From an uncultured Granulosicoccus sp. (GTDB taxonomy: Bacteria; Pseudomonadota; Gammaproteobacteria; Granulosicoccales; Granulosicoccaceae): a stretch of DNA of 36,064 bases. A model generated the notes under the pieces. The model was not told the origin of the DNA and searched no databases. It worked only from the letters and a program-made list of their open reading frames with translations. Location of the stretch: positions 1 to 36,064 of the forward strand of contig CALKLO010000044.1 in the NCBI GenBank assembly GCA_937991945.1. The letters are read 5' to 3'. Shown here in pieces: positions 1 to 36,064 of this stretch; position 1 is the first letter of the stretch; each line of letters opens with the position of its first letter. Made by a program: the position numbers and the translations under genes.

Positions 1-1544
1 TCGGTCAGCTCAGGCCCTCGCCCCGTGGGTACGAAATCAGGGTCGCTGGTGATAACAAATTTATCAATAGCCAGGCCGTCTTCGCGCATCCAGAAGTTGA
101 TCGCATTGATGCCTGCGTCAACGATGTTTAGTGTCGCTACAGCATCGCTAGGCGTATTGCGTGACCATGTCCATTCGGCAGGAAAATTATCGACTCGATA
201 CGCCGTGCTGGCAAGGGTGCCATTGAGCCCCACTTGCACACTGTCACTATTACCGATACCTGACTCATTAGTGTCACCTAAACCGCGAATCCATAAGTAG
301 TGTTTACCCGCGTGATTAAAGTTAACCAAGTAGCTCAACATAGGCGTAGCGTCTGTGGTGTCTGCTAGCTCGCCTTGGTCAGGTGTAGTAACCATTGCAC
401 CGTCACTGCTCGAATCACCCAGAGCCGTTTGAACCCACTGGTGTGTCTCTGTACTCGTCTCAGCATCAAAATACTCAGCTTCCATAGAGATGAACGATGC
501 ACCTTCAGGTGTATTCGAGCCTGGCACTATTTCAATGGGTACTGGGTCATCATCTACCAACAACGACCTAACACGGTTAGTTGATTCCTGTGCAATAGGT
601 GCTCCGCCGCCAGCAACAATAAGATGCCCATCAATTATTCGAGCAACCGGTGCTACTAGCTCATCCAGCAACGTTCTAAACGTTGTCCAACTATCGGTAG
701 CCGGGTCATATTTCAATACCTTGTCTTTAGCATTCTCACCACCGGTGGTATAGATCTCGTCTTTATAGACAAACGTACCTGGCTCAGAATGCGAGTTTAT
801 AGTAGGCATGCTGGTTTTTTCAGACCACGTATTAGTGGCTGGATTATAAGCATGCACTAAGTCAGTATCTTGTGTGAACTTACCCGGGCATGAGTCATGA
901 CCATACTGACCGCCCATGGCGTAAATGATGTCGTCAACCACCGCCGTTGAAAAGTGATTACGCGGGCTTGGCATAGGAGCGGTGGCCGTTAGACTCTGCC
1001 AACCTTCAGAAGGCGCATCAAGGTCATACACAACATGATCACCCACATCACAACTTGCATCTTCATCAATGCCACCAAACCAATGTATTTTGTTGTCAAC
1101 CAGTGCAGCTCCACCAGCAGCTCCCGGTCTTGGTAGTTCCGGCCCACTACGCCAGGTGTTGGTATCTAGGTTGTAGATCCAAACGTTGTCTGTCACCAGA
1201 CCCGGGTGACTACCAATGCGCCCCCCAATAATCCATACATCAGCACCAATTCTGACAACGCCGTTATGCGTTACGGCAGAACCATGAGCCGTAGAGGTGG
1301 AGCTGACGATACTCCACTGCTGAGTGGCTAAATCGTATTTCTCTACAGAATTGGCGATGATGATGCCGGGGCTGAATCCGTTGAATACATAAATGTCACC
1401 GCGATAGTCCACCGTGGTGGCTTCAACTCGAGCCACTTGCATATCTGCTCGATCTTCCCAGCTTTGCGCCGATGCCAGCCCGGAGCCTCCTAGCAATCCC
1501 AAAACAACTATGATTTTTTTAGCTAAATGGCTTTTGAAATTCAT
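1..1544 (-). CDS. Secreted Kelch-repeat protein with C-terminal carbohydrate-binding-like region (3' end outside window)
   Basis: The minus strand is open from an ATG at 1544 to the left edge: 514 codons with no stop, so the C-terminus is missing. The protein starts with a Sec signal peptide (basic n-region, hydrophobic core, Ala-Ser-Ala cleavage site near residue 26). About five Kelch-type blades follow, each with a Gly-Gly or Gly-Phe turn, then Tyr-Asp or Tyr-Asn, then a Trp ten or so residues on; this predicts a beta-propeller. Past the last blade comes a region that opens with Glu-Ala-Glu-Tyr-Phe and contains HYLWIRG and a late IDKF, the pattern of the galactose-binding-like fold at the C-terminus of GH115 and related CBM proteins. 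I infer an exported sugar-binding or surface protein; the ligand is unknown. It is divergent from yaeQ. The start is supported mainly by the signal peptide, since the Shine-Dalgarno is weak. Confidence 0.85.
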   Translation of the reverse strand, partial: MNFKSHLAKKIIVVLGLLGGSGLASAQSWEDRADMQVARVEATTVDYRGDIYVFNGFSPGIIIANSVEKYDLATQQWSIVSSTSTAHGSAVTHNGVVRIGADVWIIGGRIGSHPGLVTDNVWIYNLDTNTWRSGPELPRPGAAGGAALVDNKIHWFGGIDEDASCDVGDHVVYDLDAPSEGWQSLTATAPMPSPRNHFSTAVVDDIIYAMGGQYGHDSCPGKFTQDTDLVHAYNPATNTWSEKTSMPTINSHSEPGTFVYKDEIYTTGGENAKDKVLKYDPATDSWTTFRTLLDELVAPVARIIDGHLIVAGGGAPIAQESTNRVRSLLVDDDPVPIEIVPGSNTPEGASFISMEAEYFDAETSTETHQWVQTALGDSSSDGAMVTTPDQGELADTTDATPMLSYLVNFNHAGKHYLWIRGLGDTNESGIGNSDSVQVGLNGTLASTAYRVDNFPAEWTWSRNTPSDAVATLNIVDAGINAINFWMREDGLAIDKFVITSDPDFVPTGRGPELT

Positions 1545-1810
1545 CACGTCTTTTGAATCGATTATTGTCTGTGTTTGTATGTTCATCGCCTGTTTCAGGC
1601 CAAGCTAAAACACCAAGCTGAGGGCGTGTGATGACATCAGAATATCGAGACTAAATTAATCTTAAGTATGTGTAATAGTTCATGTTATCGACTCAACAAT
1701 TACACCGCTACGTCGTCGCCTGATTTAGCCCAGCCGGGCCGTCCAAATGGCAATTGCGACAATTTCGAACGCAACAGATTACACTTGAAGAAAACACCCT
1801 TGGGTATTCC

Positions 1811-2341
1811 ATGGCTTTAAGCGCGACCATTAATAAAGTGTCTTTGAACGTCGCTGACATGCAACGCCATTACTATCAGCAGCATGAGCTGGTCATGGCA
1901 ATGCACCCATCTGAAAACGAACATCGCTTTATGATTAGAGTGATAGCGTTTGCGTTAAACGCCCATGAGCACTTGACGTTCACGAAGGGCTTGGCCACTG
2001 ATGACGAACCCGAGGCTTGGCAAAAGTCTCTATCCGATGATATCGAGGTGTGGATAGATTTTGGTCAGGTGGATGAGAAACGCATTCGTAAAGCGTGCGG
2101 TCGATCCAAGCAGGTCGTCATTTACACCTACCAAGATCGCAAAGCCACCACATGGTGGGAACGCAGTAAGCAGAGCCTTGCACGTCACGATAACCTGCGC
2201 GTCTATCATGTATCCGCTGATGGTATCGAGGACTTGGTAAGCCGCAACATGCAGCTACAGTGCAATATCGATGAGGGCACGGTATCAATTAGTAACGACG
2301 ACCATCATATGGATATCGTCGTGACTCAGTACACCACCTAG
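1811..2341 (+). CDS. yaeQ: YaeQ family protein
   Basis: The 176-residue protein matches YaeQ of enterobacteria (about 181 residues) along its length. Recognisable blocks are the MALSATI start, NVADM, HPSENEHR, FTKGLATDDEPEAW, VWIDFGQVDEKRIRKAC and the late aromatic WW pair. YaeQ has a compact fold related to restriction-endonuclease-like proteins, and its cellular role is not settled. It was once reported to compensate loss of RfaH, which was later questioned. I chose the ATG at 1811 over an upstream in-frame ATG at 1754, because family members begin exactly there and the extra 19 residues have no counterpart. The gene stands alone, divergent from the Kelch gene and convergent with the ABC-like gene. 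Confidence 0.9.
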   Translation: MALSATINKVSLNVADMQRHYYQQHELVMAMHPSENEHRFMIRVIAFALNAHEHLTFTKGLATDDEPEAWQKSLSDDIEVWIDFGQVDEKRIRKACGRSKQVVIYTYQDRKATTWWERSKQSLARHDNLRVYHVSADGIEDLVSRNMQLQCNIDEGTVSISNDDHHMDIVVTQYTT

Positions 2342-2383
2342 CTTGGCAGTAGTCGTTGTTAGTGGTGCGAAGAGACCATCACT

Positions 2384-2414
2384 GCTAAGGGCATACCGTT
2401 CAGTATGCCTTAGC
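2384..2414. terminator. Hairpin between convergent genes
   Basis: A 12-bp inverted repeat with a single bulged G (GCTAAGG-G-CATAC / GTATGCCTTAGC) and a 6-nt loop lies between the end of yaeQ and the end of the ABC-like gene. It has no clear T-run on either side. It may serve as a weak bidirectional terminator or mRNA 3'-end stabiliser. Confidence 0.5.
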
Positions 2415-2440
2415 AATGCAAACTACAGATGTTTGGCACC

Positions 2441-5400
2441 TTACTCGCGAATATCGAAGTCTGAGAAGTCCACGCCCCGCTCCAAAGAATAAGCACGCAT
2501 ATCGCGCAACGTACCCACGGTGCCCGACAAGTGTCCTGCCACTGAGCGCATTAAGCTTGACGCAACCATAGCGTCATTCTCAATCACGGCCATAAGCTCG
2601 GTAGCACCAATACGCAGAAACATAGAATCTTCGATAGCTTCAAGTTCCAGAGGCCGCTTCTCATTGAGGATGACGGACAGATCGCCAATCAATCTCCCTG
2701 GAGCAATTTCTGCAACCAAGCGACGTTCAGTACCCTCTGACCAGTACAAGCCCGCTAAGCCTTTAATACACAGGTAGGCGGCATCAGCCTCTTCGTCTGC
2801 GGCAAAGATAGTTCGACCAGGCTCAGCGGTATACCATTGCGCACCAAACGCGAGTAGCCGTTGCTGCTTAACATCTAGCCCACCGAACAACTCTGTTTTG
2901 GCAATCTCTTTAATCTTACGGTTCAGGTCTTGTCGCGAATCAGTATCGAGTGCCTCTTCTTGCTTGACGCCGCCATCAATTCGTCCATCGACAATTTCGA
3001 CATACAGGTTGTAGTTCTCTGGATTGTTAAACCTGTTCTCAATAAATATTTTGGTCGATTCAGGCAGCAGGCTACTAATGCGCTCTCGCATTTGGTCACG
3101 CGTTTCTCGATCGTGACTAGCAAGGGAATTAGCAAGAATAAGAATATCTGGCTTCTTTATGCCTGCCCGGCTAAACGCTACCCTCTCGCGGAACACAGCC
3201 GGTAAATTACCACCGCCCGATGAGGTTGCTACATCGTAAATGGACTCCGCGGCGAGGCGACGAAACCCGTGCTCACTCAGCACATCCACAACAACATCCT
3301 CTATCAGTTTTTCACGAGCGCCCGCTATTCGAGAAATTCGTCCGAATAGTGCGTTGCCCATAACCGTCATAACAGGTATGTACTTTTGCGGGTCGATACT
3401 CTCAAACAAGCCGTCCATTGCTTGTACCATCTGCAGCCCACTACTTTTTCGAATTTGCAATATGCGCTCTTTAAACGCCTTATTAAACGCAGGTCCTATT
3501 TGCTCCGCTGAGAACGCAAACGGTACTGTCAGCATCAACGCATAGTCTTCCGCTGGCAGACCCGTGTCATCAACCTCTCGGCGCTTAGTAATGATTTCGC
3601 AAAGACGTTGGTACAGCTCTTCTTCCATATTCATTTGTCTGAATAACGGATGATCGGTGCCATCTGTACCAAACGTTGCCATCAGACTTTCAACCAACTT
3701 GACTGACATTTGCATCAGTTCATCGGCGATGCCTTGCTCACGCAGTATGCGTACGAAGTTAACGTCTTCTGATAATGATATTTGCGTTAATTCGCGAGTC
3801 GGTAATGCATACAGAAGATTGGTACCTAGCGGCGACACCGGGTTGAAGGTATCAGGGTTAAAGCCATGTACTAGCTCTGCTAAGCCTGCCTGCTTAACAC
3901 GCTGCGCAATCTCTGGTCGCAGTTGTACGATAGCCTCAGCCAACTTAGGATGACCAATAGGTGCTATTCGTGACCTTAGTGCACGGCGCACCATAAAATC
4001 ATCAGAGCCCATGGCCTGAACGAGCTGAAACCACCAATCCCGAATTTCATCAGAGGACTGCATACCTGCAACAGTAGGGTCTACCCAATCGGTGTCAAAG
4101 GCATCTACGCTGTTGCCCGATTGCTCAGCTTTGAAACGAAAGCTATCAACATCGTCCAGATCAAGATCATCATCGCGGTTGATGGGTTTGTTTTTAAAGG
4201 GAAGCAGAATGTTCTCACCCAACGTTCCTTGCATGATGTGCGGGTTTGAGTGGGCATACCCAATACGGTTAGCCAAGGTCACCTGATGTATGGTGTTAAC
4301 GTCTTGACCCGCAATGGTCACAGACCCCCGGTGCGGAATCACTTCCCGCGTGAGTAGGTCTGCAAACGCCAAAGCCGCCGCTTCGTTCTCAGCTTTGATC
4401 GCCACTCGCGCACCTTGAGGTATGGTCAGAGTGATGTCTTCAAGAACGGTACGACCTTCTTCATCGCGCACAGTCACATCGTTAAATTGAATATCGCCTT
4501 TTAAGCTGTTGACCCCTTCTGGCGTGCCTTCAAATAATTTGTCGTCCACCAATGCGCTAGGTGCAAAACGCTCCGTGACCGCCTCCCATCGTATAGCAAC
4601 ATCTTGAGTGGTGTTGTAGTAAGCCAATAGCTCTTTCCAAGGCGATGACATATCTTTGAAAGCGGCTAAGGCTGCAACGAGAGCGCCCACAGTTATGTGC
4701 CCAGTGATGGCCAAGTAGCCACCCACAGAGTAGAAAAAGAACGGAGTAAGCTGATTGATGAAGTTGTTTAAAAACTTCATGAAGAACTTCTTCTGATAGA
4801 TCTCAAACCGGATGTCGTACAGTTTTCCCAAGCGATTGGAAAACAACGCCAGTCTGTATCGCAGACCACCATTGGTTCGAATGTCGCTCACACCTGCAGC
4901 AGTCTCACCGATATCGGCTGCCAGCTGACGCACCGCTTGAATACGGCTCTTGTTCAGTAAATTTATTTGGCGCTGCAATATGGGAATGAGCCACGCCTGC
5001 AATGGAATCAGGGCGATAGCCGCCAGTCCAAACCAAACGCTTTGAGCAAACAGAAACACTAATATAGTGAGCATTTGGCCGGCTTGTAGTATGGGCTGCG
5101 AGAGCATGTCGCCCATGATTCCACCCAATGGTTCGGCTTCTGAGGTAACCATGGACACCAACTCACCTTGGCTGGTACTGCGAAAATAAGGCCGTGGGAA
5201 TTTTAAAATACGCGTCAGTAGCTGGAAACGAAATCGTCGTAACAGACGTTCTGCTAGTACACCTTTCATGGTGTTAAGCCGCATTTTCAATAGGCCGTTG
5301 ACTAGTACAGCGATCAGAAAACCGGCGCACAGCACCATTAAAAATTGTATTTGAGTAAGCGAAAATCCAAGCAATACAACGTCTTCGCCCGTACCGCCGA

Positions 5401-5536
5401 TAGCATCGTTGATGATGCGTTTGGGTAATTCTAGTGAGACGTACAGTATCGGAAAAGTCAGAAGAGTGACTAGCAGCAGAATGATCTGGTCTCGTTTAGA
5501 GTATTTCCAGATATACGTAAAAATGCTCTTTTCCAT
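2441..5536 (-). CDS. Degenerate ABC exporter-like protein with cyclic-nucleotide-binding-like C-terminus
   Basis: The 1031-residue protein starts with an ABC exporter transmembrane domain (about residues 15-325, with an EAEPLGGIMGDMLSQP-type coupling helix). A nucleotide-binding domain follows whose framework is recognisable but whose motifs are all lost. The Walker A site reads KAENEAAA (379-388) and has no P-loop Lys. The Q-loop Gln is replaced in IGYAHSNPH (425-433). The signature is SSGGGNLPAV (772-781), and Walker B lacks Asp-Glu (LILANSLASHD, 799-809). The H-loop His is Asn (IENRF, 832-836). About 320 mostly helical-looking residues (445-765) are inserted between Q-loop and signature. 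A Crp-like cNMP-binding fold occupies about 880-1005, with a GDLSVILNEKRP core. The conserved frame and continuous reading argue against a pseudogene. ATP hydrolysis looks impossible for a homodimer, so it may pair with another subunit or act as a cNMP-responsive membrane regulator (inference). The gene is monocistronic and follows the proXVW terminator region. Confidence 0.85.
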   Translation of the reverse strand: MEKSIFTYIWKYSKRDQIILLLVTLLTFPILYVSLELPKRIINDAIGGTGEDVVLLGFSLTQIQFLMVLCAGFLIAVLVNGLLKMRLNTMKGVLAERLLRRFRFQLLTRILKFPRPYFRSTSQGELVSMVTSEAEPLGGIMGDMLSQPILQAGQMLTILVFLFAQSVWFGLAAIALIPLQAWLIPILQRQINLLNKSRIQAVRQLAADIGETAAGVSDIRTNGGLRYRLALFSNRLGKLYDIRFEIYQKKFFMKFLNNFINQLTPFFFYSVGGYLAITGHITVGALVAALAAFKDMSSPWKELLAYYNTTQDVAIRWEAVTERFAPSALVDDKLFEGTPEGVNSLKGDIQFNDVTVRDEEGRTVLEDITLTIPQGARVAIKAENEAAALAFADLLTREVIPHRGSVTIAGQDVNTIHQVTLANRIGYAHSNPHIMQGTLGENILLPFKNKPINRDDDLDLDDVDSFRFKAEQSGNSVDAFDTDWVDPTVAGMQSSDEIRDWWFQLVQAMGSDDFMVRRALRSRIAPIGHPKLAEAIVQLRPEIAQRVKQAGLAELVHGFNPDTFNPVSPLGTNLLYALPTRELTQISLSEDVNFVRILREQGIADELMQMSVKLVESLMATFGTDGTDHPLFRQMNMEEELYQRLCEIITKRREVDDTGLPAEDYALMLTVPFAFSAEQIGPAFNKAFKERILQIRKSSGLQMVQAMDGLFESIDPQKYIPVMTVMGNALFGRISRIAGAREKLIEDVVVDVLSEHGFRRLAAESIYDVATSSGGGNLPAVFRERVAFSRAGIKKPDILILANSLASHDRETRDQMRERISSLLPESTKIFIENRFNNPENYNLYVEIVDGRIDGGVKQEEALDTDSRQDLNRKIKEIAKTELFGGLDVKQQRLLAFGAQWYTAEPGRTIFAADEEADAAYLCIKGLAGLYWSEGTERRLVAEIAPGRLIGDLSVILNEKRPLELEAIEDSMFLRIGATELMAVIENDAMVASSLMRSVAGHLSGTVGTLRDMRAYSLERGVDFSDFDIRE

Positions 5537-5734
5537 TCACCACTCTCTGTGCGTTACCAATTGCCCAAGCCGACACGATACATCGTTCGGATTTAACTAT
5601 GTAATTTTGGCGCAGGTTACACACGAAAAATAACCATAGCTCCGGCCAGACCAACGCCTGGGGGCTATATCTGGGTACGTTGCTAGAGAATGCAATTACC
5701 CATTCGCACGAAAGTCTGAAGACTGACGCCAAAA

Positions 5735-5773
5735 GGGCAAAAACGGACACTGGATGGAAAAACCAGTGCCCGT
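5735..5773 (-). terminator. Rho-independent terminator of the proXVW operon
   Basis: Read on the minus strand, an 11-bp GC-rich stem (ACGGGCACTGG / CCAGTGTCCGT, one G-U pair) with a 9-nt loop is followed directly by TTTTT and then another short T-run. It begins 9 nt past the proW stop codon, the classical position and form. Confidence 0.88.
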
Positions 5774-5781
5774 CTGAGGGC

Positions 5782-7359
5782 CTAGTGGCCGCTGACTTTA
5801 CGTCTGTACATACCCTGTGCAATGCGATCGATGACCATGGCGCATAGCAAGATGGCAAGCCCACCTAGCAGTCCTTGGCCTTTCGCGGCGTATTGCAGAG
5901 CTTCGAGTATTAGAGCGCCCAGGCCTTCCGCACCGATCAGGGATGCAATGACCACCATACTCAACGACATCAGAATGGTTTGGTTGACGCCTGTCATGAT
6001 GGACGGCAAGGCTAACGGCAGCTCTACATTCTTAAGTAGCTGCCACTTGGAACAGCCAAATGCGACTGCTGCCTCTTTGGTGGTTTCAGGAACACCTTTC
6101 ATGCCGAGTGCCGTTAAACGAATGACCGGTGGCATAGCAAAAATTAGCGTGGCTAATACACCTGGCGGTTTGCCGGTACCAAAGAAGGCAATAATAGGAA
6201 TGAGGTACACGAACGCTGGCATGGTTTGCATGAAATCGAGAACAGGCTCTGCAAACGTGTAGGCCCGGCGTGACTTACCAAACCAGATGCCCAGCGGTAT
6301 GCCAATAAGAATACATAAAAAGGCACCTGCGCCAATCAACGCCACCGTGATCATGGACATCTCCCACAAGCCCATAAATGCGAGATAAAACAATGACGCA
6401 GCCGTAAAGACGGCCACTCGAGGACCCGCTAAGCGAAAGGCCATAACCACTATCACGATCATGACAACCGGCCATGGCGTATCGATGAGCACGATTTCCA
6501 GCCCATCTAGGACAGAGCGAATAACCGCTGTGATGCCATCAAAGACATCACTAAAATGCAGCGCCAGCCAATCGAAACCAGCATCACCGTATTTCGCAAA
6601 CTTGGCTAAGTACTCGCGCCCTATTGGAAACTCGGTGAGTGGAATTTTCTCACCCAAAAAACCGTTGGTTAATGCTGCTAGTTTTCCATCAGGGTCTGAG
6701 ACTGTAAACCTAAAGAGTGTCAGCGGCCAGATGGCTAATAGCATCAAGCCGCCAAACCATAAGCCAGCTTTACTAGTACCCGACGACACACTGGCAGGTT
6801 TTGCTCGCCACGTTAAATACTGTTTTTCGTAAGCGATATTTGCGTAAAAACCTTCTAGCAATTTTATGAAAATAAGTATGGCGATGCCTGTCAGTAGAAT
6901 GCTGGTAGCCTCGTTGCCTGCAAGCTCGGCTTGCTCTTTGGCCGTATCGGCAACACGTGCCAGATTGTCGGCAATTTTTTGCTTAGCGGCTGCACCTGCT
7001 GTGTCGCCAGCTGCCAGTAATTCTTTTACCTGAGCTTCGCGCTTGGCGATGTTGGCTGAGAGTTTTTCAAAGCGTGCTAATTGATCCGCACCCAGCTCCC
7101 CCCACAACCCTCTTCCGATTTGTACAAAGGCAAAGAGTTCAAGCACCAAGAATGTCCAAAAGAAACCCCACACTCCCCGAAACGCTGCCCATATGGGCCC
7201 TAACGCTGCAGCGGCTGTATTCCAAGAGAACACAACGCTTGTTGCGTCTTGTATTTTGCTAAATGCACCTGCGTAGTACTCGTTATTTTCTTGGGTGAAT
7301 TCGCTGATGGATGCATCTAATGAACGAGGGCCAAGTTCTAAGCCAGTATCGGTGCTCAT
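5782..7359 (-). CDS. proW: Glycine betaine/proline-type ABC importer permease (ProW-like, enlarged N-terminus)
   Basis: Membrane permease of a betaine-type (ProU/OpuA) importer. The C-terminal ~240 residues are the typical ProW core, with the cytoplasmic coupling loop KEAAVAFGCSKWQLLKNVELP-like at about 428-448 and at least five membrane spans. The protein is 525 residues against about 354 for E. coli ProW. The extra N-terminus has a membrane span at about 53-80, an Ala/Lys/Glu-rich region likely to form a coiled coil (88-150), and further spans at about 152-172 and 198-217. The start overlaps the proV stop by 4 nt (ATGA), indicating translational coupling. Order and strand (proX, proV, proW) fit a complete importer. 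Substrate is inferred from the family: quaternary amines such as betaine or choline, or related compounds. Confidence 0.9.
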   Translation of the reverse strand: MSTDTGLELGPRSLDASISEFTQENNEYYAGAFSKIQDATSVVFSWNTAAAALGPIWAAFRGVWGFFWTFLVLELFAFVQIGRGLWGELGADQLARFEKLSANIAKREAQVKELLAAGDTAGAAAKQKIADNLARVADTAKEQAELAGNEATSILLTGIAILIFIKLLEGFYANIAYEKQYLTWRAKPASVSSGTSKAGLWFGGLMLLAIWPLTLFRFTVSDPDGKLAALTNGFLGEKIPLTEFPIGREYLAKFAKYGDAGFDWLALHFSDVFDGITAVIRSVLDGLEIVLIDTPWPVVMIVIVVMAFRLAGPRVAVFTAASLFYLAFMGLWEMSMITVALIGAGAFLCILIGIPLGIWFGKSRRAYTFAEPVLDFMQTMPAFVYLIPIIAFFGTGKPPGVLATLIFAMPPVIRLTALGMKGVPETTKEAAVAFGCSKWQLLKNVELPLALPSIMTGVNQTILMSLSMVVIASLIGAEGLGALILEALQYAAKGQGLLGGLAILLCAMVIDRIAQGMYRRKVSGH

Positions 7360-8405
7360 GCTTTGCCTCCCTTAATGCCTTTTAACAACGTTGCTCGAGT
7401 GACCACACCAACATCCTTGTTGTCGTCATCGGTGATGATGATGGGATGCTCTGTTGTGGTAGACACATCGATCAACGTATCGAGATCGGTCCCATGGGGA
7501 ACACGCGGACTCTGAGTCAAGTCATCGGTGCTGCGTGGTACAAACTCGTCAATGGGCACCATGATGGATCGGGCAAACACCAATTTTAGCTTTGAGATAC
7601 CTTCAACAAAATCGCTGACGTATTGATCAGCCGGTTGGGTGACTATTTGCTCGGGCGTACCAATTTGCACGATACGTCCGTCTTTCATAATAGCGATACG
7701 ATCACCGATGCGAATAGCTTCATCAAGATCATGGGTAATAAAAACGGTGGTTTTATTCATCTCAGCTGACAAGGCCATGAATTGATCTTGTAGTTGTCGA
7801 CGAATGAGTGGATCTAGTGCGGAGAACGGCTCATCCATTAACAGCACTTCAGGATCTGAGGCTAAGGCTCTCGCTAACCCTACTCGCTGTTGCATACCCC
7901 CTGATAGTTCACTGGGGAAACGGTCTTCGTAACCGTCTAAGTTAACGCGGGTTAAGCAACGTTGCGAGACTTCCCAGCGCCGCGATTTAGGCTCACCGCG
8001 TATTTGCAGCGGAAAACCGACGTTGTCGCGTACGGTTCTGTGTGGCAGTAATGCCATGTGTTGGAACACCATACCGATATGACGTGCTCGCAGCTCACGT
8101 AGCTCTTTGGCTCCCATGGCAAGTACGTCTTTACCTAGCATGTGAATTGAGCCGGCGGTGGGTTCTATTAAGCGATTAAGATGCCGAACCATGGTGGACT
8201 TACCAGAACCGGATAAACCCATAACGCAGAATATTTCACCGCGTTTAACTTCGAAGGAACAGTCGGCGATACCCACGACACATTCGAATTCTTCTAGTAC
8301 CTCAGGCTTTCCTAGCCCTCGGGTTTTTATTGCCTGAAGCGCTTCGTCTGCGCGCTCCCCAAATATTTTCCAAACGTTTTCTAAAACGATAACGTTATCA
8401 GTCAT
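7356..8405 (-). CDS. proV: Glycine betaine/proline-type ABC importer ATPase (ProV-like)
   Basis: ATP-hydrolysing subunit of the betaine-type importer, 349 residues. Walker A GLSGSGKST is at 63-71, the Q-loop Gln at 115, the signature LSGGMQQR at 167-174, Walker B LLMDEP at 188-193 and the H-loop HD at about 225. The long N-terminal segment before Walker A (including a GERADEAL-like stretch) is typical of ProV/OpuAA rather than other ABC ATPases. The C-terminal ~70 residues (PIIITDDDNKDVGVVTR) resemble a single CBS motif; in OpuA these domains sense ionic strength, but only part of a CBS pair is visible here. The Shine-Dalgarno is poor. The gene is preceded by a strong hairpin that separates it from proX and overlaps proW by 4 nt. 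Confidence 0.93.
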   Translation of the reverse strand: MTDNVIVLENVWKIFGERADEALQAIKTRGLGKPEVLEEFECVVGIADCSFEVKRGEIFCVMGLSGSGKSTMVRHLNRLIEPTAGSIHMLGKDVLAMGAKELRELRARHIGMVFQHMALLPHRTVRDNVGFPLQIRGEPKSRRWEVSQRCLTRVNLDGYEDRFPSELSGGMQQRVGLARALASDPEVLLMDEPFSALDPLIRRQLQDQFMALSAEMNKTTVFITHDLDEAIRIGDRIAIMKDGRIVQIGTPEQIVTQPADQYVSDFVEGISKLKLVFARSIMVPIDEFVPRSTDDLTQSPRVPHGTDLDTLIDVSTTTEHPIIITDDDNKDVGVVTRATLLKGIKGGKA

Positions 8406-8462
8406 AGGAGATACGCATCCGAGGGCTGTAGTTAGGGAAGATGTATTGAATAACGCTATTAA

Positions 8463-8490
8463 CTTGCAGCCCCGCTAGTGGGGCTGCAAG
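8463..8490 (-). terminator. Intercistronic hairpin between proX and proV
   Basis: A perfect 11-bp stem (CTTGCAGCCCC / GGGGCTGCAAG) with a 6-nt loop lies just after the proX stop. It lacks a following T-run, so partial termination or 3' protection of the proX message is more likely than full termination. This is a common way of making more binding protein than membrane subunits. Confidence 0.65.
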
Positions 8491-8516
8491 TGTTAGTGCA
8501 GACTAAAACTGATAAC

Positions 8517-9473
8517 TTACTGCAACCAACCATCAACGATTTCAGCGTTGTCTTCAACCCACTTGGCAGCGAACTCTGCAGGGTCTTCTTTGTTAACAAC
8601 CAATGCATAGGTCATGGCAGATACTGTATCTGTATCTAGAGATACCTTTGACAACATAGCGGCGGCTTCTGGCTGATCTGTCTCTAGCGATGCGGCATAG
8701 TGGATGTGCAAAAATGCTGTGCTCCACGCAACGCCTGCTTCAGATTTTTCTAACCATTCTGGATCGTCAGTCGGTTGAATAACGCTCCATGCTGCAGCAT
8801 CGTGAGCGGGTTCTTTCAAGATAACCAACTCATGCAATGCAAACATATGATGCGGTGTGTAACAGAAGAATGTAATGTTTTCGTCTTTTGCAACAGCTGC
8901 ATCAACCTCTGCCAGCGCAAGCGTCTCATCCATTTCTTTCAATGTCATAGTGGCATCGTAGCCATACGACTTTGCACGAATTTTTTCAACGTTAGTTGAT
9001 GCCCAACCTGCAGCACCGATCCAGATTTCACCCATGCCATCGCCATCTGTGTCGAAGTTTTTGGCCATTTCAGGATCCGTTAGATCGCTCAGGTTTTCGA
9101 TACCTGTTCGCTCAGCGGTTCCCTTGGTCACGCACATGGCTTGATCGCCTGCAACGCCGTTAGGGTTCATACGTACGGTTTTTTTATCACCGACATATTT
9201 GTCGTTTAGGTTTGTTTGATTTGGCAGCCAGACTTCAGGGTGCACATGCATTGAACCGGAATCCATTGCTTCAAACACAACCGGATTTGTACCATTTTGC
9301 AATTCAACTTCTAGACCTAAGTTGTTTTCCATGGCAACTTTGAGTACGTGTGCAGTAACAAGTACCGAAGGCCAGTTGGGCACACCGATAACAACATCAG
9401 CAGCCTGAGCTGCAGTACCGTAGGCCGTCATGGCCGTGACGCAACTAATTGCTAGTAGTTTTTTAGAACGCAT
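8517..9473 (-). CDS. proX: Glycine betaine-type periplasmic substrate-binding protein (ProX-like)
   Basis: Periplasmic binding protein that delivers substrate to ProW. The ATG at 9473 has a GGAGAG Shine-Dalgarno 6-7 nt upstream. It yields 318 residues beginning with a clean Sec signal peptide ending in Ala-Gln-Ala; an in-frame ATG at 9500 would add nine residues and lacks this site. The mature protein follows the OpuAC/ProX type-II binding-protein pattern: VVIGVPNWPSVLVTAHVL near the start, HVHPEVWLPN, a GWAST segment, FFCYTPHHMFALHEL and Trp-rich segments that could form an aromatic cage for a quaternary amine. Asp-rich DTDGDGMGE (about 150) looks like a surface, possibly cation-binding, loop. 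It is the first gene of the proXVW operon. The 240 nt upstream contains no gene. Confidence 0.9.
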   Translation of the reverse strand: MRSKKLLAISCVTAMTAYGTAAQAADVVIGVPNWPSVLVTAHVLKVAMENNLGLEVELQNGTNPVVFEAMDSGSMHVHPEVWLPNQTNLNDKYVGDKKTVRMNPNGVAGDQAMCVTKGTAERTGIENLSDLTDPEMAKNFDTDGDGMGEIWIGAAGWASTNVEKIRAKSYGYDATMTLKEMDETLALAEVDAAVAKDENITFFCYTPHHMFALHELVILKEPAHDAAAWSVIQPTDDPEWLEKSEAGVAWSTAFLHIHYAASLETDQPEAAAMLSKVSLDTDTVSAMTYALVVNKEDPAEFAAKWVEDNAEIVDGWLQ

Positions 9474-9628
9474 AAAACTCTCCGAATGTAGGATTTTCAT
9501 GGTGGCTGAGGATCCGCCTAATGAGGGCTCAGACTAATAACCTCGAGTTAATCCTACTGGCTCGCTGCGTAATTTTCCACCTTCTTGTAAGTTTTTTAAG
9601 AACTAAGTAAAAAATTTAGCTGAGCTGA

Positions 9629-9693
9629 CCGGCGAAGTACAACTCGTGACTAACACATTGACAACGAATGTAAAATCGTTGAACTTACGCCGG
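9629..9693 (-). other. Potential structured RNA between the ureohydrolase gene and proX
   Basis: An outer 10-bp stem with one bulge (CCGGCGAAGT at 9629-9638 against ACTTACGCCGG at 9683-9693) encloses a second 6-bp hairpin (CAACGA / TCGTTG at 9662-9681). It starts about 20 nt past the ureohydrolase stop. A T-rich run follows about 15 nt later on the minus strand. It could be a terminator-like 3' structure or part of the proX leader. Confidence 0.35.
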
Positions 9694-9713
9694 CCGAACC
9701 ACTCACAGCTGAA

Positions 9714-10676
9714 CTATGAAGCGCGAGAGTGTCTAGATTCACTGAGTACGCACAGCAGTTCAAATAGCAAGTTAGCGCCTGCCAGAGCGGTGTTTCCAGC
9801 CATATCAAAAGCCGGAGATACTTCGACTAAATCTGCACCTACACAATGCAACCCTTGGCACCCTCGGATAAGCATTTGAGCCTCTAAGCTAGTAAGCCCG
9901 CCTATTTCAGGTGTGCCCGTTCCTGGTGCAAACGCAGGGTCAAGACTATCGATATCAAAACTAATATACGTAGGACCGTCACCCACAATGCGACGAGCCT
10001 CGGCAATGGTTTTATCGATACCTAGGCGATAAAACTCTTCCATGTAAATAACGCGCATGCCGCTTTCATGGCTAAATTTCCATAAGTTGCGATCATTAAT
10101 AGAACCACGTATACCAATTTGAACGGTTCGCTTCGGATCAAGAAGCCCTTCCTCTACAGCACGGCTAAAAGGTGCTCCATGATGGAACCGAGACCCCATG
10201 TAATCGTCGCCGGTATCGCAATGTGCATCAATATGGATCATGCCGACAGGTTGATCTTTAGCGACTGCACGAAGAATGGGCAAACTAACGGAGTGATCCC
10301 CACCCACCGCTAACGGCATAATGTTTTTAGAACACACACGCTCAAAAAAATCTTGAATGCTTTTGTGACTACCGGTTAGTTCGAACGGCGACGGTACCCA
10401 AGCATCGCCAAGATCTGCAACTCGGCAAAGTTCGTGTGGCGATATACCTGTTGCTTGGTTAATCATGCGCACCATGGTGGACTGGTTGCGCACTTCTCTG
10501 GGTCCATGCCGGGCACCGGGGCGGCTCGTTACACCACCGTCGAACGGCACCCCAATTATTCCGATATCGACATCTTGCAAATTTTCATTCAGAGGCGCAC
10601 GAAAGAACGTAGGAATTCCGACGTATCGCGGCCGCATCATAGGGTCATCGGGATCGTTTAAAGTTCTATCGCTCAT
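9714..10676 (-). CDS. Agmatinase/guanidino-acid ureohydrolase (guanidinopropionase-like)
   Basis: Binuclear-manganese ureohydrolase, 320 residues, releasing urea from a guanidino compound. Metal ligands are in place: His128 in GGDHS, Asp150, His152 and Asp154 in DAHCDT, and Asp241 and Asp243 in SFDIDSLDP. The family block AFAPGTGTPEIGG follows. The N-terminal PRYVGIPTFFR, GARHGPREVRN, VQIGIRGSIN and YMEEF stretches resemble Pseudomonas guanidinopropionase/guanidinobutyrase more than E. coli agmatinase SpeB. A guanidino acid (3-guanidinopropionate or 4-guanidinobutyrate) is therefore a better guess than agmatine. An AGAGG Shine-Dalgarno lies about 10 nt before the ATG. It follows the thiolase gene after a 100-nt gap with a hairpin and precedes proXVW, suggesting imported substrates. 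Substrate cannot be fixed from sequence. Confidence 0.85.
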   Translation of the reverse strand: MSDRTLNDPDDPMMRPRYVGIPTFFRAPLNENLQDVDIGIIGVPFDGGVTSRPGARHGPREVRNQSTMVRMINQATGISPHELCRVADLGDAWVPSPFELTGSHKSIQDFFERVCSKNIMPLAVGGDHSVSLPILRAVAKDQPVGMIHIDAHCDTGDDYMGSRFHHGAPFSRAVEEGLLDPKRTVQIGIRGSINDRNLWKFSHESGMRVIYMEEFYRLGIDKTIAEARRIVGDGPTYISFDIDSLDPAFAPGTGTPEIGGLTSLEAQMLIRGCQGLHCVGADLVEVSPAFDMAGNTALAGANLLFELLCVLSESRHSRAS

Positions 10677-10708
10677 GAACGTTCATCCTCTTCAATTAGA
10701 TTGCTAGG

Positions 10709-10752
10709 TGTCAGAGCTGATGCTTACCGTTTTTCTATGCATTGCTCTGACA
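10709..10752 (-). other. Intercistronic hairpin between thiolase and ureohydrolase genes
   Basis: A 9-bp perfect stem (TGTCAGAGC / GCTCTGACA) encloses a 26-nt loop with further ATGC/GCAT pairing. It has no U-tract on the exit side, so it is more likely an mRNA processing or stability element than a terminator. Confidence 0.4.
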
Positions 10753-10776
10753 ACCCGACTCCAGCCGTACCATTTA

Positions 10777-11961
10777 TTAAGCGACTTCAAACAAACCTGC
10801 AGCACCCATTCCGCCACCGACACACATTGAGATGACCACGTATTTAACACCTCGACGACGTCCTTCAATGAGTGCATGTCCCACTTGTCGCGCACCCGTC
10901 ATACCGTAGGGGTGACCAATAGATATAGCGCCGCCATTCACGTTATAAATATCAGGGTCTATGCCGAGGTGATCACGGCAGTAAAGTACTTGGCAGGCAA
11001 AGGCTTCGTTTAATTCCCAAAGACCAATATCGCTAATTTTTAACCCGTGATTCTTAAGCAGTTTAGGAATAGCGTAAATAGGGCCAATGCCCATTTCTTC
11101 TGGTGCGTTTCCAGCCACAGCCATTCCGCGATAAATACCTAACGGGCTAAGCCCTCTTTGCGAGGCTAATCGTCCTTCCATGAGTACGCTTGCTGATGCG
11201 CCGTCGGAGAGTTGGCTTGCGTTGCCAGCAGTCACTAAACCCCCTTCTAAAACGGGTTTTAAACCGGCGAGTGTTTCCAACGTGGTATTGGGCCGATTAC
11301 CTTCATCTTTAGATAGGGTCACCTCTTGTAGTGTCGTTTCACCCGTCTCTTTATTCTTAACAATTTTGGTTGTTGTAATTGGCACTATTTCGTCATCGAA
11401 GGCGCCCCGCTCTTGCGCTTGGGCAGTACGCATTTGCGAGCTTGCTGCATACTCATCTTGCGCCTCACGGCTAATGCCGTATCGCTGAACAACGGTTTCC
11501 GCTGTTTTAAGCATTGGCATATAGGCATGTTCTGCATGCGCCACGACATTGGGATCTTTCTCATCAGATACCCATTGCATATAAGTATTCTGAACTGCCG
11601 ATATATTGTCCTGGCCACCGGCAACAACAACGTCTTGCCCGTCGATCAAGACCTGCTTAGCCGCTGTGGCTATAGCCATAAGACCTGACGAACACTGTCT
11701 GTCGAGGGTTTGTCCGGCTACGGTTATTGGCAACCCTGCAGCCAGTGCTGACAGCCGCGCCACGTTCATACCAGCAGTGCCACCAGTAAGTACAGAGCCT
11801 AAGACGACATCTTCAATTTCTGCAGGATCAACGCCAGCTCTGCTCACAGCATGGGAAATTGCATGGCCCGCCATGGTAGGTGACTTGATATTGTTTAGTG
11901 CACCTCTAAACGCCATGCCTATCGGTGTACGGGCGGTGGACACTATCACTGCATCTTTCAT
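10777..11961 (-). CDS. Thiolase family protein (acetyl-CoA acyltransferase)
   Basis: Thiolase of 394 residues, the usual length for biosynthetic or degradative acetyl-CoA acyltransferases, which make or cleave 3-ketoacyl-CoA. The nucleophilic Cys90 lies in DRQCSSGL, the catalytic His350 in GGAISIGHPYGMTGAR and the second Cys380 in CVGGGMGAAGLFE. The NEAF motif is also present. All catalytic residues are intact, so it should be active. It lies between the AfuABC-type transporter and the ureohydrolase on the same strand. That may mean it serves breakdown of the carbon skeleton of an imported compound, but no other beta-oxidation gene is nearby. The exact chain-length preference is not readable from the sequence. 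Confidence 0.9.
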   Translation of the reverse strand: MKDAVIVSTARTPIGMAFRGALNNIKSPTMAGHAISHAVSRAGVDPAEIEDVVLGSVLTGGTAGMNVARLSALAAGLPITVAGQTLDRQCSSGLMAIATAAKQVLIDGQDVVVAGGQDNISAVQNTYMQWVSDEKDPNVVAHAEHAYMPMLKTAETVVQRYGISREAQDEYAASSQMRTAQAQERGAFDDEIVPITTTKIVKNKETGETTLQEVTLSKDEGNRPNTTLETLAGLKPVLEGGLVTAGNASQLSDGASASVLMEGRLASQRGLSPLGIYRGMAVAGNAPEEMGIGPIYAIPKLLKNHGLKISDIGLWELNEAFACQVLYCRDHLGIDPDIYNVNGGAISIGHPYGMTGARQVGHALIEGRRRGVKYVVISMCVGGGMGAAGLFEVA

Positions 11962-12052
11962 AGCGAATATTCACATAAGAACCAAGTTAACTCATTGTAC
12001 ATAGGAGTCCGGCAACATCAAACTGCGTGACCACTTGCTTTTGAGCACTTGC

Positions 12053-12076
12053 ACTCTGTGTCGCAGCTTACAGAGT
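12053..12076 (-). terminator. Weak hairpin after the ABC ATPase gene
   Basis: A 7-bp stem (ACTCTGT / ACAGAGT) with a 10-nt loop directly follows the stop of the AfuC-like gene and has no T-run. Thiolase starts 118 nt downstream, so read-through into thiolase is possible. Confidence 0.3.
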
Positions 12077-12079
12077 CAA

Positions 12080-13159
12080 CTAGGCCGGTGGTAACAACAC
12101 GGGTCCGGTTGATCTGAATCTTAAGCAAACATCTGCACCGACTGTTCTGTCAGTTTCTGCATCGGATACCACAAACACCTGCCCTGCCGCCGTCTCTACT
12201 TGGTATTCCATATGGCTACCTGCATAAGAGGCTTTACGCACCACACCCGATAAACTGTTGGGCTCACCGACATCGTACAAATCGATAGCTTGCGGACGTA
12301 CCGCTAAACGCGCAGGCCCAACGGCATTCCCGTTTGCTGCAATAGTGATTTGCATGTCACCAATGGTCACTGTCGCAAGGGTGTCATTCACATCGGTTAC
12401 TTGCGCATCAAACAGATTAGCTTCGCCTATAAAATCTGCCACGAATTCATTGACCGGTTGCGCGTAGAGTTCACGCGGTGCGCCAATTTGCGCAATGACT
12501 GCATTGTTCATGACAATGATTCTGTCAGATACCGCTAGGGCCTCTTCTTGATCATGTGTGACATAAACAACGGTTAGGCCCAGCTTGGTTTGAATCTCCC
12601 TAATGTCTTCTCTGACCTGCCGACGAAGTTTGGCATCCAAGTTTGATAAGGGTTCGTCGAAGAGCAGTACTTGCGGCTCTAGCACTAAGGCTCGGGCAAC
12701 TGCTACGCGTTGTTGTTGCCCACCGGACAGTTCACTGGGCAGACGCGAGCCATACCCTGACAAACCCACAAGCTCCAAACCAGACTCTGCCCTATCCAGT
12801 ACTTCTGCTTTTTTCATCTTGGATATTTTCAGGCCGTAGGAGACATTCTCCAATACCGTCATGTGTGGAAACAACGCGTATGACTGAAAAACCATGGACA
12901 CATCGCGGTCGGTTGCGGGGACATGGGTGACATCGGTGTCGCCAATTTTTATTGAACCGCTACTGGCCATTTCTAGACCAGCTATCATGCGTAGTGTTGT
13001 TGTTTTTCCGCAGCCCGAAGGTCCCAACAACGTGACAAGTTCACCGGCTTCTACATGCAAAGACACACTGTCTACAGCCATTACTGTTTTGCCGTAAATT
13101 TTACTGACCTGTTGGAACTCTACCGAGGCCGCTTTGCTGCCGAATTGCGATTCGCTCAT
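12080..13159 (-). CDS. ABC importer ATPase, AfuC/FbpC/PotA family
   Basis: ATPase of 359 residues for the importer encoded with the next two genes. Walker A GPSGCGKT is at 46-53, with LSGGQQQRVAVARAL, LLFDEPLSNLDAKLR and VTHDQEEAL following in the usual order. The last ~110 residues form a TOBE-type domain (FIGEANLF, LAVRPQAI). The ATG at 13159, with GGA about 8 nt upstream and 13 nt past the permease stop, is preferred. A longer frame reaching 13288 would run into the permease gene and adds residues with no family counterpart. Close relatives import ferric iron, hexose phosphates, polyamines or phosphonates, so the substrate comes from the binding protein, not this subunit. Confidence 0.92.
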   Translation of the reverse strand: MSESQFGSKAASVEFQQVSKIYGKTVMAVDSVSLHVEAGELVTLLGPSGCGKTTTLRMIAGLEMASSGSIKIGDTDVTHVPATDRDVSMVFQSYALFPHMTVLENVSYGLKISKMKKAEVLDRAESGLELVGLSGYGSRLPSELSGGQQQRVAVARALVLEPQVLLFDEPLSNLDAKLRRQVREDIREIQTKLGLTVVYVTHDQEEALAVSDRIIVMNNAVIAQIGAPRELYAQPVNEFVADFIGEANLFDAQVTDVNDTLATVTIGDMQITIAANGNAVGPARLAVRPQAIDLYDVGEPNSLSGVVRKASYAGSHMEYQVETAAGQVFVVSDAETDRTVGADVCLRFRSTGPVLLPPA

Positions 13160-13172
13160 AAGTATTCCAGCG

Positions 13173-15368
13173 CTAGGCCTTTGATTCTGATTGGGAGAGC
13201 CTACGTCGAGTGTCGACGCGACCCACAAGCAACTGCATAAGCCCAACGACTGCGAGCATGACAACAATGAGCACTGACGAGTAGGCAATGGCTATACCGT
13301 AGTCATTGTTTTCGACTCGCCCAATAATATAACTGGTAGCCATGTTGTACTCGGCACTCACCAAAAAGATAACAGCACTGATAGCTGTCATCGCTCTAAC
13401 AAAACTGAACACCAATGCGGCAAGAATAGCCGGACGCATCAACGGTAAAATGATGCGCGTAAATGTACGCCACGTATTAGCACCGAGTGTTAGCGAAGCT
13501 TCGTCTAAGCTTTTATCTATCTGGGACATGGAGGCAATACCTGCTCGCACACCTACAGGCATATTACGGAATATAAAACTGATGACCAAAATGGCACCGG
13601 TACCCGTCAGCTCTATGGGGGGAACATTAAACGCCAAAATATAGCTAACGCCAATAACAGTACCCGGTATGGCAAAGCTCAACATGGTGCCAAATTCAAA
13701 CGCATTTTTACCGGCAAAGTTTTGCCTAACTAACAACCACGCGGTGAGCAAACCAACAATGGCCGTTAGCGGTGCAGCCGTTGCCGCAATTTTGAGGGTG
13801 GTCCAGAATGAATCCCAGGCAGCGCCTTTAAAGTGAATACCAAAATCGTTGTAGCCAATGCCAAAGGCCGTTATATAGTGCTTAAACGTCAACGTATTGT
13901 TTAGGCCCCATGTCTCTACAAAACCACCGTAGAGAATCATGCCGTAAACCGTCACGGTAAACACACCCCATGTCATAGCGATGAAGTAGCAAGGCAGTAA
14001 CACTCTTCGTGGAAGCATGACATGCATACCGCCATCGCCCTTACCGGTTTTGGTGGTGTAAGACTTTTTACCCAACCAACGCCTTTGCGCATAAAAGGCG
14101 GTTAACGTAAAAATAAGTAACGCGATAGCCAGCACCGCAGCCTTACCTTGATCGTTTTGCGCCCCCACGATGGCAAAGAATATTTCGGTAGACAACACAT
14201 CGTAATTGCCACCCAGCACTAGCGGGTTTCCAAAATCTGCCATGCTTTCTATAAAACCTAATAGAAACGCGTTGGCAAGGCCTGGCCTCATTAACGGCAA
14301 GGACACTGTCCTAAAGGTTTGCCACTTAGTAGCTCGAAGAGTTTGCGCCGCCTCCTCCATCGATGGGCTCACCCCTTCCACAACGCCTATGAGCACCAAG
14401 AATGCAATGGGCGTGAAAGAGAGCATTTGGGCAATGTATATGCCCGGCAGGCCGTATATCCATCGGGTGGGCTGTAGGTTGAACAGCTCAGCCACAAACT
14501 GCGTAATGCTGCCCGATAAACCGAACAGTAAAATAATGGCAAGACCAATAACGAACGGCGGCGTGATAATGGGCAGGACCGTCAAAGCCCTGAGTAATTT
14601 TTTGTATTTGAAACCAGAGCGCGTAGCAACCAATGCGAAGGCTAAACCCAAGACGGTTGTAGAAAACCCGACTAACACCGCTAAGAACAATGAGTTCCAG
14701 GCGACACCACAGCGTGTCCCTCCTTGTAGGCAGTTTAGCCCCCAAATTTTATTGTCTAAAAATTTGGCTAAAAATATGCCCAGCGAATACGTGCCATCGT
14801 TATCTCTTAACGCGCTAGAGAGCATCTGAACGATGGGGAAGAATATAAAGACAGTCACCATGGCTATGATTAAACCAATGGCACCGACGACAAAGACATC
14901 GCCGTTAACGGCACCGCGACCAGCGATACCCGTTGTCAAAATAAATAAGAATGCGGCTGTGACTAATAACGCACCGGCACCCATGCCGTATTGCCTATCG
15001 TCAAGCGGACCAAACAGGGTTGCGAGTGCTTCGTAGTTCCAACCCCGTAAACCGATACTGTAGCCTTGAATAGCTAACCAGCTAAGCCCGAGTACTCCTG
15101 CCAATAACAACACGTTGGCTTTGTAGCGAACAGTCTTGGGGGAATTGCCAATAGCGGCAATAGGCAACAACAGCCAAAAAGCTAAGGGGAGTAGCCAAAG
15201 CTTCTCCCCTTGCATGAGTAAAAATAAGGCGGGAGCATAGTCGGGGTCGAATGGATAGCCATCGACTAACCATTCGAATCCCCATAAACCGTCTTCTTGC
15301 ACATACCACGGAAGTAGGCAAAAACCGATTAGGCCCAGAACAAGCCACAGCCAAGTGCTCTTGTTCAC
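13173..15368 (-). CDS. ABC importer double permease, AfuB/FbpB-like
   Basis: A 731-residue membrane protein with two fused permease halves, each carrying its own coupling (EAA) loop: EEAAQTLRATKWQTFRTVSLP in the first and DEASLTLGANTWRTFTRIILP in the second. About twelve or more membrane spans are visible, plus an extra N-terminal hydrophobic region. Fused permeases of this size are typical of FbpB, ThiP and AfuB, where one chain replaces a homodimer. Translation starts at a GTG (15368) with AGGG about 8 nt upstream; no ATG suits the family start better. It lies 41 nt after the binding-protein gene and 13 nt before the ATPase gene, one operon. Confidence 0.92.
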   Translation of the reverse strand: MNKSTWLWLVLGLIGFCLLPWYVQEDGLWGFEWLVDGYPFDPDYAPALFLLMQGEKLWLLPLAFWLLLPIAAIGNSPKTVRYKANVLLLAGVLGLSWLAIQGYSIGLRGWNYEALATLFGPLDDRQYGMGAGALLVTAAFLFILTTGIAGRGAVNGDVFVVGAIGLIIAMVTVFIFFPIVQMLSSALRDNDGTYSLGIFLAKFLDNKIWGLNCLQGGTRCGVAWNSLFLAVLVGFSTTVLGLAFALVATRSGFKYKKLLRALTVLPIITPPFVIGLAIILLFGLSGSITQFVAELFNLQPTRWIYGLPGIYIAQMLSFTPIAFLVLIGVVEGVSPSMEEAAQTLRATKWQTFRTVSLPLMRPGLANAFLLGFIESMADFGNPLVLGGNYDVLSTEIFFAIVGAQNDQGKAAVLAIALLIFTLTAFYAQRRWLGKKSYTTKTGKGDGGMHVMLPRRVLLPCYFIAMTWGVFTVTVYGMILYGGFVETWGLNNTLTFKHYITAFGIGYNDFGIHFKGAAWDSFWTTLKIAATAAPLTAIVGLLTAWLLVRQNFAGKNAFEFGTMLSFAIPGTVIGVSYILAFNVPPIELTGTGAILVISFIFRNMPVGVRAGIASMSQIDKSLDEASLTLGANTWRTFTRIILPLMRPAILAALVFSFVRAMTAISAVIFLVSAEYNMATSYIIGRVENNDYGIAIAYSSVLIVVMLAVVGLMQLLVGRVDTRRRLSQSESKA

Positions 15369-15409
15369 TGATAAGCCCTATTTATACAAACTGACAATGG
15401 AATATGAAC

Positions 15410-16438
15410 TTACTGAGGTAGTACAGACACCTCGTCGTCCCATTTTTTCAACAATCGCTTACGCTCAGCCGAAGAACCGTATTTTTTGAAGTCATAATCA
15501 ATTAACTTGATTGATGCTAGATCAGGCGCCTTAGGAGAGCTTGTGGCACCCTTATTCGACATAACCTGAAACGCATTTACTTCAAGTGCTCGCGTTTGCA
15601 CATCAGCTGTCAATGCCCAGTCGTAGAACTTCTGTGCATTTTCAGGGTTACGGCCGTCTTTGATTAGACTCATTCCACCGATTTCATAACCCGTGCCTTC
15701 ACATGGCGCTACCACTTTAATAGGGAAGCCTGACGCAGCCTGCTTAACAGCATCGTGCATAAACACGATGCCTATCGTGTTTTCGCCACGAGCAGCCGCC
15801 TTGATTGGAGCCGAACCCGATTTAGTGTACTGATTGATGTTTTTGTGCAAACCCTTCATGAATTCAAAGCCTTCGTCTTCGCCGAATAGCTGAACGATGG
15901 TGGCCAAGGTGGTGTAAGCCGTGCCCGATGAATTAGGGTTAGCCATTTGTACATGACCTTTGTATTCAGGCTTGAGTAAATCACTCCAGCACGCAGGTAC
16001 CGGTAGGTTGTTGGCTGTGAGAACGTCTTCGTTGTAGCCATAACCCAGAGCACCCGAGTAAATACCGATAGTCTGATTGCCTGCAGATTCAGACTGCTTA
16101 ATAGCCCAATCGTTTTGTTCTCCACGCATAGGAGACTCGTACGCTGCTAGTAGCCCTTCTTCCGCAGCTTGTAGGTGTGGATCGCCGGTACCACCCCACC
16201 AGATATCACCTTTCGGGTTACTTGACTCAGCTTTCAATTGAGCCAGAGTTTCACCTGAGCTTTTTCGGGTCATGTTGACCTTGATGCCGGTGGCTTCTTC
16301 AAAACCTGTAGCCATTAGCTGACACCAGTCTTCCTGGGCGCTGCAATAGTAGGTCAGTTTTTCAGCCGCATATAACGGCGAGCTAACACTACCGGCAAGA
16401 ACTAGTGGTGCCAATAGTAGTAAACGAATGTTCTTCAT
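15410..16438 (-). CDS. Periplasmic substrate-binding protein, AfuA/FbpA-type
   Basis: Type-II periplasmic binding protein, 342 residues from the ATG at 16438. That start gives a clean Sec signal peptide (KNIRLLLLAPLVLAG, cleavage after Tyr-Ala-Ala) and has a GAG-rich Shine-Dalgarno. The mature start reads LTYYCSAQEDWCQLM, with the family features TGIKVNMTRKSSGETLAQ, DIWWGGTGDPH, GYNEDVL and the hinge-region PNSSGTAYT. FbpA proteins bind Fe3+ through a C-terminal Tyr-Tyr pair, which I do not see. AfuA relatives bind sugar phosphates, and the Ser/Thr/Gly-rich loops here would suit an anionic organic ligand. Iron is therefore not assumed. It is the first gene of the importer operon behind the promoter at 16476-16503. 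Confidence 0.88.
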   Translation of the reverse strand: MKNIRLLLLAPLVLAGSVSSPLYAAEKLTYYCSAQEDWCQLMATGFEEATGIKVNMTRKSSGETLAQLKAESSNPKGDIWWGGTGDPHLQAAEEGLLAAYESPMRGEQNDWAIKQSESAGNQTIGIYSGALGYGYNEDVLTANNLPVPACWSDLLKPEYKGHVQMANPNSSGTAYTTLATIVQLFGEDEGFEFMKGLHKNINQYTKSGSAPIKAAARGENTIGIVFMHDAVKQAASGFPIKVVAPCEGTGYEIGGMSLIKDGRNPENAQKFYDWALTADVQTRALEVNAFQVMSNKGATSSPKAPDLASIKLIDYDFKKYGSSAERKRLLKKWDDEVSVLPQ

Positions 16439-16771
16439 ATAACTCACTCTCTGGTTTAGTGGGCGGTGTAGTTTTATTATATTTCTCCAAAGGTTGCCTG
16501 TAATTGAACGACAAATCAAGAGATAGCGGAGGTTTCACCCGGCCCTTCTCACCTTCCGAATTGGACAAAAGGTAAGTAACTGCTCGAAGCATATAACGTG
16601 ACCATTAGTCAAATAACGAATAATTGGCCCTGAATCGGCAAGGGATTAGGCGCTCTCTTCGTGGTTTGTAAGAGTTTTACATTGCCCACCTTTGATAGGT
16701 GCAGCCGTGTAAAAACTTTGAGCCCGCAAAGAGACGTTATTTTTCGCTCATTTATTTAAGACGCCAAGCTC
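16439..16771. promoter_or_regulatory. Divergent control region of the AfuABC-type operon and the lipoprotein gene
   Basis: 333 nt with no gene. On the minus side there is a good sigma70 -10 (see the separate entry). On the plus side, before the lipoprotein gene, a CTTTG-6 nt-CAAAG inverted repeat lies about 50 nt from the start and could be an operator. A TTTACA-like -35 near 16675 has no convincing -10 at normal spacing. Confidence 0.5.
16476..16503 (-). promoter_or_regulatory. Sigma70-type promoter for the AfuABC-type operon
   Basis: On the minus strand a perfect TATAAT -10 (16476-16481) stands 16 nt from TTACAG (16498-16503), a mediocre -35. The start point would fall near 16469, leaving a leader of about 30 nt before the binding-protein ATG. 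Confidence 0.55.
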
Positions 16772-17359
16772 ATGAAACGTAATATCATCGCTGCGCTACT
16801 CCTACCTGTTGCAACACTTGCTCTTGCAGCGTGCGGCTCAAGTCAGTCATCAAGTACAGAACCCACTGATGGCTTGGGAGCATTTGAAGATGAGCAAACT
16901 CTCGTATTAACGAAATACGATGGTTCGTATCAAACGTTTTGTGGTGTTTCGGTCTTTGCACCGTTATCGAATACATCGGTGACTGTCACCAGCATTGACG
17001 GCGATAAAGGTTCTATCACAACCTATAACTACGTTGACAGAGGCTGCACCATGCAAGCTTCGCCCACGCAAACCGTTATGGAGATTTCACTAGCCTACCC
17101 TGGTGGCACTGTCGAGACTAGCCAAGGCGAAGCCGACTTTGTTGATGTCACCATAGAATCTATAAAGCTAGATGGACTACCACCGACGTTTGTACAGCAG
17201 CAGCAATTGTCTCAGTCAAGCATCTTAGGTACACGGTATGACATTTTAGTATTGCAAGATAGCGCCTTATACAGTGGTGCAAGTACTGAAGAGTTGCATG
17301 GCAACACCTCCGATGCGCGTCCAAATACTCTGAGTACGCAACCAGCCATTGCTCAATAA
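16772..17359 (+). CDS. Putative lipoprotein of unknown function
   Basis: 195 residues with a type-II signal peptide: basic start MKRN, hydrophobic core and a lipobox Leu-Ala-Ala-Cys, so the chain is lipidated at Cys21. A Ser/Thr-rich linker follows, then a beta-rich body with two further Cys (in TFCGVSVF and RGCTMQ) that could form a disulphide. The tail is Ser/Thr/Gln-rich and probably disordered. I recognise no family. Ser at +2 predicts an outer-membrane location by the E. coli rule. It is a single gene convergent with the histidine kinase gene, with 8 nt between stops and no terminator between them. Confidence 0.75.
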   Translation: MKRNIIAALLLPVATLALAACGSSQSSSTEPTDGLGAFEDEQTLVLTKYDGSYQTFCGVSVFAPLSNTSVTVTSIDGDKGSITTYNYVDRGCTMQASPTQTVMEISLAYPGGTVETSQGEADFVDVTIESIKLDGLPPTFVQQQQLSQSSILGTRYDILVLQDSALYSGASTEELHGNTSDARPNTLSTQPAIAQ

Positions 17360-17367
17360 AACACCCT

Positions 17368-18639
17368 TTAACTGTTTGCCTTAAACACCAAGCAAACACT
17401 GGCACCACCTAAATCTGAGCTTTTCGTCAACTGAAGATTTACGTCGTGCCAAAGCGCAACGCGATGAACAATGGCTAAGCCCATGCCATGGCTTTGCACG
17501 CCTTTATTGACAGTTGTCGATTCGCTTTTTGCGAAAGGCTTTAACCATTGTTCTGGTTTATCGATACCAAAACCTGCGCCATCGTCTTCAATACATACCG
17601 TTACCTTGCCTGCCCGACTGTGAATGCTTACGTGTATCTCACTGTTTGCATATTTGAGAGCATTGCTCAACACGTTGTTAATCATCATGTTGATGTACCG
17701 TGGCTCTCCAAGGACAACAGCTGCGTTAGGGTTCGATACCACGCGTATGTCATGTTGCGTATGCGCTTGATGAGCGTGCGCACAATCTTCAACCAACTCA
17801 TTGAGCGACAAGGATTTTAACGGCAAGTCTGACAACCGTTGGTCTAACCGTGCAAATTCCAACAGTACCTCAACCAAGCTCTCCATTTGAGTTAAATCAT
17901 CGCTGATGCGCGTCAGGTAATTAGAATGCTCGGACTCAACGAGTTGCTCTGATAACGAATCGATGCCAAAGCGAAGCCTGGCTAATGGGGTTTTCAAATC
18001 GTGAGAGACAGCACCACTGAGCATTTTATTGTCGTCAACAAGATCTTGAATCCGTTGCGCCATCCTGTTGAACTCTGTTTCTATGTCGTATATCTGGCTA
18101 CGCTTGTGCGTCGCAATGCGTTGCGTGAGTTGCCCTTCACCAAATTGTTTAGCCGCAGCACCCAAGCTATGTAAACGTCTGACCAACGGATATAGCCACA
18201 GCAAAACTAGAAAAGCTATGAGCGCATAAAACAACAGAGTCAGTAGTAGACGCATCTGTGTATCTACAGGTTTAGGCAAAGCGATACTCAGAATGCGTTG
18301 AGTATCGGGTAATAAGAAATAGAGGGTTATGCCCTGCTCTGACTCCAACGTTAAGCTTTGCCCTTCATCGAGCATTTGAGCAAGCGCTTGCGGCAAACTT
18401 ATTTCATCTCTAGCCAATAGCGTCATTGGGTAGCTATTGCCGCCCACCGTGTCGGCAGTGTTTACCAACTGAGCATCAGGAATGTCTAGTTGTTCCGCTA
18501 ATTGTTGTCCAATAACAGTGGCTGTTTGTAGTGCTTTATCGGGCGCTTCCAGCCGCATGAACACTTTATCGATAGCCCAACCGGCACCTATGATGGATAT
18601 GACCACAGCAACTAGCAGGGATATACCAATACGTCGCAT
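17368..18639 (-). CDS. RstB-like sensor histidine kinase
   Basis: Inner-membrane sensor kinase, 423 residues, partner of the response regulator encoded 9 nt upstream. The N-terminal span (6-24) is followed by a small periplasmic sensor region (about 30-125), a second span (128-150) and a HAMP linker (150-200). The dimerisation/phosphoacceptor motif SHDLKTPLARLR contains His213. The ATP-binding part has the N-box NNVLSNALKYA, DDGAGFG and GMGLAIVHR, so it is complete. Size, short sensor region and partner point to the RstB/EnvZ group; in E. coli RstB responds to PhoPQ, acid and cation stress, but the stimulus here is unknown. Last gene of a four-gene operon behind mipA and DUF3019. Confidence 0.9.
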   Translation of the reverse strand: MRRIGISLLVAVVISIIGAGWAIDKVFMRLEAPDKALQTATVIGQQLAEQLDIPDAQLVNTADTVGGNSYPMTLLARDEISLPQALAQMLDEGQSLTLESEQGITLYFLLPDTQRILSIALPKPVDTQMRLLLTLLFYALIAFLVLLWLYPLVRRLHSLGAAAKQFGEGQLTQRIATHKRSQIYDIETEFNRMAQRIQDLVDDNKMLSGAVSHDLKTPLARLRFGIDSLSEQLVESEHSNYLTRISDDLTQMESLVEVLLEFARLDQRLSDLPLKSLSLNELVEDCAHAHQAHTQHDIRVVSNPNAAVVLGEPRYINMMINNVLSNALKYANSEIHVSIHSRAGKVTVCIEDDGAGFGIDKPEQWLKPFAKSESTTVNKGVQSHGMGLAIVHRVALWHDVNLQLTKSSDLGGASVCLVFKANS

Positions 18640-18648
18640 CGTCTTCAG

Positions 18649-19353
18649 CTACCAAGCATCAGCTGTGAGCAGATAGCCAACGCCACGCAACGTCTTTATG
18701 CGCCTAGGCTCTTGCGCATCGTCTTTGAGTTTTCGTCGTAATCTGGATATGCAAATATCAACAGAGCGATCAAAGCCATCGTATTCAATACCTCGTATGT
18801 TTTCAATGAGCGCATCTCGGCTCAGTGTCTTTCCTACATTATTTGCCAACAAATGCAGCACATCAAACTCGTGCCCAGACAAAGCAATGATGTCATCGAA
18901 CAACCGTACTGTTCTAGACGTGGCATCGATGTGTAATCCGCCTATGGACACCAACGAATCGTTCGCAGCTTTTTCACTCCGTCGCAAGAGGGCACGTAGT
19001 CGGGCCAATAAAATACTGGGCTTTATGGGTTTAGCTAGGTAATCGTCAGCACCACTGTCTAAGCCTGTTATTTCATCTGACTCTGTATCGCGAGCTGTAA
19101 GCATGATAATGGGGTTGTCGTAAAACTCTCTGACTTGCCGACAAACCTCAAGACCGTCTAACACCGGTAGGTTCAAATCTAAAATAACCGCAGCGGGTAC
19201 ATCGGTTTTAATCATGTCGATGGCAATATCACCTTGATTCGCCACGGTAACGGAAAAACCGTGAACCTCGAGATAATCTGCCATCCACCGAGCTAAAGAC
19301 GCATCGTCTTCAACAACCATAACGTGAGTTTGGCTTTCAATAGAATCCACCAT
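18649..19353 (-). CDS. RstA-like OmpR-family response regulator
   Basis: 234-residue regulator with an N-terminal receiver and a C-terminal winged-helix DNA-binding domain. The phospho-acceptor is Asp59 (VILDL), with the acidic pair in VEDD, the switch Thr in MLTARD and the conserved Lys in YLAKP. The C-terminal half (about 135-232) reads very like E. coli RstA: IENIRGIEYDGFDRSVDICI, LRRKLKDDAQEPRRIKTLRG and VGYLLTADAW. The ATG at 19353 lies 4 nt after the DUF3019 stop. A GGAGG lies 13 nt upstream, further than ideal, and no better start exists. A close RstA-box match before mipA suggests autoregulation of the operon. Confidence 0.92.
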   Translation of the reverse strand: MVDSIESQTHVMVVEDDASLARWMADYLEVHGFSVTVANQGDIAIDMIKTDVPAAVILDLNLPVLDGLEVCRQVREFYDNPIIMLTARDTESDEITGLDSGADDYLAKPIKPSILLARLRALLRRSEKAANDSLVSIGGLHIDATSRTVRLFDDIIALSGHEFDVLHLLANNVGKTLSRDALIENIRGIEYDGFDRSVDICISRLRRKLKDDAQEPRRIKTLRGVGYLLTADAW

Positions 19354-19357
19354 AGTA

Positions 19358-19765
19358 TTAGAACAACCTCCAACCGCTGGAACTACGCCTACCCGTACGA
19401 TAAACCCACGATGTACTCACCTTTACGCTTGCGACCACCTCATCGGTATTGGCCACACGCAACGTAAACATCTGGAACGACTCCGATGCGTAATCATGGG
19501 TATATTGGCTCACACCGCTGTCCGAACAGTACAACTCTGTCATCTCACCATCGGTGTAAAGGCAGTATATTTTTTGATCCACAGGTTGCCACGTAAACTG
19601 GATTTTTTGAAAACACAGTTGTCCTTTATGCAGCGCAACACACGAAGCAGGCTTGGCCACAAACCGAAGTTCTAACGAGTTATCTTGTGCCTGCAACACG
19701 CTGTGAAACAACAGGCTTAACGAGGCCAACAACGCTAGAATACAAACTCTATTTTTAGGTTTCAC
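19358..19765 (-). CDS. DUF3019 family exported protein
   Basis: 135 residues with a Sec signal peptide (CILALLASLSLLFHSVLQA, cleavage near residue 26). The mature part has paired cysteines in ASCVALHKGQLCFQ and IYCLY/LYCSD, an FTW strand and a VYRTGRR tail, as in the DUF3019 family. DUF3019 genes are commonly found next to MipA/OmpV and RstAB-like genes in Shewanella and related gammaproteobacteria; the function is unknown. It starts at a GTG (19765), 12 nt after the mipA stop, with AGGCG about 10 nt upstream. Disulphide bonds in the periplasm are likely. Position between outer-membrane protein and regulator genes suggests a periplasmic accessory or signal modulator (inference). Confidence 0.8.
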   Translation of the reverse strand: MKPKNRVCILALLASLSLLFHSVLQAQDNSLELRFVAKPASCVALHKGQLCFQKIQFTWQPVDQKIYCLYTDGEMTELYCSDSGVSQYTHDYASESFQMFTLRVANTDEVVASVKVSTSWVYRTGRRSSSGWRLF

Positions 19766-19777
19766 TATTGAAGTCGC

Positions 19778-20650
19778 CTAAAAAACGTAGTGAATAGCAG
19801 ACGTGAGTATGACATCAGCGTCATTGGCTATCAGCGGACTGTTGGTGACAGAGTTTGGATAGTGACGATAACGCAACCGTGATGAGTAGACCCAGTTCTT
19901 TTTCAACGGCAAACTTGCACCCACTTCAAATTCTGGGATCCATGCATTGCCTGCTACATATTGAGTAAACCGTTGTGACTGCTCTTCTGCACTCACCCCA
20001 TAGAGGTAGTTGTTGAATTGTTGCGAGTAGTATCGTGCTCCACCAATAGCTTGGACATTCCAGTTGCCCACCTGCCATTGTCGCCCTACTCTTGCACTGC
20101 CTGACACACCGTTGTCATCGTGCCAATCTGAGACTACGTGGAGCTGGACAAGGTTATCGCCAAAGTATCCGGTTAAGCGCGCGCCGGCTGCCACAAACAA
20201 ACTGTCTCGCGACAGAATAGCGTCGTTTCGTTCATCTTCCGTGCTGGGTATAGGTGGCTCTTCGCTCTCAATGCTGATGTGACCCGATATATTAGCCAGC
20301 AACAAATCGGCCCTCCATCGATCGTTTTCCAGAAGTACCACACCAAAATTGAGCCCATTAAAGCCACTTTCACTGGCTTCAAAGAATAATCGTTCATAGC
20401 GATAACCCGCACTGATCGACAAACCAACATTCAACGATATGTCGTTATCTTCAGTGGGATCAGCGCGACGGTATATGCTCTGTTGCACCGTCATCGCAGC
20501 CCCTACCTCTAGAAACCCGCCATTTTTAGAGGCATTCCCAGAATCAGCCGCTCGTAGCTCATCGCCAATCTCGCCTGCTAAAGCACAGCTTCCGCCAGTG
20601 CAGAACAATGCAAGCAGTAGAGCTCTCGCATACAGGGCCGTTGTCTTCAT
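19778..20650 (-). CDS. MipA/OmpV family outer-membrane protein
   Basis: 290 residues from the ATG at 20650, which gives a signal peptide ending in Ala-Leu-Ala-Gly; an in-frame start at 20728 would add 26 residues without signal-peptide features. The mature chain is a beta-barrel: alternating hydrophobic/polar strands (LNVGLSISAGYRYERLFFEA, GARLTGYFGDNLVQLHVV) and a C-terminal Phe (IHYVF), the BAM recognition signature. Gly-Arg-Asp-type early motifs and the strand order fit MipA/OmpV. In E. coli MipA was described as an MltA-interacting scaffold protein, while in other species the family acts in adhesion, permeability or antibiotic resistance. It is the first gene of an operon with DUF3019 and the RstAB-like pair, and is probably regulated by that pair. 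Confidence 0.85.
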   Translation of the reverse strand: MKTTALYARALLLALFCTGGSCALAGEIGDELRAADSGNASKNGGFLEVGAAMTVQQSIYRRADPTEDNDISLNVGLSISAGYRYERLFFEASESGFNGLNFGVVLLENDRWRADLLLANISGHISIESEEPPIPSTEDERNDAILSRDSLFVAAGARLTGYFGDNLVQLHVVSDWHDDNGVSGSARVGRQWQVGNWNVQAIGGARYYSQQFNNYLYGVSAEEQSQRFTQYVAGNAWIPEFEVGASLPLKKNWVYSSRLRYRHYPNSVTNSPLIANDADVILTSAIHYVF

Positions 20651-20710
20651 CGGGTTCACCACAAGTCTAATATGACAAGCTGAAAGATAGGCTTTTGGTG
20701 TCAGTGTATC

Positions 20711-20726
20711 TGTAACGATGAGTAAC
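20711..20726 (-). promoter_or_regulatory. RstA-box-like direct repeat upstream of mipA
   Basis: The minus strand reads GTTAC-5 nt-GTTACA. Within it, TACTCATCGTTACA fits the published E. coli RstA box (TACATNTNGTTACA) at all but two fixed positions. It sits about 60-75 nt before the mipA ATG, close to the expected -35 region. OmpR-family regulators bind such tandem half-sites. Confidence 0.6.
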
Positions 20727-20763
20727 AAAACCTTTCGATGAAACGCGTAAACCTCTTTTTGGC

Positions 20764-21702
20764 TTAAGACGACTTGATAGGTAGGTAGACTTCCGTGATC
20801 AAATCGTCCTCCGCCACCTCATCCGGATTATTCAAATAGCGCTCAAATCGAGGCTTAGAATCGTCGACCGTTAGCTTTTGGTGTTTGGCCTCAGCCATGA
20901 TCAGCGCCCACGCATTTCCCAGATGACGATACGGACCCGCATGAATAACTTTTAGCGCTTTGCACTCAGCTCTTAACGCTGAGACTAGCGGCGCGTCCAC
21001 CGAGGTAGGATCGTAGGTCGGTAGAGCCGTTGTATAAGAACACTGCCCCGTTTTTACATCCACCGAGTTGTATAGCGTGAAAGGTGAGCCGTTTATCGCA
21101 ATTTGACGCACGACCGGTGTATTTCTCAACGCGTTAAAACTCTCCCCCAATGAGACACCCACTTCGCTGATGAGCGCAGAATTTGGATTGCCAACGTAAT
21201 ACACAGCACTCACAGGCACTACGTCATCTATCTTGGTTGAGGAATGCGTTGAACCTGTTTCCAGATAGTCTTTGAGTAACGCCAAACCGCGTTGATAATC
21301 TGACTTAATCATTCCGATCATATTCGCTTTCATCCAAAATAGATAAAATGGCAAACTGGTTTTCATGATCCAGGTGAGCCGTGTTGTCGAGCTATCCACA
21401 GCTTCCAGTTTAAATTCGACTTGGGCCTCCGACTTAAAGGGCTTTATAAATTGCAGGTCGCAATCAATTCTCTCCAGAGATGAAAATAACAGGGTCATGC
21501 CACCGGCGCCTGTTTTATTGCCAGACCAATCATAGCCGTGCCCAGCTCGACCGACTTGCCCACGAAACGATAGCGTTACATCCGGTTCTAGGTATAGCCA
21601 CGGTGACCACGTGGGCCACGTGTTGAAATCGACCAGCACCTCATGCACTCGCTCGGCAGGTACCGCTATCTCAATACTTGCCTCGACGTTTACTTTCGGC
21701 AT
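20764..21702 (-). CDS. SRPBCC (START-like) domain fused to a GyrI-like ligand-binding domain
   Basis: 312 residues in two parts. The first ~150 form an SRPBCC/polyketide-cyclase-type domain: IEIAVPAERVHEVLVDFNTW, PWLYLEPD, then a strand-rich region and a C-terminal helix MIGMIKSDYQRGLALLKDYL. Residues about 160-310 resemble the GyrI/Rob effector-binding fold (HAGPYRHLGNAWALIMAEA, RFERYLNNPDEVAEDDLITEVYLPI). Both folds bind hydrophobic small ligands. The fusion is common in uncharacterised proteins, where it may bind or sequester toxic compounds; no enzymatic residues are evident. A perfect AGGAGG lies 5 nt before the ATG (21708-21713), indicating efficient translation. The gene stands alone, divergent from the J-domain gene. 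Confidence 0.8.
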   Translation of the reverse strand: MPKVNVEASIEIAVPAERVHEVLVDFNTWPTWSPWLYLEPDVTLSFRGQVGRAGHGYDWSGNKTGAGGMTLLFSSLERIDCDLQFIKPFKSEAQVEFKLEAVDSSTTRLTWIMKTSLPFYLFWMKANMIGMIKSDYQRGLALLKDYLETGSTHSSTKIDDVVPVSAVYYVGNPNSALISEVGVSLGESFNALRNTPVVRQIAINGSPFTLYNSVDVKTGQCSYTTALPTYDPTSVDAPLVSALRAECKALKVIHAGPYRHLGNAWALIMAEAKHQKLTVDDSKPRFERYLNNPDEVAEDDLITEVYLPIKSS

Positions 21703-21871
21703 GAATACCTCCTGAGTAGTCCACGTGTTACGAGCCTAACAAGCCCATCCTGCTTTTCCAAAAAACTAACTTATTTGAAATTGCGCACGTATTGGATGCA
21801 ACAACACTTCAAATACAGCACTCTGACACTTTAACTCTCACATAAACGGCCAAAGTCGCCGATACCTGAAT

Positions 21872-22705
21872 GTGGAGAACATACCCAACTATTACTTGCT
21901 GTTACATGTCCAACCGGGTGCGCCCGAACCTGTCATAAAAGCAAGCTATCGAGCGATGATGCAGAAAATGCGGCTTCATCCGGATTTGGGTGGGGACGAA
22001 ACCGTTGCAAAAGAATTAAACGAAGCCGTTGCCACGTTATGTAACCCCGACTCGCGGGCAGCCTATGACAAGGCTTTTTTCGCTCAAAACGCTCAACAAG
22101 GAGCATCTGAGAACCCTTCCAGCTCTACAGCTAGCGGCTCAAGCAAAGCGGAACAGTCACAAAAAACCAAAGACACTTCACAAGCCGGTGCTAAAAAACG
22201 CACCAATAGGCCTGCATACGCAAAGCCTGCGTCAAATGGTGTCGAGCATGTGAGACTGCCGGGACGCAATCAGTGCCCGTTTTGTCACGCAAGCCGCCCT
22301 GCTAGCCCACGCGCTGGGGCCGGATACCCGACCGATGAACGTTGTGCTCAGTGCAAGGCCGCGGCGACGCCCATTGAAGATATCAACAGCGATTCTGCCA
22401 ACGACTTACGCAAAGTCTATCGGCATGATCACAACACCTCAGTGTGGCTCTGGACTCAATGGCCAGTCGTTGATCCCTTGCCAGCCACCATGACCGATCT
22501 GTCGATCGCGGGCTGCGCCATCGAGAGTGTCAAACCAATAGCGCTGCAATCCATTATTGTTCTGGATACACGACTTCTGAACGGAATTTGTCAGGTTAGG
22601 TACTGCAAGCAAATTGACGGCAACGACACGTATTCACTCGGGCTTGAGTTTCTAACCTTAGACATCGCCGCAGAACCCGGCGCTGTCTTCAGTGCAACAG
22701 CTTAG
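21872..22705 (+). CDS. J-domain / Cys4 / PilZ fusion protein
   Basis: 277 residues, starting at GTG. Residues 5-68 are a J-domain with the Hsp70-stimulating HPD triad at 36-38 and the typical NYYLLL start and DPDSR-like end (CNPDSRAAYDKAF). A Ser/Lys/Gln-rich linker (70-125) follows. Two CxxC pairs, Cys135/Cys138 and Cys158/Cys161, could hold one zinc. The last ~100 residues are PilZ-like, with RxxxR at 180-184 and DLSIAG at 209-214, the c-di-GMP-binding motifs at the usual 25-residue distance, then YSLGLEFLTL. The pieces predict a cytoplasmic co-chaperone whose DnaK-recruiting activity or target is set by c-di-GMP (inference). No frameshift is seen. The start is fixed by the J-domain N-terminus; the Shine-Dalgarno is weak. 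Confidence 0.85.
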   Translation: MENIPNYYLLLHVQPGAPEPVIKASYRAMMQKMRLHPDLGGDETVAKELNEAVATLCNPDSRAAYDKAFFAQNAQQGASENPSSSTASGSSKAEQSQKTKDTSQAGAKKRTNRPAYAKPASNGVEHVRLPGRNQCPFCHASRPASPRAGAGYPTDERCAQCKAAATPIEDINSDSANDLRKVYRHDHNTSVWLWTQWPVVDPLPATMTDLSIAGCAIESVKPIALQSIIVLDTRLLNGICQVRYCKQIDGNDTYSLGLEFLTLDIAAEPGAVFSATA

Positions 22706-22711
22706 GGCGCT

Positions 22712-23257
22712 TTAAAGCGGCACCCAGCCTAGCTGACGGTTTTGCGATGTTCCAAGCGAATCGGCAGCGTTCTTATCACCCGTCAAATTAACCATGACCC
22801 ATAAGCCAAAACGGTTGCAAACACACGCATCAAGGACCTGCAGCGTGGCATTCATGGCTGTGTCTCTAAGACGCTCGCCACTAGGCGTGCGGTAAACCAC
22901 GCCGTCCCAATTAGCTGCCAGCTTAGTCATTGCATTCATGACTAAGAATGAATACGGCTTGTAACTCATGGAGTCATCGTGCCCAAGCCAATCTAGGGAT
23001 TCTGGAACACTGGTCTGGCGCGCTGCCATAACCGGCTCAACAGAACTGCTCTCCTCATCCAAATAGACACGCTCATTCGGGTCCACCTGATAGTGAATAA
23101 CGTCTTCGTCAGAGTGGCGAAATTCGTATACAGCCGTGCGATATTCACGCCCCTGCTCCAAGCCCACGAGCTGGCCAACGGCGCGGCGCGGCTGCACATG
23201 ATGGGCATCAAGCTGAACAGGTGTAAAAGGTAAGGTACTGGAAAGTTGTATTTTCAT
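22712..23257 (-). CDS. Hypothetical protein
   Basis: 181 residues, family not recognised. The chain is soluble, without signal peptide or membrane spans. It has an acidic middle (EFRHSDEDV, LDEESSS), a C-terminal half rich in Ala, Asn and Trp (MTKLAANWDGV, MNATLQVLDACVCNRFGLWVMV) and a cysteine pair (Cys-Val-Cys). It converges on the J-domain/PilZ gene with only 6 nt between stops. It is divergent from the SLC13 gene across 393 nt. The coding call rests on an ATG with sensible amino-acid composition throughout and the lack of a better frame on either strand. Confidence 0.65.
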   Translation of the reverse strand: MKIQLSSTLPFTPVQLDAHHVQPRRAVGQLVGLEQGREYRTAVYEFRHSDEDVIHYQVDPNERVYLDEESSSVEPVMAARQTSVPESLDWLGHDDSMSYKPYSFLVMNAMTKLAANWDGVVYRTPSGERLRDTAMNATLQVLDACVCNRFGLWVMVNLTGDKNAADSLGTSQNRQLGWVPL

Positions 23258-23650
23258 TTTTTCGTCAGCGAGCCAGATGAGTGAGTAAATTCATTTAACG
23301 CTATCTCAGCCCGCAAATAAGCGTTGGAAACCGGTTGAATTCTGATCAATTGTGTTTAAGCGAATTGTCTTGCCAATCTGTGTAACCAATAGTGACTATA
23401 AGCCACTAGTTTAACTGTCTTACTTTCTTTTCTTTCGAATGCTGGCACTCTATAAAAGCACCGTCTGGCTGGCAGCATTCTTACCAGACTGCGTGTCAGA
23501 CCCAGTAAACTATAGACGAGTAATTTAGAGTTTCACGAACAGTGGCAAAGTTACTGCCATCAATATGGCGCAGTACTTGCCAAACTAGCTTCCACACGCA
23601 TCGAATAACCGCGCTGCACCCTTCGTTTTTCTAGACGCAGACCCCGACGA
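23258..23650. promoter_or_regulatory. Divergent control region before the SLC13/creatinase block
   Basis: 393 nt with no gene. On the plus side a TATAAA (23451-23456) is flanked by an 8-bp inverted repeat (GAATGCTG at 23437-23444, CAGCATTC at 23473-23480), which could form an operator around a -10. A long imperfect hairpin at 23544-23581 (GGCAAAGTTACTGCC against GGCGCAGTACTTGCC) would lie in the leader about 70 nt before the SLC13 ATG. No strong -35 is seen. Confidence 0.4.
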
Positions 23651-25504
23651 ATGAGCGAGACAGTAGCACTTACAGTGGAAATGGCCATCGTGCTATTCCT
23701 GCTCGCTGTAACGGTCTACATGTTCGCGTTCTCGAAGGTGCGGGTCGATGTTGTTGCCATGATCGTCATGGTCACCCTAGGCCTGGTTTCGAAGTTTCCC
23801 GGTATTGAACCCATCCTGAGCCTGAACGAACTCTTTTCAGGTTTCTCCAGTAACGCGGTCATTGCCATCATTGGCGTCATGATTATCGGGCGTGGCTTGG
23901 ACAAAACCGGTTTGATGGGGCGTCTTGCTCAGCTCATTTTACGCATCGGTGGCAAATCGGAAGCACGCATCAGCCCTGTTATGTCAGGTATTGCGGCCCT
24001 CGCTTCAAGCTTTATGCAAAACATTGGCGTTGCGGCCTTGTTTCTGCCAGTGGTGAGTCGTGTCTCTGCACGAACTGGTATCCCCATGAGCCGACTACTC
24101 ATGCCGGTTGGCTTTTGTATCATTTTGGGTGGTACCGCAACCATGATTGGGTCTAGCCCCCTCATTCTGCTCAACGATCTGATCATAACGTCCAACGCTC
24201 AATTGTCAGCCGATGCACAAATGGCAAGCTTTGGACTGTTTGCGGTGCTCCCTATTGGAGCCGCACTGAGCTTTACAGGATTACTGTATTTCATGGTCGC
24301 CGGCCGATTTGTCCTACCCAAGTCTGATCAGGACTCCACTCGTACATCGCGAACTGACGATTACTTTCAGAGTTTGTACGGAATTAGCGGCGAGCTATTG
24401 GAAGCTCAAATAACGGTAGAGAGCCCAATGGTGGGCATGAGCATCCACCAGATCGAAGAAACCTACCCGAATATGCCATTTATTCTGGCTCTGTATAGCG
24501 GCGACGTTGTCAAAATCCCACCAGATAGAGAAGAAACAGTTTGGGTCAATACTCGACTAGGCCTGCTGGGTGATCGCGGTGAAGTCGAGGCGTTTTGCCA
24601 GGAATACCACTGGAAACTGCACGGCGAACCGGAGCGTTTCTCAAAAGTCCTAAACCCGCAATACAGCGGAATCGGTGAAATCGTTATCCCCCCCGCTTCC
24701 TCTTTAGTGGGTAGGGCCATCGGCGATATTAAACCTCGACGAAATTACGGCATGAACATCATGCAAATTTACCGCGCCGATCAAGTCATCAAGACAGGCT
24801 TTAGAGATACCAAGCTCCACTCGGGTGACACCCTTGTAGTTCACTGCAGCTGGAAAGATCTCAACAAGCTCAAAGCAGACAGAGATGTGGTTGTGGCCAC
24901 CGATGTCAAATACGAAGATCTAAGAGACGACAAGCTAAAACCTGCTTTGTTTTTCTTCTTCATGTCGCTTGTGCTTTTTATGCTGACAGACACGTTGTCC
25001 ATATCATTACTCGCTGGTGCTCTGGGTATGATTTTGTCAGGCGTGCTAACCATTGATGAAGCGTACAACTCGGTTAGCTTGCAAACGGTTTTCTTGCTGG
25101 CCTGCCTCATTCCGCTGGGTATCGCTGTTGATCAATCCGGTGCCGCCCTCTGGATAGCCGGGCATTTGTTATTACTCATTGGCGATGTACCCATCTGGGT
25201 TATGCAAACGGTCATTGCAGGGCTTGCCACGTTTTTCACGCTGGTCATGTCCAATATTGGAGCGACGGTTCTGCTTGTGCCCTTGGCCGTCAATATCGCT
25301 GTCTCCATTGGCGCTGATCCTGCCATGTTCGCCTTGACCGTTGCCATCTCCACGTCAAACGCCTTCCTCATTCCGACCAACCAAGTCAATGCGTTAATCA
25401 TGGGTCCAGGCGGGTACAGTGTGGCCGATTTCATGCGCGTTGGCGGCATCATGACCATTCTCTACTTAGTGGTGAGTCTCTTAGTCATGAATTTCGTTAT
25501 GTAG
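23651..25504 (+). CDS. SLC13/DASS-type anion transporter with two RCK_C (TrkA-C) domains
   Basis: 617-residue inner-membrane transporter. Two transmembrane halves (about 8-220 and 430-617) carry the divalent-anion:Na+ symporter motifs: SSFMQNIGVAA and GGTATMIGSSP in the first, LVMSNIGATVLLVP and STSNAFLIPTNQVN in the second. Between them lie two RCK_C-like domains (about 240-310 and 325-405, with PMVGMSIHQIE, LLGDRGEVEAF, SLVGRAIGDI and HSGDTLVVHCSW), which in such proteins bind nucleotides or ions and regulate transport. Substrates of the family are sulfate and di- or tricarboxylates. It is followed after 131 nt by creatinase on the same strand, so it may be co-transcribed, yet creatine is not a typical SLC13 substrate. 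The ATG at 23651 has a poor Shine-Dalgarno; the in-frame ATG at residue 11 is an alternative. Confidence 0.9.
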   Translation: MSETVALTVEMAIVLFLLAVTVYMFAFSKVRVDVVAMIVMVTLGLVSKFPGIEPILSLNELFSGFSSNAVIAIIGVMIIGRGLDKTGLMGRLAQLILRIGGKSEARISPVMSGIAALASSFMQNIGVAALFLPVVSRVSARTGIPMSRLLMPVGFCIILGGTATMIGSSPLILLNDLIITSNAQLSADAQMASFGLFAVLPIGAALSFTGLLYFMVAGRFVLPKSDQDSTRTSRTDDYFQSLYGISGELLEAQITVESPMVGMSIHQIEETYPNMPFILALYSGDVVKIPPDREETVWVNTRLGLLGDRGEVEAFCQEYHWKLHGEPERFSKVLNPQYSGIGEIVIPPASSLVGRAIGDIKPRRNYGMNIMQIYRADQVIKTGFRDTKLHSGDTLVVHCSWKDLNKLKADRDVVVATDVKYEDLRDDKLKPALFFFFMSLVLFMLTDTLSISLLAGALGMILSGVLTIDEAYNSVSLQTVFLLACLIPLGIAVDQSGAALWIAGHLLLLIGDVPIWVMQTVIAGLATFFTLVMSNIGATVLLVPLAVNIAVSIGADPAMFALTVAISTSNAFLIPTNQVNALIMGPGGYSVADFMRVGGIMTILYLVVSLLVMNFVM

Positions 25505-25635
25505 GGTTCCGATCCTATCGGCGCAGATTCTCACTATCTGTGTCGCCCTTAGAACACTGATTCAACGCGATTCCTCTTGACCAGACAGTGCCCTAACGGC
25601 ATTATCCGGCGCTATCACAGACGGAGTCTCAATCG

Positions 25636-26847
25636 ATGGATATGCCACGCCAAGTGGATTACACCGGAAACGGTGAACGCGCCCAACAAACCTTTTCTGC
25701 TGCCGAAATGGAGCGTCGCCAACGTGCCATACGTGAACTGATGGCATCCATGGATGTGGATGCCGCCTTATTTACCTCTTACCAGAATATTTGCTACCTT
25801 TCAGACTTCCTGTACTGCCGCTTTGGCAGACGCTACGGCTTGGTGTTCAACGGCGATGCCGTCACCTCTATTAGTGCGGGTATTGACGGCGGCCAACCGT
25901 GGCGTCGTACCTACGGCCATAACGTGACCTACACCGATTGGCAGCATGACAACTACTTCCAGTCAGCCAAACAGCTGATGGGTAAGCCGCGCCGCATAGG
26001 CATTGAGTTCGATCACGTTGATATCGAATTCAAAAACTTACTCGAATTCCATTTCCCTGATGCTGAATTTGTCGACATCGCTGCGCCTTCCATGAAGCTG
26101 CGCATGATCAAATCAGATGAAGAGATTGCACACATTGCGCAAATGACTCGCATCGCTGATTTGGGTGGCGCGGCAGTGGTGGACGCTATTGGCATTGGTG
26201 TGCCAGAGCACGAAGTCGCGCTAGCCAGTACCGGCGCTATGGTCCGAGAGATCGCTAAAACATGGCCAAACGGAGAATTACTGGATACGTGGACTTGGTT
26301 CCAATCTGGTTTGAACACCGATGGTGCACACAACCCGGTGACCAGTCGACGCATTGAAAACGGCGATATTTTAAGCCTCAATTGTTTCCCAATGGTCGCT
26401 GGATATTATGTCGCTCTAGAGCGCACCTTGTTTGCAGGTGAAGTCGATGATGCGTCCCGCCGAATGTGGGAAATTAACTGCGAAGTCCACGATCGAGGCA
26501 AAGAGCTTCTGGTGGAAGGTGCTAAGTGCAGTGATGTCGCTAAAGAGCTTAATGAGCTGTATGCCAGCTATGACTTATTACAATACCGCTCCTTTGGTTA
26601 CGGTCATTCGTTCGGTGTTCTGTGTCACTACTATGGTCGCGAGGCGGGTTTAGAGTTGCGAGAAGATTGTGACACAGTGCTAGAACCCGGTATGGTAGTG
26701 TCCATGGAACCGATGATCACAATCCCTGAGGGTCTTCCAGGCGCCGGTGGATACAGAGAGCACGATATACTCGTGATCGAAGCTGGGGCCAACCAACCCA
26801 GAAACCTGACGGGTTTTAACTACGGCCCTGATCATCTCGTCGTTTAA
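25636..26847 (+). CDS. Creatinase (creatine amidinohydrolase)
   Basis: Cytoplasmic enzyme that hydrolyses creatine to sarcosine and urea. At 403 residues it has the same length as Pseudomonas creatinase and agrees with it along the chain. The catalytic His232 (TDGAHNPVT) and the carboxylates Glu262 (LERTL) and Glu358 (SMEPM) are at the very positions known for the Pseudomonas enzyme, as is the YCRFGR block near residue 60 that contacts substrate. GGQPWRR, DTWTWFQSG, GYGHSFG and YGREAGLELRED are also kept. The pita-bread fold is shared with Xaa-Pro peptidases, but the metal-ligand set of peptidases is not expected here. GGAG (25623-25626) stands 9 nt before the ATG. It is followed after 21 nt by an ABC importer, a natural creatine-uptake partner. 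Confidence 0.94.
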   Translation: MDMPRQVDYTGNGERAQQTFSAAEMERRQRAIRELMASMDVDAALFTSYQNICYLSDFLYCRFGRRYGLVFNGDAVTSISAGIDGGQPWRRTYGHNVTYTDWQHDNYFQSAKQLMGKPRRIGIEFDHVDIEFKNLLEFHFPDAEFVDIAAPSMKLRMIKSDEEIAHIAQMTRIADLGGAAVVDAIGIGVPEHEVALASTGAMVREIAKTWPNGELLDTWTWFQSGLNTDGAHNPVTSRRIENGDILSLNCFPMVAGYYVALERTLFAGEVDDASRRMWEINCEVHDRGKELLVEGAKCSDVAKELNELYASYDLLQYRSFGYGHSFGVLCHYYGREAGLELREDCDTVLEPGMVVSMEPMITIPEGLPGAGGYREHDILVIEAGANQPRNLTGFNYGPDHLVV

Positions 26848-26868
26848 TAACTAATGCAGTGATACGTT

Positions 26869-27990
26869 ATGAGCTCAGCAACTAGCGCCAAGTCCTCGAC
26901 TCCGATTCGAGGAGCCGCCGTTCGATTTGAACACGTTCAAAAAAGCTACGACGGCGAAGTACTGGTTGTTAAAGACCTTAACCTAGACATTGCACCGGGT
27001 GAATTTGTCACCATGCTGGGGCCCTCGGGCTCCGGCAAAACCACCTGCCTCATGATGTTGGCAGGCTTCGAACCTGCCACTCACGGGGAAATATTCCTCA
27101 ATGACAAGCCTATTAATAACGTTCCACCACGTAAGCGTGGCATCGGCATGGTTTTCCAAAACTATGCCCTGTTTCCTCATATGAGCGTGGCTGAGAACTT
27201 AGCGTTTCCGTTAGAGATTCGCAAAATGGGTAAAAGTGAGCGAGACGCAAAAGTGAAACGCGCGCTAGACATGGTTGAGCTCGGAGCCTTTGGTAATCGT
27301 CGGCCTGCACAATTATCCGGTGGACAGCAACAACGCGTCGCTGTAGCCCGCGCACTGGTTTTTGATCCTGATTTAGTCCTCATGGATGAGCCTTTGGGCG
27401 CACTAGACAAGCAACTGCGCGAGCAGATGCAATACGAAATCAAACACATACATGAAAGCTTGGGTGTCAGCGTGGTGTATGTCACACACGATCAAACCGA
27501 AGCACTCACCATGTCTGACCGAGTGGCTGTGTTTGAAGACGGTGTCATCCAACAGCTCTCCTCCCCCGATGCCTTGTACGAGAGCCCACAAAACTCATTC
27601 GTTGCGCAGTTTATTGGCGAGAACAACAAGCTCTCTGGAAAAATAACGGCCATTAACAACGATAGATGTTCCATGACTCTCGATGATGGAACGCAAGTAG
27701 AATCTCATGCGGTCAACATTGGCGAAGTCGGATCACGATCCACCTTGTCTCTGCGTCCTGAGCGCGTTGAACTTGAACCGACTGAAAAGCGCGACAACTT
27801 AGTTAACGGAGTTGTTAAAGAGGTTCTGTACTTAGGCGATCACCTGCGCATTGTTATGTCGGTGGCGGGTAATGACGAATTTATCGTCAAATTACCTAAT
27901 GGTGGGCGCGCAGCAACACCTGTTGAGGGACAGTCCTACACATTGGGCTGGAGCGCTGAAGATGCCAAGGCGTTAGACCCCGTCTCTTAG
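26869..27990 (+). CDS. Spermidine/putrescine-type ABC importer ATPase (PotA-like)
   Basis: 373-residue ATPase of the importer downstream of creatinase. Walker A GPSGSGKTT is at 51-59, then NYALFPHMSV, LSGGQQQRVAVARAL, LVLMDEPLGALDKQLRE and VTHDQTEAL, followed by a C-terminal TOBE domain (FIGENNKLSG, LSLRPERV). The order is that of PotA/CysA-family importers. It begins 21 nt after the creatinase stop, so the two are likely translated from one message. Naming follows the Pot family by similarity only: with creatinase alongside, creatine or another guanidino compound is a more likely substrate than a polyamine. Confidence 0.92.
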   Translation: MSSATSAKSSTPIRGAAVRFEHVQKSYDGEVLVVKDLNLDIAPGEFVTMLGPSGSGKTTCLMMLAGFEPATHGEIFLNDKPINNVPPRKRGIGMVFQNYALFPHMSVAENLAFPLEIRKMGKSERDAKVKRALDMVELGAFGNRRPAQLSGGQQQRVAVARALVFDPDLVLMDEPLGALDKQLREQMQYEIKHIHESLGVSVVYVTHDQTEALTMSDRVAVFEDGVIQQLSSPDALYESPQNSFVAQFIGENNKLSGKITAINNDRCSMTLDDGTQVESHAVNIGEVGSRSTLSLRPERVELEPTEKRDNLVNGVVKEVLYLGDHLRIVMSVAGNDEFIVKLPNGGRAATPVEGQSYTLGWSAEDAKALDPVS

Positions 27991-28012
27991 GGGCCGTGCT
28001 TTTAGTATTTGT

Positions 28013-28083
28013 CACACTTGCCCACTGGCGACAGTGGGTTGCTTTAATTGACCACCTGCCCAATTGAAGGGCAAACAAGTGTG
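28013..28083 (+). ncRNA. Predicted branched RNA structure between ATPase and binding-protein genes
   Basis: A perfect 8-bp outer stem (CACACTTG at 28013-28020, CAAGTGTG at 28076-28083) encloses two hairpins. The first is a perfect 7-bp stem CCCACTG/CAGTGGG with a GCGA (GNRA) tetraloop. The second is a 5-bp stem TGCCC/GGGCA with a 7-nt loop. The linker (28043-28050) can instead pair along 8 nt with the loop of the second hairpin (28061-28068), giving an alternative fold. It lies 100 nt before the binding-protein ATG. I do not recognise a known riboswitch class. Confidence 0.45.
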
Positions 28084-28182
28084 AATTGACGACCCTTTTT
28101 CCCTGTATTAGTGCGTGTTTGTCACGAGACTGGTGCTGAGCATATGTTACGCTCTGTACGGAATCTACAGAGGAGATCCTTT

Positions 28183-29313
28183 ATGAAGTTTACTGCTGGA
28201 CTGGCTGGCGTATTTGCGCTGAGCACAGTAGCTATGGTCGCAACTGCTGCCGAAGAACTACCTGCATGTGAAGATTGTGCTGACGAACTTACGATTGTTT
28301 CGTGGGGCGGCGCATACTCAAACTCACAACTCCAGGCTTATCACAACCCATACAGCGAAATAACGGGTGTTGAGATCGTCAATGACGAATCTTCAGCTGA
28401 AGCCGTTGCTAAGCTGCGTGCCATGAACGAAGCTAACAACGTCACTTGGGATGTTGTTGACGTTGTTGCTGCTGATGCTATGCGTCTATGTGACGAAGGC
28501 TTGGCAATGGAAATCAATGCTGACGAGCAGCTCGCTGCAGCACCAGATGGCACACCTGCTTCTGAAGATTTTGGTGACCTACTTGTTTCTGATTGCTTTA
28601 TCCCACAAATCGTTTACTCAACGACTATGGGCTACCGTACTGACGTAGAAGCATGGAACGGCGCTGTACCGACTGACATCTGTGCAGTATTTGATACAGC
28701 TACTTTCCCTGGTAAGCGTTCACTAGAAAAGCGTCCTATCAACAATGTTGAGTGGGCTCTTCTGTGTGACGGTGTTGCTAAAGAAGACGTCTATGACGTT
28801 CTAAGCACAGACGAAGGTGTTACTCAAGCTCTCGCTAAACTCGACACTATTCGTGACGATGTTATCTGGTGGTCAGCTGGTGCAGAAACTCCTCAGTTAC
28901 TTGCTGATTCAGAAGCTCTGATGGGTTCTACATACAACGGTCGTTTGTTCTCAGTCATTGTTGAGCAAGAGCAGCCAGTTGCTATGTTGTGGGACGCGCA
29001 GGTTTTCGATCTTGACGGTTGGATTATCCCAACAGGTCTTGACGAAGCTCGTACTAACCGTGCACTTCACTACATCAAGTTCGCTACAGATACTCAGCGT
29101 CTAGCTGACCAATCTAAGTACATCTCTTACGGTCCAGCTCGTGCCTCTTCTGCTCCATTGGTAGGAAAGCACGCTGAGTTAGGAATCGACATGGCTCCAC
29201 ATATGCCTACAGATCCTAAAAATGCCATGAACACATTCTTGTACAACTACGAGTGGTGGGCTGACAACCGTGACGATCTGGATGCAAAATTCCAAACTTG
29301 GCTAGCACAGTAA
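28183..29313 (+). CDS. Periplasmic substrate-binding protein (PotD-type), probable creatine/guanidino-compound receptor
   Basis: 376-residue type-II binding protein of the PotD/PotF group. The Sec signal peptide ends in Ala-Thr-Ala-Ala, and the mature part has LTIVSWGGAYSNSQ, DVVDVVAADAMRLCDEG, GYRTD, KRSLEKRP, ALMGSTYNGRLF and WWADNRDDLDAKFQTWLA. AGGAG stands 7 nt before the ATG at 28183. A longer frame from 28144 would create a twin-arginine-like RRSFMKF start, but its two Arg codons are AGG-AGA. Downstream all twelve Arg codons are CGT, and the AGGAG bases are best read as the ribosome site. Codon choice is strongly biased (CGT, GGT, GCT), more than in its neighbours, so very high expression is expected. 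Two CxxC-like cysteines lie near the mature N-terminus (CEDC). The substrate is inferred from creatinase, not shown. Confidence 0.9.
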   Translation: MKFTAGLAGVFALSTVAMVATAAEELPACEDCADELTIVSWGGAYSNSQLQAYHNPYSEITGVEIVNDESSAEAVAKLRAMNEANNVTWDVVDVVAADAMRLCDEGLAMEINADEQLAAAPDGTPASEDFGDLLVSDCFIPQIVYSTTMGYRTDVEAWNGAVPTDICAVFDTATFPGKRSLEKRPINNVEWALLCDGVAKEDVYDVLSTDEGVTQALAKLDTIRDDVIWWSAGAETPQLLADSEALMGSTYNGRLFSVIVEQEQPVAMLWDAQVFDLDGWIIPTGLDEARTNRALHYIKFATDTQRLADQSKYISYGPARASSAPLVGKHAELGIDMAPHMPTDPKNAMNTFLYNYEWWADNRDDLDAKFQTWLAQ

Positions 29314-29375
29314 GTTTTTGCAACCAACGCTTTGATAACTAGCTAAAGCTCAGATTGTCGAAGTTGCAATACCAG

Positions 29376-29399
29376 CCGGAGCACTATTTAGTGCTCCGG
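29376..29399 (+). terminator. Hairpin after the binding-protein gene (partial terminator)
   Basis: A perfect 10-bp GC-rich stem (CCGGAGCACT / AGTGCTCCGG) with an ATTT loop begins about 60 nt past the stop and is followed by a short TTTGCGTT. The T-run is weak, so it probably gives partial termination or 3' protection. That would let the binding protein be made in excess over the permeases downstream. Confidence 0.7.
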
Positions 29400-29524
29400 T
29401 TTGCGTTAAAGGCTGTTAATCTTGCAGCGCGGATCATTCATTTCTCGATTGCCTGTCCCCTGTTCCCAGACTAATCATTTACGGTAGGTGATAAGGACTT
29501 AAGGCATTTCATTCGGAGCCCCCA

Positions 29525-31153
29525 GTGACAGCATCAACAACACTAGATTCAGTAGACTCCGAAAGTCATGATCAGGCAGCGGGTCAAGGCCCACTGACCA
29601 AAGATGGCATTCCCCTCAAACGTAGCTTGGCGCGCGCACTCAGACGTGAAAAGCTTCGAGCTCTGCTCTTAATTGCCCCTCTTTTAGCGTTTGTACTGGT
29701 CAGTTTTATTTTCCCCATCGGCGACATGCTGTACCGATCAGTGGAAAACTCCATTGTTGAAAAAACTATCCCCGGAACGGTTCGCGCTCTGAACGATTGG
29801 GATTCTGAATCTGGCGAACTACCTTCCGAGAGAGTCTTTGCCGCCCTAGCCGATGACATGATGCTAGCGCAGGAAATCAAGATTCATACTCGACTCGGCA
29901 GTCGAATTAACTATGACCAGCCGGGTATCTCCAGCGTATTTAGAAAGTCTGGCCGGCAAATCAAAAAATTAGAACGCGAAGCGGCAATGAACGCGTTCAT
30001 CGGCTTAAATGCCGATTGGAACACGCCAGAGGCATGGGCCACACTGACGGCATCAGAGCAATGGCCTGCGCAGTTCCGCTACACGGCTATATCATTAGAC
30101 AACTGGAAAGCTTGGCTTGCCTCTGAAGAGGGCGACGATGCAGACCCAGCAGCCCTTGTGCCGCATGGTTTCACCTACGCCACGTTGTACCATGATCTTT
30201 CAAACATGAGCGCCAGCGACCTTAGTGCATTGGCGACTAGCAGCGATGCACCTGTAGCTGCATTGTTTGCAGGCGTACCGGACGCATTGGCTAGCTTCCC
30301 TTCCGATGATTTCAAAGGCCAATTTGCTGCCATAGAAAAAGGCTGGACTGAGATCGATAATTGGCAGGCGATAAAACGATTATCCCCTCCCATCATCGAC
30401 AGCTACTTTCTTGCAGCAGTTGATTCAGAACGAACCGATGTTGGCGTTGAGAAAAAACCAGAAAACGAGCGTCTCTACTTAGGCTTATTTTTGCGAACTA
30501 TCTTTCTCAGCATGGTCATTACCACCAGCTGTATTTTGCTGGGCTACCCCATTGCCTACTTGTTAGCAACACTGTCGGTTCGCTCATCTAATCTAATTCT
30601 CATACTGGTATTGCTACCGTTCTGGACATCTCTACTAGTTCGCACCAGTGCATGGAAAGTCTTGCTTCAACAGCAAGGCGTTATCAACGACTTACTGGTC
30701 TGGGTTGGTTTCATATCAGAGGCCGGGCGTCTCGTTATGATTAACAACATGACGGGTACCATCATTGCCATGACGCACATCTTGCTACCGTTCATGATTC
30801 TGCCGTTGTACTCAGTCATGAAAACGATATCGCCTACGTACATGCGTGCCGCGAAATCCATGGGGGCCAGTGACACCTTAGCCTTCTGGAGAATTTACTT
30901 CCCGAACACGGTTGCAGGCATCGGCGCTGGATCCATACTGGTATTCATATTATCGATCGGTTACTACATCACGCCTGAGCTTGTCGGCGGAACCAAAGGC
31001 GTGTTTATCTCTAACCGAATCGCTTATCACATTAGCTCGTCGCTTAACTGGGGTCTAGCAGCCGCATTAGGTTCAATATTGCTCGTGCTCGTACTGGCGC
31101 TGTATTGGACTTACGATCGTATTGTCGGTATCGACAACGTGAAACTGGGGTAA
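29525..31153 (+). CDS. ABC importer permease, PotB-like, with a large periplasmic insert
   Basis: 542-residue permease, GTG start with GGAG 6 nt upstream (29515-29518). An N-terminal cytoplasmic tail leads into span 1 (about 45-65). Residues 70-315 are a hydrophilic, helical-looking insert (Asp/Glu/Ser-rich, with the internal stretch SALATSSDAPVAALFAGVPD), placed by topology in the periplasm. The core permease follows, with spans from 318 and the coupling loop YMRAAKSMGASDTLAFWRIYFP (439-460). Typical PotB proteins are 275-420 residues, so the insert is unusually long. It has no visible enzymatic motif and could contact the binding protein. It pairs with the following permease to form the channel. 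Confidence 0.9.
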   Translation: MTASTTLDSVDSESHDQAAGQGPLTKDGIPLKRSLARALRREKLRALLLIAPLLAFVLVSFIFPIGDMLYRSVENSIVEKTIPGTVRALNDWDSESGELPSERVFAALADDMMLAQEIKIHTRLGSRINYDQPGISSVFRKSGRQIKKLEREAAMNAFIGLNADWNTPEAWATLTASEQWPAQFRYTAISLDNWKAWLASEEGDDADPAALVPHGFTYATLYHDLSNMSASDLSALATSSDAPVAALFAGVPDALASFPSDDFKGQFAAIEKGWTEIDNWQAIKRLSPPIIDSYFLAAVDSERTDVGVEKKPENERLYLGLFLRTIFLSMVITTSCILLGYPIAYLLATLSVRSSNLILILVLLPFWTSLLVRTSAWKVLLQQQGVINDLLVWVGFISEAGRLVMINNMTGTIIAMTHILLPFMILPLYSVMKTISPTYMRAAKSMGASDTLAFWRIYFPNTVAGIGAGSILVFILSIGYYITPELVGGTKGVFISNRIAYHISSSLNWGLAAALGSILLVLVLALYWTYDRIVGIDNVKLG

Positions 31154-31160
31154 TTGATCA

Positions 31161-31226
31161 ATGAATACTAACTACAGCATCCTTACCCTACCCGTCACTT
31201 TGATCCTTCTGGAGGGTCTGTCATGA
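31161..31226 (+). CDS. Possible 21-residue coupled leader peptide
   Basis: A small frame starts at ATG 31161, with GGGG about 10 nt upstream overlapping the end of the previous gene. It encodes a hydrophobic 21-residue peptide (MNTNYSILTL and so on). Its TGA (31224-31226) overlaps the ATG of the second permease as ATGA. The permease also has its own GGAGG inside this frame (31211-31215), so a re-initiation or coupling role is plausible, but the frame may be chance. No comparative support is available here. Confidence 0.3.
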   Translation: MNTNYSILTLPVTLILLEGLS

Positions 31227-32080
31227 GCGCCTTACCTCCTTACGCATCCACGGGTCAACGCATTTGGTTTTATACCTTTCGGTATGTCATCTGCGCGTTC
31301 ATCTTATTTTTCTTGATCGCCCCTATCATTACTATCATTCCTTTGTCGTTTAGCTCTCAGGATTTTTTCACCTTTACCCCTGAAATGTTGGCGTTAGACC
31401 CTGCTGGTTACTCGTTAAAACACTACGAAGATTTTTTTACCAGCTCTGATTGGCAAAAAGCTCTGAAAAACTCGTTTCTCATAGCACCAGCTGCAACGCT
31501 TATTGCAACGTCTTTGGGTACGTTAGCGGCTATTGGCTTATCGCAAAGCCATGTACCTTACCGCCGCACTATCATGGCTATTTTAATATCGCCAATGATT
31601 GTTCCTTTGATCATCTCAGCTGCGGGTATGTTTTTCTTCTACAGCCGCATTGGTCTGCAAGGCGAGTACCTTGGAATCATTTTGGCTCATGCCGCATTAG
31701 GCACACCGTTTGTCATCATCACCGTTACCGCAACACTTGTTGGCTTTGACCGATCACTTACCCGCGCAGCAGCAAGCATGGGTGCCGATCCTGTTACGAC
31801 ATTTTTTAAAGTACAAATGCCTTTAATTATTCCAGGTGTTGTATCAGGTGCTTTGTTTGCCTTCATTACCTCGTTCGATGAGGTGGTCGTTGTGTTGTTC
31901 ATGGGTTCTGCCCGTCAAAAGACACTGCCTTGGCAAATGTTTACAGGCCTTAGAGAGCAAATCTCTCCGACTATTTTGGCCGTTGCAACCATCATGGTGG
32001 CGATATCTATCGTTCTGCTGACGGTGCTAGAACTACTACGCAGACGTTCTGAAAGATTGCGCGGACTGACCCCCAGTTAG
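31223..32080 (+). CDS. ABC importer permease, PotC-like
   Basis: 285-residue second permease with about six membrane spans and the coupling loop TRAAASMGADPVTTFFKVQMP (about 190-210), as in PotC. Near the end come FITSFDEVVVVLFMGSARQKTLPWQMF, a PotC hallmark, and a basic C-terminal tail (LLRRRSERLRG). Size and motif spacing are normal. A GGAGG lies 7 nt before the ATG (31223). It is separated from the first permease by 69 nt that hold only a possible leader peptide. Last gene of the creatinase/importer block. Confidence 0.93.
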   Translation: MSALPPYASTGQRIWFYTFRYVICAFILFFLIAPIITIIPLSFSSQDFFTFTPEMLALDPAGYSLKHYEDFFTSSDWQKALKNSFLIAPAATLIATSLGTLAAIGLSQSHVPYRRTIMAILISPMIVPLIISAAGMFFFYSRIGLQGEYLGIILAHAALGTPFVIITVTATLVGFDRSLTRAAASMGADPVTTFFKVQMPLIIPGVVSGALFAFITSFDEVVVVLFMGSARQKTLPWQMFTGLREQISPTILAVATIMVAISIVLLTVLELLRRRSERLRGLTPS

Positions 32081-32092
32081 TCCTCCAGCAAT

Positions 32093-32130
32093 AGTGGCGT
32101 ATGAACTCTACCCATGAGGAATACGCCACT
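32093..32130. terminator. Hairpin between convergent permease and SDR genes
   Basis: A perfect 10-bp stem (AGTGGCGTAT / ATACGCCACT) has an 18-nt loop that contains a further CTC/GAG pairing. It lies 13 nt past the permease stop and about 60 nt past the SDR stop on the other strand, so it can serve both. No T-run follows. Confidence 0.5.
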
Positions 32131-32191
32131 CATCTGGTGTGGAATGCTTATGCAACACCCCCAAGAAATTTGCCGTTAAACAGTGAGCGCT

Positions 32192-32914
32192 CTAGAACGG
32201 GTGATCAGCTGAGTTGCCAAAGTCCCAAAACTGTCGAGCATTAAGCTGTTCCTCGTTTGCCAGTAGCATGATGTCTGAGATATAGCGCCCTATTGTGTCA
32301 GGCTCTGCCAACTCACCGGCTTCATCTATCGCCTTGAATATGTCTCGTGTGGGCGATGCAACGCTTGCATCAAGTACCGCATTCACCAGCGGTGTTCTGA
32401 CCCCTCCTGGAAATACGCGAATAACAGTGGCTTGCGTAAACTCAGCTGCTGCAGATTTTGCTGCCATTTGCGCTGCCGCTTTTATGATGGAGTATCCCGA
32501 CCAACCCTCTCGCAACTCAGTGGCAGAGTAAGAATCGATGTACACGATGCGAGCTTGCTGTAGTTGGTCTTTGAAGTGATTATTCAGAGCGATTGGCGCC
32601 GCGACATGCACCGCCATATCTAGAACCATGTGCTCAGTATTGAGCTGCGTATAGCTCGCTAACGCGATGGGAGAGCCTGCCGAGTGAACAATGCCTTTTA
32701 TTCGACGACCGTTCACCGCAATTGCTATTTTTTCACGACCATCTGTTGATGCGACATCGGCATAGACAGCAATAACGCTAGTACCGTACTGCTGTTGCAG
32801 AGCATCAAATGCGTTTGGCCGTCTCGCAGCAACAACGACCGTCTCGCCTCGCGATAACAATTCTTGAGCCGTCGCTAACCCAATACCTGAAGATGCACCC
32901 GTTACGATATACAT
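32192..32914 (-). CDS. Short-chain dehydrogenase/reductase
   Basis: 240-residue classical-type SDR, NAD(P)-dependent. The Rossmann motif TGASSGIG is at 5-12, the basic pair in VVAARRPN after the second strand favours NADPH, and YADVAS follows. The NNAG-like site reads HSAGS (77-81). The catalytic Tyr141 and Lys145 are in YSIIK, with Ser128 or Ser130 in IDSYS. The C-terminal half (VIRVFPGGVRTPLV) resembles sepiapterin/benzil-reductase-like SDRs. The substrate is unknown. The start ATG overlaps the end of the upstream esterase gene by 13 nt, so the two are likely translationally coupled. Confidence 0.88.
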   Translation of the reverse strand: MYIVTGASSGIGLATAQELLSRGETVVVAARRPNAFDALQQQYGTSVIAVYADVASTDGREKIAIAVNGRRIKGIVHSAGSPIALASYTQLNTEHMVLDMAVHVAAPIALNNHFKDQLQQARIVYIDSYSATELREGWSGYSIIKAAAQMAAKSAAAEFTQATVIRVFPGGVRTPLVNAVLDASVASPTRDIFKAIDEAGELAEPDTIGRYISDIMLLANEEQLNARQFWDFGNSADHPF

Positions 32915-35244
32915 ATGCGTCGACGCCTAAGAAACATCAATAGAAGAGAGACAATCCCGAGGTAGCCAAGAGAACCTGAGCTTGTGCTACCCGTGCTGTC
33001 TTGCAACAGAGCAGGATCAGCTTGTGCGGTACGAATCCAATCTAACATGTGACTCACAGAGTCTGCTGTCAGCGCCGCACTCTGCGCAGAACCCGATAAA
33101 CACAGCTCCTCTGCGATGCACAAATCAAGAGCATGCTCACCTTCGGTAATCAGGTGCAGCTCGCTACCGGCTTCTCCACAATTGACAATGCTACGTAGCG
33201 TGTCAGGTTGTTCCGTTAAATTAGATGCAGGCCCCTCCTTAGGATTACCTGCCAAGGCGTTACACATTCTGACCGACTGACTGACCGGCAAGACGCTATC
33301 TTCAATACCATGCAGCATGAAAAACGGCGGCGCGATGCCTTGTCGGTCTACCACACGGGCCGCCAATGAATTGCGTTGGATTAGCGGCAGTTGAACGTCT
33401 AAGGTTTCGAGCGTCTCACCCACTACCGCTTCCAAAATACCTTGCCCCGTGACAGTTTCGATTTCGCCCTCAAGCAGTTGACGCGCGAATTCTGCAAAGT
33501 CAGTGGGTGCATAAAACAAAACCGCACTAGCTACTTCAGTAGGCCGCTCAACGGCTAATACTGCCGCCAAGTGCCCACCCGCGGATTGACCAAACACAAC
33601 CGGCTTATCAACAACACCGTAACGACTGCCGTTGTCTTGCACCCACGTTAAGGCATCGTGTGCATCATCTAGCACTTGCTCTAACGATGCGTCGTTACAC
33701 GCCTCGTTACCTTCTGCTGTGCCAATGAGACGGTAAAAAGGAACAAAGACCACGTAGCCTTTATCAACAAATTGAGCCGCAAAAGCCTCTAAGCCTAACG
33801 CACCTGAAGAACGACGTTGCCAACTACCGCCATGAAAAGCGATAAGTGTTTTTGAAGGTGTTGAGGCAACGGCATTTGGGGATGCAGAATGAATGCGCAT
33901 CTCCAGTGAGCATTCGCCCATGCCGGTAGGTACTGTTTTGTAGTTAACACGCTGTGTGAAAGGTTGTTGTTTACCCGCAAGTGGTAGTGCACCCACATCA
34001 AAGCGAGTACCGGGCGATAGCGTCCAACGATTAAGCTCACTCGTGAACGAGGCGGCATTGCCTAATCGTTCTGTATCTAACACCTGAGTGCAGTATTGCA
34101 CGGTGTTGGTTGCGTAAAAATCTAGAGACGTTTGACACTGTGCATCCTCGTAGTAAGCCATGCCATTCTCATCAGCACCCAACGTGGGTATTTGCATAGC
34201 CTCACAACCTGACGCATTGAGTTGATACACCGGCTGATGAGTCATCGTTGTTTGAAGGACACCGGCAACTTCACATTGCACCGCATGACTAATGATTGCT
34301 TGAACACCGGCCTCATCACCGACAATAAGAGCGGCTAGGAGTGCTACCCGTTGCGTGCGCATATAGCCGAGGGACAACGAAAAATCTGCTTGTGGTGTTA
34401 GCAATGCATAAAGCGAATTTACTTGCTCATCGGTGGCCGATGGTAGTTCTAATTGAATGCGGCCGTCGTCAAGTTCGCTTTCTATAGAGTCTCTTAGACG
34501 TTGCTCCAACTCGGTTAAGGCCTGAACAATTTGCGCATCGTCAAACGCGTCATCTATTTCATCTTCAATAAAATCTTCTAACAGGCTTCGCAACAATGAG
34601 TCGTCCACGTCGACATTGATGTTCTGTTTTTCCAAACGACCCTCAAGTGACACTTCAGGTCTTAGGGTTAGCAATTGCTGCTGATCATTTAGTGACGGAT
34701 TTAATCGAAGCTCTAGTTGCAATGACAACTGCGCGGTGCCACTTGCATCGAATGAAAAATTATCGTTTCCTAACTCTTGGCAACTGCCCAAACGTACCCC
34801 TATGATTTGCTTGGCTCGCCCTACTACCGATATGGACGTGTCTAACTCTATGGACAATTGTATTGGCTGATACAGCGTATCCAAGGTTACGGAGAGCGCT
34901 GAGTTGGAGGCCAGCGCTATATTTGTGTCCAGAGAACGAATTTCAGTTCTTGTGCACCCGGAGTTAACGTTTAAATCTGTTTGCGAATCCGAATAAATAA
35001 GTTCGCCAGCGCCCAAAGTAAGCTCTGCATCGTTTAATGCATTTTGAATTTTCTGTAATGCAAGGCGGGACAACGCATCCGGTTGCGTGTCCATTTCGTA
35101 TATTGCATTGTCGAGGTCTGCAATGGACACGCGAATGGTCTCTGCATTGACAGGCTGGTAGCCAGACACGCACAGTAAAATTACAGCAAAGCCACTGTGT
35201 AGAATACTGGGGAATTTACCACGAGTTTTGATGTCTTCATTCAT
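32902..35244 (-). CDS. Exported alpha/beta-hydrolase (esterase) with novel N-terminal region and GlyGly-CTERM-like tail
   Basis: 780 residues. The signal peptide ends near Asn-Ala34. Residues 36-400 are of unknown family: beta-rich and acidic, with two helical stretches and several cysteines. Residues 430-735 are an alpha/beta-hydrolase of the carboxylesterase/BD-FAE type: oxyanion HGGSW (471-475), nucleophile Ser554 in GQSAGG, Asp649 in GIEDS and His704 in GEHAL. The C-terminus has a Ser/Gly/Thr-rich stretch, then GSLGYLGIVSLLLMFL and a run of four Arg. This tripartite pattern matches GlyGly-CTERM signals cut by rhombosortase, pointing to the outer surface or type-II secretion. It is followed by a coupled SDR gene. 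Substrate unknown; an ester of a polymer or cell-wall compound is possible. Confidence 0.85.
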   Translation of the reverse strand: MNEDIKTRGKFPSILHSGFAVILLCVSGYQPVNAETIRVSIADLDNAIYEMDTQPDALSRLALQKIQNALNDAELTLGAGELIYSDSQTDLNVNSGCTRTEIRSLDTNIALASNSALSVTLDTLYQPIQLSIELDTSISVVGRAKQIIGVRLGSCQELGNDNFSFDASGTAQLSLQLELRLNPSLNDQQQLLTLRPEVSLEGRLEKQNINVDVDDSLLRSLLEDFIEDEIDDAFDDAQIVQALTELEQRLRDSIESELDDGRIQLELPSATDEQVNSLYALLTPQADFSLSLGYMRTQRVALLAALIVGDEAGVQAIISHAVQCEVAGVLQTTMTHQPVYQLNASGCEAMQIPTLGADENGMAYYEDAQCQTSLDFYATNTVQYCTQVLDTERLGNAASFTSELNRWTLSPGTRFDVGALPLAGKQQPFTQRVNYKTVPTGMGECSLEMRIHSASPNAVASTPSKTLIAFHGGSWQRRSSGALGLEAFAAQFVDKGYVVFVPFYRLIGTAEGNEACNDASLEQVLDDAHDALTWVQDNGSRYGVVDKPVVFGQSAGGHLAAVLAVERPTEVASAVLFYAPTDFAEFARQLLEGEIETVTGQGILEAVVGETLETLDVQLPLIQRNSLAARVVDRQGIAPPFFMLHGIEDSVLPVSQSVRMCNALAGNPKEGPASNLTEQPDTLRSIVNCGEAGSELHLITEGEHALDLCIAEELCLSGSAQSAALTADSVSHMLDWIRTAQADPALLQDSTGSTSSGSLGYLGIVSLLLMFLRRRRICIS

Positions 35245-35473
35245 ACTAACTAGTGTACGTCCTTCGCTACGCGGCGTACCCTACAAGGCAATGTTACTCT
35301 GACAAGTTCACTTTTATCCACAACCGCCGTTGTCTATCGGCATCATTACAAAGGTGCTGAGCTAGATGCATTTGAGGCCTTATCAGCTAAACGCAATGAC
35401 AGTATCAAGAGCATGCGTGGCGCTGGGTATGGCGAGTTCCGATTTCAACCGTTTTAAGCGTTGAGCCAAAAAA

Positions 35474-35502
35474 CCATCACGCACCGACACAGTGCGCGAT
35501 GG
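35474..35502 (+). promoter_or_regulatory. Hairpin covering part of the adaptor gene's ribosome-binding site
   Basis: The arms CCATC-a-CGCAC and GTGCG-c-GATGG give ten pairs with one A-C mismatch and a 7-nt loop. The last two G residues are the first bases of the GGAG (35501-35504) in front of the GTG start at 35513. It could be an operator or a translation-control stem. Confidence 0.35.
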
Positions 35503-35512
35503 AGTAAAAAAT

Positions 35513-36064
35513 GTGCAAGTTCTAACGCTAAGATTGCACAAATTGATGCTTAAGGCGTACTCTCGTTACGCAACAACATTTAAAAAAATACCGACTATGT
35601 GGAAGCTATTTAGCCTGGCTGTTGTCTTAGGCGTTGCTGCAATTCTCTGGTTTCGCATCGATGGCGCTGAGCCCCCGCAAGACGCACCGTCAAGCAGTGC
35701 ACCAGCCGCCAACAGCACAGGTTCGGTAAACAGCGGCAACGACGCCGACAAAGCCTCTGGCAAGACAGGCACCAGCGGCGGCAAACCTAACGCCAATGCA
35801 AACTCAGGCAAACCCACCCAAGCAGGCACCAGCGGCGGCAAACCCGATGCCAGCGCCAGCTCAGGAAAACCGGCTCAGGCTAGCGGAAGACGCGGAGGTG
35901 GCAGACCGGCCCCACTCGTTGTCACGCGCCCTGTCACGCAAGCACTCATCAATGATCGATTAAAAGCGGTGGGCAGTGGCACAGCACTCGCTTCGGTGAG
36001 TGTCGTACCTTTATCCGGCGGCATTCTTACTGATGTTTTAGTCAGCTCAGGCAATTCAGTCACC
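35513..36064 (+). CDS. RND/HlyD-type membrane fusion protein (periplasmic adaptor), 5' part
   Basis: Open to the right edge, 184 codons seen. I chose the GTG at 35513 because GGAG stands 8 nt upstream; in-frame ATGs at 35546 and 35597 are alternatives. After a short basic start there is one membrane span (about WKLFSLAVVLGVAAILWF). A low-complexity Gly/Ser/Lys/Pro/Ala region with two near-identical 19-residue units follows. Then RPAPLVVTRPVTQ begins the adaptor fold, with LKAVGSGTALASVSVVP, SGGILTDVLVSSGNSV, the usual start of the biotinyl-lipoyl-like domain of RND efflux adaptors. Partner pump genes would be expected just beyond the window. The disordered linker is longer than in AcrA-type proteins. 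Confidence 0.8.
   Translation, partial: MQVLTLRLHKLMLKAYSRYATTFKKIPTMWKLFSLAVVLGVAAILWFRIDGAEPPQDAPSSSAPAANSTGSVNSGNDADKASGKTGTSGGKPNANANSGKPTQAGTSGGKPDASASSGKPAQASGRRGGGRPAPLVVTRPVTQALINDRLKAVGSGTALASVSVVPLSGGILTDVLVSSGNSVT
35766..35879 (+). repeat. Two tandem 57-nt units in the adaptor gene
   Basis: Units start at 35766 and 35823. Their first 22 bases are identical (beginning CAGGCACCAGCGGCGGC), and each encodes a 19-residue unit such as GTSGGKPNANANSGKPTQA. The second unit differs at a few codons. In-frame repeat length variation between strains is possible. Confidence 0.75.

What the first reader, a model, noticed from the sequence alone, without database searches (positions are those of the whole stretch)
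2441..5536. Five-motif-dead ABC exporter with a 320-residue insert and a cNMP-binding-like domain
The transmembrane domain and the framework of the nucleotide-binding domain are well kept, but Walker A (KAENEAAA), the Q-loop, Walker B (LANSLASHD in place of the Asp-Glu), the signature and the H-loop are all lost. A helical block sits between Q-loop and signature, and a Crp-like fold ends the chain. The frame is intact, so selection appears to hold a non-ATPase function: perhaps a cNMP-sensing membrane regulator, a partner for an active half-transporter, or a scaffold.
Basis: partly seen in the sequence, partly recalled or inferred. Interest (0 to 1): 0.72.

Follow-up and report, generated by a model that had tools for sequence, protein, structure and literature searches.

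The report
ATP-dead exporter with cyclic-nucleotide receptor
This gene belongs to a widespread, apparently undescribed family of bacterial membrane proteins built like ATP-driven exporters that have lost the ATP-burning machinery but carry a receptor-like domain for cyclic nucleotides, and many relatives sit beside genes that build surface sugars.

Summary
ORF 2441-5536 (-) is an intact 1031-aa ABC-exporter-like protein: transmembrane domain, nucleotide-binding domain (NBD) with all five ATP motifs lost, about 290 extra residues between Q-loop and signature, and a C-terminal CRP-type domain. It is no decaying pseudogene: of 322 relatives found, the 80 kept are uninterrupted, none of the five motifs is complete in any of 91 clade members, and pairwise dN/dS in the clade averages 0.14 (0.10-0.17 by domain; no pair includes the window gene). 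The clade belongs to a larger family, in 130 of 385 genomes of one class (inferred Alphaproteobacteria). None of 100 scorable further members keeps a complete ATP motif set. The insert is a tandem repeat (hhalign E 7e-15), probably copied from the NBD's own Q-loop/helical segment. Most relatives keep a canonical cyclic-nucleotide cassette, fused or as a neighbouring gene, and 34 of 59 non-clade loci lie beside the same glycosyltransferases, 11 of 59 near a class III cyclase. Best reading: a homodimeric membrane protein switched by a cyclic nucleotide instead of ATP, an ATP-independent gate in surface-glycan assembly. Ligand, substrate and transport are untested; a transport-free sensor or scaffold is a serious rival. 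I found no paper describing the family.

The parts
2441..5536 (-). whole ORF, 1031 aa, ABC-exporter-like protein with CNB domain
4547..5536 (-). transmembrane domain, residues 1-330; lowest dN of the parts of the clade (mean 0.073)
   Evidence: Pfam ABC_membrane 39-293; model m720ca056a670
4199..4504 (-). first part of the pseudo-NBD, residues 345-446
   Evidence: ABC_tran 365-458, below cut-off; whole-model match to exporters Z about 24
4370..4393 (-). Walker A position, residues 382-389, key residues lost
4247..4249 (-). Q-loop position, S430 in place of Gln
3233..4198 (-). insert between Q-loop and signature, residues 447-768
   Evidence: models
3683..3949 (-). insert repeat R2, about residues 530-618 (limits approximate)
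   Evidence: hhalign R2 vs R3 E 7.2e-15, probability 98.4
3224..3481 (-). insert repeat R3, about residues 686-771 (limits approximate), runs into the remnant signature
   Evidence: NCBIfam PhnT matches 721-827
3191..3205 (-). ABC signature position, LPAVF (778-782) in place of LSGGQ
3128..3142 (-). Walker B position, residues 799-803, D-E replaced by A-N
2573..2824 (-). cyclic-nucleotide-binding-type domain, residues 905-988
   Evidence: Pfam PF00027 1.3e-10
2654..2695 (-). phosphate-binding-cassette region, residues 948-961; G951, D952 and R961 invariant in 57 aligned clade members
2480..2572 (-). long C-terminal helix, residues 989-1019, in the place of the CRP dimerisation helix (that role is recalled)
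   Evidence: AF2 model

Best explanation
The gene encodes a member, without any complete ATP motif, of a large and apparently unnamed family of degenerate ABC exporters ('insert family'). Shown here: exporter-type transmembrane domain, pseudo-NBD carrying a tandemly repeated insert, attached CRP-type domain (in relatives attached or encoded nearby), purifying selection on every domain of the clade, and linkage of the wider family to glycosyltransferase genes and, less often, to a class III cyclase. Inferred: the protein is a homodimer whose NBD-like halves no longer run an ATP cycle; a cyclic nucleotide (or related ligand) at the CNB domain changes how the two halves pack, the insert and pseudo-NBD pass this to the transmembrane helices, and these open or close an ATP-independent path (or scrambling route) for a glycan- or glycolipid-related substrate. 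In short, the ATP switch has been exchanged for a cyclic-nucleotide switch.
For: No complete ATP motif in 91 of 91 clade members, and no complete set of K+[ST], Q, D, E, H in 100 scorable relatives (control). Selection: mean dN over mean dS 0.10 (TMD), 0.14, 0.17 (insert), 0.11 and 0.14 (CNB) over 86 clade pairs. Cassette: Glu 28 of 31 and Arg 31 of 31 in other fused members, Glu 33 of 37 and Arg 36 of 37 in stand-alone CNB genes, Asp 89 of 90 and Arg 90 of 90 in the clade. Class III cyclase with the expected motifs near relatives, 11 of 59 non-clade loci, and a 72% identical cyclase in the window's own genome. Glycosyltransferases in the flanks of 34 of 59 non-clade loci, and clade members themselves in that cluster at L127, L133, L134, L135. 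Transmembrane-only relatives of 331 and 327 aa, L120 and L121. Tandem insert.
Against: The window copy lies outside the sugar cluster, beside a proXWV-like importer (names by eye). In the clade the cassette Glu is Asp (89 of 90) and the PRTAT part is lost, so ligand binding may have changed or gone. 25 of 59 non-clade loci have no such glycosyltransferase in the fetched flank and 48 of 59 no such cyclase (some contigs are short). Some relatives end in a GGDEF-like domain without the GGDEF motif, which suits a sensor or scaffold. The family is patchy in the window's genus. Homodimerisation, ligand, substrate and transport were not tested.
Confidence: 0.42

Rival explanations
1. Transport-free membrane sensor or scaffold: the exporter fold serves only as a dimeric membrane anchor that senses lipid or glycan state and controls partners (cyclase, glycosyltransferases) through its CNB domain.
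For: Pseudo-NBD, CNB and, in eight relatives of 1174-1225 aa, a C-terminal tail without the GG(D/E)EF motif (Pfam GGDEF found in the three of them that were run) look like a chain of retired enzymes used as binding modules. Cyclases lie near 11 of 59 non-clade loci.
Against: The transmembrane domain has the lowest dN (0.073) and transmembrane-only relatives exist, which points to work done in the membrane; neither excludes a sensor.
Confidence: 0.35
2. Degenerate half of a heterodimer with an active half-exporter encoded elsewhere, as in TmrAB or TM287/288 but with more loss.
For: The structure matches include chains of the heterodimers TM287/288 and TmrAB; degenerate partners are normal in such pairs (recalled).
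Against: Only 3 of 158 loci have another exporter-type gene in the fetched stretch (probes from the own genome, 300 or more aligned residues). Both motif halves (Walker A/B and signature) are lost, so it could complete neither site (inference). A partner encoded elsewhere in the genome was not searched for.
Confidence: 0.1
3. Still an ATP-binding, perhaps weakly hydrolysing, exporter with unusual motifs.
For: Some relatives keep parts: Walker A Lys 48 of 102, Lys+[Ser/Thr] 5 of 102, Q 23 of 102, Walker B D-E 9 of 102, both Walker motifs in L152-L154. In the clade the Walker B Asp remains in 48 of 91 and the D-loop Asp in 71 of 91.
Against: In the clade the Walker A Lys, Q-loop Gln, Walker B Glu and H-loop His are absent in 91 of 91, and in the window the Walker B Asp is gone too.
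Confidence: 0.08
4. Decaying pseudogene copy.
For: Loss of all five motifs taken alone.
Against: The window ORF and 80 of 80 kept relatives are uninterrupted; mean dN/dS 0.14 in the clade (window gene not in the pairs); losses shared by a clade with support 100.
Confidence: 0.02

Closest known systems
Type IV ABC exporters (MsbA, PCAT1, TM287/288, TmrAB)
   Same: Transmembrane domain and NBD framework; VIA-align Z about 24 over about 410 residues; NCBIfam best hit MsbA_lipidA 122 bits
   Different: All five ATP motifs lost; score far below the MsbA cut-off of 602 bits; about 290 extra residues inside the NBD; CNB domain added
SbmA-like peptide transporters (SLiPT)
   Same: ABC-exporter transmembrane fold working without ATP (abstract of PMC13316013)
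   Different: SbmA is related to the transmembrane domain of ABC transporters and driven by protons (abstract); here a pseudo-NBD and a CNB domain remain, and the energy source, if any, is unknown
HetC, a peptidase-containing ABC exporter with a CNB domain (Nostoc)
   Same: ABC exporter fused to a cyclic-nucleotide-binding domain; [quoted passage not shown]
   Different: HetC's CNB is N-terminal, it has a peptidase domain, and the catalytic residue of its ATPase domain is essential
CFTR and SUR (recalled; SUR2 structures also appear)
   Same: ABC fold turned into a channel or a channel regulator with degenerate ATP sites
   Different: They keep ATP control (recalled); here no ATP motif is complete and a CNB domain is present
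CRP/FNR and PKA-type CNB domains (best PDB sequence match 5d1i)
   Same: PF00027 domain; most relatives carry the G-E ... R cassette
   Different: Joined to a pseudo-exporter; clade has Glu to Asp; Pfam showed no DNA-binding domain

Membership tests
Type IV ABC exporter | exporter-type transmembrane domain | tested here: met
   PF00664 67.9 bits, cut-off 28; structure matches
Type IV ABC exporter | NBD recognised at the curated cut-off | tested here: not met
   PF00005 22.5 bits, cut-off 25
Type IV ABC exporter | Walker A, Q-loop, signature, Walker B and H-loop motifs | tested here: not met
   none complete in the window; 0 of 91 in the clade for each motif, though the Walker B Asp alone persists in 48 of 91; control exporters intact
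Type IV ABC exporter | ATP hydrolysis | not testable with these tools
   needs purified protein
CNB (PF00027) domain proteins | domain above curated cut-off | tested here: met
   41.6 bits, cut-off 27.5
CNB (PF00027) domain proteins | phosphate-binding cassette Glu and Arg (roles recalled) | tested here: inconclusive
   Arg 90 of 90, Glu replaced by Asp in 89 of 90 of the clade; Glu and Arg kept in most other members
CNB (PF00027) domain proteins | binds a cyclic nucleotide | not testable with these tools
   needs a binding assay
SLiPT (SbmA-like) | no NBD-like domain (recalled) | tested here: not met
   pseudo-NBD present
SLiPT (SbmA-like) | proton-driven transport | not testable with these tools
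   needs transport assay
HetC-like CNB exporters | intact ATPase residues | tested here: not met
Insert family (this report) | tandem-repeat insert between Q-loop and signature | tested here: met
   matches profile A2 (the window is one of the 18 rows of A2); repeats
Insert family (this report) | fused or nearby CNB domain | tested here: met
   fused, 905-988; in relatives

The most novel reading that the evidence does not exclude
A cyclic-nucleotide-gated channel, scramblase or glycolipid flippase evolved from an ABC exporter: the ATP switch was replaced by a CRP-type receptor, the pseudo-NBD was enlarged by duplicating its own helical segment into a transmission element, and cyclases, in some members in the same gene cluster, supply the signal that opens surface-glycan passage.
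Probability: 0.25. Interest if true: 0.92.

Novelty: new variant of a known kind. Interest (0 to 1): 0.74.

Why it matters
ABC exporters are taken to be ATP-driven; few cases of the fold working without ATP are known to me (SbmA, abstract). Here a family found in about a third of sampled genomes of one class (130 of 385; class inferred to be Alphaproteobacteria) shows the loss in steps, from relatives with both Walker motifs (L152-L154) to a clade with no complete motif, while a cyclic-nucleotide-type receptor is kept. It offers a natural series in which to ask what an ABC exporter does without its engine, and a candidate cyclic-nucleotide effector for surface-glycan control in bacteria.

Tried and rejected
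Pseudogene: rejected. Active partner next door: 3 of 158 loci only, L166, L252 and L255 (loci are 3.5 to 36 kb, so short ones test little). Function from the window's own neighbours (proXWV-like importer by eye; YaeQ and kelch proteins): not seen at the other clade loci whose neighbours I listed, so not used. In Rhodobacterales the clade often sits by folC-, accD-, ilvD- and ZapE/AFG1-like genes (39 to 47 loci for the first and last two, 32 for accD; names by eye) and a CAAX-type protease (36 loci; Pfam on one); taken as a housekeeping location, not as function.

Fold of the insert: the isolated model (259 residues, pLDDT 89.8) had no Foldseek match at E <= 0.001 and no VIA-align match at Z >= 5; best Z 3.3, 70 residues, rmsd 3.3, to PfMDR1. 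This shows neither a new nor a known fold. The link of repeat R1 (native Q-loop stretch) to R2 and R3 is weak alone (E 4.7e-4 and 3.5e-4, probability 32 and 37%). Clade A alone gives R2-R3 E 3.1e-5, probability 73.

My first Q-loop column was one position off; corrected, only the corrected Q counts are used. In one search two loci (L176, L180), labelled non-A by a score limit, belong to clade A by the tree (rows L151 and L156, the same genes); I took them out, 61 to 59; neither has a glycosyltransferase. L168 and L177 stay among the non-A though not placed on the tree. In one search one 'other fused' row (L200) looks like an unaligned tail, so 31 may be 30. In one search infinite dS values (two pairs, second NBD part) were left out of the dS sum; no pair includes the window gene or another Granulosicoccaceae copy, whose synonymous sites are too far apart under my dS limit.

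Limits: the motif census (193 different of 203 proteins; identical sequences dropped) rests on loci that scored best (30 loci each, against 130 positive genomes) and on profile A2, built from 18 Granulosicoccaceae sequences, so it is not a random sample; and members found with the insert profile carry the insert by construction. Loci in the neighbour count are not independent (several come from one genome or from close relatives). The longest-ORF picker misreads high-GC loci, so markers were searched by tblastn.

Papers: searches returned nothing; 32 (20 of 144 listed) and 49 (5 listed) gave listings, from which only HetC was opened, in passages; one gave the SbmA paper, abstract and outline seen. 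That I found no paper on the family rests on these searches of an open-licence library, in which most subscription papers are missing.
Full report
Check. The ORF at 2441-5536 (-) codes for 1031 aa without interruption. Pfam sees an exporter transmembrane domain and a cyclic-nucleotide-binding-type (CNB) domain; the ABC_tran match covers only the first part of the NBD and stays below the curated cut-off. Comparisons place it with type IV exporters: NCBIfam MsbA_lipidA 2.2e-35 but 122 bits against a cut-off of 602; the AF2 model, mean pLDDT 79.7 and pTM 0.64, aligns to TM287/288, PCAT1 and TmrAB at Z about 24, about 410 residues, rmsd 3 to 5.

Relatives. 322 encoding stretches were found in genome contigs and the best 80 kept, with best-segment identity 51-82%, most from records labelled Granulosicoccaceae or Rhodobacterales. 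All 80 give one uninterrupted ORF of 916 to 1102 aa; L012, the 916, runs off its contig. The paralogue in the own genome (L002/L116, 30% identity) is degenerate too.

Motifs. I collected 203 proteins, 193 of them different. By identity to the window (45% or more over aligned columns) 91 form clade A and 102 are other members. Clade A: Walker A Lys 0 of 91, Q-loop Gln 0, Walker B D-E pair 0, signature Gln 0, His 0; the Walker B Asp alone remains in 48 and the D-loop Asp in 71. Others: Lys 48 of 102, Lys+[Ser/Thr] 5, Gln 23, D-E 9, His 20; among the 100 with both the Walker A and Q-loop columns filled none has all of K+[ST], Q, D, E and H. L152-L154 keep both Walker motifs. Three ordinary exporters of the own genome read as intact in the same columns. 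So the decay is graded over the family and complete as to motifs in clade A.

Selection. Over 86 clade pairs with dS under 1.2 and 70 to 98.5% identity (pairs not independent; none includes the window gene or another Granulosicoccaceae copy), mean dN over mean dS is 0.10 for the transmembrane domain, 0.14 first NBD part, 0.17 insert, 0.11 second NBD part, 0.14 CNB and 0.14 overall. Every part is constrained; the transmembrane part has the lowest dN (0.073).

Insert. From the Q-site to the signature there are 348 residues in the window against 56, 61 and 56 in three ordinary exporters (the latter counted by hand from the printed segments). Comparing alignment slices, residues 520-655 (R2) and 660-792 (R3) match with hhalign probability 98.4 and E 7.2e-15 (single comparison); slices from four other parts of the protein, five column shuffles and a reversed slice gave E 0.056 or worse. 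Both repeats carry an 'eNilFG'-type motif like the one that follows the Q-loop in ordinary exporters, and the AF2 secondary structure repeats in the same order. R1, the native Q-loop stretch, matches R2 and R3 only weakly, but some ABC-type NCBIfam models have their best match to the stretch up to about residue 445 and others to 721-827 or 740-838. That the two repeats match each other is shown; that they come from the NBD's own Q-loop/helical segment is likely but weaker.

Spread. With insert profile A2, at E <= 1e-8, 31 of 398 genomes of the window's phylum (own included), 130 of 385 genomes of the class of G137 and 43 of 100 of the order of G300 have a match. In the window's genus the family is patchy; G017, rated 100% complete, lacks it. 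In a quick tree of 130 rows (SH-aLRT only; 41 of 127 inner branches under 80) clade A is one clade with support 100, and the Granulosicoccaceae copies lie inside a set that is otherwise mostly Rhodobacterales-labelled, which suggests transfer between the classes.

CNB domain. Members with a C-terminal CNB and members followed by a small CNB gene both exist; B-type members of Granulosicoccaceae can have both. The cassette reads like FGELALLCDVPRTATVRA in many; Glu 28 of 31 and Arg 31 of 31 in other fused members (one row perhaps an artefact), Glu 33 of 37 and Arg 36 of 37 in stand-alone genes. The clade has Asp in 89 of 90 and Arg in 90 of 90, and in the rows I saw lacks the PRTAT part. Whether it binds cAMP, cGMP, c-di-GMP, ppGpp or nothing is open; HetC's CNB binds ppGpp (passages of PMC10986499).

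Neighbours. In own-genome locus L116 the paralogue lies among two GT28-type and one GT4-type (Pfam Glycos_transf_1) glycosyltransferases, an MscS-type channel, a protein I call deacetylase-like by eye (no Pfam match), a GNAT and a DUF3095 protein. Searching these markers in the fetched stretches, 34 of 59 non-clade loci have at least one of the glycosyltransferases, 33 at least two, 25 the deacetylase-like gene and 11 the class III cyclase (counted from the table). Among the 80 clade loci it is 3 of 80 for the glycosyltransferases (L008, L009, L010), and among 14 Granulosicoccaceae clade loci 4 of 14 (L127, L133, L134, L135; the last three are the same genes as the three). The cyclase carries the motifs expected of the class (FVDLISFT, GD; roles recalled). 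The own genome has five matches to class III cyclases, one 72% identical to that cyclase over 452 aa. Eight relatives of 1174-1225 aa carry a further C-terminal part without a GG(D/E)EF motif; the three of them run against Pfam all match GGDEF.

Mechanism. Shown: motif loss, constraint, insert repeat, CNB domain, cluster linkage of relatives. Inferred: homodimer, ligand-driven switching through insert and pseudo-NBD, and an ATP-independent path for a glycan-related substrate. Two transmembrane-only relatives, L120 (331 aa, residues 1-325, 29% identity) and L121 (327 aa, residues 2-324, 28%), show that the transmembrane part can be kept without an NBD. The main rival is a sensor or scaffold without transport, to which the GGDEF-like tails point.

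Verdict. A real, conserved and, as far as my searches show, undescribed family; the window gene is one of its most degenerate members.

Noticed in passing
   Followed up: partly
L217, L222, L226 (Pfam-tested); L224, L225, L228, L230, L235 (by length and motif search only): Pseudo-ABC + CNB + C-terminal GGDEF-like domain in one chain, without the GG(D/E)EF motif.
   Followed up: partly
L120:7315-8310, L121:2329-3312: Stand-alone transmembrane-domain relatives of 331 and 327 aa with no NBD.
   Followed up: partly
L014:11607-12803 (-): A second, partial relative (398 aa) next to the full-length clade gene.
   Followed up: no
L116:13877-15058, L100:11762-12973, L169: DUF3095 proteins look cyclase-like by eye (DI.SST, FGGDGAT) and recur near some family members.
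   Followed up: no
L166: One genome (G137) has three insert-family copies, one beside an exporter/HlyD-like pair (names by eye; exporter also).
   Followed up: partly
window 5782-9500: proXWV-like importer genes (by eye) directly upstream on the same strand, 245 bases from the gene; not seen at other loci listed.
   Followed up: partly
window 1-1586: Kelch-repeat protein cut by the window start, with a GH115 C-terminal-like domain.
   Followed up: no
tree: Granulosicoccaceae clade A and C-type copies nest inside copies from other groups, suggesting transfer of gene and cluster.
   Followed up: partly
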